A DNA stretch of 64,000 nucleotides from an uncultured SAR86 cluster bacterium (GTDB lineage: Bacteria; Pseudomonadota; Gammaproteobacteria; Magnimaribacterales; D2472): positions 372,001 to 436,000 of the forward strand of contig CAJIYN010000001.1 of NCBI GenBank assembly GCA_905181645.1. The letters run 5' to 3'. Positions 1-64,000 of the stretch are shown one piece after another. The notes under the pieces were generated by a model. It did no database searches. It had not been told where the DNA came from and worked only from the letters and a program-made list of their open reading frames with translations. Position numbers and translations under genes: made by a program. Every line of letters starts with the position of its first letter. The stretch's first letter is position 1.

Positions 1-750
1 AAAGCCTTTTTTATATTATTACCAGAACTATCGTAATATTCTTTACCTGTTTCTTGATTTATAAATCTATAAGCATTGTAGACTTGGCCTTGATTGATAA
101 ATTCAGCAAAAACAATATCACCATTTTTAGCAATTTCGCCTTCTGCATATACAGTTTCATAAATAAGCTTAAAGGTATCACCTTTTCGAATATCAAACAC
201 AAAATCAATATCCCACCCAAATAAATATGCTAAATCCATAATAACGCTATCGGGAATATCGGCTTTGAGACCAGCTTCATAAAAAGAAGAATTTATAATG
301 CCACTTTTAAAGCTGGTAACTATTTCAGGCTCTTTGGCTGTTTTGACTATAGATATCTCATCATTCAGATCAATGATTAATGAATTAATATTATCTTTAA
401 TCATATGCATTTGCAGTAATCTCATCATCAAGATAAGTAAATCGCATTTTATTCCCCGGCCTAGATATTCTAAATCTAAATTATCTTTTCTAAAAATTTT
501 ATAGGCTGTATTCAGTACCTTTAAATTCTTCAAAAATGATTGAAAGATTTTCTCCATCTTGCACCTCATGCATCTGATATGTCTTCGTTTGCTCAAGAGG
601 AGTAGAGTTTATTTCTTCTGATTCAAATACATCTTCTATGGGTAATTCAGGATTATTTTTTAGATCAATATTAACAAGCAGGATAAACCCTACAAATATA
701 AGGAATATGATCATCACATACTTAAAAGAAACTCTTTTAAATCCAATCAT
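1..750 (-). CDS. M23-family (MepM-like) murein endopeptidase, N-terminal part
   Basis: Cell-envelope protein that would cut peptidoglycan cross-links. It starts with an uncleaved-looking membrane anchor (residues about 11-27, VMIIFLIFVGFILLV) followed by the LysM/OapA-like N-terminal domain (MHEVQDGENLSIIFEE, then FYEAGLKADIPDSVIMDL and IRKGDTFKLIYE), which is typical of gammaproteobacterial M23 peptidases. The LytM catalytic domain with its zinc ligands would lie beyond the left edge, so the peptidase assignment rests on the N-terminal domain. The frame breaks near position 500 and again near 430-445. In relatives this gene is usually divergent from tyrS; here putA lies between them. Confidence 0.72.
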
Positions 751-752
751 AT

Positions 753-3700
753 TTATTCTTTATCTAAATTAAGTAGCTCTGTATTTCCACCAAAAGCCAC
801 TGTATTTTTAGAAACTACTCTTTCATTCACAAATTGTAATAAATAGTTTGGACCGCCTGCTTTTAGACCGCATCCTGATAAGCCTTCACCACCAAATGGC
901 TGCACGCCAACCACTGCACCAACCATGTCTCTATTAATATAAGCATTACCCGCCGAAAGCAATGATGATATTTCATCATGTTTAGACTCTATTCGAGAAT
1001 GCACGCCTAAGGTTAAACCAAAATTTTTATCATTAATTTCTTTCAAGCTTTCTGCAAGAGCAGAAGCTTTGTATTTATAGATATGCAATATTGGTCCAAA
1101 TTGTTCTTCATGAATCTCATCTCATGAATTTAATTCTATTAAGCATGGAGAAATAATATTTTTTTCTAAAATATGCTCATGAGATTGGAATATCTTATTA
1201 GCATCGCTAAATGAACTTATGTAGTCTGCCAATTTTTTAAAAGCATCTTTATTAATTATGGGACCAACTTCAGTTTCAAAATCATCAGGAGTGCCCAAAG
1301 TCATTTCTTTCATGCGCACCAGTAATCATCTTTAGAGTTTCATCAAAGCATTCTTCCTGAATCATTAGTATCCTAAGCGCAGAACAACGTTGCCCTGCAC
1401 TTTTAAATGCTCCATCAATGACATCTCTTGTTACCTGCTCGCATAAGGCGGTTGAATCTACTACCATTGCATTTAAGCCACCAGTTTCAGCAATAACTCT
1501 TGCCTCTGGCGCCTTCTTTAGATGCTAAATTTTTATTAATATATTTTTTATTTTTTTTGGAGGATATTTAAATTGAATGTAACCTGCAACATAAAAAATT
1601 AGTCCTGTTACTCCTAAAATTAAAGTTAAAGGATTAATCTGATCATTGATAAAAGTCTTTGTTATCTGATCTATTATCATTTGGACTCTGAAGGTTTAAG
1701 CATTACTCTATTGCCTGCTGCCAAAATCCCTGCAAGAGGTGCTAAAGCCAAATTAACAGGAAAATTCCATGGACTTATGCAAAGAAAAGTACCTTTTGGA
1801 TGATATGAAATCTCATTAAGCTCACCAGTTGGTCCTTTTAGCTCTCTAGGTTTTGCTTGAATGTGATTCGCTTCATTACAATAAAATCTTAAAAAGTCTT
1901 CAGCCTCTCTAAGCTCATCCCAGGCGTCATGAATAGTTTTTCCAGTTTCATGTAATAAGAGATATAAGAGCTCATCAGCATTAAATTGAATAAGATCAGC
2001 TACCTTTTGCAAGATATGACTTCTATGGTTTATATCTGTCTTACCCCAGTCATAATTTATAGATTTATCACCACGTACATAAATTCTAGTATCTGTTCTA
2101 ATGAAAACAATAATTAGAAAAGGATTAAAAAGTGACTTAACTTCAGTTTTAAAATTAATATTAGATAGAGGACGTTGCATCAAATATAATATTTTTAAAT
2201 TTTTCTAGATTTGATTTTGAACTCATAATTTTTGCAGCCTTGCGAATTTAATCAATACTACTTAAATATAGCTTTTTTCAAACATATTTTTTGGCAATTT
2301 TATTTTTAGTAAATTATTTTTTTCTAGCTTGGATTTTAATACTTTTGCAGGATTTTCTGCTAATTTTTTAGCATCAACCTCTGAATCAAGAAGTCTGTTA
2401 ATAAATGAGCTATTAGCCCCATTCTCTAATAATCTTCTGACTAGATAGGGCAATAGGTCTTTATAGGCTCCAATAGGTGCATAAATACTAGCCTTTGGGA
2501 TATGCTTGCATACTTTATTAGCTGAATCATATAACAATTCACCCATTCCAAATAATCTTTGAAATTCATAGGTCTTGTTGTATCCCATATGGTAAATAGC
2601 AGCAATAGTATGAGCATTATGAGTTGCAAACTTAGGATAAATTTTCTCTATTTCAAATATTCTTTTCGCACATGCAAGGTAAGAAAGATCAGTTAAAGAT
2701 TTTTTAGTAAAAACTGGATAGCCTTCGTAGCCGGATACTTGAGCATGTTTTATTTCATAATCCCAATAAGCACCTTTGACTAGCCTAAGATGCATTGGAG
2801 CTCTGTTCTTTAGTAGATCATCTAACCAGTCAATAACATCTATAGATCTTTTGCCATAAGCCTGCAGTGCGATTCCAAAACCAGACCATTCCTTAATTTT
2901 TTCTGAATATGCAATTTTTTTTATTATCTCTAAACTTACATCAAGTCTGTCCTGCTCTTCAGCATCAATGGTTATATCAACATTTTTATCTTTGGCATAT
3001 TCTATTAGTGCATCTAATTTAGGGGTTAAATTATTTTTAATATGAGTCTGATTAAGCATTTCATATTTTGGACTTAATGCTGAAATCTTAATAGAAACAC
3101 CATTATTAGTTTTATGCTTATCATTAATAGCACTTACATTATTAATGGCATCTTCGTAAGCTTTAAAATAGTTATTTCATAAGTAAGTGCAGCTTCACCT
3201 AACATATCAAAAGAATATGCATAATTATTATCCTTACTATTTCTATCCTCAAAGTCTCTACCCATAACAAATTCACCACTTAGAATTTTCATTGCCATCA
3301 TAATGGCTTCTCTTACAGGTATTTCACCCGACTTTTTAGTTAACTTATTAAGCCATTTAAGAGGATTATTTGAGAGTTCATCTGAAGGCTTTATAACCTT
3401 GCCAGCTAGCAAAAGACCCCAAGTAGATGCATTTACAAGCAGACTATCAGCCTTATTTAAATGTGCTTCCCAGGAACCTGCTGAAAGCTTTTCAGAGATT
3501 AAAATGTTTCTTGTTCTGCTATCAGGAATTCTAAGCAATGATTCTGCTAAACACATGAGAGCAACGCCCTCATTATTTGAGAGCCCATATTCGCTTAAAA
3601 ATGCATCAAGCTGCGTGCGCTCACTTTTTCGATCTCTGCAAAGCTTAATTATATTTACAGCAGCTTCTTCTATAGACGGATTATCAAGAAATGCACTATC

Positions 3701-3760
3701 AGCTATAAAGCCTTTAGCTAAAATCTCTTCAGAATAAAACTTTTTTTCTATGACTGACAT
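753..3760 (-). CDS. putA: Bifunctional proline dehydrogenase / P5C dehydrogenase PutA (frameshifted, two internal foreign stretches)
   Basis: Oxidises proline to glutamate: an FAD-dependent proline dehydrogenase passes P5C to an NAD-dependent aldehyde dehydrogenase in the same chain. The N-terminal half (3134-3760) carries the PutA helical domain. The ProDH barrel (2262-3060) shows HLRLVKGAYWD and ends in RRLLENGANSSF, the family signature. The aldehyde dehydrogenase half shows ISPWNFPVNLALAP, AETGG and the catalytic cysteine in SAGQRCSALR, and ends in QPFGGEGLSGCGLKAGGPNY. There is no ribbon-helix-helix repressor domain at the N terminus. At least five frame breaks occur. The residues expected between VMLKPSES and INKNLASKEG are missing and replaced, as is the start of the dehydrogenase half. 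It lies 3 bases from the peptidase gene downstream. Confidence 0.95.
1537..1683 (-). other. SdpI-like coding fragment inside putA
   Basis: Between the putA residues VMLKPSES and INKNLASKEG the minus strand encodes a peptide beginning with its own ATG (MIDQITKTF), then NPLTLILGVTGLIFYVAGYI and YPPKKI. A hydrophobic helix followed by PPKK(I) is characteristic of SdpI-family membrane proteins. It replaces about 55 residues of the NAD-binding part of PutA. PutA coding resumes cleanly on the far side. The fragment starts exactly at a plausible start codon. Family assignment rests on one short motif and is moderately sure; that it is not PutA is clear. Confidence 0.6.
2049..2099 (-). other. ExbD/TolR-like coding fragment inside putA
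   Basis: At the start of the aldehyde dehydrogenase half of putA, the reading frame passes through RTDTRIYVRGDKSINYD, which matches the conserved periplasmic motif of ExbD/TolR proteins (VRGDK followed by NY). Roughly 40 residues of ordinary dehydrogenase sequence are expected here and are not found. PutA resumes at W-G-K-T-D-I-N-H-R. The fragment is short, so the exact borders are uncertain. Confidence 0.6.
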
Positions 3761-3887
3761 CTGTAGTATTTTAATCTTATGTTCATAACTATCAATGTTT
3801 GCTCATGCTTAAATGAGTTTTGATATAGTTATGAAAACCTAGGAATTTTCTAAATCTATTAATAATATTATGGTAGTCTAGCAATAT

Positions 3888-5075
3888 ATGAAAGAGGCAT
3901 TAAAACTAATAAAACGAGGCACTGACGAGATTCTTACAGAAGCAGATCTGAAAAAGAAACTGGATTCTGGAAAGCAATTAGTTATAAAGGCTGGCTTTGA
4001 TCCTACCGCACCTGATTTACACCTTGGACATACTGTATTACTTAATAAATTAAGACATTTTCAAGAATTGGGCCATAAAGTTATATTTTTGATTGGAGAC
4101 TTTACCGGTCAAATTGGTGACCCTTCTGGAAAAAATAAAACTAGACCAACCTTAACTTCTGAAGAATTAGTATCGAATGCAAAAACATACGAAAAACAAG
4201 TTTTCAAAATTTTGAAGAAAGAGCTCACCGAAGTTAAATTTAATTCAGAGTGGTGTAATAAGCTAGGTGCTGATGGCCTTATCAAATTAGCTTCAAAATA
4301 TAACGTTGCTAGGATGCTAGAGCGCGATGATTTTAATAAGCGTTATAACGCCAATCAAAGCATAGCTGTTCATGAGTTTTTATATCCTTTAATCCAAGGC
4401 TATGACTCTGTAGTTTTAGAAGCAGATGTAGAATGTGGAGGTACAGATCAAAAATTTAATTTATTAGTCGGCAGAGAGCTTCAAAGGTCTTATGACCAAG
4501 AGCCACAAGTTGTGATCACCGTTCCGATTCTTGAGGGATTAGATGGAACTAATAAGATGTCTAAATCACTTAATAATTATATTGGTATAAATGAGGCTCC
4601 TGATGAGATGTTTGGAAAAATTATGTCAATTTCAGATGAGCTTATGTGGAAATGGTTTGAGTTACTTAGCTTTATTTCAGAAGCAGAGATTGCCTCATTG
4701 AAACAAGAAATGGATGCAGGAAAAAACCCTAGAGATATAAAATTTATCCTAGCTGAAGAGTTAGTAGATAGATTCCATGCTGCAGGCGATGGTGAAGCTT
4801 GCAAGGAAGCATTCTTACAAAGATTTCAAAAAGGTTTAATTGCTGACTTATATCTTGAAGGGTCTTTAAAAATTGAATCAAAAAGTATCCCTTTAGTTAA
4901 TTTATTAAAAAATACAGAGATGGTAACTAGTACCTCGGAAGCTGCGCGACTTATCAAGCAGGGTGGGGTAAAAATAGATTCTGAAAAAGTAGAGGATCCC
5001 AAGCTAGAGATTACAAAGGGCAGCGAAGCTATTTATCAAGTTGGAAAAAGAAAATTTTTAAAAATAAAGGTCTAA
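3888..5075 (+). CDS. tyrS: Tyrosyl-tRNA synthetase
   Basis: Class I synthetase that charges tRNA-Tyr in the cytoplasm. The 395-residue frame is intact. The HIGH motif is seen as DLHLGHT near residue 45 and the KMSKS motif as [12 protein letters not shown] near residue 225. The tyrosine-binding region is [10 protein letters not shown] and the C-terminal S4-type RNA-binding domain is [14 protein letters not shown]. The length and HLGH plus KMSKS spacing fit the TyrRS subgroup common in Proteobacteria. It is divergent from putA across a 127-base gap and ends 2 bases before the FKBP gene, so the two are probably cotranscribed. Confidence 0.97.
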
Positions 5076-5077
5076 GT

Positions 5078-5560
5078 ATGAAAAAAGTATTCCAGTTGTG
5101 CGTTTTATTTATGTTGGTTGGTTGTGGCCAAGAAGAAAGTATTAGCCTCGCTGTTCCTCAAAGTGTAATGGATAAAAATATGCAAGATGGAGAGCTATTT
5201 CTTCAATCCAATCTATCCCAAAATGGAGTCATCGAAGTTGAACCAGGATTACAATATCTTGTTATTAATAATGGTGACGAGGGAGCAAGGCAGCCCCGTC
5301 CATCTGATAAAGTAACTGCCCATTTTCATGGAACTCTTTTAGATGGAAGTGTATTTTGGAGCTCAGTTGATATGAATGAGCCTTTGGTTATCAAACCATC
5401 TCAATTAATTCCAGGTTGTCAGAAAATTTTACCTCTTATGAAATTAGGTGATAAATGGAAAGTATTTATTCATCCTGACATGGCATACGGAGTAGAAGGG
5501 CGACCAACCATTCCATCAAATTCAGTTTTAACTTTTGAGATTGATTCATCTCTTATTTGA
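5078..5560 (+). CDS. FKBP-type peptidyl-prolyl isomerase lipoprotein (Mip/FkpA-like)
   Basis: Periplasmic or outer-membrane-anchored prolyl isomerase. It has a lipoprotein signal with lipobox LVGC (cysteine at residue 16), a short helical N-terminal part, and a single FKBP domain from about residue 58 (GLQYLVINNGD, VTAHFHGTLLDGSVF, MKLGDKWKVFIHPDMAYG, NSVLTFEID). At 160 residues it is shorter than E. coli FkpA and lacks most of the dimerisation domain. Its 3' end overlaps the convergent PsiE-like frame by about 90 bases, an unusually large overlap that may reflect an indel near the end of one of them. Confidence 0.88.
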   Translation: MKKVFQLCVLFMLVGCGQEESISLAVPQSVMDKNMQDGELFLQSNLSQNGVIEVEPGLQYLVINNGDEGARQPRPSDKVTAHFHGTLLDGSVFWSSVDMNEPLVIKPSQLIPGCQKILPLMKLGDKWKVFIHPDMAYGVEGRPTIPSNSVLTFEIDSSLI

Positions 5561-5988
5561 TCAGACAAGTCCCATTCTTTATTTTCTCTTGCTTCTTTTC
5601 TTAACTTTATTAACTCCAGACTGATTTTATCTTTCATGCTCATGATGTAGGCGGCCACGGATAAAACTAGGATCGCGCCGGCCTCGCCGAGCACTACGAA
5701 GGCGTCCATTTCCTTGCTCTGCATCACTATCATTCGAGTTAAGGCGGTAATGGCAATAATAATTGGAAGTGTTACCGGAATACGTTTATCTCTATAAAAA
5801 ATACCGACCATTCCTAAGACTTCTGCATAGATAAATAGTAAGAAAAGATCACTCAGGTCGACAACCTGGACCATAATAATTCTTTCTAATTCCATGAATG
5901 CTGCAAAAAGAGTTGCCAAAGCGATTGCCGCTAAAATAACTCCTTCACTAAACCATATAAATTGCTGTAACCACTTATTTTCTTTCAT
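5470..5988 (-). CDS. PsiE-family membrane protein
   Basis: Small integral membrane protein of the phosphate-starvation-inducible E (PsiE) type; the biochemical role of the family is unknown. About four membrane segments are visible (WFSEGVILAAIALATLFAAF; LFLLFIYAEVLGMVGIFY; TLPIIIAITALTRMIV; AGAILVLSVAAYIM), with the characteristic motif RIPVTLPIIIAITALTR and a charged C-terminal tail. The tail after ENKEWDLSDQIR reads antisense to the FKBP gene and may be an artefact of a lost stop codon, so the true end is probably nearer 5560. Base composition around 5650-5720 is a little more GC-rich than the surroundings. Confidence 0.75.
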   Translation of the reverse strand: MKENKWLQQFIWFSEGVILAAIALATLFAAFMELERIIMVQVVDLSDLFLLFIYAEVLGMVGIFYRDKRIPVTLPIIIAITALTRMIVMQSKEMDAFVVLGEAGAILVLSVAAYIMSMKDKISLELIKLRKEARENKEWDLSDQIRDESISKVKTEFDGMVGRPSTPYAMSG

Positions 5989-6070
5989 AGATCTATTAAA
6001 AACAAAAAAGTTCTATTTAACAAGATTTAAAAGAATCATTTTTTATATATATGCAATTAATTTGCAAGAA

Positions 6071-6148
<78 letters not shown>

Positions 6149-6228
6149 ATTATTGAATGCATCAGCATATAACGGAAGGAGGATTATAAATACTTTTAGG
6201 GTTGATGTCTTCTCATGCTGACTATTTT

Positions 6229-6962
6229 TTATACCATGCTGGACATCTTTGATTTACGAAAACCATTTATTGAAAAAGGTATGCTCAATAAATAAGCAAT
6301 AGCCAATATGGACATAACAATCCATAAAAAATTTATTAATAATAACACTATTAAAATTGGATAATAAATAGTCTAAAAGAATGAGATCTCTTTAATTGAA
6401 ATGAAGAATTTTTAAGAGAATATGTTGGAATATTGCTTATCAATAGAAAAGCAATTGTAAGGGTATAAAAAGCTAGCAAATTTTGATGGTTCGTCCACCA
6501 ATCAAAACCAATAAAGGAATGAGTAACTGGTATTAAAATTAAAATTGCTCCTGCTGGAGTCGGAACTCCTTTAAAAAAACTTTTCGGGTTAGGTTCTAAA
6601 TTTGAATTAGATTTACATTCAGAATGTCATGAAGACTACAAACCATTTGATAGACCTCTAACTGATAACCAGCTTACTAGACCCATATCACTCATTAAAC
6701 TCATATATAACAATAAACTCGGTGCTATACCAAAATTTACAAAATCTGCCAAAGAGTCTAGTTGCGCACCTAATTCAGAATGAGCTTGCAATAGAGATGC
6801 CATCATTCCATCAAGCAGATCACAAACTGCAGCAATCAGAATGCATATTAGGCTAGCTTGATATTGACCCTCAAGCGCAAAGCGCATGGAAGTGATTCCA
6901 AAACAGAGCCCTGAAAGAGTTATTAAATTTGGAATCAAAGCGCGGATGGCTGGTTTTTGCAT
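6229..6962 (-). CDS. pssA: CDP-diacylglycerol-serine O-phosphatidyltransferase (frameshifted)
   Basis: Inner-membrane enzyme that makes phosphatidylserine from CDP-diacylglycerol and serine. The CDP-alcohol phosphotransferase motif is partly visible as DLLDGMMASLL followed by SELGAQLDSLADFVNFGIAP (DG...AR-like...G...D...D). Further membrane segments lie at 6230-6600 (FFKGVPTPAGAILILIPV, NLLAFYTLTIAFLLI). Two frame breaks occur. The usual ALRLARFN segment is absent at about 6610-6665, where the plus strand is open instead (HSECHEDYKPFDRPLTDNQ), a possible foreign patch. It is followed by no other gene before the tRNA and lies downstream of psd, the next enzyme in phosphatidylethanolamine synthesis. 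Confidence 0.88.
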
Positions 6963-6969
6963 AACCTAA

Positions 6970-7620
6970 TTATAAAGATGCAAGCACTGACTCTCCAGCC
7001 ACAACTTTTTGATTTAAACTACAATCAATCTGAGTATTAATAGGAAAATAAATATCAACCCTTGATCCAAATCTAATTAAACCAAAAACTTCACCCACTT
7101 TAACGATGTGATCTTTTGAAGACTCACATACAATCCTTCTAGCAATTAAACCTGCAATTTGAACAACAACTATTTCAATATTTTCCTTAGTTTGAATAAC
7201 CAAAGCATTTCTTTCATTTTTTTCACTAGCCTTATCCAAACTAGCATTTAAAAAACTTCCTTTAGTATAGGCAATTTTTTTGACTTTACCTTCAATAGGA
7301 CTCCTATTCACATGAACATTAAAAACATTCATGAAAACACAGACTCTTTTCATCATTACAGGCTCTAATCCAGATTCTAATGGCGGCAAAGATTCATCAA
7401 TCAAACAAATAACTCCGTCTGCAGGACTATATATAGTTCCTGGGATAGAGGGCGTAACCCTTTCAGGGTCTCTAAAGAACCATATTATGAATAAAGTAAT
7501 TAGGCACCCAAGAGCTGCAAGAGGAAGCCAGATAAAAAAGAATAAAACTGATATACATAAAGCAATTAAAGCGAACTTCCATCCCTCAGGATGAATAAAT
7601 GATAGAAATTTATTCTGAAC
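6970..7620 (-). CDS. psd: Phosphatidylserine decarboxylase, short (Sinorhizobium-type) form
   Basis: Decarboxylates phosphatidylserine to phosphatidylethanolamine at the inner membrane. The N-terminal part reads FIHPEGWKFALIALC, a hydrophobic pair, FFRDPERVTP and SPADGVI; the C-terminal part reads FMNVFNVHVNRSP and IRFGSRVDIYFP. The Gly-Ser in RFGSR is the self-cleavage site that generates the pyruvoyl group in the short Psd class. A frame break lies near 7400. No start codon is visible in frame upstream of the FIHPEGW segment, so the 5' end is damaged or the upstream gene has been altered. It is 7 bases upstream of pssA. Confidence 0.9.
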   Translation of the reverse strand, partial: VQNKFLSFIHPEGWKFALIALCISVLFFFIWLPLAALGCLITLFIIWFFRDPERVTPSIPGTIYSPADGVICLIDESLPPLESGLEPVMMKRVCVFMNVFNVHVNRSPIEGKVKKIAYTKGSFLNASLDKASEKNERNALVIQTKENIEIVVVQIAGLIARRIVCESSKDHIVKVGEVFGLIRFGSRVDIYFPINTQIDCSLNQKVVAGESVLASL

Positions 7621-8025
7621 TCGCTTAGTCTATCAATTATTGAGTATACCGTTTTAAATTGCTCAAGAAATGCGTTTGTGCGTTCGTTATCAGTAATAGA
7701 TTCTTCGAAAACCTCTTCTTCAAATTTATAGCCCACCCCTCTGCCATAAGTAATATTCACGATATTTGGTACAAGCATGATCTCGTATTCTTGTCCGCGA
7801 TGAAAGTTATCTTTTGAGACCAATTTCGATATTTTTACAAACAACATCCCAATCAAAAGGATTATCGTCCTGACCGTCCCCACCTGAAGCACCTTGAACA
7901 TCTCTAACCTGAATAATAACTTGCCCAGTCTTAGCAACACATCTTTTAAATAAAGCCTGATGGCCATCATGCCAAGGCTGCCATCTTCCTAACATTTGAA
8001 CAGTTGGCTTTTTCCAATCAAACAT
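7566..8025 (-). CDS. Cytidyltransferase-like nucleotidyltransferase (frameshifted)
   Basis: Member of the HxGH nucleotidyltransferase superfamily: the N terminus reads TVQMLGRWQPWHDGHQALF, in which HDGH is the nucleotide-binding signature, followed by GASGGDGQDDNPFDW. After a frame break near 7820 it continues FHRGQEYEIMLVPNIVNITYGRGVGY. The substrate cannot be told. The last 40 or so residues (from NERTNAFLEQF) do not look like the family and run on into the psd start, so they may be foreign. It overlaps the P-loop kinase gene by 8 bases, and the pair looks like one functional unit. Confidence 0.72.
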
Positions 8026-8428
8026 TTTTTAATATTTCCTTAGCCACATCATCGTGATTATGATCATTCCATTCAGTAATATGAAAACTTACATTCTCAG
8101 GATTTTGAAATAACTTATTAGTATCTTCGTATCTTCCTTCCTTAATAGTATCCATCCATACAACAATATCAGCATCAAAGTTTTCTCTGGTTTCTTGAGT
8201 AGGGCAAACAAAATCACATACTACATATCTACCATGTGATTTTTCAAAATCTGCAAAGCTGCGCATTCGAAGTGACTGTCTTCTTCTGCCTTCGTCAGAA
8301 AAGTCCCAATCATTTGCCATTTCTCGAACCTTATCTGCGTTATACCAAGCCGCACTCAATAAAGGCACTAACCTTTCTGTGAGATAGGTTTTACCACTTC
8401 CTGGCAAACCCATTACTAAAACTTTCAT
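8018..8428 (-). CDS. P-loop kinase resembling adenylylsulfate kinase
   Basis: A 136-residue protein with a Walker A motif at its N terminus (MKVLVMGLPGSGKTYLTERL), followed by WYNADKVRE and YVVCDFVCPTQETRENF, the arrangement seen in APS-kinase (CysC)-like small-molecule kinases. It is shorter than CysC and lacks the usual sulfate-assimilation neighbours (no cysD/cysN or cysH nearby). It is the first gene of a two-gene unit with the nucleotidyltransferase downstream. Similar pairs are known to me from marine bacteria and phages, but the product is not established. Confidence 0.7.
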   Translation of the reverse strand: MKVLVMGLPGSGKTYLTERLVPLLSAAWYNADKVREMANDWDFSDEGRRRQSLRMRSFADFEKSHGRYVVCDFVCPTQETRENFDADIVVWMDTIKEGRYEDTNKLFQNPENVSFHITEWNDHNHDDVAKEILKNV

Positions 8429-8466
8429 AAATTAGTCCCTATCATTAATTTATTTAATTGCATTTA

Positions 8467-9168
8467 CTAAGAGTTCTTTAGAGATTTATACAAGCTGAAG
8501 TATATATAAGCCCATGGAAATACAAAGGTATATTCGATCAGGCCTGCAAAAACTAATTGAAGAAGAGAACTTCCTCCGCCTGCTGCCATTGGTAAGACAG
8601 AAATAACAATCATCGCCAGAGCCGAGCTTAAAGCAATAAAACTAAAAGTTAAGAAGAATAAAATAGTTCCATGCTCATCTGTTACTTCCCATGATTTAGC
8701 AATAGATTCTCTAACACCTTTATTTTCAAACATTATATAAGCAGGAGTTAGTCCCAATCTGCCAAATAAATAGAACCCAGGCAAAATAAGCATTAGCAAT
8801 CCAAGGGTAAAGACAATATAGCAAAGTACTAAAGCGCCTAAGAGCGGAAAGAATTTTTTAAACCCAATAAATAAAGCATCAAATGGTTTGATATTTTTGC
8901 CTTCAGTTAGAGCATTAAATGCCACAAAAGTTCCACCGGTAAAAGAAATACTTAAAATTATTGAAATAAATGAAAGAAGCGTGATTGGCAAAGAGTTAGT
9001 TTCAAAATACATTGTAATATCATCAATATTTCCCGCTTCCATTAACAGCGTTGCATCTGTTAAATAATAAGCAGTAATTATCTCTACTAAAAAGACAGGT
9101 AATGCCAAGACTGCAAGAAACTGCCAATGAATATATGCAAATTGCCAAGCTGATTTAAATTGGTTCAT
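8467..9168 (-). CDS. YciC-like (UPF0259) multi-pass membrane protein
   Basis: 233 residues with about six hydrophobic segments, including FLAVLALPVFLVEIITAYYL, ITLLSFISIILSISFTGGTF and LGALVLCYIVFTLGLLMLIL followed by PGFYLFGRLGL. The hydrophobic block ending in PG(F/I)YL-x-x-R and the later ESIAKSWE-type motif are shared with the YciC/UPF0259 and related membrane-domain families. No catalytic motif is seen. The frame is intact. Divergent from the S9 peptidase gene, with start codons about 28 bases apart. Confidence 0.6.
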   Translation of the reverse strand: MNQFKSAWQFAYIHWQFLAVLALPVFLVEIITAYYLTDATLLMEAGNIDDITMYFETNSLPITLLSFISIILSISFTGGTFVAFNALTEGKNIKPFDALFIGFKKFFPLLGALVLCYIVFTLGLLMLILPGFYLFGRLGLTPAYIMFENKGVRESIAKSWEVTDEHGTILFFLTFSFIALSSALAMIVISVLPMAAGGGSSLLQLVFAGLIEYTFVFPWAYIYFSLYKSLKNS

Positions 9169-9195
9169 AATAGTAAAAAATTTATATTAAAAATT

Positions 9196-11301
9196 ATGAG
9201 AAATATTATAGTCTACGCTTTTTTCTTTGTCCTCTTCGGTTGCTCAACTGAAACAGTAACTGACACTGATTCAATTACTTATCCCGATACAAAAACAGTT
9301 CCTTTCATTGAAACCTTGCATGGAACCGAGATATCGGATCCCTATAGATGGTTGGAAGATTTTACCAGTGATGAGGCAAATGCTTGGGTTAGAAAGACAA
9401 AATAAATTTACCAAGAAATTTATTGGTAAAAATGCGTTCAAGAAAGCTATTGCAAAGGACTTAGAAGGTATATGGAATAACGAATCTATCAGCATGCCCT
9501 ATAAAGTAGAAGGTAAAACTTTTTACTATGTTAATGATGGGACTTGGCAGCAAAGTAAGTTGATGATTAAAGACTGCGAAAAATGCCCAGACAGAGTTTT
9601 ACTTGATCCAAATAAGTTCTCAGAAGATGGAACTATCTCTCTTGCAAGTACTAGCGTTAGTAATGCAGAGTACATGGCTTACTCTATTTCAGATGGCGGT
9701 TCTGACTGGAAAAGCTGGAAGATTATGAAGATAGCAGATAAATCTTTGCTTGCAGATAGCCTTTTATGGACAAAATTTTCTAGTGCTGTTTGGGAGAATG
9801 ATAATTCTGGATTCTATTATCTAAAATATGATGAACCAGATGGTGAGGCTCTTCTTGAAGTGAATGAAGCACCTCAACTCCTATTTCATGCTCTTAATAC
9901 AGATCAATCAAAGGATAGATTAATTTATAAAAATTCGGAGAAGCCTAGATGGAGCTTTGGAATAAATGTTATTAAGGACACTTCTTACAAGATTCTATCA
10001 ATAGGAGAGGGAACCGATGAAAGAAATAGAGTTTATATCCAGCTAGAAACAAATGGCGAATTCATTCCTTTAATTGATGAACTTATTGGTGCATACAACT
10101 TAATATCTTCCAAGGACAATATCTTATGGTTTTATACAACTGAAAATGCTCCAAATGGAAAAGTTGTTAAATTAGAAGTTAAAGAAGATCAAAGTACTGA
10201 ATGGTCAGAAGTTATCTCTGAAACAAAAAATTCAATCTCTAACGTTAACGTAGTTAATAATTCTTTTGTTGTTATATATCTTGAAGATACACTTTCTTTA
10301 GTTAATTTTTATAACCTAGACGGCTCCTTTAGCCACAAACTTAAGGGAGACTTTAAAGGTAGTATCGGGGGTTTTGGTGGAAATATTGACGATACTCTAG
10401 CTATTTCTCTTTTACTAATTTTATAACTCCTAGGGAGATTTATAAGATTGATTTAACAGATCTTTCACAAGAATTATTCTGGAAAGAGGATTTAGATGGC
10501 TTCGATTCAAATGAATACGTATCAGAATTTACATTTTATGAATCAAAGGATGGCACGCAAATACCAATTCATATTAACCATAAAAAATCACTAGTGATTG
10601 ATAAAGAGACTCCATTACTTTTATACGGATATGGTGGTTTTAATATTTCTATACTTCCTGGCTTTAGCAAAGGCTATACCGCTTGGATGAATCAAGGTGG
10701 TGTGGTTGCCGTTGCTAATTTAAGAGGTGGTGGTGAATATGGCGGAGCTTGGCATAATGATGGAAAGCTTTTTAATAAACAAAATGTTTTTGATGATTTT
10801 GCCTATGCAGCAAAGTATCTTCACAAATCTAGAATTGGATCAAGCTCTACTACTGCCATCCAAGGTGGTTCTAATGGAGGCTTGTTGGTTGCAGCTACTA
10901 TGCTACAAAATCCAAAGTTATTTGCAGCCGCTATTCCTCAAGTAGGGGTTTTGGATATGCTGAGATTTAATAAATTTACTATTGGCTGGGCATGGGAAAG
11001 TGACTATGGATCTCCTGAAAAAACCAATGAGTTTTATAATCTTTTATCTTATTCTCCATATCATAATATTGAGAATGGTGAATGTTATCCTCCTACACTT
11101 GTAACAACATCAAAGAGAGATGATAGGGTTGTTCCATCTCATTCATATAAATTTGCTGCTAGACTTCAAGCATCACAGGGCTGTGAAAACCCAATTCTTA
11201 TTAGAATAGAAGATAGAGCTGGTCACGGTGCAGGAACTCCAAAAGATAAAAAGATTTGGTCATATTTAGCTCCAATTAGCAGTATCCGGTATAAATTTTA
11301 G
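9196..11301 (+). CDS. Prolyl oligopeptidase family (S9A) lipoprotein peptidase (frameshifted)
   Basis: Serine peptidase expected to cut short peptides at the cell surface or in the periplasm. The start gives a lipoprotein signal with lipobox LFGC (cysteine near residue 16). The N-terminal S9 beta-propeller begins with the family motif DPYRWLED and the catalytic domain carries GYGGFNISILPGF, NLRGGGEYGGAWH and the nucleophile in QGGSNGGLL. The acid and histidine follow in KRDDRVVP and DRAGHGAG. Frame breaks occur near 9400 and 10420. The extreme C terminus (WSYLAPISSIRYKF) is unlike the family, suggesting another indel near 11265. Confidence 0.93.
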
Positions 11302-11344
11302 TCTATTTAACACAATAAGATAATTTAATTTTTTAGCTTGTATT

Positions 11345-11371
11345 CATGATAATTATTGAATTATGATCATG
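11345..11371. promoter_or_regulatory. Imperfect inverted repeat upstream of formate dehydrogenase
   Basis: Arms CATGATAATTAT and ATTATGATCATG are separated by TGA and match at 10 of 12 positions. The repeat ends 28 bases before the fdh start codon and 43 bases after the S9 peptidase stop. It could be an operator for the dehydrogenase gene or a weak hairpin; no U-run follows that would make it an intrinsic terminator. Confidence 0.35.
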
Positions 11372-11399
11372 GGAGTAATTTTTTTTATGGGAGAGAAAT

Positions 11400-12584
11400 A
11401 TGAAAATTTTATGCGTATTATATGATGATCCAAAAACAGGTATGCCTGAAAGATATGCCAGAGATGACCTGCCTAAATTAGACAAGTACCCTGATGGAAT
11501 GACTCTTCCATCCCCAAAAGCTATAGATTTTACTCCTGGTGAGTTACTTGGTTGTGTATCTGGAGAACTTGGACTTAGAAAATTTTTAGAAGACGCAGGA
11601 CATACTTTAGTTGTTACGTCAGACAAAGATGGCGAAGGTTGTGAAGCTGATAGAGAATTAGTTGATTCTGATATTGTTATATCGCAGCCTTTTTGGCCAT
11701 ATTATTTAACTAGAAAAGGCATGGAGTCAGCTCCAAATCTTAAGATGGCAATTACTGCTGGTATTGGTTCAGATCACGTTGATCTTCAAGCTGCGATGGA
11801 TAATAAAGTTGACGTTGTTGAGGTTACATACTGTAATTCTAGATCTGTCGCTGAGCACATAGTTATGATGATTCTATCCATGGTTCGTGATTATCATAAT
11901 CAACATAGAATAGTTAATGAAGGAGGCTGGAATATAGCCGATGCTGTTCAAAGATCCTACGATGTTGAAGGCATGCATATTGGAACGGTTGCTGCAGGAA
12001 GAATAGGACTAGATGTTCTTAGAAAGATGAAACCTTTTGATACACACCTTCATTATTTTGATAGACATAGATTGTCTAATGAGATTGAGCAAGAACTAAA
12101 CCTTACATTTCATGATTCAGTAGAATCTCTAGTAGCTGTTTGTGACGTTGTAACTATCAATTGCCCCCTTCATCCAGAAACTGAGAATCTCTTTGATGAT
12201 GATCTAATTGGTAAGATGAAAAGAGGTGCTACATTGATTAATACTGCTAGAGGAAAAATCTGCGATAAAGATGCTGTTGCAAGAGCTCTCGAGTCAGGAC
12301 AGCTAAGTGGCTATGCAGGTGATGTATGGTTCCCACAACCAGCACCAAATGACCATGTATGGAGAACAATGCCTAACCACGGAATGACGCCTCATACATC
12401 AGGAACTTCTTTATCAGCACAGACAAGATATGCAGACGGCGTTAGAGAAATACTAGAATGTTTCTTTGCTGGAGAGCCAATTAGAGATCCATACTTAATT
12501 GTTCAAAATGGAGATCTAGCTGGTATGGGAGCTCATTCATACACTAAAGGAACTGCAACAGGCGGTTCTGAAGAAGCAGCATAG
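11400..12584 (+). CDS. fdh: NAD-dependent formate dehydrogenase
   Basis: Soluble enzyme that oxidises formate to CO2 with NAD. The 394-residue frame is intact and belongs to the D-2-hydroxyacid dehydrogenase superfamily, in the metal-free Pseudomonas-type formate dehydrogenase class. Visible motifs are the N-terminal Y-DDPK-G region, ITAGIGSDHVDL, VAEHIVMMIL, the nucleotide fold GTVAAGRIGL, the substrate arginine in INTARGKICD, the family hallmark PQPAPNDHVW and the catalytic histidine in MTPHTSGTSL. Length equals that of the known enzymes. A strong GGGAG ribosome site precedes the start. It stands alone and may feed NADH from one-carbon compounds. Confidence 0.95.
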   Translation: MKILCVLYDDPKTGMPERYARDDLPKLDKYPDGMTLPSPKAIDFTPGELLGCVSGELGLRKFLEDAGHTLVVTSDKDGEGCEADRELVDSDIVISQPFWPYYLTRKGMESAPNLKMAITAGIGSDHVDLQAAMDNKVDVVEVTYCNSRSVAEHIVMMILSMVRDYHNQHRIVNEGGWNIADAVQRSYDVEGMHIGTVAAGRIGLDVLRKMKPFDTHLHYFDRHRLSNEIEQELNLTFHDSVESLVAVCDVVTINCPLHPETENLFDDDLIGKMKRGATLINTARGKICDKDAVARALESGQLSGYAGDVWFPQPAPNDHVWRTMPNHGMTPHTSGTSLSAQTRYADGVREILECFFAGEPIRDPYLIVQNGDLAGMGAHSYTKGTATGGSEEAA

Positions 12585-12644
12585 TTTAATGCATCAGCTG
12601 GAGATATTTCATTAAATCTAATTTGATTTAATATTCTAAATATA

Positions 12645-12728
12645 ACTGCAAAGGGGTGGTCATTCTGATCTGAGATCTTAACGGGGACCCTTTGAACCTG
12701 ATCCATTTAATAATGGCGGAGGAATTGC
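12645..12728 (+). promoter_or_regulatory. TPP (thiamine pyrophosphate) riboswitch
   Basis: Carries the THI-box core: GGGGTG near the 5' side, CTGAGA in the middle, ACCCTTTGAACCTGATC, and a 3' GGCGGAGGAA in place of the usual GGCGAAGGAA. GCAA at 12648-12651 can pair with TTGC at 12725-12728 as part of the closing stem. The aptamer ends directly at the ATG of the TonB receptor and contains its GGAGGA ribosome site, so control is probably at translation initiation without a separate expression platform. Confidence 0.93.
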
Positions 12729-14837
12729 ATGAATATCATTAGAACTAGTCTATTTATTTCTTTATTTCTTTCTTTTTTTAGTTCTCAATTAATATCTGAA
12801 ACTATCGAAGAGATTATTATTAAAGGCGATTGGCGCCAAACCTCAGCAGATCAAGAAGATTCAAGTGTTCTTGTACTTGACGAGGAGATAATAAAATCTC
12901 AACCACTTAAACACTTTGAACAACTTTCCTACTTGGTCCCAAATTTAAATTTTGCTGCTAGTGATTCAAGAGCGCGTTATTTCCAAATCAGAGGCATCGG
13001 CGAAAGATCTGGATATCAAGGAACTCCTAATTCTTCAGTAGGATTTTTGATAGATGATATTGATTATTCAGGACAGGGGGGAATTGCTACAACTTTTGAT
13101 CTCGATCAAATAGAGATTTACAGAGGTCCCCAGGGATCCAGGATTGGAGCAAATGCTTTAGCTGGGTTAATTTATATAAAAACTAAAGATCCAACTGATA
13201 AGTTTGAAGGCACAAGCGAGTTAACAATAGGCTCATATGGAACTAAGAGTACTGGCGTTGCTTTTGGCGGACCACTTAAAGTAAATAATGATCTTTCTTA
13301 TAGGCTTGTTTTGAGAAAAGATAAATCTAATGGTTATAGAAAAAATTTATACCTCAATAAATCTGATACATCCAGAAAAGACGAGACAACCGCTCGTTTA
13401 AAAATTAAATGGAAATTTGATGATAAAACATCAGTTGATTTTTTGGTTATGCAGGTCGACATGGATGATCCTGCTGATATTTGGACTATAGATGGAAGTT
13501 TAAATACTCTATCTGATAGACCGGGGATGGACTCACAAAAGACTAATGCTTATGGATTAAAAGTATTTCGTGCATTAAATGGTTTTGAAATTCAAAGTCT
13601 TACAAGCATCACTGATACCAATGTTATTTTTAGTTATGATGCTGATTGGGGTAACACAGATTCGCATTTTCCTTATGTGTATGATTATTTCTCTGAAACC
13701 CTTAGAGATAGAAGCTCATTTAGCCAAGAATTTAGACTAGTTTCAGATAAAGCAGACTTTTTAACCAATAATCTTATTGAATGGGTTGCCGGAATAAACT
13801 ATTTAGAGTTAAAAGAGACAAATTTGAAATACGACGATGGTATTTACGGCGATCCATCAGATCCTTATGGACCTTATACCAGCGAATCATCATCCTCAAG
13901 CTCATATAAATCAGAAAACTTGTCATTTTTTGGAAATGTAGATTATCTTCTTTCAGAGTCAACGAAGATCTCTTTAGGTTTGAGAATGGAAGACTGGGAG
14001 TCAAAATATTTTGATTCTTTTGGAGAGTCTTTTAATCCGTCGAATGATATGTCGGGAGGAAAAATATCTCTAATAAAAAATATAAAAACTGGATCTAATA
14101 TTTTTATTAGTATTGCTAAAGGATATAAACAAGGTGGATTCAATCTTGGTTTAGGTTTGGGTGGCGATGTCACAAATAAAGATCTTACATATGATCCAGA
14201 ATTTCTTACCAATTATGAAATAGGTATTAACTCAAGAATTTTAGATTCCAGATTAAATATTGAAAGTGTTGTATTTTATTCTGACAGAGAAGACCAACAA
14301 GTTTTAATATCAACTCAAGTAGATCCTAAAGATCCAAATACTTTTTCCTTCTTAACTCAGAATGCTGCTGAGGGAGTTAACTATGGATTAGAAATAAATC
14401 TTGATATGGAAGTTACGACTGATATTAATATATTTGCTAATGTTGGAATCCTTAAAACTGAAATAAAAAATTGGCAGTCTCGACCTGACCTTGAAGGAAG
14501 AGCACAAGCACATGCTCCAGAAAAAAGTTTTGATTTTGTAGAAAGCTGAACGTGGATTTCTAGACCTATCTTATCAGCAGATGTGACTGGTAAAAGTGAA
14601 TTTTATTATTCAGATTCTCATAATAATAAATCAAAGTCATATAACCTAATGAATATAAATTATGGCTATGAAAAGAATAATTGGACTTATACATTATGGG
14701 TTAGAAATGTATTTGATAAGTACTATTCAGTTAGAGGTTTCTATTTTGGAAATGAGGCTCCTAACTTTGCAGATACACTATATGAGAGACATGGAGATCC
14801 AAGACATTTAGGTGTTACAGTGAGATATGATTTCTGA
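12729..14837 (+). CDS. TonB-dependent outer-membrane receptor, predicted thiamine or precursor uptake (frameshifted)
   Basis: Outer-membrane active transporter. It has a signal peptide (LFISLFLSFFSSQLISE), a plug domain (VLVLDEEII, RYFQIRGIGERS, IEIYRGPQGSRIGANALAG) and a long beta-barrel (about 700 residues) that ends in the C-terminal aromatic RYDF. One frame break near 14545 splits off the last 95 residues, which include the NVFDKYY and RHLGVTVRYDF blocks. The TPP riboswitch immediately upstream and the PnuC-type gene overlapping by 11 bases point to a thiamine-related substrate; this is inference from context. Confidence 0.92.
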
Positions 14838-15415
14838 GTTAGTTAATCAGTATTGGATGGAAGCATTAGCCGTAATTCTTGCTATAATCTATCTTTTATT
14901 GGCTGTAAAAAAAGATGTAAGATGTTGGTATGCGGCAATATTAAGTTCAAGTCTGTATTTCTTCATAATGTTATCAGCAAACCTATATATGGAAGCATAT
15001 TTGCAAATATTCTACATATTAATGGCAATTTATGGATGGTTCCAATGGAATAAAGTCGATGAATATAATAATAAATTTATTGTAAAAACTTGGAGTATTA
15101 AACGGCATGTTATTGTCATTTCATCTATATTTATATCGGCATATGTGTCAGGTAGTTTATTAAATATATATACAGATGCAGCATTACCATTCATAGATGC
15201 CTTTACAACATGGGGAGCAATAATTGCTACATACATGGTGGCTAAAAAATTATTAGAGAACTGGATATATTGGTTTGTAATAGATTCAATATCAGTATTA
15301 TTATTTATGTCACGTGGATTATATAATAACTTCAATATTATTTTTTATCTATCTTATAATTATTTATTATGGATATAAGTCCTGGTCAAAAATAAAATAC
15401 GAAATGAATGCTTAA
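14827..15415 (+). CDS. pnuT: PnuC/PnuT-type vitamin transporter
   Basis: Inner-membrane facilitator of the PnuC family with about seven membrane segments. Motifs include VKKDVRCWYAAILSS, YMEAYLQIFYILMAIYGW (Y-x-E...Q..Y..M..YGW) and the C-terminal ENWIYWFVIDSISVLLF, which is the family core (W..W...D). A single indel at about 15370 hides the natural end, GYKSWSKIKYEMNA. In this TPP-controlled context the thiamine-transporting PnuT subtype is more likely than nicotinamide riboside transport. It overlaps the receptor upstream by 11 bases and the kinase gene downstream by 8. Confidence 0.9.
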
Positions 15416-16210
15416 CATACAAAAAAAACTTAAGTTTTGTTTGTAGGAGATGTTCCTGTTACACCACTCATAGCCTGTACTTGACCATTAATTTTGTCAA
15501 TGGATTTGTTTTTAAATCCAGTTGCGTCATAATTTACTCCAGTTTCTTCGTCTTCCATGATTTTTTATTTTTTGTAAGGAAATAGGTTATTTAAAGATTT
15601 TCTTCGATTATCGCATCCGCAGTCGACTTCGAGTGCATCTTATAATGGGTATACAATAAGAGCAAAAGACAAAGTACTTAAAAAAAATCATGATATTGTT
15701 TTAAAATTTATTATGGTTAAAGAAAATACAAAAACTCCTGTTTCTACTAAAAAAAATACAAAAGAGTTTAATCAATCAATTAGTTTCTATAAAAATTTAC
15801 TAAGTAATTCATCAGATCAAACAATAATCAATAAAGGCCTGACTCTTTATGATGAAATTTTGGATGATAATCTACCTAATGTTTTTAGTCACAATGATCT
15901 AAATAAATCCAATCTTTTAATAAGCAATAAAATACATTTTTTAGATTGGGAATACGCAAGCATGAACCATCCTTATTTTGATATTGCATCACTTGTAGTT
16001 GCTTTAAATTTAAATTCAGAAGGAATTAATAAATTATGGCAAGGTTACTCTGGCGATTCATCATTTCTTGATCAGAGCAAACTGAATAGGTGGATTAATT
16101 TTACTTATTACCTAGATTATTTGTGGAGAAGATCTATTGTCGAATTAGACGATTCTTATACCAATAGCATGCAATTAGATGAATTTGAGAGCTTTTTACT
16201 TAAATTATAG
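15408..16210 (+). CDS. Thiamine kinase-like phosphotransferase (APH fold), disrupted
   Basis: Last gene of the TPP cassette. The start overlaps pnuT and gives MLNIQKKLKFCL, then the frame stops. From about 15580 a new frame runs to 16210 and carries the choline/aminoglycoside phosphotransferase core: SHNDLNKSNLLI (catalytic Asp and Asn of the HxDxxxxN motif), then FLDWEYASMNHPYFDIAS (metal-binding Asp). This fits a kinase that traps imported thiamine. The ATP-binding N-terminal lobe is not recognisable, and the 15437-15700 stretch appears substituted. The thiamine substrate is inferred from the riboswitch and transporter neighbours. Confidence 0.72.
15430..15558 (-). CDS. 42-residue small ORF inside the damaged kinase gene
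   Basis: A minus-strand frame begins MEDEETGVNYDATGFKN and ends TGTSPTNKT with its own stop. It has a normal ATG and an AAGGA-like site 20 or so bases upstream. It lies exactly where the kinase N-terminal lobe should be coded on the other strand, so it is probably part of an inserted or substituted segment rather than a native overlapping gene. No family recognised; it is polar, with no membrane segment. Confidence 0.35.
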   Translation of the reverse strand: MEDEETGVNYDATGFKNKSIDKINGQVQAMSGVTGTSPTNKT

Positions 16211-16218
16211 TTTTATAA

Positions 16219-16669
16219 CTAATTTAAGAGAAAAAATACAGCTAAAGACCCTATAACAAGCAATAGAAGCAAGTTATCATCAAAAATATCAATTAACTTA
16301 TCTTTTGTAGGCAATCTTAGTGATCTTATATATTCCATATCTAAATATTCATCCAAAAACCCTTCTTTAGCATCACTTTTACTTAGATCTTGAGTAATAC
16401 TATCTTCTTTTATGCTAGTTGTAGTTGTTATTGACTCGTTTGACATTGCTTCATGCTCCAAATTATTATTAATATTGTTAAGTACTTCGCATGTTTGGAC
16501 TTCAATATTTAAATATTTAGTTCCCATTTCATCAATGACTATCAACGATCCTGCTAATGAAGTCTTGTCCGGTCTACGTGAACTAGTTCCTGATACTCTT
16601 TTTTGTATAAAGTAAATATCTTTATCTTTTACCCCTTAAAACAAGGTATTTATCATCATTTGTACTCAT
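16219..16669 (-). CDS. Hypothetical protein with C-terminal membrane anchor (frameshifted)
   Basis: Not recognised. The start MSTNDDKYLVLRG is read from an ATG that overlaps the first of four upstream repeats; after a one-base break it continues KDKDIYFIQKRVSGTSSRRP, a polar middle, and a single hydrophobic C-terminal segment (LLLLLVIGSLAVFFLLN) typical of tail-anchored proteins. The opening residues resemble the arm-binding start of tyrosine recombinases, but no catalytic domain follows, so this likeness is weak. It is convergent with the kinase gene, 9 bases away. Confidence 0.45.
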
Positions 16670-16771
16670 ATTATACTTAAGTATTGCTTATTTGTACTCA
16701 TAATATACTACATTCTTTTTTTTAATTCAATAAAATGTACTCATAATATTATATATGTACTCATAATGGTT
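16661..16771. repeat. Four direct copies of TGTACTCATAATAT
   Basis: Copies start at 16661, 16693, 16736 and 16756; the core TGTACTCATA is identical in all four, with spacings of 32, 43 and 20 bases. The first copy, read on the minus strand, contains the ATG of the unknown gene (ATGAGTACA). The array fills most of the gap between that gene and the divergent nitroreductase. It could be a regulator-binding array or the residue of duplicated promoter and start regions. Confidence 0.8.
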
Positions 16772-16842
16772 ATAATTCTAAGAAAAAAGACATCAGATCC
16801 CTGATCGAGTATCATATAATCCATTAATTAAATTTTAAAAGT

Positions 16843-17505
16843 ATGAAAGTATCTGAAGCAGTAGAATCAAGACAGTCTATTAGAGAGTATTTAGAAAAGC
16901 CTGTTGACAATAAACTTATAAGAGAGATCTTAGAAAAATCTGCAAGAGCAGCCAATGGGGGCAATCTTCAGCCTTGGAAAATTTTTGTTATAAACAAAGA
17001 GAGTATGATAGATTTTTTAAAACAACAGTCTGAATGGACTGATCCTGAAACCTCTGCTTACAACATATATCCATCTAGTCTTAAAGAGCCCTACAGAACC
17101 TCTAGATATCAGCTTGGAGAGCAAATGTATTCTTTGCTTAATATTAGTAGAGACGATAAGGAAGCGCGTTTTATGCAAGTACTAAAAAACTTTGAATTTT
17201 TTGGAGCTCCTGCAGCTATTTTTTGTTTTGTAGATAAACAAATGGGTCCACCTCAATGGTCTGATTTAGGAATGTTTCTTCAAACCTTTATGCTTTTAGG
17301 ACAAGAGGCAGGTCTTGATACGTGTGCTCAAGAGGCATGGTCTATGAAACAGGATAGTGTTAAGAGTTTTCTTGAGGTGGATGAGAGTTTGATGCTTTTT
17401 TGTGGCATGGCATTAGGGTATAAAGACCCTGAAGCTCTAATCAATCAATTAGATAGCGAACGTCGCCCTGTAGATGACTGGGCTACTTTCGTTATTAATC
17501 CTTAA
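16843..17505 (+). CDS. Nitroreductase-family flavoprotein
   Basis: FMN-dependent NAD(P)H oxidoreductase; the natural substrate is unknown. The 220-residue frame is intact. The FMN-phosphate arginines are in ESRQSIREY at residues 8-16, the second motif is ARAANGGNLQPWKIFV, and the later GLDTCAQEAW and GMALGY segments fit the nitroreductase fold. It ends 14 bases before a shared terminator facing proteorhodopsin. Confidence 0.9.
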   Translation: MKVSEAVESRQSIREYLEKPVDNKLIREILEKSARAANGGNLQPWKIFVINKESMIDFLKQQSEWTDPETSAYNIYPSSLKEPYRTSRYQLGEQMYSLLNISRDDKEARFMQVLKNFEFFGAPAAIFCFVDKQMGPPQWSDLGMFLQTFMLLGQEAGLDTCAQEAWSMKQDSVKSFLEVDESLMLFCGMALGYKDPEALINQLDSERRPVDDWATFVINP

Positions 17506-17519
17506 GAATTTTAAGCATA

Positions 17520-17548
17520 AAAAAACCCGGTATAAAACCGGGTTTTTA
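17520..17548. terminator. Bidirectional intrinsic terminator
   Basis: AAAACCCGGT (17522-17531), loop ATAAA, ACCGGGTTTT (17537-17546), flanked by A- and T-runs on both sides. The perfect 10-base stem can end both the nitroreductase transcript and the convergent proteorhodopsin transcript. Confidence 0.93.
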
Positions 17549-17569
17549 TTTAACTATTAAAGTTACTAA

Positions 17570-18319
17570 TTATGCATTAGATTCTTTAACTGCAACATGC
17601 CAGATAACTAAACCAAATAGAATCTTGTTAACAAAGTCAGCAAGATTATAAACAATGTTTAAGTTAGAAGCATATACGCCTTCGCCACCCATTAGGTAAC
17701 CAGCAGCATATCCAGCTGGGTATATAGCCCAACCAACTACTATAATTAGCATCATAGTATTGTATGCAGACATAACAGCAGGACTTGCAGTACTTACAGC
17801 AGCTTTTCCTTCACCCAAGTATAGAGTGTGGATCATGTATAACCATGCAGCCATTGCAACAACAAATGCAGGTAATGCTCCCATAATTCCAGCTTCACCC
17901 ATGTATCCAAATAAAAGCATTACTAGCGAACCGCCAAGCAATTTCTTGAATAATGAACCTGCAACATTAGTACATGCAGCAAGAATTAAGTAGAACTCAA
18001 CCATTAGTAATGGAACAGTTAGCAACCAATCAATATATCTAAATACTGTTGGCGTTTCACCAGTTTCAATCCATACACCTCTCATGTATAAGTAGTGCCA
18101 AAAAGCAATACCAGTAACAAGACCAGATACAGTTAACGATGTTTTCCACTTTGAGCTTACGTTATCTCTTTCAACAAAGAAGAAGACAGTTGCTGCTAAT
18201 AAAGCCGCAGTAACTAGCCAAAATGAAACACCAGTAAGGTCACTAGCTTGAAGATCACCGCCGCTAGCAGCGAATGATGGAAGTGCAATAGCACTAGTCA
18301 ATAATAATAACAATTTCAT
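17570..18319 (-). CDS. Proteorhodopsin, green-absorbing type
   Basis: Light-driven proton pump in the inner membrane with retinal bound as a Schiff base. The 249-residue frame is intact, with a cleavable signal (LLLLTSAIALPSFAA) and seven membrane helices. The proton acceptor Asp is in RYIDWLLTVPLLMVEF, where Leu at the spectral-tuning position indicates green absorption and Glu in VEF is the proton donor. The retinal lysine is in NLADFVNKILFGL. The sequence is very close to the original SAR86 protein. No retinal synthesis genes (crtEBIY, blh) adjoin it. A GGGGG ribosome site precedes the start, and a candidate Fur site and promoter lie upstream. Confidence 0.98.
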   Translation of the reverse strand: MKLLLLLTSAIALPSFAASGGDLQASDLTGVSFWLVTAALLAATVFFFVERDNVSSKWKTSLTVSGLVTGIAFWHYLYMRGVWIETGETPTVFRYIDWLLTVPLLMVEFYLILAACTNVAGSLFKKLLGGSLVMLLFGYMGEAGIMGALPAFVVAMAAWLYMIHTLYLGEGKAAVSTASPAVMSAYNTMMLIIVVGWAIYPAGYAAGYLMGGEGVYASNLNIVYNLADFVNKILFGLVIWHVAVKESNA

Positions 18320-18371
18320 ATACTACCCCCAGTAGTTCAATAAGAAATAACATAATTTCTTAAATATTAGA

Positions 18372-18386
18372 TGAGAATGATTCTCA
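18372..18386. promoter_or_regulatory. Fur-box-like palindrome at the proteorhodopsin promoter
   Basis: TGAGAATGATTCTCA is a perfect 7-1-7 inverted repeat matching the core Fur consensus pattern TGAnAATnATTnTCA. It lies 53 bases upstream of the proteorhodopsin start codon. On the minus strand a TATACT candidate -10 element (18396-18401), with a weak TTCGAG -35 at 16 bases spacing, sits 9 bases upstream of it, so the palindrome would cover the transcription start. Confidence 0.6.
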
Positions 18387-18571
18387 CCGTAGCTAAGTAT
18401 AGTAAATCTAATCAATTCTCGAAATCTTCACCCACAGTCATTTATATATAATATTTATATATATAAGATATCTTCTGGATGCTCTCTTAAAATGTTTTTG
18501 TTATATTGTAATTAAGCTCATCTATTTAAATACAATATGACATCTAAAAAAGATTTTTACTGGAATGAAAT

Positions 18572-19363
18572 ATGAAATACATAGCAACATTAATACTATC
18601 ATTTAACTTCTTTTTTGTTCACGCAGAATCATTAGAATTCTTGGAAGCAGAGGTGCTCTCGTTAAAAAACTCTAGTCCTGAAAGGATTCTTTTTGTGGGT
18701 AATAGTTATCTTTACTATAACGATAGTCTTCATAATCATGTACGCAGAATGGCCGAAGAAAGGTTTCCCGAAAGGACAAAAATGACAGCTTATAAATCCG
18801 CCACTATCGGCGGATCGAGATTGTCACACCATAACCTCGATCATCTTTTGGATTCAAAGAATATTGGTCTAAAGAAGAACTTTGAACTCGTTATTCTTCA
18901 GGGCGGGAGCTCAGAACCTTTATCAGAAGATGGTCGACATGCCTTTTATCGTCAAGTTGAAGAAAAGGTAGAAATGATTAGAGCTAAAGAGGGTGAGGCA
19001 TTGCTTTATATGATCCATGCCTATGTACCTCCTCATGAATTGTATGATCCTAAGATGATAGAGAAAATTAGGTACACCTACTTAAAAGCAGCAAATGATT
19101 ACGATGCAATGGTTGCGCCAATTGGAATAGCTTACATGAATGCTTACAAGGCAAACCCTGACATTAAACTTCACAAATTTTTTGACGGCACTCACCCCAA
19201 TATTCTCGGCACATATTTATCAGCATGTGTTCTGTATGCGACCATATTTAAAAAGCCATCTTCAGAAGTTCAATATAATTACTTTGGCGAGATTAGCAAT
19301 GAAGATCAAAAATTTCTCCAAGATATAGCTGATGAGACTGTGAAAGAATTCTTTAAGAGATAA
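18572..19363 (+). CDS. Secreted SGNH/GDSL-type hydrolase
   Basis: Exported esterase-like protein of unknown substrate. A signal peptide (ATLILSFNFFFVHAE) precedes an SGNH domain. The nucleophile block is RILFVGNSYLYYNDSLH, with Ser after GN; the oxyanion glycine lies in ATIGGSRLSHH; the catalytic Asp and His are in FFDGTHPNILGTYL. The GNSY form of block I and the DGTHPN form of block V fit the family. Intact at 263 residues. The 250-base region upstream holds the proteorhodopsin promoter and AT-rich sequence with no other feature seen. Confidence 0.8.
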   Translation: MKYIATLILSFNFFFVHAESLEFLEAEVLSLKNSSPERILFVGNSYLYYNDSLHNHVRRMAEERFPERTKMTAYKSATIGGSRLSHHNLDHLLDSKNIGLKKNFELVILQGGSSEPLSEDGRHAFYRQVEEKVEMIRAKEGEALLYMIHAYVPPHELYDPKMIEKIRYTYLKAANDYDAMVAPIGIAYMNAYKANPDIKLHKFFDGTHPNILGTYLSACVLYATIFKKPSSEVQYNYFGEISNEDQKFLQDIADETVKEFFKR

Positions 19364-19424
19364 TATTAAAAAAACGAGTGTATAAAAATTTTGCTATATA
19401 AATAATGTTTAGTATGATCAACAT

Positions 19425-19907
19425 ATGAAAGTTGCTATATATCCAGGTTCGTTTGATCCAATTACCTTTGGTCATATGGATATTATTGAAAGAGCTTGTG
19501 GTATCTTTGATAAGGTTATACTTGCTGTCGCTCAAAGTGAATCTAAAAAACCTCTTTTTACACTTGAAGAAAGACTTGGGCTAACTAAGTCTATTTATTC
19601 TGATCACCCAAAAATAGAAACAGTAAGTTTTTCAAGAAAATTAACTGTTGAATTAGCAAGAGAATATCAAGCTTGTGCGATTATAAGGGGTCTGAGAGCG
19701 GTAGCAGATTTTGAGTATGAATTTCAGTTGGCTACTATGAATAGAACTTTAGCTCCTGATATAGAGAGTATTTTCTTGACGCCTAAAGATACTTTAATTT
19801 ATGTATCTTCAAGCCTTGTAAAGGAAATTGCTGAATTAAAAGGTGATGTATCAAGATTTGTTCATCCCAATATTGACCAAGCTCTTAAAGCAAAACTTCT
19901 AGTTTAA
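19425..19907 (+). CDS. coaD: Phosphopantetheine adenylyltransferase
   Basis: Fourth step of coenzyme A synthesis (4'-phosphopantetheine to dephospho-CoA). The 160-residue intact frame starts MKVAIYPGSFDPITFGHMDI, with the G-x-FDP and T-x-GH nucleotide-binding motifs; the ISSSLVKEIA-like signature appears as YVSSSLVKEIAELKG. It overlaps the convergent mutM stop by 4 bases, a common coaD-mutM pairing. Confidence 0.97.
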   Translation: MKVAIYPGSFDPITFGHMDIIERACGIFDKVILAVAQSESKKPLFTLEERLGLTKSIYSDHPKIETVSFSRKLTVELAREYQACAIIRGLRAVADFEYEFQLATMNRTLAPDIESIFLTPKDTLIYVSSSLVKEIAELKGDVSRFVHPNIDQALKAKLLV

Positions 19908-20712
19908 CCCTGACAAATATTACAAAAGTATGACGCTCTTTGATTTTGAGTAATTTTACTAATTAGATTTTCACAATTTACACAAACCTCATTTTCTCTG
20001 TCATATACATTGAGCTGTATCTTAAAATAGCCTGCCGATCCCTCAGCTGAAAAAAAGTCTTTTAGAGTGGTTCCACCAACTTTTATTGCCTCTTTGAGAA
20101 TAATCTTAGAATTACTGGTAATTAAATTACATTCAGAGTTAGAGATAGTTTGAGCTAGTCTTCTAGGATCAACAGAAGATCTAAATAAAATTTCTGAAGC
20201 GTATATATTTCCAATCCCAACAACATTCTTCTGATTCATAATAAAGTTTTTTATATTCGTTTTCGAATTCTGAATTTTTTTAAATAAATAATCTTTACAA
20301 AAAGACCTAGATAAAGGCTCAGGACCAAGGCTAGAAATTAAAAAATGATCTTTGTATGATTTAGTTACGTGAATTGAACCAAATCTTCTAGGGTCATTAT
20401 ATATAACTTTTAAATCTTCAAATCACTAGATGCAACAATTAAGTTTTTAAAGAAATTATCTTTTGCAAACATTATCCTTAAAGTACCTGACATACCTAAA
20501 TGAACTATTAACTGATAATCATTGAAATCAAATATTAAATACTTAGCTCTTCTTAGTATTTGTCTTATTTTTTTCCCTGCTATTTTTTTATTGATATTAT
20601 TATCAACTAACCATCTAAGATTTGGGTTGTGAATGCTTATAGAATTTAAAACCTTTTTCTCAAAAGATTTAATTGCTTTTAGTGTTGTTTCTACCTCAGG
20701 TAGCTCAGGCAA
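19904..20712 (-). CDS. mutM: Formamidopyrimidine-DNA glycosylase (frameshifted)
   Basis: Base-excision repair of 8-oxoguanine. The N terminus MPELPEVETTLKAI supplies the catalytic Pro and Glu, HLGMSGTLRI follows near residue 75, then DPRRFGSIHV and NVVGIGNIYASEILF (helix-two-turn-helix). The C-terminal zinc finger has CVNC and CNIC pairs. Frame breaks lie near 20410 and possibly 20240. About 20 residues between TLRI and the DLKVIYND block look atypical, perhaps an indel-scrambled stretch. Its start overlaps tolC by 8 bases, so the two are cotranscribed. Confidence 0.93.
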
Positions 20713-22033
20713 TGTTTAGAAAATTATTTATATCAGCAATATTTTCAGGTTCTAAGTTACCAGCAGCAAGCCCCAGCCTTAGATTTGAAAGAATGTAGTC
20801 ATATTTTGCATTTGCTAGGTTTCTTTCAGCACTGTATAGATTTTTTTCTGATTGCAATAAATCAACAATATTTCGTGTACCAACTTCATAACCTACTTTT
20901 GTAGCTTCAAGAGCGCTAGTTGCAGAAACAACTGCTTGCTCCTGAGCATTAACACTTGCAACCAGGGATAGCACATTCGAATATTCAGATCTTACTTCTT
21001 GGATAACTGATCTTTCAATGAAAAGCGTATCTTCAATTGATTTATCATAATTTGCATAAGCCTGTTTACGTCTTGAGTTCACAGAACCACCTTGGAATAT
21101 AGGCATACTGAATTGAATGCTATACGCTCTTCGCTCAGTCTCTTGAGGAACAGAAATAAGAATTGGAGCATCAAAGTCATCAATATAATATTGATTGGTT
21201 TCTGACTTAGAGGCAGAACCAACAATATCTACTTTAGGTAAATGATCTGAAGCAGCGCCTCTAGCAGAATTTTTTGAAGCATCTCTTCTTAGTTTCGCAG
21301 CTTTTAATTTATAGTTACTTGTAATAGCTAGATTAACCCAGTCTTGTTTTGATGCAGGTGACGGATTAACAATTGGAAGATTATCTCCCAACGGATCAAT
21401 GCTATAAACCTCTCTTCCTATTAAAGCATTAAGAGCTTCTCTTGCTGAGAAAACTGCGCCTTCAGTCCTTATTCTTGAAGCCAAACTTAAATCATATGCT
21501 AATTGAGCTTCTTGCACTCCTGTAATAGCAGATAGACCAACTTCAAACCTTTGTTGAGCTTGATCAAGTTGTTTTTTAATAGCTTTTTCTTCTGATTTAG
21601 CAGCATTAAGATTATCAACAGCTCGTAATACCCCAAAGTATAATTCTGCAGTTCTAACAACTAAGTTTTGCTGCTCATAACCAAAATCAGCTTCAGCTGC
21701 ATTGGTTAGGGATTGAGATCTTTTATATTGAAACCATGTATCTAGTCTTATTAATGGTTGGCTTAATCGTGCAGAAGAAGAAAAACTATTATATTCGTTA
21801 CTTAAAATTCCGCCTTGGTAGGATTCATTCCAGTTGGTGCTTCCACTGATTGTTATGCTCGGAAGCAGGGCAGCTCTTCCTTGAACAACAATCTCTTTGT
21901 CTGCTAAATATGAATACTCAGCAGCCCTAAAAGTTGGATCATTTTTTAATGCCTCATTATAAATATCAATTATATTTTCAGATGTAACGATTCCTGAAAC
22001 TACAAGAAGGGATGTAAGAATTAAGTTTTTCAT
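20705..22033 (-). CDS. tolC: TolC-family outer-membrane channel
   Basis: Trimeric outer-membrane channel for type I secretion and RND efflux. The intact 442-residue frame has a signal peptide (LILTSLLVVSGIVTSE), two OEP repeats and long coiled-coil helices (for example YKRSQSLTNAAEADFGYEQQ and VGTRNIVDLLQSEKNLYSAE). The length fits TolC. Transcribed with mutM. A palindrome identical in pattern to the two in the tetR/RND promoter region lies 51 bases upstream, suggesting joint control with the efflux pump at 55-59 kb, which has no channel gene of its own. Confidence 0.95.
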   Translation of the reverse strand: MKNLILTSLLVVSGIVTSENIIDIYNEALKNDPTFRAAEYSYLADKEIVVQGRAALLPSITISGSTNWNESYQGGILSNEYNSFSSSARLSQPLIRLDTWFQYKRSQSLTNAAEADFGYEQQNLVVRTAELYFGVLRAVDNLNAAKSEEKAIKKQLDQAQQRFEVGLSAITGVQEAQLAYDLSLASRIRTEGAVFSAREALNALIGREVYSIDPLGDNLPIVNPSPASKQDWVNLAITSNYKLKAAKLRRDASKNSARGAASDHLPKVDIVGSASKSETNQYYIDDFDAPILISVPQETERRAYSIQFSMPIFQGGSVNSRRKQAYANYDKSIEDTLFIERSVIQEVRSEYSNVLSLVASVNAQEQAVVSATSALEATKVGYEVGTRNIVDLLQSEKNLYSAERNLANAKYDYILSNLRLGLAAGNLEPENIADINNFLNIA

Positions 22034-22083
22034 ATTTGTACTATTTTAATATATGTAAAGTAAACTTGTCATTATTTTATTTG

Positions 22084-22102
22084 ATGTTTACAGTGTTAAC
22101 AT
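22084..22102. promoter_or_regulatory. Predicted TetR-type operator upstream of tolC
   Basis: ATGTTTACAGTGTTAACAT is a 19-base near-perfect palindrome. It has the same pattern (ATGTT-x-ACA-S-TGT-x-AACAT) as the sites at 55100 and 55131 beside the tetR-type gene. It lies between the tolC and parE start codons, 51 bases from tolC and 190 from parE. The rest of the 22034-22291 gap is AT-rich with no further clear feature. Confidence 0.75.
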
Positions 22103-22291
22103 TTAACACCTTTTGACTATAGATTGTCAATAAAGGCTTTTTTCAAGATATCTTTTACTAAAAAGGTAAGAATTAATACTAATTATTAAAAGTTATTTAC
22201 TGATCTTAGAGTAGAATATCATCAATAAGTTCAATCAATTAAATTATGATTCAAACAGAACAAGTTTCACTAACATACAAGGTAAAGTAAG

Positions 22292-24177
22292 TTGAGTAAA
22301 AGTTCATATGATTCTAAAGCCATCGAAGTTTTATCAGGCCTAGATCCTGTAAGAAAAAGACCAGGAATGTATACGGACACTAGTTGTCCCAATCATCTTA
22401 TTCAAGAAGTTCTTGATAACTCAGTTGATGAAGCCCTCTCTGGACACTGTTCTAAGATAAAGGTTACTTTGGCTAAAGACGGCATCATATCGGTGGGCGA
22501 TGATGGTCGTGGTATGCCAACTGACATTCATCCAGAGCATAAAGTTTCTGGAGTTGAATTGATCATGTGCAAACTTCATGCTGGCGCTAAATTCTCAGGC
22601 GAAGACTACAATTTTTCTGGAGGCTTGCATGGTGTTAGGAGTATCTGTGGTAAATGCATTATCAGCTGAACTTGAAGTTAAAATAAGAAGAGATTCAAAA
22701 GAATTTCAAATTGATTTTGCAGATGGAGAAAAAACTAAAGAACTTCATCAAATTGGTGAAGTGGGAGTCCAAAATTCTGGAACAACTATAAGGTTTCTTC
22801 CAAATAGTAGTTATTTTGAATCAGATAAAATACAGAAAAAACATCTCAAACACTTATTAAAAGCTAAAGCTGTTTTGTGTCCAGGACTTCAGATAGACTT
22901 TTTAGACGAAAAAAAATCAGAAAAAATTAGATGGCTATATGAAGATGGTTTAAGCAGCTATTTATCTGAATCATCTTCAGATGTGGATTTATGTCCTTGA
23001 AGATTCAATTTTATGTTCAAAAAAGTCAGACACTCAAGAATTAGAATTTGCAATAAATTGGTCAAAAAATCCTAGAAAAGAGTTATTGAATGAGACATAC
23101 GTTAATTTAATTCCAACCCTACAAGGAGGATCTCACTTTAACGGTTTTAAGTCTGGTTTATTGGAAGCTTTAAAAGAATTTTGTGAGTATAGAAACTTAT
23201 TACCTAAAGGATTAAAAATAGTTGCAGATGATGTCATCAGCAATTCAATTTTTGTAATTTCTTCAAAACTTCAGAATCCTCAATTTGCTGGGCAGACTAA
23301 AGAAAGATTAGATTCAAAAGATCATATGTCCTTTGTAAGTTCAGTTACCAAGGATGTATTGAGTATTTGGTTTAACAAGCATACTGAGGAAGGTGAAAAA
23401 ATAGCTGAATTAGCTATTAACTCAGACGCGTGCAAAGGTTTCTAACATAGTCGAAAGAAAGAAAAGTTTTAGAGGTCCAGCACTTCCTGGAAAATTATCT
23501 GATTGTAATAGCCAAGATCTTAATGAAACAGAGTTATTTTTAGTAGAGGGAGATTCAGCTGGAGGCTCAGCAAAGCAAGCTAGGGAGAGATCCTTCCAGG
23601 CAATCATGCCCTTAAGAGGAAAAATATTAAATACATGGGATTTAGAAAGTGTTGAGATCATTAAATCTCAAGAAATTAAAGATATAAGTGTTGCAATTGG
23701 CTTAGAGCCAGATAATAATGATCTCTCAGGTCTTAGGTATGGAAAAATTTGCATATTAGCTGACGCGGATTCAGATGGTTTACATATCGCAATTATTAGA
23801 ACCTTCGATTATTTCTTCAGCACTATAAATTTTGTCATTAGTATTGTTATGTGGCCATGCCTCCACTGTTTCGAATTGATTGTGCTAAAGAAGTCTTTTA
23901 TGCGCTTGATGAAGAAGAAAAAGATTCAATTGTTAAGAAGCTAAAATCAAAACCAGGAAAACCAAAAATTGATATTCAGCGATTCAAAGGTTTGGGTGAG
24001 ATGAACCCATCACAACTTAGGGAAACTGTAATGGATCCTGCAACAAGACAATTAGTCAGTCTAACCATTTCACCAAATGATAATGCAAATTCAGTTATGG
24101 ATTTACTATTAGCAAAGAAAAGAGCTCCTGATAGAAAAGAGTGGCTTGAAAAAAAAGGAAGCCTAGCAAAAGTTTAA
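22292..24177 (+). CDS. parE: DNA topoisomerase IV subunit B (frameshifted)
   Basis: ATPase subunit that decatenates chromosomes with ParC. The GHKL ATP-binding domain shows [37 protein letters not shown] and [14 protein letters not shown] (across a frame break). The TOPRIM domain shows [29 protein letters not shown] and [20 protein letters not shown]. ParE rather than GyrB is indicated by the RKRPGMYTD form, by the short length (about 630 residues) and by parC 4 bases downstream. The start is a TTG. Four frame breaks are seen, and no large foreign piece. Confidence 0.93.
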
Positions 24178-24181
24178 AACT

Positions 24182-26415
24182 ATGAAAGCAGAAGACAAGA
24201 ATCAATCAATAAGCTTAAAAAAGTATGCAGAAGAGTCGTACCTTAATTATGCTATGTACGTCATCTTGGATAGAGCTCTTCCTAATATAGGTGATGGACT
24301 CAAGCCGGTACAAAGAAGAATACTTTATGCCATGTCAGAGCTTGGTCTTAATTCGGGAGCAAAATATAAAAAATCGGCTAGAACAGTTGGTGATGTAATC
24401 GGAAAATTTCATCCTCATGGAGATGGTGCTGCATATGAAGCCATGGTTTTAATGGCTCAAAATTTTTCATTCAAATACCCTTTTGTAGATGGTCAAGGTA
24501 ACTGGGGCTCTCAAGACGACCCTAAGTCATTTGCAGCAATGCGATACACAGAGTCAAAACTTACAAAGTTTGCTAATTTATTACTTGAAGAATTTCCTAA
24601 TCACAGTATCTATTTACAACCAAACTTTGATGGCTCTTTATTAGAACCAATTATTTTTCCAGCAAAAGTTCCTTCAATACTTTTAAATGGAACTTCAGGT
24701 ATTGCAGTTGGCATGGCAACAGACATACCTTCTCATAATTTAAATGAAGTTATAGATGCCACTGTTCACATGCTAGAAAACCCTTCTTCTGATTTAACTG
24801 ATATTTTAAAATATATAAAAGGACCAGATTTTTAATTTAAACATAGAAAAAGACTATAGAGTCTCAGGAATTGATCAGAATGAAATATTTTTTTCACCTA
24901 TTTCGAGTGATAATCAAATAATTATTAATAATCTTTATGTAAATCTTCCGGATCAAAAATTTTAGAGCAAATAGCCGATCAAATGCTTAAGAAAAAAATT
25001 CCAATGGTAGTTGATCTTACTGATGAAGGAGACCACAAGGAGCCTGTAAGGCTTGTCATAACAATGAAATCTAACAGAGTCAATGCAGATGATTTAATGA
25101 ATCATCTTTTTGCTTCAACTGATTTACAGAAAACTTATAGAGCTAACATGAATCCTTATTTCACTCAAAGGTGGCCCAAAAGTTTTTTCACTTGTTGAGC
25201 TAATAAAAGAGTGGCTTGTTTTTAGAAAGAATACTGTTACAAGAAAATTAGAGCACAGGCTTGATCAAGTAAATGACAGACTTCATATAGTTGAAGGTCT
25301 TCTTATCGTTTACCTTGATTTAGATATGGTAATAAAGATTATTCGCGAGTCTGATGAACCAAAACCAGAAATTATTAAATACTTTAAGATTTCTGAGATT
25401 CAAGCTAATGCAATTTTAGAAATTAAACTAAGACAACTAGCTAAATTAGAGCAAATTAAATTAGAAGAAGAAAAGTCTATGTTAGTAGATGAGCAGAAAG
25501 AAATTGAAAAAATCCTTGGCTCATCAAGCAGATTAAAAACTTTAATTAAAAAAGAGCTTTTAGAAATTAAAGCTGAGTATGGCGATGATAGAAACTCTCC
25601 TATTGAAGCATCATCTAGTGCAAAAGTTTTTTCTGAGGAAGAGACTCTTGTAACTGAGCCTATTACAGTTATTTTATCTTCAGCTGGCTGGATAAGAAGT
25701 GCCAAAGGCCATGAAATTGATCCTACATCATTGAATTATCGTGGCGATGATTCTTTACAAGACTTCTGCAGAGGTCGAAATAATCAAAATGCAGTTTTTT
25801 TAGATTCTCAAGGAAAAGCATATTCTATAGCGGGGCATACGCTTCCATCTGCTCGAGGTCTTGGAGATCCAATCACTGGAAGAGTTTCTGCAGACTCTGG
25901 TGTTAAGTTTATCTCAACATTAATTGGAAATGATGAAGATAAATATATGATTATGAATACAGCTGGTTATGGATATATTTCAGAATTTAAAAATATGGTC
26001 TCTAATAAAAAATCAGGAAGAGCTTTTATGAAGATTCCAAATGATGCTGAATTACTTAGAGCGATTCATGTAAGAGAAGATGATCATAGGTTTATAGTTG
26101 CAGCTTCAAATATAGGAAGGCTTCTCATTTTCCCTTTATCAGAATTACCAATACTACCGAAGGGCAAAGGTAATAAAGTTGTAAATATTCCTAAAGTAAA
26201 GTTTGAATCTGGTGAGGAGTCACATAGCTCTTCTAGCTGACACAAGCAGCTTAAGAATAGAGAGTGGAAAAAGATTTTTAACTTTAAAGATAAAGGATCT
26301 TGAAAACTACATTTCTTCTCGAGCAAAAAGAGGAAATATGCTCCCTCAAGGCTATAGAAAAGTTGATTCTATGTCAGAAGAAATAGATTCTAAGCTTTCT
26401 GAAGTTGAGCAATAG
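24182..26415 (+). CDS. parC: DNA topoisomerase IV subunit A (frameshifted, one internal foreign stretch)
   Basis: DNA breakage-reunion subunit. The N-terminal domain shows [21 protein letters not shown], the [17 protein letters not shown] block and the catalytic tyrosine in [11 protein letters not shown]. The quinolone-resistance region keeps the usual Ser-type positions as G-D-V-I-G-K-F. The coiled-coil tower (25326-25600) and the C-terminal beta-pinwheel ([12 protein letters not shown]-like, [16 protein letters not shown]) follow. About 60 residues after KYIKGPDF are replaced by unrelated sequence; ParC resumes at [12 protein letters not shown]. Frame breaks near 25170 and 26215. Convergent with argD, overlapping by 26 bases. 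Confidence 0.93.
24836..24949 (+). other. Unidentified coding fragment replacing part of parC
   Basis: In the plus strand one frame reads [16 protein letters not shown], then [20 protein letters not shown], with no stop. It stands where ParC should have the PTGG...YQ(T/V)S segment. Amino-acid make-up looks like a real AT-rich gene, but I do not recognise the family. Confidence 0.5.
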
Positions 26416-27592
26416 ACTTTTCTAAAATATCTAACCCAGAATTAATTAATTTATCTTCAATGATTAGGCTTGGAGCAATTCTAATAGTATTGTTATTTGC
26501 TTTAAGAACCATTAAACCATTCTTATAACACTGTTGAAGAACTGTATCTAAATTAACTGAATCAGTAACATTTAATTTACATCCAATCCAAAGACCAGCA
26601 GTATTAATTCTTTCAAAACATTTTAGATTTGCATTTATCATATTTAATTTTTTTATAAATATTTTTTCTTTTTTTATAACGTTTGTTAGCAGTCTTTTCT
26701 TAGAGACTGTATTTATTACTTCAAGAGCAATAGAGCATGCTAACGGGTTTCCACCATAGGTGGTTCCATGAGTTCCAACTTGCATAGATTCTGCGATATG
26801 ATTTTTTGTAAGAATAGCGCCAATAGGAAATCCATTTCCTAAACCTTTTGCAGAGGTTACGATATCTGGCTTTATATTAAATTGTTCATAAGCAAATAAA
26901 GTACCAGTTCTTCCTACTCCTGACTGAACTTCGTCAATAATAATAAGGGCATTATTTTCTTTGCAAAGTTTTTTTATTCTAGCTATAAAAGGTTTCTTAG
27001 CTTTAATTATTCCTGCCTCACCTTGAACTAGTTCAATTACAACTGCTGCAGTTCTTTTATTAATGATTTTTTCTAAAGTGTGAATTTCATTGTAAGGATG
27101 ATGATTTATACCTGCTGGCATAGGCCCAAAACCATTAATCATTCTGTCTGAACCATTTAATGCAATTGTCATCATAGTTCTGCCATGAAAAGCATCAGAA
27201 AATGCAACGATTTCATTTTTACTCTTTCCATATTTTAAGTTTGCGTATTTTCTTGCTGTCTTCACAGCAGCTTCCATTGCTTCTGCGCCTGAATTTGCAA
27301 AAAATACTTTATCAGCAAAGGTATTCTTACAAAGTGTTTTTGCTAAATTTAGAGCTGGAGCATTAGTCATAGCATTTGATAAGTGCCAAACCTTTTTTGA
27401 TTGTTCATTTAGTACTTTCACTAGAGGAGGGTAGCAATGACCAAGATTTGTAACAGCTATTCCTGATGCAAAGTCTATATATTTTTTATTTTTACTATCC
27501 CAAACAATTGATCCTTTCCCCTTAACTGGAATAAAATGAGCTGGATTATATACAGGCATCATATAATCATTGAATTGTTTTCTTGTAACCAT
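26390..27592 (-). CDS. argD: Acetylornithine (class III) aminotransferase
   Basis: PLP enzyme of arginine (and possibly lysine) synthesis. The 400-residue frame is intact. Seen are YIDFASGIAVTNLGHCYP, FANSGAEAMEAAVKTARK, AFHGRTMMTIALNGS, LIIIDEVQSGVGRTG and the PLP lysine in IVTSAKGLGNGFPIGA, followed by GTHGTTYGGNPLAC. No other arg genes are nearby. The C terminus overlaps the end of parC. Confidence 0.93.
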   Translation of the reverse strand: MVTRKQFNDYMMPVYNPAHFIPVKGKGSIVWDSKNKKYIDFASGIAVTNLGHCYPPLVKVLNEQSKKVWHLSNAMTNAPALNLAKTLCKNTFADKVFFANSGAEAMEAAVKTARKYANLKYGKSKNEIVAFSDAFHGRTMMTIALNGSDRMINGFGPMPAGINHHPYNEIHTLEKIINKRTAAVVIELVQGEAGIIKAKKPFIARIKKLCKENNALIIIDEVQSGVGRTGTLFAYEQFNIKPDIVTSAKGLGNGFPIGAILTKNHIAESMQVGTHGTTYGGNPLACSIALEVINTVSKKRLLTNVIKKEKIFIKKLNMINANLKCFERINTAGLWIGCKLNVTDSVNLDTVLQQCYKNGLMVLKANNNTIRIAPSLIIEDKLINSGLDILEKSIAQLQKA

Positions 27593-27605
27593 ATCTAAAT
27601 TATAC

Positions 27606-28098
27606 GTGATTTCAGTAAAAAAAATTAACGAAAAAAACTTTGAAATAAACCATATTAGACCTGGTACTTTTGAATGGATGGCAAAGAGTATTTTTTCTTC
27701 TAAGTATCTTTATATTATGTGGAGGTATAGCTGTAATATTTTACTTTGTGGGTGCAACCATGATCTTACCTTTTGCAGGTATTGAGCTAGCAGCGGTTTT
27801 CTTGGCCTTTTATTTAAACTTTAAGTGGAGTGAACAAAAAGAACTAGTAACTTTATCTTTGGATCATGTTGTGGTTGAAAAGGGACGCAAGCAAAAAGAA
27901 TACACCTGGAGAGAATTCAGGACTTTTACTGCTTTTGAAATAAATAAAATTAAAAAAGATGAAATCAATCTAGGTTTTAAATCAAAAGGACAAGCAGTGC
28001 TTGTTGGAGATTTTTTAAATGCAGATGATAAACAAGAACTTCAATATGAGATTTCAAAAATTATTAATCACTTAAATGAATTAAATCCATCTCTTTAA
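27606..28098 (+). CDS. DUF2244 membrane protein (frameshifted)
   Basis: Short protein with two adjacent membrane helices (FFLLSIFILCGGIAVIFYFVG and LPFAGIELAAVFLAFYLNF) and a C-terminal cytoplasmic domain ending EISKIINHLNELNPSL, the layout of DUF2244 proteins found near cytochrome oxidase genes in other bacteria. A GTG at 27606 gives the N-terminal part ISVKKINEKNFEINHIRPGTF; a one-base break near 27695 joins it to the rest. Function unknown. It overlaps the convergent phosphofructokinase by 18 bases. Confidence 0.75.
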
Positions 28099-29332
28099 TT
28101 TTTTTCTTACCTCAATTAGCTTCAAGCTTCCAATCTTAGGTATGCCATCTTTATAAGATATTTCAGCTTCACCCTTAATTAGAGGCCTTAGATAATCAAT
28201 AGCCTTTTTAGTGATTCCATAACCATCTTTAGTTATAAAGCTTTTAGGTAATTTTTTTTCAACATTAGCAATTTTTGAAAGAGGCGCAGCTTCTATTTTC
28301 CATGAATAGTTTTTTGTTTTACCTCTTACAATAATTGGCATAACACTATTCATACCTTTGACAGCAAACTCAACCGCTTTAACCCCAACTGCTTGAGCTT
28401 GTAACAAATCTGTTTTTGAAGAAAGGTGTCTAGCACTTCTTTGTAAATAATCAGGCACAGCCCAGTGAGTCTTTAATTTCAGATTTTTAGTAACAAGATT
28501 AGATAAATATGGAGCTACACCTCCCAATTGTGCATGTCCAAAAGAATCTGTTGTATCTGACTCTGTTAAGAATTTTCCTTTAGCATTTTTAATGCCTTCT
28601 GAGGCTACAACCACGCAGTAACCATCCTCAGCTACAGATTTTTTTACCTTCGCCAGAAAGCTTTTTTGATTAAAATTAATTTCAGGGAATAAAATAATAT
28701 GTGGAGCATTAGTAACCTCATTTTTAGCCAAGCCACCTGCTGCAGCTATCCAACCTGCATGTCGGTCCCATAACTTCCAGTACAAACACCTTGGTAGAGG
28801 ACTCACACATAGAAGCAACATCAAGTGCCGCCTCGCGAGTTGAAGTTGCCACATACTTAGCCACCGAACCAAAACCAGGGCAGCAATCAGTTAAGGCCAA
28901 ATCATTATCTACAGTTTTAGGTATAGCAATGCAATTGATTGGATAATTTAATTTTTTACTTATTTGAGATCTTAAATGCAGTATCAGCAGAGTCATTGCC
29001 GCCATTATAGAAAAAATATCCAATATTATGAGCCTTAAAAACTTTTAATAAGTCTTTCATACTCACTAGCATCTTCATCGTAATTTTTTAATTTATACCT
29101 ACATGATCCAAAGGCGCCGCCTGGAACTTCCATCAGATTTTTTATAGATGACAATGATTCCTTAGAAGTATCTATAAGCTCTTCTCTTAAAGCTCCAATA
29201 ATTCTATTTTTACCAGCATAAACTTTATAAACAGTTTTAACTTTATTATGCTGATAATATTAAACCAGCTGCCGTAGCATTAATTACTGGTGTAACTCCT
29301 CCAGATTGAGCATAAAAAGCATTTCTTTTCAT
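28081..29332 (-). CDS. pfp: 6-phosphofructokinase, probably pyrophosphate-dependent (frameshifted)
   Basis: Interconverts fructose 6-phosphate and fructose 1,6-bisphosphate. The start MKRNAFYAQSGGVTPVINAT, the nucleotide/PPi region YFFYNGGNDSADTA, the catalytic motif IPKTVDND (ATP-dependent enzymes have TIDND) and VFVLEVMGRHAGWIAAAGGL (across a break) fit the PPi-dependent group. PPi dependence is inferred from the GGND and KTVDND motifs. Breaks occur near 28750-28790, 29030 and 29260. At about 410 residues its length is normal. Divergent from mpl by 63 bases. Confidence 0.88.
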
Positions 29333-29395
29333 TTATTTATTTAAAATGTAATTTAGGCTATCGTATCAAAAAGTTCTTAATTAGATAAGTTTTAT

Positions 29396-30697
29396 ATGAA
29401 AATACACATACTTGGAATTTGCGGAACCTTCATGGGTGGCTTGGCACAAATTCTTGTAGAAAAAGGACATCAAGTATCAGTGGTGCTGATAAACAGTTTT
29501 ATGCGCCCATGTCTGACCACTTAAAAAAATTAAATATTAAGACTACTGAGGGTTATTTAGTTGAGACTATGCCTGATGCAGACCTTTATATAATTGGTAA
29601 TGCTCTTTCGAGAGGAAATGAGTGCGTTGAATATATCTTAAATAATAACTTACCGTTTAAATCTGGACCCGAAATGCTTGGAGAAATACTTAAGACTAGA
29701 AAAGTCTTAGCAGTCTCAGGAACTCATGGAAAGACAACTACATCTTATATGCTTGCACATATATTTCTTCATCAAGGCAAAGATATCGGTTTTCTTGTGG
29801 GAGGAATCTCTAATAACTTCAAAGGGTCTGCTTCACTTGGTACTAATAAAATATTTGTTATAGAGGCTGATGAGTATGATTCTGCTTTCTTTGATAAAAG
29901 ATCAAAATTTATACATTACTCACCGTCTACATTAGTAATTAATAATATAGAGTTTGATCATGCAGATATATTCGATCATCTAGATGATATTAAAAGACAG
30001 TTCCATCATTTAATTAAAATTATTCCCTCATCTGGAGAGGTAATTTACTTTAGTGATGATAAGAATTCCGAAGATGTTATATCTAAAGGTCTTTGGTGCA
30101 AATCTTCCTATAGGCGAGAATGGTTCATATCAGGTTGATACTAAAGATAATCTTATACACGCCTTAGGTAAGAAATATTCATTAGATAATTTTGAAATCT
30201 TTGGTGCACATAATGCAAAAAATATAGTTGCAGCTATTGCTGCAGCAAATATTAATCCATTTTTTAAAGGAGTATTAATGCCCTTAAAAATTTTACAATC
30301 ATCACATCTACAATCGTCAATATAGTACAAAGATAATATTAAAATCTTTGATGATTTTGCTCATCACCCAACAGCAATAATGTTTGTCTTTAATGCAGTT
30401 CAAAATAAATTTAAAGGAAGTAGTATTTTAGGGTTGATTGAATTGGGTTCAAACACTATGTCTGAAGGAGTTCATGGGGATGAGGTTATTAATGCGTCAT
30501 CAGCATTAGATAAAGTAATTTGGCTTGATTCAAAAGAGGTACTTGCTGGCAAATGCTCTAATACTTATAGTAGCGATAACCAATGTTTAGAATTAATAAA
30601 AGATGATATTAGTAAGTTTGATATCCTTTTAATTATGACAAATAAAAATAGCGAGAGACTATGGAGCCCAATCATTGAACACATCAAAAATAAATAA
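29396..30697 (+). CDS. mpl: UDP-MurNAc:L-Ala-gamma-D-Glu-meso-DAP ligase (frameshifted)
   Basis: Peptidoglycan recycling enzyme that reattaches the murein tripeptide to UDP-MurNAc. The Mur ligase fold shows MKIHILGICGTFMGGLAQIL, the ATP loop VLAVSGTHGKTTTSYMLAHI, FVIEADEYDSAFFDKRSKFI (an Mpl hallmark) and NNIEFDHADIFD. The C-terminal domain shows IFDDFAHHPTAI and ELGSNTMSEGVHGD. Breaks near 29445, 30090 and 30265-30340; the last covers the residues leading to the FKGVKRR-type block, which cannot be read and may hold a small substitution. It overlaps the LON-domain gene by 23 bases. Confidence 0.93.
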
Positions 30698-31274
30698 ACT
30701 ACCAGTTTTCCCTCTAGGGCTTGTAGTTCTGCCTGGAACTATTCAATCACTTCAAATATTTGAACCTAGATATATTGATATGGTTAAAAATTGTATGCAA
30801 AACTCTTCTGGCTTTGTAATTACTCTTCAAAGCAAGTCAGACGGCGATGTTGAATTTGGAATTGTGAAGCAGGGTACTTATGTTGAAATAATCGATTTTA
30901 ATAATAATCCAAATGGTTTATTAGGCATCACAGTTAAAGCTGTTAACAAGGTTGCTATAAAAGATATAGTTCAACAAGAAGATGCATTACATATTGCTGA
31001 AATTAAACCTCTTACAGATCCACTTGTTGATGATCAAGCGCTAATTGCTAAACATCCAGAACTTATAAATATTCTTATTCAATTAAAAGACCATCCTAAA
31101 ATTAAAGTACTTCCTTTAGAAATAGATTTAACATCTGCAGATTCTGTTGCATACCACTTGGGCGGGTTAATACCTTTAACTTCTCAAGAAAAACAAAGTA
31201 TTCTCGAGGCATTTGATGCATCGCAACGAATGAATATTTTATCTAGGTTGATTAATAAATTATCTGAGAAATAA
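30675..31274 (+). CDS. LON N-terminal substrate-binding domain protein
   Basis: Stand-alone 199-residue protein with the Lon N-terminal (LAN/PUA-like) domain: KLPVFPLGLVVLPGTIQSLQ, IFEPRYIDMVKNCMQ and GIVKQGTYVEI. The later LGGLIPLTSQEKQSILEAFD part matches stand-alone homologues such as YcgR-unrelated LON-domain proteins. It lacks the AAA and Ser-Lys protease domains. Intact. Its role is unknown; it overlaps mpl and is probably translated with it. Confidence 0.87.
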   Translation: MNTSKINKLPVFPLGLVVLPGTIQSLQIFEPRYIDMVKNCMQNSSGFVITLQSKSDGDVEFGIVKQGTYVEIIDFNNNPNGLLGITVKAVNKVAIKDIVQQEDALHIAEIKPLTDPLVDDQALIAKHPELINILIQLKDHPKIKVLPLEIDLTSADSVAYHLGGLIPLTSQEKQSILEAFDASQRMNILSRLINKLSEK

Positions 31275-31285
31275 ATTACGTAAAT

Positions 31286-31718
31286 CTATATTTTTAGTGG
31301 GGCTTTATTAGATTTACTGCGAATCCAATTTAAACTATTTAAAATTGCCGGATAAGAAACCATTTTTCTTTCTAGTTTAAATTTTCCTGGGTAGTCTACA
31401 AATAGGAATCCTGTAACTATTGTTAATATTCCTTGACCTGGAAGTACGAGCATCATAACTCCACCAATTATTAAAAAAGCGCCAACGGCATTTTTAATAA
31501 TTAATATTATTAATCTTAAAATGGGAGTTTTTACCTTCCAAAGTGAGGGACGTCTTTTCTCATGTAAAAAATAATTCTCAGGTATCTGGGCTAATAAGCC
31601 AACTTATGCCAAGTAGGCTAAAAGTAAATATTAAAAGTGATGACCCGCCAAGCCACACCAATACTTGAGGATGTTCGCTAAACCAATTAAAAATACTATC
31701 TATGAGACCTAATTCCAC
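31286..31718 (-). CDS. PGPGW-type small membrane protein (frameshifted)
   Basis: From a GTG the minus strand reads VELGLIDSIFNWFSEHPQV, a first helix WLGGSSLLIFTFSLLGISWL, and after a break near 31590 a second part with NAVGAFLIIGGVMMLVLPGQ, GILTIVTGFLFVDYPGKF. The LPG-G-x-x-T-I-x-x-G block and the following DYP-K-x-x-LE are typical of PGPGW transmembrane proteins of unknown role. It is convergent with the LON-domain gene. Confidence 0.7.
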
Positions 31719-31813
31719 TATTAATTTATCTTTTTAACATATAATGTTTTAGTATATCTTATGACCCTTACTTGTAACTTAATTATCATTTCATCATAAA
31801 ACTTTAAATAATC

Positions 31814-32159
31814 TTGCCAAAATTAAAATTAAAAGAAATAGTTTCTCAATGCACTTGAGGATAATAAAGCAGAAGATATTCTAGCGCTTGATGTTAGAAA
31901 AATATCAACGTTTGCTGACTCTATAATTATTGCATCTGCAAACTCAAATCGACATGCTAAATCTATCTCAGAAAAAGTAGTTGCTAGTGTAAAAGCCAGT
32001 AAAGAGTCTTTTTTAGGTGTTGAGGGTCAAAGTGAGTCAGGATGGATCCTAATAGACTGTGGCGAAGTTGTTATCAATATTATGAAAAATGAAATTAGAG
32101 AGTTTTATGACCTTGAAGGCCTTTGGGGAGAGACTACTCTTACTCAAACGCCTGAGTAA
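31814..32159 (+). CDS. rsfS: Ribosomal silencing factor (frameshifted)
   Basis: Binds ribosomal protein uL14 and blocks subunit joining in starvation. After a TTG-started MPKLKLKEIVS and an extra base near 31848, it reads NALEDNKAEDILALDVRKI, SFLGVEGQSESGWILIDCG and NEIREFYDLEGLWG, all typical of the RsfS/Iojap family. Length about 115 residues. Its stop codon overlaps the rlmH start (TAATG), the standard gene pair. The start codon is uncertain. Confidence 0.92.
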
Positions 32160-32614
32160 TGAAATGTAATATTATTAGTGTTGGTCATAAACCTTCTAAA
32201 TGGGAATCAGAAGGAATAAATTTTTATACCAAACAATTACCTAAGAATTTTGTAATTAACTTATATTGATCTCAAAGGCAAGCAACATCCAAAAATGTCA
32301 AATTTGACACCAAAATCAAAAGAAGCTATTGCATTAAACCCTAAAGATAAAATAATTGTCTGTGATATGCATGGTAAAGACATGTCTTCTATAGATTTCA
32401 GTGAAGTCCTTAATGAAAGTATTAATTTAAATCAAGATATCTCATTTGTAATAGGAGGATCTTTTGGTTTATCAGAATGAATGTATTAAATCGAGCCGAT
32501 ATGGCCCTTTCAGCATCTGCGTTAACTTTCCCACATAGACTATTTAAAATTATTCTAATTGAACAAATCTATCGATCATTTTCTATTTTTAATAATCAGC
32601 CTTATCACAAATGA
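32159..32614 (+). CDS. rlmH: 23S rRNA pseudouridine-1915 N3-methyltransferase (frameshifted)
   Basis: SPOUT-class methyltransferase acting on helix 69 of 70S ribosomes. MKCNIISVGHKPSKWESEG, then after breaks KDKIIVCDMHGKDMSSIDF, SFVIGGSFGLSE (the SAM-binding knot glycine loop) and RADMALSASALTFPHRL, IILIEQIYRSFSI. The C-terminal YHK end matches the family. Breaks near 32265 and 32478. The stop overlaps the mrdA start. Confidence 0.93.
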
Positions 32615-34436
32615 TTGATTTACAAGAAAGATTTATTGAAAGAAAAAGTTTTATTTATAGATTATTCATAGTTTATTTTATGTTTGGTGGTCTTCTTTTA
32701 GCAGTTTTATACCAAACATTTCAACTTCAAATAGCCAATTACTCTGAATATGAAATTGCTGCTCTAGAAAATAAAACTCATGAAATGAATATTCAGCCTA
32801 TAAGAGGAATTATTTACGATAGGCACGGAACCATCCTAGTTAAAAATATTCCAACTTTTAACTTAATAGCTATTCCAAATAAAGTTGATGATCCTGAATT
32901 CTTCATAGCAAAAATTAAAAGTTTTATAGACATAACTGAAGAAGAAGAAAATATTTTTTATGAGAAATTTAAAAGCAAGGCTAGGTACAACAGAGAGCTT
33001 GTTGTCAAAACAGACCTAGATCAACAAGAAATTGCTAGTTTTAAGGTCCGCAAACATAATTATCCAAATCTTCTGGTTGAAAAACGATATAGCAGACATA
33101 GCGATTTCCCAAATATTTTATCCCATGTGCTTGGGTATATTGGCTCACCATCAGATGATGAATTATCAAGCATTCTTACTGAAGCCATTCATCCAAGGCA
33201 AGAAACCATCTTCAGTTATGCGAATGGCTTTATTTCTGGGAAGAGCGGTATTGAAAAAACATTTGATAATTCCTTAAGGGGCGAATTTGGTGAAAAAGTT
33301 TATGAAGTTGATGCAAGAGGCAAACTATTGCAAGAAATAAGCTATACCAAGCCTAAAGAAGGCAATAGTATTTTTACTTCACTTGATCTTGGGTCGCATA
33401 TAGCTGCAAATGAAGCCTTGAAAGGTAGAATGGGAGCTGTAGTTGCAGTAGAAATAGATACAGGCGCTATAGTTACTTTATTCAGCTCCCCCTCATATTC
33501 CATCAATGATTTATCTAATGGAATATCTAATAATCAATTTAATGCTTTAATTCAAAATCCAAATAAACCATTCTTTAATAGAGCGCTAAGAGGAAGGTAT
33601 CCTCCTGCATCAACTATTAAGCCAGCATTGGGAATATTTGGGTTACAAAATAAATTAATTGATTGGAATTTTTCTATCGAGGATCCTGGATTTTTTACAT
33701 TGCCAGAAGATGGAAGGATATATCGAGGATGGAAAAAAGGTGGACATGGCAAAGTAGATTTGGATAAAGCTTTAATAGTTAGCTCAAATACATACTTTTT
33801 TTCTTTGGCATATAGATCAGATATTGATGACTTGGCTGATCATTTAGCTCAATTTGGTTTTGGAAAAAAGGTATGTTTAGACTGTTTCGATGAAGATGAA
33901 GGTTTAATTCCAAATCCACAATGGAAGAGAAATAAGTTAAATTCAGGCTGGTCAAGAGGAGACACTGTTAATCTTGGTGTTGGTCAAGGATATATGGTTG
34001 CAACTCCAATTCAATTAGCATATTACAGCAGTATTCTTCAGTAATACGCATTAATAAATTATCTTTAGTTATACCTGCATTATTAAGTATTTTGAAATTT
34101 TTAAATAATTTTAATAGCAGTGACTGGATTCAACTCCACAAAGCGATGACAGATGTTATTGATTCACCTGCTGGAACTTCAAGAAGATTAAAAGATCTTA
34201 AGCCGTTTCAAGTTGCAGCGAAATCAGGAACTGCGGAATTAGTAAGCTTGGATAGTAAAGAGGATTACCTTCTAGTCAGAGAAAATGAAACTCAAAGAGA
34301 TCATGCAATAATGATAGCATTCGGACCAATGCCAAATCCAAAGTATGCTGTAAGCGTTGTAATTGAAAACGGTGAAAGTGGAGGGGCTGTTGCTGGCCCT
34401 GTAGCAATATCAGTTCTAAAGGAACTAATTAAATAA
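32611..34436 (+). CDS. mrdA: Penicillin-binding protein 2 (frameshifted, one internal foreign stretch)
   Basis: Transpeptidase of the elongasome, anchored in the inner membrane by one N-terminal helix (YFMFGGLLLAVLYQTFQL). The pedestal shows PIRGIIYDRHGTILVKN and the transpeptidase domain shows the nucleophile in PASTIKPALGIF, SSNTYFFSLA (S-x-N) and KSGTAE. Intact to residue 477, then the segment after QLAYYSSIL is replaced by about 50 bases that read as FabG on the opposite strand; the coding then continues to the end. About 25 residues are lost there. First gene of the rod-shape operon. Confidence 0.95.
34036..34090 (-). other. FabG-like coding fragment inside mrdA
   Basis: On the minus strand, opposite to mrdA, this stretch reads LNNAGITKDNLLMRITE. 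This is the invariant NNAG-I-T-x-D-N-L-L-M-R block of 3-oxoacyl-ACP reductase FabG. It sits exactly where the PBP2 frame is lost. A chance match of 17 residues is not credible. Confidence 0.85.
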
Positions 34437-35531
34437 TGAGATTATTAAAATTTAGGCGCTTTAATTTCTTCTATGATCCCTATCTACTCGTTTCAATCAT
34501 ATTGCTATCATTTATAGGACTTATTGTTTTATATAGTGCCTCGCAGGGCAATACAACCATTGTTATCAAGCAATCTATATTTGTCTTTTTTGGTATCATG
34601 TTAATGATTGGAGTAAGTCAGCCCGATCCAGCATTCTATAAAAATATATCAGGTTTATTTTTAGTTTTCTCCATTTTTTTAGTAATCCTAACAATTCTCT
34701 TTGGTAATGAAATTAATGGAGCTAAAAGATGGGTTTCTATGGGATAAATACGTTTCAAATCTGAATTAATTAAAATAGCTTTACCAATTTTTCTTGCATC
34801 ATATCTTTATGATAAATCTTTACCAATTAATCTTAGGCATACTTTTATTTCTATATTAATTATAGGCGCATCCTTCTTTCTTATAGTGTTTCAACCAGAT
34901 CTTGGAACTAGCATTGTTGTGCTCTTAGCTGGTTTTTATGTTCTATTTTTAGCTGGTCTGAGCTGGAAATTTATTGGTTCAGCTTTTGCTATGTTTACTC
35001 TTTCCTTACCTTTTTTATGGAATAACTTTCTTTGAGCCTTTTCAAAGACAAAGAATAGCGACACTCTTTAATCCTGAATCCGATCCATTTGGAGCAGGTT
35101 GGAATATCATCCAATCAAAAATTGCTATTGGTTCAGGAGGGTTTAGTGGAAAAGGCTTTCGCAATGGCTCTCAGGCTCACTTAGATTTTTTACCAGAAAC
35201 TAAAACAGATTTTATTTTTGCTGTTATTGCTGAAGAGTTTGGTTTTATTGGAGTTTGTATTTTGTTATCAGTATTTTTCTTTATTCTTTTTAGATGTTTT
35301 TATTTATCATTTAATGCCAGAGATAGATTCTGTAGACTAACTATTGGTGGGTTAAGCTTAATTTTCGTTACTACAATATTTGTTAATTTAGGAATGGTAG
35401 TTGGAATTCTTCCAGTTGTTGGGATGCCGCTTCCATTTATTAGTATGGGAGGAACTTCTTTACTATCATTCTATATAGCTTTTGGTATTATTATTTCTAT
35501 GGCTTCTCATAAAAAATTAATTCAACAATGA
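34436..35531 (+). CDS. rodA: Rod-shape SEDS glycosyltransferase RodA (frameshifted)
   Basis: Peptidoglycan polymerase partnering with PBP2. Multi-pass membrane protein: IGLIVLYSASQGNTTI near the start, then EINGAKRWVSMG, QPDLGTSIVVLLAGFYVLFL, PESDPFGAGWNIIQSKIAIG (SEDS signature), GSQAHLDFLPETKTDFIFAV and the C-terminal GILPVVGMPLPFISMGGTSL. Breaks near 34745 and 35025. Overlaps mrdA (TAATG) and mltB by 4 bases. Confidence 0.95.
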
Positions 35532-36563
35532 AGACTTTTTTACCATTCTTTGTTCTTTTTGCCAGCTTCAGTTTTGCTGATTATTCAAATCATCCGCAAG
35601 CACAAGATCTTATAGATTCACTAGTTAAAGATCATGGCTTTGAAAGGAGTTATGTAATTAAAGTTCTTGAGACAGCACAAAAGCAGAATAAGATTCTTGA
35701 TTCAATGTCATCTCCTGCAGAATTTACATGGACATGGGATAGGTATAAAAAACTATTCTTGGAAGAAAAAAGAATTGCAAATGGAAAACTCTTTCTTGCT
35801 GAAAACAATGATCTATTTAATAGAGTTGAGGATGAGTTTGGAGTTCCAAGAGAAATTATTACATCGATCTTGGGTGTAGAGACAAGATACGGCAAGATCA
35901 AAGGCAGTTACAAAGTCTTGGATAGCCTGGCAACATTGGGTTTTGATTTTCCAAGAAGATCAAAGTTTTTTAAAAGTGAATTAATTCATTTCTTCCAGCT
36001 CACCAGGGAAAATAACTTAGATATATATTCAATTCAGGGTTCGTATGCTGGCGCCATGGGGTATGGACAATTTATTTCTTCAAGTTATCGAGCTTATGCT
36101 GTTGATTATGATGGAGATGGTTATGCAGATCTCTTTAATTCAGTTCCTGATGCTGTGGGCAAGTGTGGCAAATTATTTAAAAGTTCATGGATGGAAAAGA
36201 GATGGGGACATAGTCCAATCAGTGAAGTTTAATAATGTTAGAAAACCGTATAAACAAAATAAGGAATCAATGAAATTCATCCCATTAAATTTCACTGAAG
36301 GCACTAATGAGGTTTATATTGTCAAAGAAGGTGATTCACTGCTAGAAATTGCAATAAGCAACAATATAAGCCTTGAAGCATTAATGTTATTAAATAAGAT
36401 AAGTAATAAAAATCTTATTAAAGTTGGCGAAAAACTTCTTATAAATTCAAAAAAAGATCTTTATTTTATTGGCGATGATAATTTTATTGCCATTACCAAA
36501 TATAATATTAGCCACTTCTACGCTATGGCAGTATATTATTTATCATTAGAGCTAAAATCATGA
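35528..36563 (+). CDS. mltB: Membrane-bound lytic transglycosylase B with LysM insert (frameshifted)
   Basis: Cleaves murein glycan strands. A signal peptide (FFVLFASFSFA) precedes the MltB domain: VIKVLETAQKQNKIL, ITSILGVETRYGKIKG (catalytic Glu), NNLDIYSIQGSYAGAMGYGQ and FDPYDYDGDG-like DYDGDGYADLFNS. A break near 36160 shifts the frame to SVANYLKVHGWKRDGD. The usual end DDNFIAITKYNISHFYAMAVY is present. Between these lies a LysM-type repeat (VYIVKEGDSLLEIAISNNIS, then LEALMLLNKISNKNL), in frame on both sides, which most MltB proteins lack. Confidence 0.9.
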
Positions 36564-37689
36564 AAAAAATCCTTTCAATATTAATAATTTCTTGTTCATT
36601 CCTTCTTGAGGCTCAATCCTTTGTTCCCAATCCGCCTGAACTAGATCTAAAAAGTTATATTTTAATTGAACCAAATACAAACACTGTTATAGCTGAATTT
36701 AATTCAGATGCTCAGATTGAGCCAGCTAGCATGACTAAAGTTATGACGAGTTATGTTATTGCTGATCAAATAGCTAATGATTTAATAAAGCCAGAAGATA
36801 AAGTTCTTATTTCAAATAAGGCATGGAGAATGGAAGGATCAAGAATGTTTATCGAAGCTGGAAAAAAAGTTCCAGTATCAGAGTTACTAAAAGGTATTAT
36901 CATTCAGTCTGGGAACGACGCATCTGTTGCCATGGCAGAATATGCTGGTGGAACAGAAGATGGTTTTGTGGATCTTATGAATGCATATGCTGGCTCAATA
37001 GGGCTAAGAAATACGCTATTTCAAAATGCTACAGGTTTACCAGATCCCAATCATTTCACTAGTACAGCAGACCTAGCAAAACTTACTGCAAGTTTTATTA
37101 AAAATTTTCCTGATCATTATTCAATATATAAAGAGAAGCAATATACATACAACGATATCAAACAATTAAATAGAAATAGATTATTGTGGAAAGATGATTC
37201 ATCAGATGGCGTAAAAACTGGACATACTGAATCTGCAGGCTATTGCTTAATAGGATCTGCAAAAAGAGGTGAAATGCGACTTATTACTGTAGTTGCAGGA
37301 AGTCCTTCTGATAATGCGCGCTTTGATAGCTCACAAAGATTATTCAAGAAAGACAAGATAAAGGGGAACCTCAAAAACAATTATCTAAAGAGTTTGTAAG
37401 ACAATGGTTGATTGAAAACGGATTTCAAGGCCTAGTTGTATTCTTGAAGTGTATTGATTTTAGATTTCATATATCCTTGTTGAATTATAATTATAAAAAT
37501 AAGGAGATTCATTTAATTCCGTATTTTTAAGGAATACTTGAAATTAGAAGCAATGATGAGATTATTCTAGTATCTGATCTTGTCGCCTTACAGGACATTG
37601 AAGCAAAGGGCTTCTTTGGAAGATTGTGGTCTAAATTTGTTTTATGGATTTTTAGCTTATTCGGAATGGCAGACAATGGATCAGATTGA
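36560..37689 (+). CDS. dacA: D-alanyl-D-alanine carboxypeptidase, PBP5/6 type (frameshifted, one internal foreign stretch)
   Basis: Trims the terminal D-Ala of peptidoglycan pentapeptides. A signal peptide ([14 protein letters not shown]) precedes the serine peptidase domain: active serine in [12 protein letters not shown], second motif [15 protein letters not shown], third motif [14 protein letters not shown]. After RFDSSQRLF the C-terminal beta domain is lost to about 190 foreign bases. The true C-terminal amphipathic membrane anchor reappears at 37560-37689 ([19 protein letters not shown], then [14 protein letters not shown]), overlapping the dat start. Confidence 0.93.
37345..37535 (+). 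other. Unidentified coding fragment replacing part of dacA
   Basis: One plus-strand frame reads [40 protein letters not shown] and ends IHLIPYF with a stop. It looks like the C-terminal end of a real protein of unknown family. It takes the place of the PBP5 C-terminal domain, whose last part resumes after it. Confidence 0.5.
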
Positions 37690-38503
37690 AGGAGTATTCA
37701 ATGGGAGTTTTGAACTAGTAGAGAATATTAAAGTATCTCCTTTAAGCAGAGCTTATCTATTTTCTGATAGTATTTATGAAGTAATCCCTTTTCAGAATAA
37801 AAAATTTATTTGCGCAGAAGAACATTTTGAGAGATTGAACTTTAGTGCATCACAGTTAAGAATTAATATTAATTTCCAAGAAATAAAAAATGAGATTATT
37901 CATCTCTTCGAAAATTCAGATTGTTCAGATGGCTATATTTATTATCAAGTTTCAAGGGGTATAGATGATATGCGTTCGCATATCTATAGTCCAGATATTC
38001 ACTGTGAAACCTTTGGGTATTTAATGCCTTTAGAATTGAACTCTAAGTCACTCAAGGTAGCAGTTTGCGAGGATATAAGATGGGGAAGATGTGATATTAA
38101 AAGCACATCATTATTAGGCAATGTTCTACAAATGAATGCTGCCTCTGATCAAGATTGTGATGAAATAATTATGCATAAAGATAATATTATTACTGAAGGC
38201 GGAGCAAGTAATATTTTTTTTATTCAAGAAAATAAAATATGCACTCCCAAACTATCTAATAAGATTTTACCAGGAATTACTAGAGCTATCCTGATAGAGG
38301 CTATTAAAGAAAACGACTTACCTTTTGAAGAGGGTGACTATCACATAGACCTTTTAAAGAAGGCATCTTGTATCTGGTTTACCAGTTCAACGAAAGGAGT
38401 TGCCCCAGTTAATGAAGTAATTAACTGTAATAATCAACTTGATTTAAATAATAAACTTATGAAGCAGTGCCAGGTTTTATATCAACAAAAAGTAACTAGT
38501 TAG
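37676..38503 (+). CDS. dat: D-amino acid (branched-chain-like, class IV) aminotransferase
   Basis: PLP fold-type IV transaminase, most likely D-alanine aminotransferase supplying D-Glu/D-Ala for the cell wall. The start chosen is the ATG at 37676 ([20 protein letters not shown]), because upstream codons belong to dacA in another frame. Features: SRAYLFSDSIYEVIPF, the PLP lysine in DIRWGRCDIKSTSLLGNVL, IITEGGASNIFF and LPGITRAILIEA, ending WFTSSTKGVAPVNEV. Intact at 275 residues. The linkage to dacA is conserved in Gammaproteobacteria. A ybeD-lipB pair does not follow, as it often does elsewhere. Confidence 0.88.
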   Translation: MDQIEGVFNGSFELVENIKVSPLSRAYLFSDSIYEVIPFQNKKFICAEEHFERLNFSASQLRININFQEIKNEIIHLFENSDCSDGYIYYQVSRGIDDMRSHIYSPDIHCETFGYLMPLELNSKSLKVAVCEDIRWGRCDIKSTSLLGNVLQMNAASDQDCDEIIMHKDNIITEGGASNIFFIQENKICTPKLSNKILPGITRAILIEAIKENDLPFEEGDYHIDLLKKASCIWFTSSTKGVAPVNEVINCNNQLDLNNKLMKQCQVLYQQKVTS

Positions 38504-38512
38504 GCCCAAGTT

Positions 38513-38600
38513 TACATATAAGAGCTTGTGCCACATGCAATAATTTGCACTACTTTAAATTTTGATAAATACTCTTTTGCATTAGGCCCTAATATTTCTT
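38513..38600 (-). other. GlmS-like coding fragment replacing the holA 3' end
   Basis: The minus-strand frame reads ILGPNAKEYLSKFKVVQI and then IACGTSSYM before a stop. The block V-Q-I-x-A-C-G-T-S is the start of the first SIS isomerase domain of glucosamine-6-phosphate synthase GlmS. It is in frame with holA but cannot belong to a polymerase delta subunit. Confidence 0.8.
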
Positions 38601-39488
38601 TCGGAATTTTAATAAAAGACAAATAATCGTTAATTTTTGATTGCCAAACCCCATTATTTTTTAAATACATCTGAGGATTTTTGTTTTTTGACGCTATAGA
38701 TGCAAGATTAGTTATCTTTGCCATAATCCATATTAAAAGAGGCCCACTATAGCTATCCGCCTTTCTTAAAGACTTTATGATTTCTAGTGCCTTTCTTGTT
38801 TTACCCTGCAATATTGCATCCTCAAGCTCAAATGGGCTGAATTCAGCAGAATTAATCATATGATTAGTCAATATCAGATAAATCTTTTTTATCTTATGTT
38901 TCTATTATATATAGAAGTTTCAGGAGCTCTATTTCATTTTGCTGCGCTACAAGATTACCTGAATTCATTTCAGATAAAAGCTTCACAACTTCATTCCTAT
39001 AATTATCTGGAATAAAGCTTAAATTTTTCTTTTTTGATAATTTGCTCCTCAAATGATTTAAGTTTTTTATTTTTTTTTACTAATGAATTGGATTCCATTT
39101 GTTTTGCCCACTTAGAAACTAAACTTAATTTGTCTAAATGACTGTTAATAATAATACTAATATTCTCATATTGATTTAAATCATCATTAAAGATCTCAGA
39201 GATAGCTTCTGGAATTTTCCCAGCCCCATGCCTTAATTCAATGATTAATTTAGAGCCAAATAAAGACCCTCCTGCATTAGCAGCTATTGTAGATTTAACT
39301 TCCTTAAAATTCTCATCATTTAAGGTAATCTTCTCCATGAAACCCCTTAATGATAATGTTTTTAGGACTCTTGATTTGACGTGGTTCTTTAGAATGACTT
39401 CAGAACCAAAAATAAAAAATATATTTGGAGATTTATCGAGATATTTGCCTAAATTTATTGCCTCACATTTCAAGGAACTGCACCTCAA
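38513..39488 (-). CDS. holA: DNA polymerase III delta subunit (frameshifted, C terminus replaced)
   Basis: Clamp-loader subunit. The N-terminal part reads KSPNIFFIFGSEVILKNHV, TIAANAGGSLFGSKLIIELR and YENISIIINSHLDKLSLVSK. After a break near 39010 it continues SFIPDNYRNEVVKLLSEMNS, then SPFELEDAILQGKTRKALEI and MYLKNNGVWQSKINDYL. The last 60 or so residues are missing, replaced by a GlmS-like fragment that runs to the convergent dat gene. The start overlaps lptE by 26 bases, the normal lptE-holA arrangement. Confidence 0.92.
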
Positions 39489-39912
39489 AAACTATTTGGC
39501 TTATTAACTGATCTTGAATTATTTGTTCCAGTTTCTTGATAGTTTCTCTTTCTGACATAGGGTTTAATTCATTAACACTAAAGTTTTTTACAACAACAAG
39601 TTTTCTAATAAAGTTATTTTTTCCATCAGAAATATTGATTTCCATTTCACCCTTTATCTCTCCCTCAAGCGCTCTCAATGCTGAACCACCATAGGTCTTT
39701 CTTTCTTTTAGTTCATAACTTTTAATAATTAAACTGACTTTATTAGATGCATCAGTATTTAAATTTTTAAGCTTTAATTGAATGGAATCTGGAATTTCAT
39801 TAGCAAAGGTAATGCTACCAATTGTAATAGCGCCCTGATTCCTCATTGGTTCAAATCCACAGCCTGCAATTGCTAGGATTGCTAAAGAAAGAGCTAGGAA
39901 GTTTTTTGTCAT
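39463..39912 (-). CDS. lptE: LPS-assembly lipoprotein LptE
   Basis: Outer-membrane lipoprotein plugging the LptD barrel. It has a lipoprotein signal (FLALSLAILAIAGC, cysteine near residue 18), then GFEPM as in LptE/RlpB, the YGGSALRALEGEIKGEMEIN stretch, and ERETIKKLEQIIQDQLISQI near the C terminus. Intact at 149 residues. Its place between leuS and holA is the conserved gammaproteobacterial order and supports the call. Confidence 0.92.
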   Translation of the reverse strand: MTKNFLALSLAILAIAGCGFEPMRNQGAITIGSITFANEIPDSIQLKLKNLNTDASNKVSLIIKSYELKERKTYGGSALRALEGEIKGEMEINISDGKNNFIRKLVVVKNFSVNELNPMSERETIKKLEQIIQDQLISQIVFEVQFLEM

Positions 39913-39948
39913 ACAGAGGCTACTTTAGATTGGTGTATTTATATTTAA

Positions 39949-43610
<3,662 letters not shown>

Positions 43611-43611
43611 A

Positions 43612-44041
43612 TTATTCTATGATGATTAAAGTCTGATCAAATTCAACAGGCTGACCATCTTCAGCAATAATTGAAACAACTTTCCCGCTATATTCTGATT
43701 TTATTTCATTCATCATTTTCATAGCTTCTACAATACAAACAACATCACCGACTTCGATAATATCACCGACATTAATAAATGCTGCTTTTTCTGGATTAGG
43801 CCTTCTGTAAAATGTTCCAACAATAGGAGTTTTGATTTGATTTCCCTGAAGGCTCTGATTGTATTTCCTTTTTATCAGGATTGGATGAATGAGCCACGTT
43901 AGCTTGAGGTGTATTTACGTTAACAGAGTTATTATTTCCTCGTGAAATCCTGACAGATTCTTCACCTTGACTAACTTCAATTTCACTCAGATCAGATTCT
44001 TGGAGCATCTCTATTAATTTTTTGATTTTTCTAATATCCAT
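43612..44041 (-). CDS. accB: Biotin carboxyl carrier protein (frameshifted)
   Basis: Carries biotin for acetyl-CoA carboxylase. N-terminal part [20 protein letters not shown] and [14 protein letters not shown], a Pro/Asn/Ser-rich linker, then after a break near 43830 the biotinyl domain [20 protein letters not shown] and the biotinylated lysine in [18 protein letters not shown]. Length about 140 residues. Stands directly upstream of accC as usual. Confidence 0.95.
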
Positions 44042-44042
44042 T

Positions 44043-44289
44043 TTAGGACCTCTTAAATTTTGATATTGCTTCTAATAACGCTTTTTCATAACCTTCTACA
44101 CCTAAGCCAGAAAAAACATTGATAGCTATATCGCTGATTAAAGATTTATGTCTAAACTCTTCTCTGGCAAAAACATCAGATATATGAATTTCATAAAAAG
44201 GAATATTAACTCCAAGCAAAGCATCTCTTATAGCTATGCTTGTATGAGTAAAAGCTCCAGGATTAATTAATATTACCTCTATATCTGCA
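44043..44289 (-). CDS. aroQ: 3-dehydroquinate dehydratase type II, C-terminal part only
   Basis: Third step of the shikimate pathway. The visible part is [40 protein letters not shown] and [25 protein letters not shown]-type end, containing the catalytic histidine region (H-I-S-N-x-x-x-R-E-x-F-R-H). The N-terminal half with the tyrosine and arginine of the active-site lid is missing, lost at the GC-rich join at 44290. Located upstream of accB as in many Gammaproteobacteria. Confidence 0.88.
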
Positions 44290-44503
44290 CACGCGAGTCG
44301 CTGGACGCGACGCCAGGCCCGCTGTAGAATAGAAATCGTGAGGCCAGTTCAACCTTCAATATTGCAATCGGATCTCGCCGCCTGGCCTGGCGCGAATCAG
44401 CTCTAATGTTATAATAAAATGCTCATAAAACGAATAATATTTTCATGTTTGATTCTATCAGCGAATCAAGCCGCAGCAGAGAATCAAATTATCGGAAAAT
44501 GAT
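44290..44503. other. GC-rich foreign segment between aroQ and dsbD
   Basis: From 44290 to about 44405 the sequence is sharply richer in G and C than all neighbours, with an inverted repeat (CGCCAGGCC and GGCCTGGCG). After an AT-rich promoter-like patch, a plus-strand ATG at 44419 opens a signal-peptide-like start (MLIKRIIFSCLILSANQAAA). The segment replaces the 3' three quarters of dsbD and the 5' half of aroQ. It looks like an intergenic region plus gene start from another genome or locus. Confidence 0.65.
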
Positions 44504-44916
44504 TCCATAGGATAACAAAAGCCAGCCTCTGCACACCCTCTATAATTGATGACAATAATATCTTTTTTTTCTAATTCTGGTACAGGATGTTAAAAAAGAA
44601 ATTTTAAATATTTCTTTTAAGATCTCAACATTACCAAAGAAAGCATCTTCGAATGAGCTCTGAGAGCTTTGCTCTATAGTGAACGGCAAAAGCAATACGC
44701 CTCCATAATATCATCAAGGTATAAGTAATGTTTTGGAGCAATTTCCCAAGAAATGCTACTCTTGTTTTGGTTAACTAATAAGGACATCTTAAAAGCATCC
44801 TTTGCATCAAGTATTTTACCTTTGTTGCTAATTTCATCTAGCAGGTCCGCCTGCAAAAGGTTTACATGAATAAATACTAATAAAAAGTATAATAACTTTG
44901 AAGCTCTTGATGACAT
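44504..44916 (-). CDS. dsbD: Thiol:disulfide interchange protein DsbD, N-terminal fragment
   Basis: Only the periplasmic alpha domain is present. A signal peptide (LLYFLLVFIHVNLLQAD) is followed by KMSLLVNQNKSSISWEIAPK and HYLYLD; after a break near 44690, VLLPFTIEQSSQSSFEDAFFGN-type sequence and IVINYRGCAEAGFCYPMES, whose two cysteines form the redox pair of the domain (GCA-x-x-G-x-CYPP). The membrane domain and thioredoxin-like gamma domain are missing because of the join at 44503. The dsbD-aroQ-accB order is conserved. Confidence 0.85.
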
Positions 44917-44965
44917 TTAGTCATTATATGAAATTAATGTTAGAAAAATAATTATTTTTTTAATT

Positions 44966-45100
44966 TTATAAAGTTTGAAAAATAGAAACTACTTCCATTT
45001 TGATTGATAATTCCTCTGCTAAAACTTCGTTGACCACTGCATATTTTTGTGTGGAAAAAAGATTTGCTTCATACAAGTTCGCATACCGTATGCCTTGAGA
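44966..45100 (-). CDS. C-terminal fragment of an unidentified gene
   Basis: The minus strand reads RYANLYEANLFSTQKYAVVN and EVLAEELSIKMEVVSIFQTL, then a stop 50 bases before the dsbD start. It could be the end of a gene upstream of dsbD, or part of another substituted patch; the plus-strand esterase begins on the other side at 45110. No family recognised. Confidence 0.35.
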   Translation of the reverse strand, partial: SQGIRYANLYEANLFSTQKYAVVNEVLAEELSIKMEVVSIFQTL

Positions 45101-45109
45101 TTAATAGCA

Positions 45110-45975
45110 ATGACCCCATCAAGCCTTTTAACAAAGGTAGATTTTGTTGATGATCTAAGAATTGCTATCAATGAAGCTAGAATTGCTTCTCCTGTTTCTT
45201 TAAAACCTTCAGTTGAAGTTAAAACTTTAGATCACGAACTATTATCTGAAGATTCATCAATATTATTAAAGGAATATATACCAAAGGTGCTTACTACCGA
45301 AAAGGTGGTTTTATATTTTCATGGTGGAGGTTATGTCATTGGCGATGTAATGACTCATGATAGATGGGTTTCAAATATGGCAAATATTCTAGAAGCTAAA
45401 GTTTATTCATTAAATTATAGATTAGCTCCTGAAAATAAATTTCCAAAGGCTTTTGATGATTCATGTTTAGCTATAGAGTGGTTAAATAATTTAGGCTATG
45501 AAACAAGAAACATTAGTTTATGTGGAGATAGTGCAGGTGCTCATTTAGCAGCAGCAACATCAAATCACCTAGCACTATGTAATAAACCAATGCCATCCAG
45601 TCAATGTTTGATATATCCAATGACAGATCCATCTTGTTCCTCTGAGTCCTATGAGTTATTTGGGGATGGATATTTCTTAACAAATGATACAATGGTCTGG
45701 TTTTGGGAACAGCTTAAGTCTTCTGTTGGGGATAATGAAGATATAAGGTTTAACTTAAGTAAATTCCCAAATAATTTAGAAAATCCAAAAACATTAATTA
45801 TTACTGCTGGGTTTGACCCTTTGTCAGATGAGGGTGAGGAATATGCAGCCCTATTGAATAATGCGGGAGTTAGTATTGAACATATTCATTATCATAATAT
45901 AAGTTATGAATGATCCCACCATTAACTGATATTGGTTTAGAGAAGTTTTTAAGTGATTATAAAAAAATATTATGA
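45110..45975 (+). CDS. Alpha/beta hydrolase, hormone-sensitive lipase (HSL) type
   Basis: Esterase of the fold-3 family. Start chosen at the ATG 45110 because the upstream codons are antisense to another reading frame. The oxyanion motif is YFHGGGYVIGD, the nucleophile is in SLCGDSAGAHLAAA, and the acid is in TAGFDPLSDEGEEYA. The histidine should follow in an H-G-F motif; here the frame slips at HYHN and continues as MIPPLTDIGLEKFLSDYKK to a stop overlapping the ABC gene. Preceding residues YRLAPENKFPKAFDDS fit the family. Confidence 0.85.
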
Positions 45976-47503
45976 GTAAATTATTAGAAATAAAAAACTT
46001 ATCTGTAGATTTTAATGTCAGAGATACAAAATTTAGAGCTGTAGACACTATCAGCCTAAGCCTTGATAAAAATGAAACCATGGCCTTAGTTGGGGAGTCG
46101 GGTTCTGGTAAGTCTGTTACAGCCATGTCAATTCTTCAACTTCTACCAGACCTCAAAGCTTCTTACGGCACTGATTCATCTATATTTTTTGACGGAATAG
46201 ATATTTTAAATGCCTCAAAAAAACAATTACGTTCTATTAGAGGTAACCAAATCTCTATGATCTTTCAAGAGCCAATGACATCATTAAACCCAGTTTTTAC
46301 CTGTGGAGATCAAGTGATGGAAGCTATTATTTTGCATCAAAAACTCAACAAGAAAGAGGCTGAACAAGAGGCAAAGAGCCTTATGGAATTAGTTGAAATA
46401 CCAGATGTGAATAGAAGGTTTAATGCATACCCTCATGAGCTTTCAGGAGGCCAAAGACAAAGAATTATGATTGCTATGGCTCTAGTAAATAAACCTAAGT
46501 TATTAATTGCAGACGAGCCTACTACCGCTCTTGATGTGACAATACAAGCCCAGATACTGCATTTGATGCTAGTTTCGAAAAAAAGGAATGTTTAACTGTT
46601 GATGGGCGAACCTTAAATTTTAGAGAATTTTCAGATACTGTAACCAATTATTCTAAAAAATTAAAAACTTTAGGACTCCAAAAAGGAGATAAAATTGGGA
46701 TACTACTTTTTAATTCAATTGAATATTTAACATTAATGTATGCTGCTATGTATGCAGGATTTGTGCCCGTAAATATCAATGCACGCTATAAAGCTAAAGA
46801 AGAATCGATTTCATGCGGTTAAAAATATTTCATTTGATATTCAAAAAAATACCACTATTGGTCTTGTTGGTGAATCTGGATCAGGAAAATCTACATTAGG
46901 TAGAGCGATTGCCAATCTTATTAAGTACGAAGGTAAGATTTTCTATCAAGGCATACTTATCCAATTCAAAATAAAGAATTGAAAAAAAATGTCCAAATTG
47001 TTTTTCAAGATCCTTATGGTTCTTTTAACCCTCGTCATCGAGTAGATAGGTTGATTGCAGAACCGCTTCATGTTTTGGAAAATACTCCAAAGAAAAAGAG
47101 CAAAAAATAGATAAAGTGCTATCTGATGTTGGGATAGAGTTTTCTGCAAAGAATAAATATCCACATGAATTCTCGGGCGGCCAAAGGCAAAGGATTGCTA
47201 TAGCTAGATCGTTAATAATGAATCCTGATTTCATGATTCTAGATGAACCAACTTCAGCTCTTGATAGATCAATTCAGATTCAGGTTATTAATTTACTCAA
47301 AGAAGATACAAGATAAATACAAACTAACTTACTTATTTATTAGTCATGATTTAAAAGTAATTAGAGCAGTTTCTGATTACATTTTTGTAATGCAGGATGG
47401 AAATTTAGTTGAATCAGGAAAAGCTGATGAAGTATTTAATAATCCTCAAAAAGAGTACACAACTAAATTACTTACAGCTGCTTTAAAGTACGCAACTAAC
47501 TAA
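45972..47503 (+). CDS. yejF: Peptide/microcin C-type ABC transporter, double ATPase (YejF-like), with foreign stretch
   Basis: Two fused ATP-binding domains energising a peptide importer. The first has Walker [13 protein letters not shown], the dipeptide-family [11 protein letters not shown], signature LSGGQRQRI and Walker [13 protein letters not shown]. The second has [45 protein letters not shown] and [16 protein letters not shown]. About 100 residues linking the domains are replaced by acyl-CoA synthetase sequence. Breaks near 46965, 47095 and 47305. No permease or binding-protein genes adjoin it. Confidence 0.92.
46565..46800 (+). other. Acyl-CoA synthetase (AMP-binding) fragment inside yejF
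   Basis: The plus strand reads [40 protein letters not shown] and [20 protein letters not shown] before [12 protein letters not shown]. The T-Y-x-E-L-like start, the G-x-x-K-G-D-x-V-x-I block and the AGxVPVxINARY block are the N-terminal signature of AMP-binding fatty acid CoA ligases. YejF coding resumes directly after it. Confidence 0.88.
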
Positions 47504-47509
47504 AGATTT

Positions 47510-49146
47510 ATGGCAAATAGAAAGTATTCAAAACATTTAGTAGATGGCCCACTCCAGGCCGCATCCAGATCTATGCTTAGAGGAGCTGGCTTTACTAGTG
47601 AAGATTTTAAGAAGCCTTTTGTAGGAATTGCTTCTACTGGAGCGAAGGTTACTCCATGCAATATGCATATCAATGATTTAGCATGAAATTGGTGTCAATT
47701 CTGCGGGTGGAAAAGCTGTAATATTTAATACAATTACAATTTCAGATGGAATTTCAATGGGCTCAGAAGGAATGAAGTATTCCCTAGTCTCTAGAGAGGT
47801 TATTGCTGATTCGATTGAAACTGTAGTTGCTTGCCAAGGATTTGATGGAGTTGTTGCCATTGGTGGTTGTGATAAAAATATGCCTGGATGCCTTATGGGT
47901 CTTGCCAGACTCAATCGACCTTCAGTCTTTGTTTATGGTGGGACTATTCAGCCTGGTAAAAATCATACCGATGTTGTTAGTGTTTTTGAAGCTGTCGGTA
48001 AGAGAGCAAATAATGATATTACTGATATTGAGCTTGAGCAAATTGAATCAACTGCGATTCCAGGACCTGGTTCTTGTGGCGGAATGTATACCGCAAACAC
48101 AATGGCATCAGCAATTGAAGCCCTAGGAATGAGCCTTCCTAACTCTTCATCTCAAGATGCAATATCAGCTGATAAGAATAGTGACTCATCAAGAGCTGGT
48201 GAAGCTGTATTAAATCTATTGGATAAAGATATTAAACCAAGTGACATTATGACTAAAGAAGCATTTGAAAATGCAATCACAGTTGTAATTTCTTTAGGAG
48301 GCTCAACAAATGCAGTATTACATTTGCTTGCTATGGCACATGCAATCGATGTTGATCTTCATTTAGATGATTTTAGTAGGATAGGAAAGAGAACCCCAGT
48401 TCTTGCTGACTTAAAACCATTTGGAAGCCATTTTATGTCTCAGCTTAATGCTCAAGGCGGTATTGAGCCCGTTATGAAAATGTTACTCGATCAGGGCTTG
48501 CTTCATGGTGATTGTTTGACAGTAACTGGAAAGACCGTAAAAGAAAACTTACAAAATATTAATGGCTATACAAAAGAGCAATCTATCATCATGGGCTTAG
48601 ATAAGCCTATTAAAAATAGTAGTCATTTAAGAATACTTTATGGCAATCTTTGCCTCTGAAGGTGCTGTAGCAAAAATTACTGGTACAGCTTGACTTAACT
48701 ACACCGGGCAACTTACCGTCTGAAGCTAAATCTCTAAAAGCAATTCTTGATAAACCAAACTTTCTATAAACACCTCTTATAATTAGATACGAAGGACCAA
48801 AAGGCGGTCCTGGTATGAGAGAGATGTTAAAGCCAACATCTGCGATTATGGGACAAGGTATGGGTGAGAAGGTTGCCCTAATTACTGATGGAAGATTCTC
48901 TGGAGGAACACATGGTTTTGTTGTTGGGCATATAACTCCTGAAGCTTTTGATGGCGGTCCACTGGCGTTAGTGCACAATGGCGATCAGATCAAACTGTCC
49001 GTCGGTATCTTGATGAATAAGCTGGATGAAAAATTCAACAAAGAGAAAAGCTAAATGGACTTGCAGTATACCATCCAAAAAAAGGCGTATTGGCAAAATA
49101 TGCAAAAAGTGTAAAATCTGCAAGCCTTGGAGCAATAACTGATTAA
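47510..49146 (+). CDS. ilvD: Dihydroxy-acid dehydratase (frameshifted, one internal foreign stretch)
   Basis: Fe-S enzyme of valine and isoleucine synthesis. Features: [51 protein letters not shown], the cluster cysteines in [10 protein letters not shown] and [14 protein letters not shown], and near the end [20 protein letters not shown] and [16 protein letters not shown]. After AKITGT about 35 residues are replaced by ribosomal protein S14 sequence read on the other strand. Breaks near 47680, 48645 and 49030. It starts 7 bases after yejF. Confidence 0.94.
48690..48782 (-). other. Ribosomal protein S14 fragment inside ilvD
   Basis: On the strand opposite to ilvD this reads [20 protein letters not shown] and [10 protein letters not shown], the C-terminal block of ribosomal protein uS14 ([10 protein letters not shown]...R-x-x-A-x-x-G-x-x-PGxxKSSW). 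It sits exactly where the IlvD frame is lost. Confidence 0.88.
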
Positions 49147-49147
49147 A

Positions 49148-50463
<1,316 letters not shown>

Positions 50464-50570
50464 ATTTACTACACAAGCTTTGCATCTTTCATAAAAAAGA
50501 CTTATCATTTTTATATCAAGCCACGTGGCTATCCCTGTTTTAAATCCCACTGACATTAGGAAAATAACAC

Positions 50571-51847
50571 ATGAATTTAACAGATATTAAACTTAAACCA
50601 ATTAGCGAGTTAGTTGATATAGCAACTGAGCTTGGTCTTGAGGATGTTGGCAGGCTCAAAAAACAAGATATTATTTTTAAAATATTTAAGCATCAATCAG
50701 GTGAAGGTATTGATATTTATGGTGATGGTGTAATGGAGGTGATGTCTGATGGGTTTGGTTTTTTAAGATCACCACAGGCTAATTATTTACCTGGACCTGA
50801 AGATATATATGTATCTCCACAGATCAAATAAGAAAATTTAGTCTAAGAAAAGGTGATTCTGTTCAAGGTAAGATTAGACCTCCTAAGGATCAAGAGAGAT
50901 ATTTTGCATTAGTTCATTTAGATACAATTAATGGCGAAGCTCCAAATAAAACTAAGAACAAGATTTTGTTTGAAAATCTAACACCTCTTTTCCCTAATCA
51001 GAGATTAGGTTTAGAGCAAGGAAGTGGTTCCAATGAAGATCTATCTTCTAGAATAATTGATTTAATAGCCCCAATTGGAAAGGGTCAAAGAGGTTTAATA
51101 GTTTCTCCACCTAAAGCTGGTAAAACTCTTATGCTTCAAAGTATTGCTCATTCAATAAAAAATAATAATCCTGAAGTTGAATTAATCGTCTTGCTTATTG
51201 ATGAAAGACCTGAAGAAGTAACAGACATGCAAAGAAGTGTTAAAGCAGAAGTTATTGCCTCTACATTTGACGAACCAGCAGATAGGCACGTAAAAGTGGC
51301 AAATATTGTTCTACAAAAAGCTAAAAGATTAGTAGAATGTGGGCATGATGTATGTATTCTTTTAGACTCAATTACTAGACTTGCTAGAGCATATAACACG
51401 GTAATGCCTGCATCAGGAAAAGTTTTGACAGGTGGTGTAGACGCAAATGCTCTACATAAACCTAAAAGATTCTTTGGAGCTGCAAGAAAAATAGAAAATG
51501 GTGGCTCATTAACTATTTTTGCCACTGCCCTTGTTGATACTGGGTCAAAGATGGATGAAGTTATCTATGAAGAATTTAAAGGCACAGGTAATATGGAAAT
51601 TCATTTAGAAAGAAAAATTGCTGAAAAAAGAATTTACCCTGCAATTGATATCAAAATCTGGAACGAGAAGAGAAGAACTTTTACTTCAGAAGAAGAACTT
51701 CAAAGAATGTGGGTTCTCAGAAAAATTCTTGATGAAATGGAAGATGCCCAAGGCATTCAATTCTTAATTGACAGATTAAAATCATTTAAAACTAATGATG
51801 AATTCTTCTCATCCATGAAGAATGGTAATGGAAAGAAATCTAAATAA
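50571..51847 (+). CDS. rho: Transcription termination factor Rho (frameshifted once)
   Basis: Hexameric RNA helicase. The N-terminal domain ([20 protein letters not shown]), cold-shock-like RNA-binding domain ([20 protein letters not shown]) and ATPase core are all present: Walker [31 protein letters not shown], Walker [16 protein letters not shown], and the R-loop region [20 protein letters not shown]. One break at 50830. The C terminus overlaps the convergent hemD by 8 bases. Confidence 0.97.
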
Positions 51848-52550
51848 TTTCTTTTGCTTTCTCTAGCATTGAGTTATCAGAAGGGTCTTTTGCTACAAAA
51901 ATTTCAAGATTTATCTCTTTAGTTATTTCTAATATCTTTTCCTTAATTCTCTCTGAAGCTACTACAAATATCTTTTCTTCCATTATTGATAATTTAATAG
52001 AATCAAATAAAAATGAAAAAGTTAGAAAATTATAAATTAAGGTAATCTTAGGACCCTTAAGAAACTTGGTTAATTCTTCTTTTGAATATACCAATTCGTA
52101 GCAAGCAACCTCATCAATACTACCAATAAGATTTTCTTGTAAGTATCTATTTGAGTTCTGACCACAAAATAAAAGATTCCTTCCTGGATAGTTACTCTTA
52201 ATTAAGCTTAAAAGACTTTTTGATGAAGGTTCACTGGGGGTTAAAGAATCAATTCCTTTACTTGTAATAATATTCTTTGTAGCAGGCCCTACAGCAAAGA
52301 TATTAAAGTTTTCCACATCAGCATGCTTTAAGAGATTTACAAGCCCAAATATAGCTGAAGCCTGACTAGTAAATATAATGTTTTTATAATAATTAGCGTT
52401 CTTTAATTTGAATTTCCAATCTTGCTCACTAATATCTGTGTGTATTGCTTCGACAGAAGAAAGAGGTGCATTTATAACTTCTAAATTTTTATCATTACTA
52501 AGAGAATTGAGCTTACTGGATAAGATCTTTGGTCTTGTGTTTATTATCAT
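51840..52550 (-). CDS. hemD: Uroporphyrinogen-III synthase
   Basis: Closes and inverts ring D in haem synthesis. Family sequence is poorly conserved, but the 236-residue intact frame shows [16 protein letters not shown] at the start, [20 protein letters not shown] (the F-TS-x-N-A-V region), [17 protein letters not shown] and [17 protein letters not shown]. The assignment is secured by overlap (1 base) with hemC upstream. Confidence 0.9.
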
Positions 52551-53452
52551 TACTCTAGAATTAATGTGTTGGAGCCCTTAGAAACAAAATCATTAGCTAA
52601 GGTAGATATATCGTCTTTTAGTTCAGACTTGCTTGATTTAATTCTTTTGTATAATTTTTTTTGTCCATCTTGAGACAAGACCTTTGCAATAATATGAACT
52701 ACTTCTTTTTCTTCAAAACAATATATTGCAATTGGAGATAAACATGATCCGTTAAGTTTAGCTACAAAAGCTCTTTCTGCTTCCGCTAGGAGATAGGCGG
52801 TATCATTATTAATTTGCTTAAGAATATTATGTATTTTTGTATTTGATTTTATGCATTCAATACCAATAAAACCTTGGGAGGCAGCGGGTAACATTTCCTC
52901 TAAAGAAAACTCATATGTATTTGTAAAATTAAGGTTTAAACGATTTAAGGCAGCCTTTGCAATGATTAGTGCATCAAAGGCACCATCATTTAACTTTTTT
53001 ACTCTTGTTGCAATATTTCCTCTTACTGGAATAGTATTTAGATCAGGTCTTAAGTTTAATATCTGCGACTTTCTTCGGGGACTAGAAGTTCCAATTACCG
53101 AATTAATAGGCAATGTATCTAAAGACCAACCCTCTTTAGATAATAAGATATCAGAAGCAGATTCTCGTTGAAAAATTGAGGCTATTTCGAAGTTACTATC
53201 CAGCACAGCTGGAACATCTTTTAAGCTATGAACTGCTATGTCAGCATCTCCAGAAATTAAAGCTGATTCTAGTTTATTTACAAACAAACCTTTACCACCA
53301 ATTTCATGAAGCGGTTTATCTGTCTGATCTCCTTCAGATAACAACGGAATAAGTTCAGTAGTAACTCCCTCCAGTTGATTTAATTTCTCAGCCACATAAT
53401 TAGCTTGAAATAGAGCAAGCTCTGATTGTCTAGTTGCTATTTTAATTTTCAT
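52550..53452 (-). CDS. hemC: Porphobilinogen deaminase
   Basis: Polymerises four porphobilinogens to hydroxymethylbilane. Intact, 300 residues. MKIKIATRQSELALFQANYV, DKPLHEIGGKGLFVNKLESA, DIAVHSLKDVPAVLD, GTSSPRRKSQILNLRPDLN and the cofactor-binding cysteine in AKLNGSCLSPIAIY. Overlaps rsmD by 11 bases upstream and hemD downstream. Confidence 0.97.
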   Translation of the reverse strand: MKIKIATRQSELALFQANYVAEKLNQLEGVTTELIPLLSEGDQTDKPLHEIGGKGLFVNKLESALISGDADIAVHSLKDVPAVLDSNFEIASIFQRESASDILLSKEGWSLDTLPINSVIGTSSPRRKSQILNLRPDLNTIPVRGNIATRVKKLNDGAFDALIIAKAALNRLNLNFTNTYEFSLEEMLPAASQGFIGIECIKSNTKIHNILKQINNDTAYLLAEAERAFVAKLNGSCLSPIAIYCFEEKEVVHIIAKVLSQDGQKKLYKRIKSSKSELKDDISTLANDFVSKGSNTLILE

Positions 53453-54002
53453 TTATACAAAGTAATAAAGCTTTTACATCACCTACTGATTTCTCTTTAA
53501 GTATAGTTACAGAATCTGGAATAACTAAATCAGTAAATTTACTATATTCAAGATAGATTTTACATGAGGATTTTAAATTTTTATCTTGAATCAAAAGGTT
53601 AAGAATTTTTAATTCATAATTCTCTTCAAATGGAGGATCAAGGAATATAAGATCAAAACCAGAGAGATCATTATTTTTAATCCAGGTTTTTGCATCTTTA
53701 AAATAAACCTTTGTTTTTTCTTTTAAATCTAAAGATATAAGAGTTTTTGATAATTGAGAGTAATTTCTTTTATTAAGTTCAACAAAGATTGTCTTAGCTG
53801 AGCCTCTGGAGATAGCCTCAATCCCAATAGAACCAGTTCCAGCAAATAGATCAAGACAGATCGAGCTTTTTATTTCAAATTGAAGCCAGTTAAAAAGAAT
53901 TTCTTTTAATTTATTCGAAGTCGGTCTCAGTGAGCTTTTAAAATCAAATGGCACTTTCTTTCCTTTTAAGAGGCCGCCAGAAATTCTTATACTATTTTTC
54001 AT
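53442..54002 (-). CDS. rsmD: 16S rRNA (guanine966-N2)-methyltransferase
   Basis: SAM-dependent methyltransferase. Intact, 186 residues: RISGGLLKGKKVPF, RPTSNKLKEILFNWL, the SAM loop CLDLFAGTGSIGIEAISRG and the catalytic LIFLDPPFEENY motif (DPPF). It forms an overlapping unit with hemC-hemD. Confidence 0.95.
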   Translation of the reverse strand: MKNSIRISGGLLKGKKVPFDFKSSLRPTSNKLKEILFNWLQFEIKSSICLDLFAGTGSIGIEAISRGSAKTIFVELNKRNYSQLSKTLISLDLKEKTKVYFKDAKTWIKNNDLSGFDLIFLDPPFEENYELKILNLLIQDKNLKSSCKIYLEYSKFTDLVIPDSVTILKEKSVGDVKALLLCINEN

Positions 54003-54034
54003 ACAAATATTTTTATACCAGTATAATTCATTAC

Positions 54035-54483
54035 ATGAATATTAAACTCTATCCCAATATCGCATTTAAACATTTTACTTATTTCTTTGCTTTGTTAATT
54101 TCTTTTTATGCTTTCCCATTAATTGCAGAGGATTGCAGAACTGGAAATCCAGAAGTCTATTTCATTACTCCAGAAAAAGGAGCTGTACTAACTTCACCTG
54201 TAAAAGTTATTTTTGGGCTAAAGAATTTTAATATATCACCTGCAGGCATAGATAAATGTGATGCAGGCCATCATCATTTAATTATTGATACCGACATATT
54301 ACCAAATCTCTCTAAACCTATTCCTGCAGTAAGAATTATATTCACTTTGGTGGCGGGCAAACTGAAACAGAGATTGTGCTATCTCCTGGCAAGCATTCGC
54401 TAAGACTGCTGATGGGTAACTTTGCACATATGCCACAATTCTATTCTGAAAAAATTGAAATTGAAGTAAAACCTATTAAATAG
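54035..54483 (+). CDS. DUF4399 secreted protein (frameshifted)
   Basis: Periplasmic protein of unknown role. The start at 54035 gives a signal peptide (FTYFFALLISFYAFPLIAED), then PEVYFITPEKGAVLTSPVKV, IFGLKNFNISPAG and DAGHHHLIIDTDILPNL. After an indel near 54335: IHFGGGQTETEIVLSPGKHS and LRLLMGNFAHMPQF. The GHHHL-x-D, HFGGGQTE and LxPGxH-LRL blocks define DUF4399. Confidence 0.87.
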
Positions 54484-55072
54484 AAAGGATATTATTAATA
54501 GATTTTTCAATATATTCATCCCAATTATTAGTAGAAAGATTAATCATAATTTTAATTGGGTTTTCATTTAGTATCTGCAGACGCAATCTCAGTTTTTCTT
54601 AAGATACCCACTATCCCATGCATAAATGCCCATACAGATAATGCTTTTTCTTCAATAATCTCTTTTGATACATCACTATGTCCTAAATTAACAAGGTGAT
54701 CTTCTAAATTATTTTCTAAAGTCATGAAAGAGCTTGATTTAAAAGTGCAGGGTATTGGGTAAAACTTCCAAGAGAATTTCCAAACATCAAATCATATGTA
54801 TTTTGGTATTTCAAAGCAAAATCACAATACGCAAGACCATTTGCTAAGAAATTACTTGTTTTATTCATATCAAACTTTAAGGTGCAGTGTCAAGCTGCGA
54901 CTTCAGCCAGTAAATCTTCTTTAGTTTCAAAATGTCTATAAGGAGCGGTTTGCGATACATTTAACTGCTTGGCAAGATTTCTTAAACTTATATTTTCCCA
55001 GCCCGATTCCTCACAAGCCATGACTGCTTGCTGAATTAGATTTTCTTTTAAATTTCCGTGATGATATTTCAT
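54476..55072 (-). CDS. TetR-family repressor of the RND pump (frameshifted)
   Basis: The N-terminal helix-turn-helix reads ENLIQQAVMACEESGWENIS, then LRNLAKQLNVSQTAPYRHFE and TKEDLLAEVA, a standard TetR signature. After a break near 54890, the ligand-binding domain reads YCDFALKYQNTYDLMFGNSL and EIIEEKALSVWAFMHGIVGI (the W-x-x-x-HG motif of the C-terminal WHG domain). It is divergent from the RND operon, with two 19-base palindromes between them, so it most likely represses both itself and the pump. Confidence 0.9.
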
Positions 55073-55099
55073 TATTTCTTTATAATTTTAACAACTAAC

Positions 55100-55118
55100 A
55101 TGTTGACACTGTAAACAT
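55100..55118. promoter_or_regulatory. Predicted TetR operator 1
   Basis: ATGTTGACACTGTAAACAT, a 19-base palindrome, starting 28 bases upstream of the repressor start codon. Same pattern as operator 2 and as the tolC site at 22084. Confidence 0.8.
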
Positions 55119-55130
55119 ATTAATTATATT

Positions 55131-55149
55131 ATGTTTTCACTGTAAACAT
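55131..55149. promoter_or_regulatory. Predicted TetR operator 2
   Basis: ATGTTTTCACTGTAAACAT, centred 31 bases (about three helical turns) from operator 1 and 37 bases before the membrane fusion protein start codon. The right half CACTGTAAACAT is identical to that of operator 1. Confidence 0.8.
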
Positions 55150-55185
55150 TATTACTAAAAAGTCAAAGTATTACATGGTTAATTT

Positions 55186-56156
55186 ATGAACATATTTAAA
55201 AAAATATTTGTTATTTCTTGCTTGAGTATTCGTATTCCTAAGCCTTTATCCCTTGAGATACTAGAAGTTTCGATGTTTGATAGCTATAAAGTTACTAAGC
55301 AACTTCCTGGAAAATTATACGCTGTACAGCAATCTAAAGTTGCTTTCCAGATAGGTGGAAAAATACAAACTATAAGCGTTGATATTGGTGATAAAGTAGA
55401 AAAGGGCAGTGTGTTAGCCGAATTGGACAATAGAGAAATTTTGGCAAATTTAAATCAAGCAGATGCTAAATATAAATTAGCAGAACAACTATTAGAACGT
55501 TTTAAGGACTTAAAGGCGCAGGGGCATATATCAATTCAAGAGCTAGATAAGGCTGAATCTGATTTTGCAGTTGCCAAATCCCAACAAGATTTTTATCAAG
55601 TAAAGCTAGAGCAAACAAAAATATTAGCTCCTTTTAATGGGTTGATCCAAAGCAGATATTTAGATGAAGGAACAGTAATAAATCCTGGCCTTCCAATTTT
55701 AGAAATTTTAGATTCAGAGAAAGTAGAGGCGCATATTGCAATGCCATTAAATTTAGTTAATAAAGTTTCTTTAAAACAAACTTATGCATTTTGATATCAG
55801 AGGAATATCCGCAAAGGCTAAATTAGAGAGACTGGCTCCTATGTCAACTGGAGGCTCCAATAATAGATTAGCAATTTTTGAATTTAATACTTTTTTTGTT
55901 CCTGGGGCAGTAATCAATCTTGAGCTTGAAATTTATGAGAATGCTCGTGGAACTTGGATCCCTATTAATTAAATATTTAATAGAAAATGGCTTTGTTGAT
56001 AAAGACTATATAGCTCAGTCTAATAAAATAATTAAAGATATTAAGTTAAATAATGAGCAAGAAACTAATGCTTTTGTTTCAGGTACATTAAAAAATGGAG
56101 ATCAAGTCATCAAAGGCGGAGCAACAAAAGTAATAGAAGGACAGTTAATTAATTAA
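55186..56156 (+). CDS. RND efflux membrane fusion protein (frameshifted)
   Basis: Periplasmic adaptor linking the RND pump to the outer-membrane channel. After the N-terminal signal region it shows PGKLYAVQQSKVAFQIGGKI, the lipoyl half VDIGDKVEKGSVLAELDNRE, a coiled-coil hairpin (LAEQLLERFKDLKAQGHISI, then QELDKAESDFAVAKSQQDFY), the second lipoyl half KILAPFNGLIQSRYLDEGTV and the beta-barrel and membrane-proximal parts with NGDQVIKGGATKVIEGQ. Breaks near 55790 and 55965. It is 2 bases upstream of the permease. Confidence 0.92.
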
Positions 56157-56158
56157 TA

Positions 56159-59100
56159 ATGAATTTGGTTAACATTTTTATAGATCGACCTAGAATTTTA
56201 ATACTTACTTTAGTATTTATTTTACTGGCTGGCGCTTCTTCTTATATTTCGATACCAAGACAAGAAAATCCCGAACTGGCTCAAAGATGGGCATCTGTAA
56301 TAGTTATTGATCCTGGATCTTCTGCAGCAAGACTTGAAACGCAAGTTATAACTAAACTTGAATCTGGACTTCAAGAAATCATCGAAATTAAAGAACTAGA
56401 TGTAAATATTCAAGCAGGCTTTGCCCAAATGCTAGTTGAGCTAAAAGACTCTGTACCCTTTGATTTAATTGAAGCAACTTGGTCTGAAGTTCTTGATAAA
56501 ATTTCTCTGGTAGAGCCTTCTCTGCCCAAAAGTGCTTCTGTAGAATTAGTACGTTCTTCTGGCCCACCAATTTCTGTTCTCTATGCTTTAACTTGGAAAG
56601 GTGAGGGTGAAGCACCAATTATACTAATGTCCAGGCTCGGCGATGAATTAAGAAGAAAATTAGCTTTTGTTGATAATACTGAAAGAACCAATTTATTTGG
56701 TTTAGCTGATGAAGAAGTTTTAGTTGAAATAGATACTGAAAAATTAGCTCTACTTAATCTATCCCTGGCTCAAGTCAGCCAAGCTATAGGAAACTATGAT
56801 AGCAAGAGACCTATTGGAAAAACTTCTGATTCAAATAATGAAATTTTATTAAAAGTTAAAGAGAATTTATTAAATGTATCTCAAATCAAAGATTTACCTA
56901 TTCAAGTTATTGATGGATATGGCGTTATAAGACTTCAAGATATTGCTAGTGTTTCAAAGCAACCTTATACCCCTATTGAGGATATAGCTTTAAGTAATGG
57001 CAAAAAAAGCAGTTCTGGTTGATGTAAGAGGATCTTTTAACCAAAGGGTAGATCTTTATGTTGATCAAACAGACAAAGTTGCAAATGCATTTAAGGAGAT
57101 TCTGCCAGATGAAATTATTTTAGAGAATATTTATAGCGAATCTTTTTATACCAAAAAGATGTTCAATACATTGACCAATAGTGTACTTTCTGCAATTGCC
57201 CTGGTACTTCTTATAAGCTTCTTTCTTTTAGGTTTTAGAGCAGCGTTAATTGTTAGTGCAATATTACCTTTTACCATTTCAATGGTATTAATAGGCTGCA
57301 GGTTTCTTGAAATGCCTCTTCATCAAACATCAATAACAGGAATTATTATTGCTCTTGGTTTATTAATTGATAATGGAATAATTGTTGTTGAAGATTACAA
57401 GCATAGGCGTTCTTCTGGATTAGAGCCTAGGGATGCAATTAATAAGACTATTCATCAACTTGTTGTTCCATTGTTAGCAGCCACTTTTACTACTGTATTT
57501 GCTTTTCTTCCAATTGCCACTGGCGAGGGATCAAGCACAGAATTTGTTGGAGGTATGGCAGTAACAGTTATTTTGGCAATTACTTCATCTTTATTTTTAG
57601 CATTAACAATTGTGCCAGTCATGATGGCTTATTTAGAAAAAGCTTTTTTCAATAAAATATCTTTTAATCAAAATGGTTATTCAAATAAAATGTTACTTGA
57701 TAAATATAGAGCATTGCTTTCTTGGGCATACTTCAAACCAAGAAGAGCTTTGGGGATAGCTTTATTTTTACCTATCCTAGGTTTTGCTTTATTTAATACA
57801 TTGCCAAGAGATTTTTTTCCTGCTCAAGATAGGAATATGTTTAGAGTGACCATTGAGTTACCGACCAATTCAACTACGCTAGAAACTGAAAAAAAAGTTT
57901 ATGAAATTCGTGAGCAGATTTTAAAGACAGGCATAGTGGAAAGTGATGTTTGGTTTATTGGTAGAATGTTACCTCGTATTCTTTATAACGTAGTTGCAGG
58001 TGACTCTAAGACGGGATCAAATCATATTGCTGAAGGAGTGTATTTCTCCTCTAGCTTTAATGCCATGATGCCAATTCTTCCTGATTTAGCAAAGCAACTT
58101 TCCAAAGCTAATCCAGATATCGAGGTTAGAGTAGATAAATTCTATTCGGGTCCACCAGTTTTTGCAGCCATAGATTATGCAATTAAGGGTGATGATCCAG
58201 AAATACTACAACTGCTTGGAGAAAAACTAGAGCTTATTATTAGCAGGGCTCCAAATATAAGCTCAACAAATGCAGCACTTTCTTCTTATGAAACAAATAT
58301 AGAAATTGATTTAAATAATTCTAATATGGCTTTGTCCTCAAAACAAATGGAAGCTATTTTAATTGAACTTGCTGCTGCCAATAACGGCATAGTTGTCGGT
58401 TCTATGCTTGACGGAAATAAAGATCTACCAATAAGAGTAAAAAGTTTAGGGGGAGTTAATTCATCTATAGAAAACATTGGCATGCTTACTTTATCTGGGC
58501 CAGCTAGTCTTGATTATGTAGAGAGTTTTGGTCAAACCTCTTTGACTAGAACCTCAGAGTTTATACAACGAAATAATGGAGAAAAAAAGAATAGTGTTCA
58601 AGGTAAGATATGGACAGGTACATTAGCATCTGGAGTTGAATCCTCTATTAAAAATGAAATAGAAGCTTTTAAAGAATCTTTACCAGCTGGATATACTTTG
58701 GAGTCAGATGGTGAAGCTGATACTGCTGCAGAATCTCAAGGACAGATTATCTCATCAGCTGCTATATTTTTTGTTTTAATTATCATTGGTTTAGTAGCTG
58801 CATTGAATTCATTTACCCAGGCTGGAATTATTCTTTCTGTAGCTATTTTATGTGTTGGCCTTTCTTTTGTTGGCTTGGTTGTCGGACAACAAAACTATGG
58901 ATTTATTGCTACAGTTGGAGCAATTGGACTTGCAGGATTAGCTATTAATGACTCTATTGTAGTCTTGTCACATATAAAAGAAGAGGCAGAAAAAGCTTAT
59001 CTAAGGCTCAATTAGTAGAGATTGTTATTCGATCTACTCGACATGTTTTAACAACATCTGCTACAACCATTGGAGGCTTTCTTCCTCTTTTGTTTGCAAG

Positions 59101-59215
59101 TTTATTCTTTAGACCTTTAGCATGGGGAATGGTAGTTGGAGTTATTGGTTCATCGATAATTGCTGTTTTTTATATACCAGCTATGTTTATTTATCTTAAG
59201 AAGATAAAGATTTAA
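56159..59215 (+). CDS. RND-family efflux permease (frameshifted)
   Basis: Proton-driven multidrug-type exporter, about 1018 residues. Starts MNLVNIFIDRPRILILTLVF, with PRQENPE in the first periplasmic loop. The TM4 proton relay is ITGIIIALGLLIDNGIIVVE: it has one Asp in LIDN where AcrB has the D407-D408 pair. TM5 and TM6 follow (PLLAATFTTVFAFLPIATGE), and TM10-12 close with GAIGLAGLAINDSIVVLSHI. The final block TSATTIGGFLPLLFASLFFR lies after a break at 59010; another is near 57010. It has no outer-membrane channel gene in the operon. Confidence 0.94.
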
Positions 59216-59293
59216 TAAATAAGATTGATAGTTTTTTACTATATTAAAAAAAAATAATTCTGACATACTGCAGAACCTAATACCAGATATTAT

Positions 59294-59667
59294 ATGAATC
59301 AAAGAAAAGACATAGCAAACGCCAAAATAAAGCATGTATTAGATCACTCTATATATGATCAAGTGATATAGCAGATTCAATGAGGTACTTTCAAGAAACA
59401 GCTTACAGATTCCATTTCCTTTTGGCCTTTATGTACGAAATAATTAAAGGAAAAGAGTTCACTCAAGAAGATGCAATTCAAGTAGTCCCGGTAAAAATTG
59501 CTTCAAGAGCAACCAGGGTAAACGAATTAAAGAAAGCAGTTAAGGCTGGCTTTATTATTGAAGAGCGTTCAACTAAAGATAAAAGGGCAAGAATGTATAA
59601 GCCTTCAGATGAAATGTTTAGCGATTTCTTAAATCTTTGCGATGGAGTTTTCTTTCCAAAAATTTAA
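59294..59667 (+). CDS. MarR-like winged-helix protein (frameshifted)
   Basis: Small helical DNA-binding protein. The start MNQRKDIANAKIKHVLDHSI is joined by an indel near 59365 to DIADSMRYFQETAYRFHFLL. A winged helix follows: VVPVKIASRATRVNELKKAV (recognition helix) and EERSTKDKRARMYKPSDEMF (the wing, with the MarR-type D-x-R-x-x-x-Y pattern). It lies 78 bases downstream of the permease. Target unknown. Confidence 0.65.
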
Positions 59668-59675
59668 AGATTGTC

Positions 59676-60480
59676 TTATGAGCCTGGATTCATACCAATG
59701 ATTGACTTCCATGACCAAGTAGCTTCTTTAGAACTATTGGAAAAAGTGAACCGTTTTGCCGAAATTTTTTGAGTATCTTCATATAGCTCTGTATAACCCA
59801 GTGCTTGGTAGGAAGTTGATAATATTTTAAAAGAATCTAAATCCTCACTTGAATTAGGGATATTTTCAATAACATAATTAGCCAAAGGAATTTTCTTTTG
59901 ATCTTCCCATTGGTAATAATCTGCTGCAGCTAATTCGCCACTTGCGATAAGATTTCTTAAATAAACAATTCTTTGATTTGCATAAGATGCATATTGGCTG
60001 TCAGGAAATCTTGTAAGAAATTCTGTGAGTTCCGAAAAAGAATCTTTAGCACCTGATATATCCCTATTTGATAGATCAGTGTCTGTCATTCTTACAATAA
60101 AGCTATTATCTCTCGTATAGCTAGAAAGGCCTTTCATAAAATATGCATAATCAATATTTGGATGTCTTGGATGTAATCTAATAAATCTTTCTGCACTTGA
60201 ATGAGAAGCTTCATTCTCTGAATTCATAAAATATGCATAAATCAATTCAGATTGAGCTTGCTCTGCATATCGTCCAAAAGGATACTGACTCTCTATTGCA
60301 GTTAAAGAATCAATCGCACCAAAATAATTACCAGCTTTCATTCTTCTCTGAGCTTGGTCATAATATATTTTCTCAGGTCGCTCAATTTCTTGCTGGTCAC
60401 TATTACACCCTAGAAAGTATTAAAGAAGAGGCAATAACACTTATACTTAGATAAATTATAGAAACTGTTTTTTTATTCAT
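59676..60480 (-). CDS. bamD: Outer-membrane assembly lipoprotein BamD (frameshifted)
   Basis: Essential lipoprotein of the beta-barrel assembly machine. Start MNKKTVSIIYLSISVIASSL with a lipobox L-G-C at the break near 60415, then tetratricopeptide-like repeats: RRMKAGNYFGAIDSLTAIES, YPFGRYAEQAQSELIYAYFM, RFIRLHPRHPNIDYAYFMKG and DSQYASYANQRIVYLRNLIA. Length about 265 residues fits. Divergent from rluD (77-base gap), the standard neighbour in Gammaproteobacteria. Confidence 0.95.
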
Positions 60481-60557
60481 AATAGCTATTTTACATTTAT
60501 TATTGGTAATTAAGCTTTAAATTTATTATTTAGATAAAAAAATTACATTAAAGTTCA

Positions 60558-61490
60558 ATGACAAATTTATTAAAAGTTTTAGAAAGTGATAACAAGATGC
60601 GACTAGATGTCGTAGCAGCAAGAATGTTTCCAAATTTTTCCAGAACTCAATTAAAAAAATGGATCCTTCAAGGAAGAGTCTTGGTTAATGGTGAAATCTG
60701 TATGCCAAAAGATTCTGTATATGAAGGAGATGAGGTTGAGATTGATCCAATAGAGGAGGTGAAAGTTTCGTGGGGCCCTGAAGATATTCAATTTGAGGTT
60801 TGCTATGAAGAAGAAGACTTTCTTATTGTAAACAAACCATTTGGATTAGTAATGCATCCTGGATCTGGTTGTTATAATGGCACTCTAGCTAATGGATTAT
60901 TATACAAATACCCTCAACTGATAAATTTACCAAGAAGTGGCATAGTTCATAGATTAGATAAAGATACATCTGGAGTTTTAGTCGTAGCCAAAACAGAATC
61001 ATTTAGAAATTATTTCATTCAAGAAATGCAAGAAAGAAAAGTTATTAAAAAATATATTGCTATATCTGTAGGAGAGACTATTGGAAGTTTTGAAATAAAT
61101 GAACCAATAGGAAGAGATCCTAAAAATAGGACAAAAATGACTATAAGACATGATGGAAAGGAGTCTATTTCCTTTATAAAATTAATCAATAAATATAATG
61201 GCTATGCAGTATTAGAATGTAAATTAGAAACTGGCAGAACCCATCAAATCAGAGTTCATTTAGCTTCAAAAAACTTACCTATCATTGGTGACTCTACCTA
61301 TAATGCTAGAAAGAGAATAGCTAAGAATTCTTCACCAGAATTAATTAAATATATTCGAGAATTTCCTAGACAGGCTCTTCATGCTACTCATATTTCCTTT
61401 TGTCATCATAAATCAAAAGAGATATTTGAATGGTCAGTTGAGATGCCTCAAGACATGAAGAAATTAGAAAAAGCCATTATTACTGGTTGA
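60558..61490 (+). CDS. rluD: 23S rRNA pseudouridine synthase RluD
   Basis: Modifies U1911, U1915 and U1917 of 23S rRNA. Intact, 310 residues. N-terminal S4 domain (RLDVVAARMFPNFSRTQLKK, then GRVLVNGEICMPKDSVYEGD), catalytic Asp in GIVHRLDKDTSGVLVVAKT, then ETGRTHQIRVHLASKNLPII and RQALHATHISFCH. Acts on the same helix 69 as RlmH at 32 kb. Confidence 0.96.
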   Translation: MTNLLKVLESDNKMRLDVVAARMFPNFSRTQLKKWILQGRVLVNGEICMPKDSVYEGDEVEIDPIEEVKVSWGPEDIQFEVCYEEEDFLIVNKPFGLVMHPGSGCYNGTLANGLLYKYPQLINLPRSGIVHRLDKDTSGVLVVAKTESFRNYFIQEMQERKVIKKYIAISVGETIGSFEINEPIGRDPKNRTKMTIRHDGKESISFIKLINKYNGYAVLECKLETGRTHQIRVHLASKNLPIIGDSTYNARKRIAKNSSPELIKYIREFPRQALHATHISFCHHKSKEIFEWSVEMPQDMKKLEKAIITG

Positions 61491-61576
61491 TTTTGGTTTA
61501 AAGAATATTACAAAAGACTTGTTTTTTGCATCATAAAATAATATAAACCTCATTCTTATAGATTTTTTAGGTCCAA

Positions 61577-63317
61577 GTGAAACTTTCTGGTGGCGACATG
61601 TTGATGAGGGCCCTTCGTGAAGAAGGAGTCAAGTTTATCTTTGGTTATCCAGGGGGCGCAGCCCTGCACATCTATGATGCAATTTTCAGACAGAAAAAAA
61701 TTGAACATATCTTAGTAAGGCATGAGCAAGGTGCTACCCATGCAGCTGATGGATATGCAAGAGCTACCGGCAAGCCCGGAGTTGTTATGTCACATCTGGT
61801 CCAGGAGCAACAAATGCTATCACTGGTCTAGCTACAGCTTATATGGATTCTATTCCTTTAATAGTTGTATCTGGTCAGGTTGCTAGTCACTTAATTGGAA
61901 CAGATGCTTTTCAGGAAACCGACATGATTGGAGTATCGAGGCCAATTGTTAAACATAGTTATACTGTTTTTGATGCCAAAGATATTCCAAAAACAATTAA
62001 AGAAGCATTTCTATGTTGCTACATCGGGGAGGCCTGGACCGGTTGTTATTGATATTCCAAAGGACATGACTGCCCCTGAAAATTTATTTGAATATAAATA
62101 TCCTGCATAGGTAAGCTATGAGATCTTATAATCCACCCGTAGAGCCAGAACAAGAACAGATTCAAAGAGCAGTTGATGCTATTTTTGAAGCGAAACAACC
62201 AGTTATATATGCTGGAGGTGGTGCAATTAACAGCAACGCATCTTCAGAACTTTATGAATTGAATGAAATTTTAAATATACCAGTTACGAATACACTAATG
62301 GGACTAGGTGTTTATCCAGCAACTGATTCTAGATTTCATGGGTATGTTGGGAATGCATGGAACATATCAAGCAAATATGGCAATGCATAATGCTGACTTA
62401 ATTTTAGCAATTGGTGCTACGTTTTGATGATCGTATTACTAATACGCCTTCAAAATTTGCTCCAGATGCAAGAATTATTCATATAGATGTAGATCCAGCA
62501 TCTATATCAAAAATTATTAATGCAGATATTCCAATTGTTGGACAAGTTAATGAGTTCATTGATGCTCTTATCAAAGAAATAAAAGGTCTAAAATAAAGAT
62601 AGACTCTGAAGCTGTCAGCAAATGGAATGATCAAATTAAAGCATGGAGCAGCATTGCATGGCTTGGATCATGAAATGTATTTAAAAAAATCTAAATCTAA
62701 ATTAATCATGCCTCAAGAAGTAGTTCAGCAGGTATATAGAGTTACTAAAGGGGATGCCTATGTCACTTCTGATGTTGGACAGCATCAAATGTTTGCAGCT
62801 CAGTATTATCATTTTAATAAACCGAGGCGTTGGATTAATTCTGGAGGGCTTGGAACTATGGGTTATGGCTTACCTTCTGCTATGGGAGTTAAATTAGCAT
62901 TTCCAAATAAAGAAGTAGTCTGCGTCACAGGCGAGGGAAGTATTCAAATGTGTATTCAAGAACTATCAACATGCTTGCAATACGGCCTACCGGTAAAGAT
63001 TATTAATATAAATAATCAAGTTTTTAGGAATGGTAAGACAATGGCAAGACATGAATTATAGCGGTAGATATGCAGCAAGCACTTATGAAGAATCACTTCC
63101 TGACTTTGTTAAATTAGCTGAAGCATATGGCCACAAAGGATTTAAAGTTACACAGAGAAATAAATTAGGACCAACACTAGAAAAAGCATTTGCTTTAAAA
63201 GATCAACTTGTATTTGTTGATGTTTATGTTGATCAATCAGAACACGTATACCCAATGCTGGTTTCTCCAAATGGAAGTATGCAGGATATGTGGTTATCAA
63301 GAGGCAAAAAAACGTGA
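61577..63317 (+). CDS. ilvI: Acetolactate synthase large subunit (frameshifted)
   Basis: ThDP- and FAD-dependent first common step of branched-chain amino acid synthesis. A GTG start gives [20 protein letters not shown]; the catalytic Glu is in [20 protein letters not shown]; then [36 protein letters not shown] and [20 protein letters not shown] with the ThDP motif [20 protein letters not shown]. The NNQ...[11 protein letters not shown] block spans a break at 63035. Five or so breaks, no foreign piece. The stop overlaps ilvH by 4 bases. Confidence 0.95.
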
Positions 63318-63803
63318 AAAGAGTTTTAGCAATGCTTGTTGAAAATAAGCCAGGTGCTCTTGCAAGGGTAGTTGGACTATTTCACCAAAGAGGATATAAC
63401 ATTGAATCGTTAAATGTAGCCCCGGTAGATGATGGATCTTATTCAAGATTAACAGTTACTACCAGAGGCTCTGAGATCTGCTGTTGAGCAAATCACCAAA
63501 CAAATTAATAAAATAATTGACGTTATTAAAGTTTCAGATTTAACTGAAGGCGAACACCATGAATATGAATTTATTCTTATAAAATATAATAAATTTAAAT
63601 TAACACCAAAAATTCAGAAAACACTGAAGCCCCTCAGTGGCAAGGTATTAGAAAAAAATATAAAAGTAATTGTAATGTCCGCATTTGGGCCATCGAGTGA
63701 TATAGAAAAAGCAATCAAGACTATAGGTAAATCTAATTTGCTAGAAATTGCCAGATCTGGATGCTTAGGCCTTCATGAAGGGGAAAAAGTTTTAAAAATT
63801 TAG
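63314..63803 (+). CDS. ilvH: Acetolactate synthase regulatory subunit (frameshifted)
   Basis: Feedback-sensing (valine) small subunit. A GTG start gives [20 protein letters not shown] and GLFHQRGYNIESLNVAPVDD, the ACT domain, then RLTVTTRGSE; after a break near 63478, QITKQINKIIDVIKVSDLTE and the C-terminal half ending EIARSGCLGLHEGEKVLKI. About 162 residues as in IlvH. Confidence 0.94.

Positions 63804-64000
<197 letters not shown>

Follow-up and report, generated by a model that had tools for sequence, protein, structure and literature searches.

The classical gammaproteobacterial Fur box, TGATAATNATTATCA, is an inverted repeat of the 7-1-7 type (Baichoo and Helmann 2002, as cited in PMC3090418). 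A Fur-dependent energy regulon has been proposed in Pelagibacter ubique, a marine bacterium bearing proteorhodopsin (PR) (Steindler 2011, PMC3090418). That paper found no classical Fur box in Pelagibacter ubique, only relaxed motifs upstream of light-responsive genes. Iron has been considered together with PR in Photobacterium angustum S14 (Koedooder 2020), and low iron together with the rhodopsins of diatoms (Marchetti 2015), both as cited in an extract of PMC9040609. The same extract describes the PR of Vibrio as starvation- or light-controlled. The role of PR in bacterial coping with iron shortage, or in iron metabolism, is called unclear in an excerpt of PMC11833320.

The locus described here compares with these systems as follows. 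Like classical Fur boxes, it fits the degenerate motif TGAKAATNATTMTCA at 14 of 14 informative positions, lies over a predicted transcription start, belongs to a genome that encodes Fur and shares its motif with iron-uptake genes; it differs in that its target is a light-driven proton pump and not an iron gene. Whereas the Pelagibacter ubique motifs are relaxed, the SAR86 box is classical and lies on PR itself. The Photobacterium and diatom cases share with ours the idea of a rhodopsin that bypasses iron-rich electron transport, but no operator is described for them in the extract cited above, and the diatom case is eukaryotic. PR transcription is conditional rather than constitutive in Vibrio and would be so in SAR86, the signals named for Vibrio in that extract being starvation and light, not iron. 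Our literature search, outside which most subscription papers lay, turned up neither a previous description of PR under a Fur operator nor a paper joining SAR86 with a Fur regulon; given that coverage, both absences are weak evidence. Within the literature searched, proteorhodopsin and "Fur box" co-occurred only in the Pelagibacter paper (PMC3090418).

A predicted Fur-type operator at the proteorhodopsin promoter

The window is a stretch of 64,000 nucleotides (G000:C1:372001-436000) from an uncultured SAR86 genome, G000, of 1.33 Mb in 3 contigs; the nearest named relatives of its PR are likewise from SAR86. The features under discussion are listed below in window coordinates.

17570..18319, minus strand: proteorhodopsin gene (Pfam Bac_rhodopsin PF01036, 2.9e-40)
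18320..18371, minus strand: 5' leader of PR, conserved, containing an AAGAAAT-loop-ATTTCTT hairpin as well as an arm, ACTAC-TGGGG-GTAGT, that surrounds the ribosome-binding site (hairpins read by eye)
18372..18386, minus strand: predicted Fur-type operator, a perfect 7-1-7 palindrome, spanning about +2 to +16 relative to the predicted transcription start
18387..18395, minus strand: spacer of 9 bases between -10 and box, 1 of 9 columns invariant across four species
18396..18401, minus strand: predicted -10 element TATACT, start predicted from sequence
18572..19363, plus strand: DUF4886 gene, divergent from PR and some 185 bases away from the box

The predicted box upstream of PR is TGAGAATGATTCTCA at 18372-18386. 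Read on the PR strand it becomes TGAGAATCATTCTCA, the perfect palindrome TGAGAAT-C-ATTCTCA. A sequence-only reading of this DNA had described an exact 7-1-7 Fur pattern 9 bases downstream of a TATACT -10 candidate, and both statements are borne out: all 14 consensus positions match, and bases 18395-18387 separate the two elements. That reading placed the box 53 bases before the start codon, a position accurate to within one base, but the count is 52, with the start codon at 18319-18317. The box thus adjoins the core promoter, 9 bp after a conserved -10. If transcription starts 6-8 bases after the -10, as predicted, the box would extend from about +2 to +16. Across four members of the genus the -10 is TATACT, TATACT, TATAAT and TATAAT. 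As read by eye, the -35 is weak in all four (TTTCGA in G000, TTTAGT in two relatives, TTTTTT in one), and its spacing from the -10 is 17 bases in each.

The sequence-only reading was also correct that no iron gene adjoins PR. Its neighbors encode a nitroreductase, the DUF4886 protein and, at 12642-15378, a thiamine-uptake cluster in which a TPP riboswitch (RF00059) precedes a TonB-dependent receptor and a PnuC-type transporter. A search for PF15461, the beta-carotene dioxygenase family, gave no match in G000 and none in the controls either.

The PR protein carries an RYIDW motif, retains D97 and E108, the carboxylates expected of a proton-pumping proteorhodopsin, and has leucine at position 105, which marks the green-absorbing type under the known tuning rule. 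Its coding sequence is a mosaic. Its 5' part, the first 280 or so bases, most resembles PR genes of its own genus, to which the promoter also belongs, while the remainder with the 3' flank (window 17500-18040, PR bases about 280-819 from the ATG) has 95-100% DNA identity to PR of G100/L018, from another SAR86 genus. Codon 105 falls within this exchanged part. Residue 105 is L in G000, G041 and G100 and Q in G044, G043 and G102, a pattern that fits an exchange of the color-tuning site with the Fur-box leader kept.

Conservation of the box within the genus

The genus, here g1, comprises G000, G041, G042, G043 and G044. Absence of the palindrome from close PR orthologues had been named as grounds for refuting the proposed Fur control, but all four PR-bearing g1 genomes carry it at the same place with 13-14 of the 14 consensus positions; the fifth, G042, is 68% complete and gave no PR match. 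G000 and G041 share the same box sequence, G044 has TGAGAATTATTCTCA, which differs in the free central base only, and G043 has TGAGAATCATTCTCT (13/14). The distance to the ATG is 52 bp in G000, G041 and G044 and 54 bp in G043.

Mean pairwise identity among the four genomes is 0.93 for the box and 0.89 for the -10, against 0.37 for the spacer and 0.57 upstream of the -10. Box and -10 therefore stand out sharply on their upstream side. The leader is as conserved as the box (0.94), so conservation alone cannot single out the box on its downstream side. From 18320 to 18371 the leader is 100% identical in G000, G041 and G044, although their PR proteins fall to as little as 83% identity. The two leader hairpins, one of them around a GGGGG ribosome-binding site, suggest that PR may be under translational control as well.

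The motif, its iron-gene targets and the regulator

Loose motif matching proved uninformative in this AT-rich sequence and was rejected: matches with up to 3 mismatches were no more common than in shuffles (6 vs 10.5), and therefore near-exact sites alone are informative. The exact sequence TGAGAATNATTCTCA occurs once in the whole 1.33-Mb genome, as the PR box. The degenerate motif TGAKAATNATTMTCA has 7 sites in G000 against 0 for the reversed control and, summed over 107 related genomes, about 198 against 5. SAR86 genomes therefore carry a real 7-1-7 motif. Among 107 distinct PR upstream regions, five score 14/14 and two 13/14; among 4,280 dinucleotide shuffles of such regions none reached 14/14 and 0.14% reached 13/14. 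Two strict sites of G000 lie inside coding sequence, at C1:835742 (a TonB receptor) and C2:8026 (a large repeat protein). Another, at G000:C1:367017-367031 (L177), lies across the point where a DksA-like gene is predicted to begin; the product of that gene has an N-terminal extension rich in lysine and alanine. Matches to the motif are therefore not all operators.

The loci at which strict sites recur across g1 are a TonB receptor gene, a ferric substrate-binding protein (SBP) gene, the intergenic region between katG and a peptidase S46 gene, and PR. The first lies just upstream of a TonB-dependent receptor whose best subfamily is siderophore receptor, below the cut-off. The second is just upstream of the SBP gene, and the best PDB match of its product is an Fe(3+) ABC substrate-binding protein (3.5e-100). 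The expectation that the PR box would recur at iron-uptake genes of the same genome is thus confirmed at the TonB receptor and the ferric SBP. Apart from the katG site, the recurrent positions are ordinary for Fur, and their motif is common to PR.

The proposal also hinged on the presence of a fur gene, and one is present. A profile search with PF01475 found one locus in G000, in two overlapping frames, and alignment with G044 showed that small indels split the gene. It is intact in G041, G043 and G044, with 138 aa in the last. Several other G000 genes are split likewise (katG, fpg and a TonB receptor among them), and the stated completeness of 59.8% is in keeping with an assembly rich in indels. 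Against NF006999, the NCBIfam equivalog for the ferric iron uptake regulator, the protein of G044 scores 173 bits, above the cut-off of 146. The nearest PDB structure is 1mzb, the Fur of P. aeruginosa (9.7e-53).

The shared motif bears on a different view of the palindrome, in which it acts in the RNA: the start of the PR transcript would fold into a hairpin of 8 pairs (GGUGAGAAUCAUUCUCAUC) and thereby stabilize the message or tune translation, with no DNA-bound regulator. The predicted start lies just ahead of the box, the remainder of the leader is highly conserved, and the repeat was flagged computationally as terminator-like on the PR strand, all of which would suit such a hairpin. However, the probability that a 7-1-7 repeat of unrelated origin fits TGAKAAT, the Fur half-site, is about 3e-4, and the same motif fronts iron genes. 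At other loci of the genus the Fur sites (TGAGAAT-ATTATCA) are imperfect hairpins, and G043 breaks the outer pair yet keeps 13/14 of the consensus. We regard an RNA function without Fur as unlikely.

Distribution beyond the genus

The box had been expected at PR in other SAR86 genomes, which holds for the genus but fails for most of the family: about 100 of the 107 distinct SAR86 PR upstream regions are without it. This points to a lineage-specific gain, and iron control is not general. As read by eye, the box-less promoters are mostly TTGATA-17-TATCAT-like, and their leader has GGGGG. G102 (14/14) and G100 (13/14) have a box 98 bp upstream of PR, between a TonB receptor gene and PR, and G040 has one 134 bp upstream that adjoins a tRNA gene (read by eye). 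None of these three boxes lies over the core promoter.

A second SAR86 lineage (L034, L036, L053 and L055) carries, about 70-76 bp upstream of PR, a degenerate but conserved Fur-like dyad, TTGAGAAYNRTTCTTR, on the -10/+1 of a TTGAWA-17-TATATT PR promoter. The dyad scores 11-12 of 14, a value often reached by random regions, and its weight lies in its conservation. Relatives of this lineage (L046-L051) keep the TATATT and lack the dyad. Outside SAR86, no box of at least 13/14 was found at rhodopsin genes with readable starts in a sample of 369 class-level genomes, with three loci unread.

Fur activates transcription in some bacteria. A Fur-bound operator could therefore be mainly activating or anti-silencing, with PR higher when iron is ample, and in G102/G100 the box stands upstream of a TTGAWA-17-TACTAT-like promoter, a position that would allow activation. 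In g1, on the other hand, the box covers the predicted start, which is a position for blocking the polymerase, and we consider activation there improbable.

The katG-S46 intergenic element and the copied leader

The katG-S46 site lies between the convergent katG and peptidase S46 genes. We rejected it as katG's own box, as it is downstream of katG and faces a conserved intergenic element. This structured element of about 120 nt (G000:C1:75385-75520; L174:2886-3021, minus strand; also L161, L167, L171 and L279) is 93% identical across four species and, among the 107 genomes, confined to g1. It folds into a closed three-way structure whose closing stem has a compensatory pair in G043, and it has no Rfam match. 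In G041 and G044 the adjoining Fur box comes with a TTGTAT-17-TATCAT promoter. In G042 (L279:1501-1637) the inner part of the element, between its terminal inverted repeats CGCACTCGAAGG...CCTTCGAGTGCG, has the opposite orientation with respect to the Fur box, an arrangement that is not expected of a plain sRNA gene. The element is a candidate either for a small RNA under Fur control or for a DNA element that can invert.

Next to katG, 68 bp of the PR leader including the box (window 18319-18386) are copied at G000:C1:75525-75592 with 67 of 68 positions identical. The copy is present in G000 only. Since the katG site of its relatives is flanked by different sequence, the copy at katG must be derived from the one at PR. 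It may stem from gene conversion by way of the Fur box that both loci share, or from an assembly fault.

Such a copy might be taken to mean that the palindrome is a chance or relic feature that merely travels with a mobile repeat or a conserved leader. The restriction of the copy to G000, its derived state, the greater age of the PR box (four species) and the match of that box to the genome's own iron-gene boxes make this very improbable. It is also very unlikely that the box serves the divergent gene or another plus-strand transcript and leaves PR unregulated: the region is indeed a divergent intergenic space, but the start of the divergent gene is about 185 bp away, no promoter-like plus-strand site lies near the box, and in G043, where a DUF4212/sodium symporter pair replaces the DUF4886 gene, the box is still 54 bp from PR.

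Proposed regulation of proteorhodopsin by iron

It is probable that the palindrome is an operator for the genome's own Fur over the PR transcript start, with iron-loaded Fur repressing PR and low iron derepressing it. When iron is ample, a Fe(II)-Fur dimer would bind at about +2 to +16, beside the -10, and stand in the way of RNA polymerase. Once iron is limiting, Fur, now without its metal, would leave the site, and PR would be made. The blocking and derepression are proposed from the promoter geometry and from what is established about Fur. PR would then belong to a small Fur regulon together with the TonB-dependent receptor, the periplasmic ferric-iron-binding protein and the structured element 3' of katG.

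PR needs neither heme nor iron-sulfur clusters to pump protons, so its synthesis when respiration is limited by iron would be reasonable. The physiological reason that we infer, along with binding, repression and induction at low iron, is proton pumping without the need for an iron-rich respiratory chain. The PR of Photobacterium angustum is reportedly induced in stationary phase whatever the iron level, a result that counts against iron control of PR.

From these genomic patterns it appears rather likely, though we hold it with less assurance than the operator itself, that in one SAR86 genus PR itself belongs directly to the Fur regulon and is turned on in the iron-starvation response, and that other lineages independently gained weaker or displaced Fur-type sites. 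A conserved putative Fur operator on PR is a specific and testable regulatory link in one of the most abundant groups of the surface ocean. The patchy distribution of the box predicts which SAR86 lineages would respond to iron and which would not. If the proposed regulation is true, light-driven proton pumping would be switched on within the iron-starvation response.
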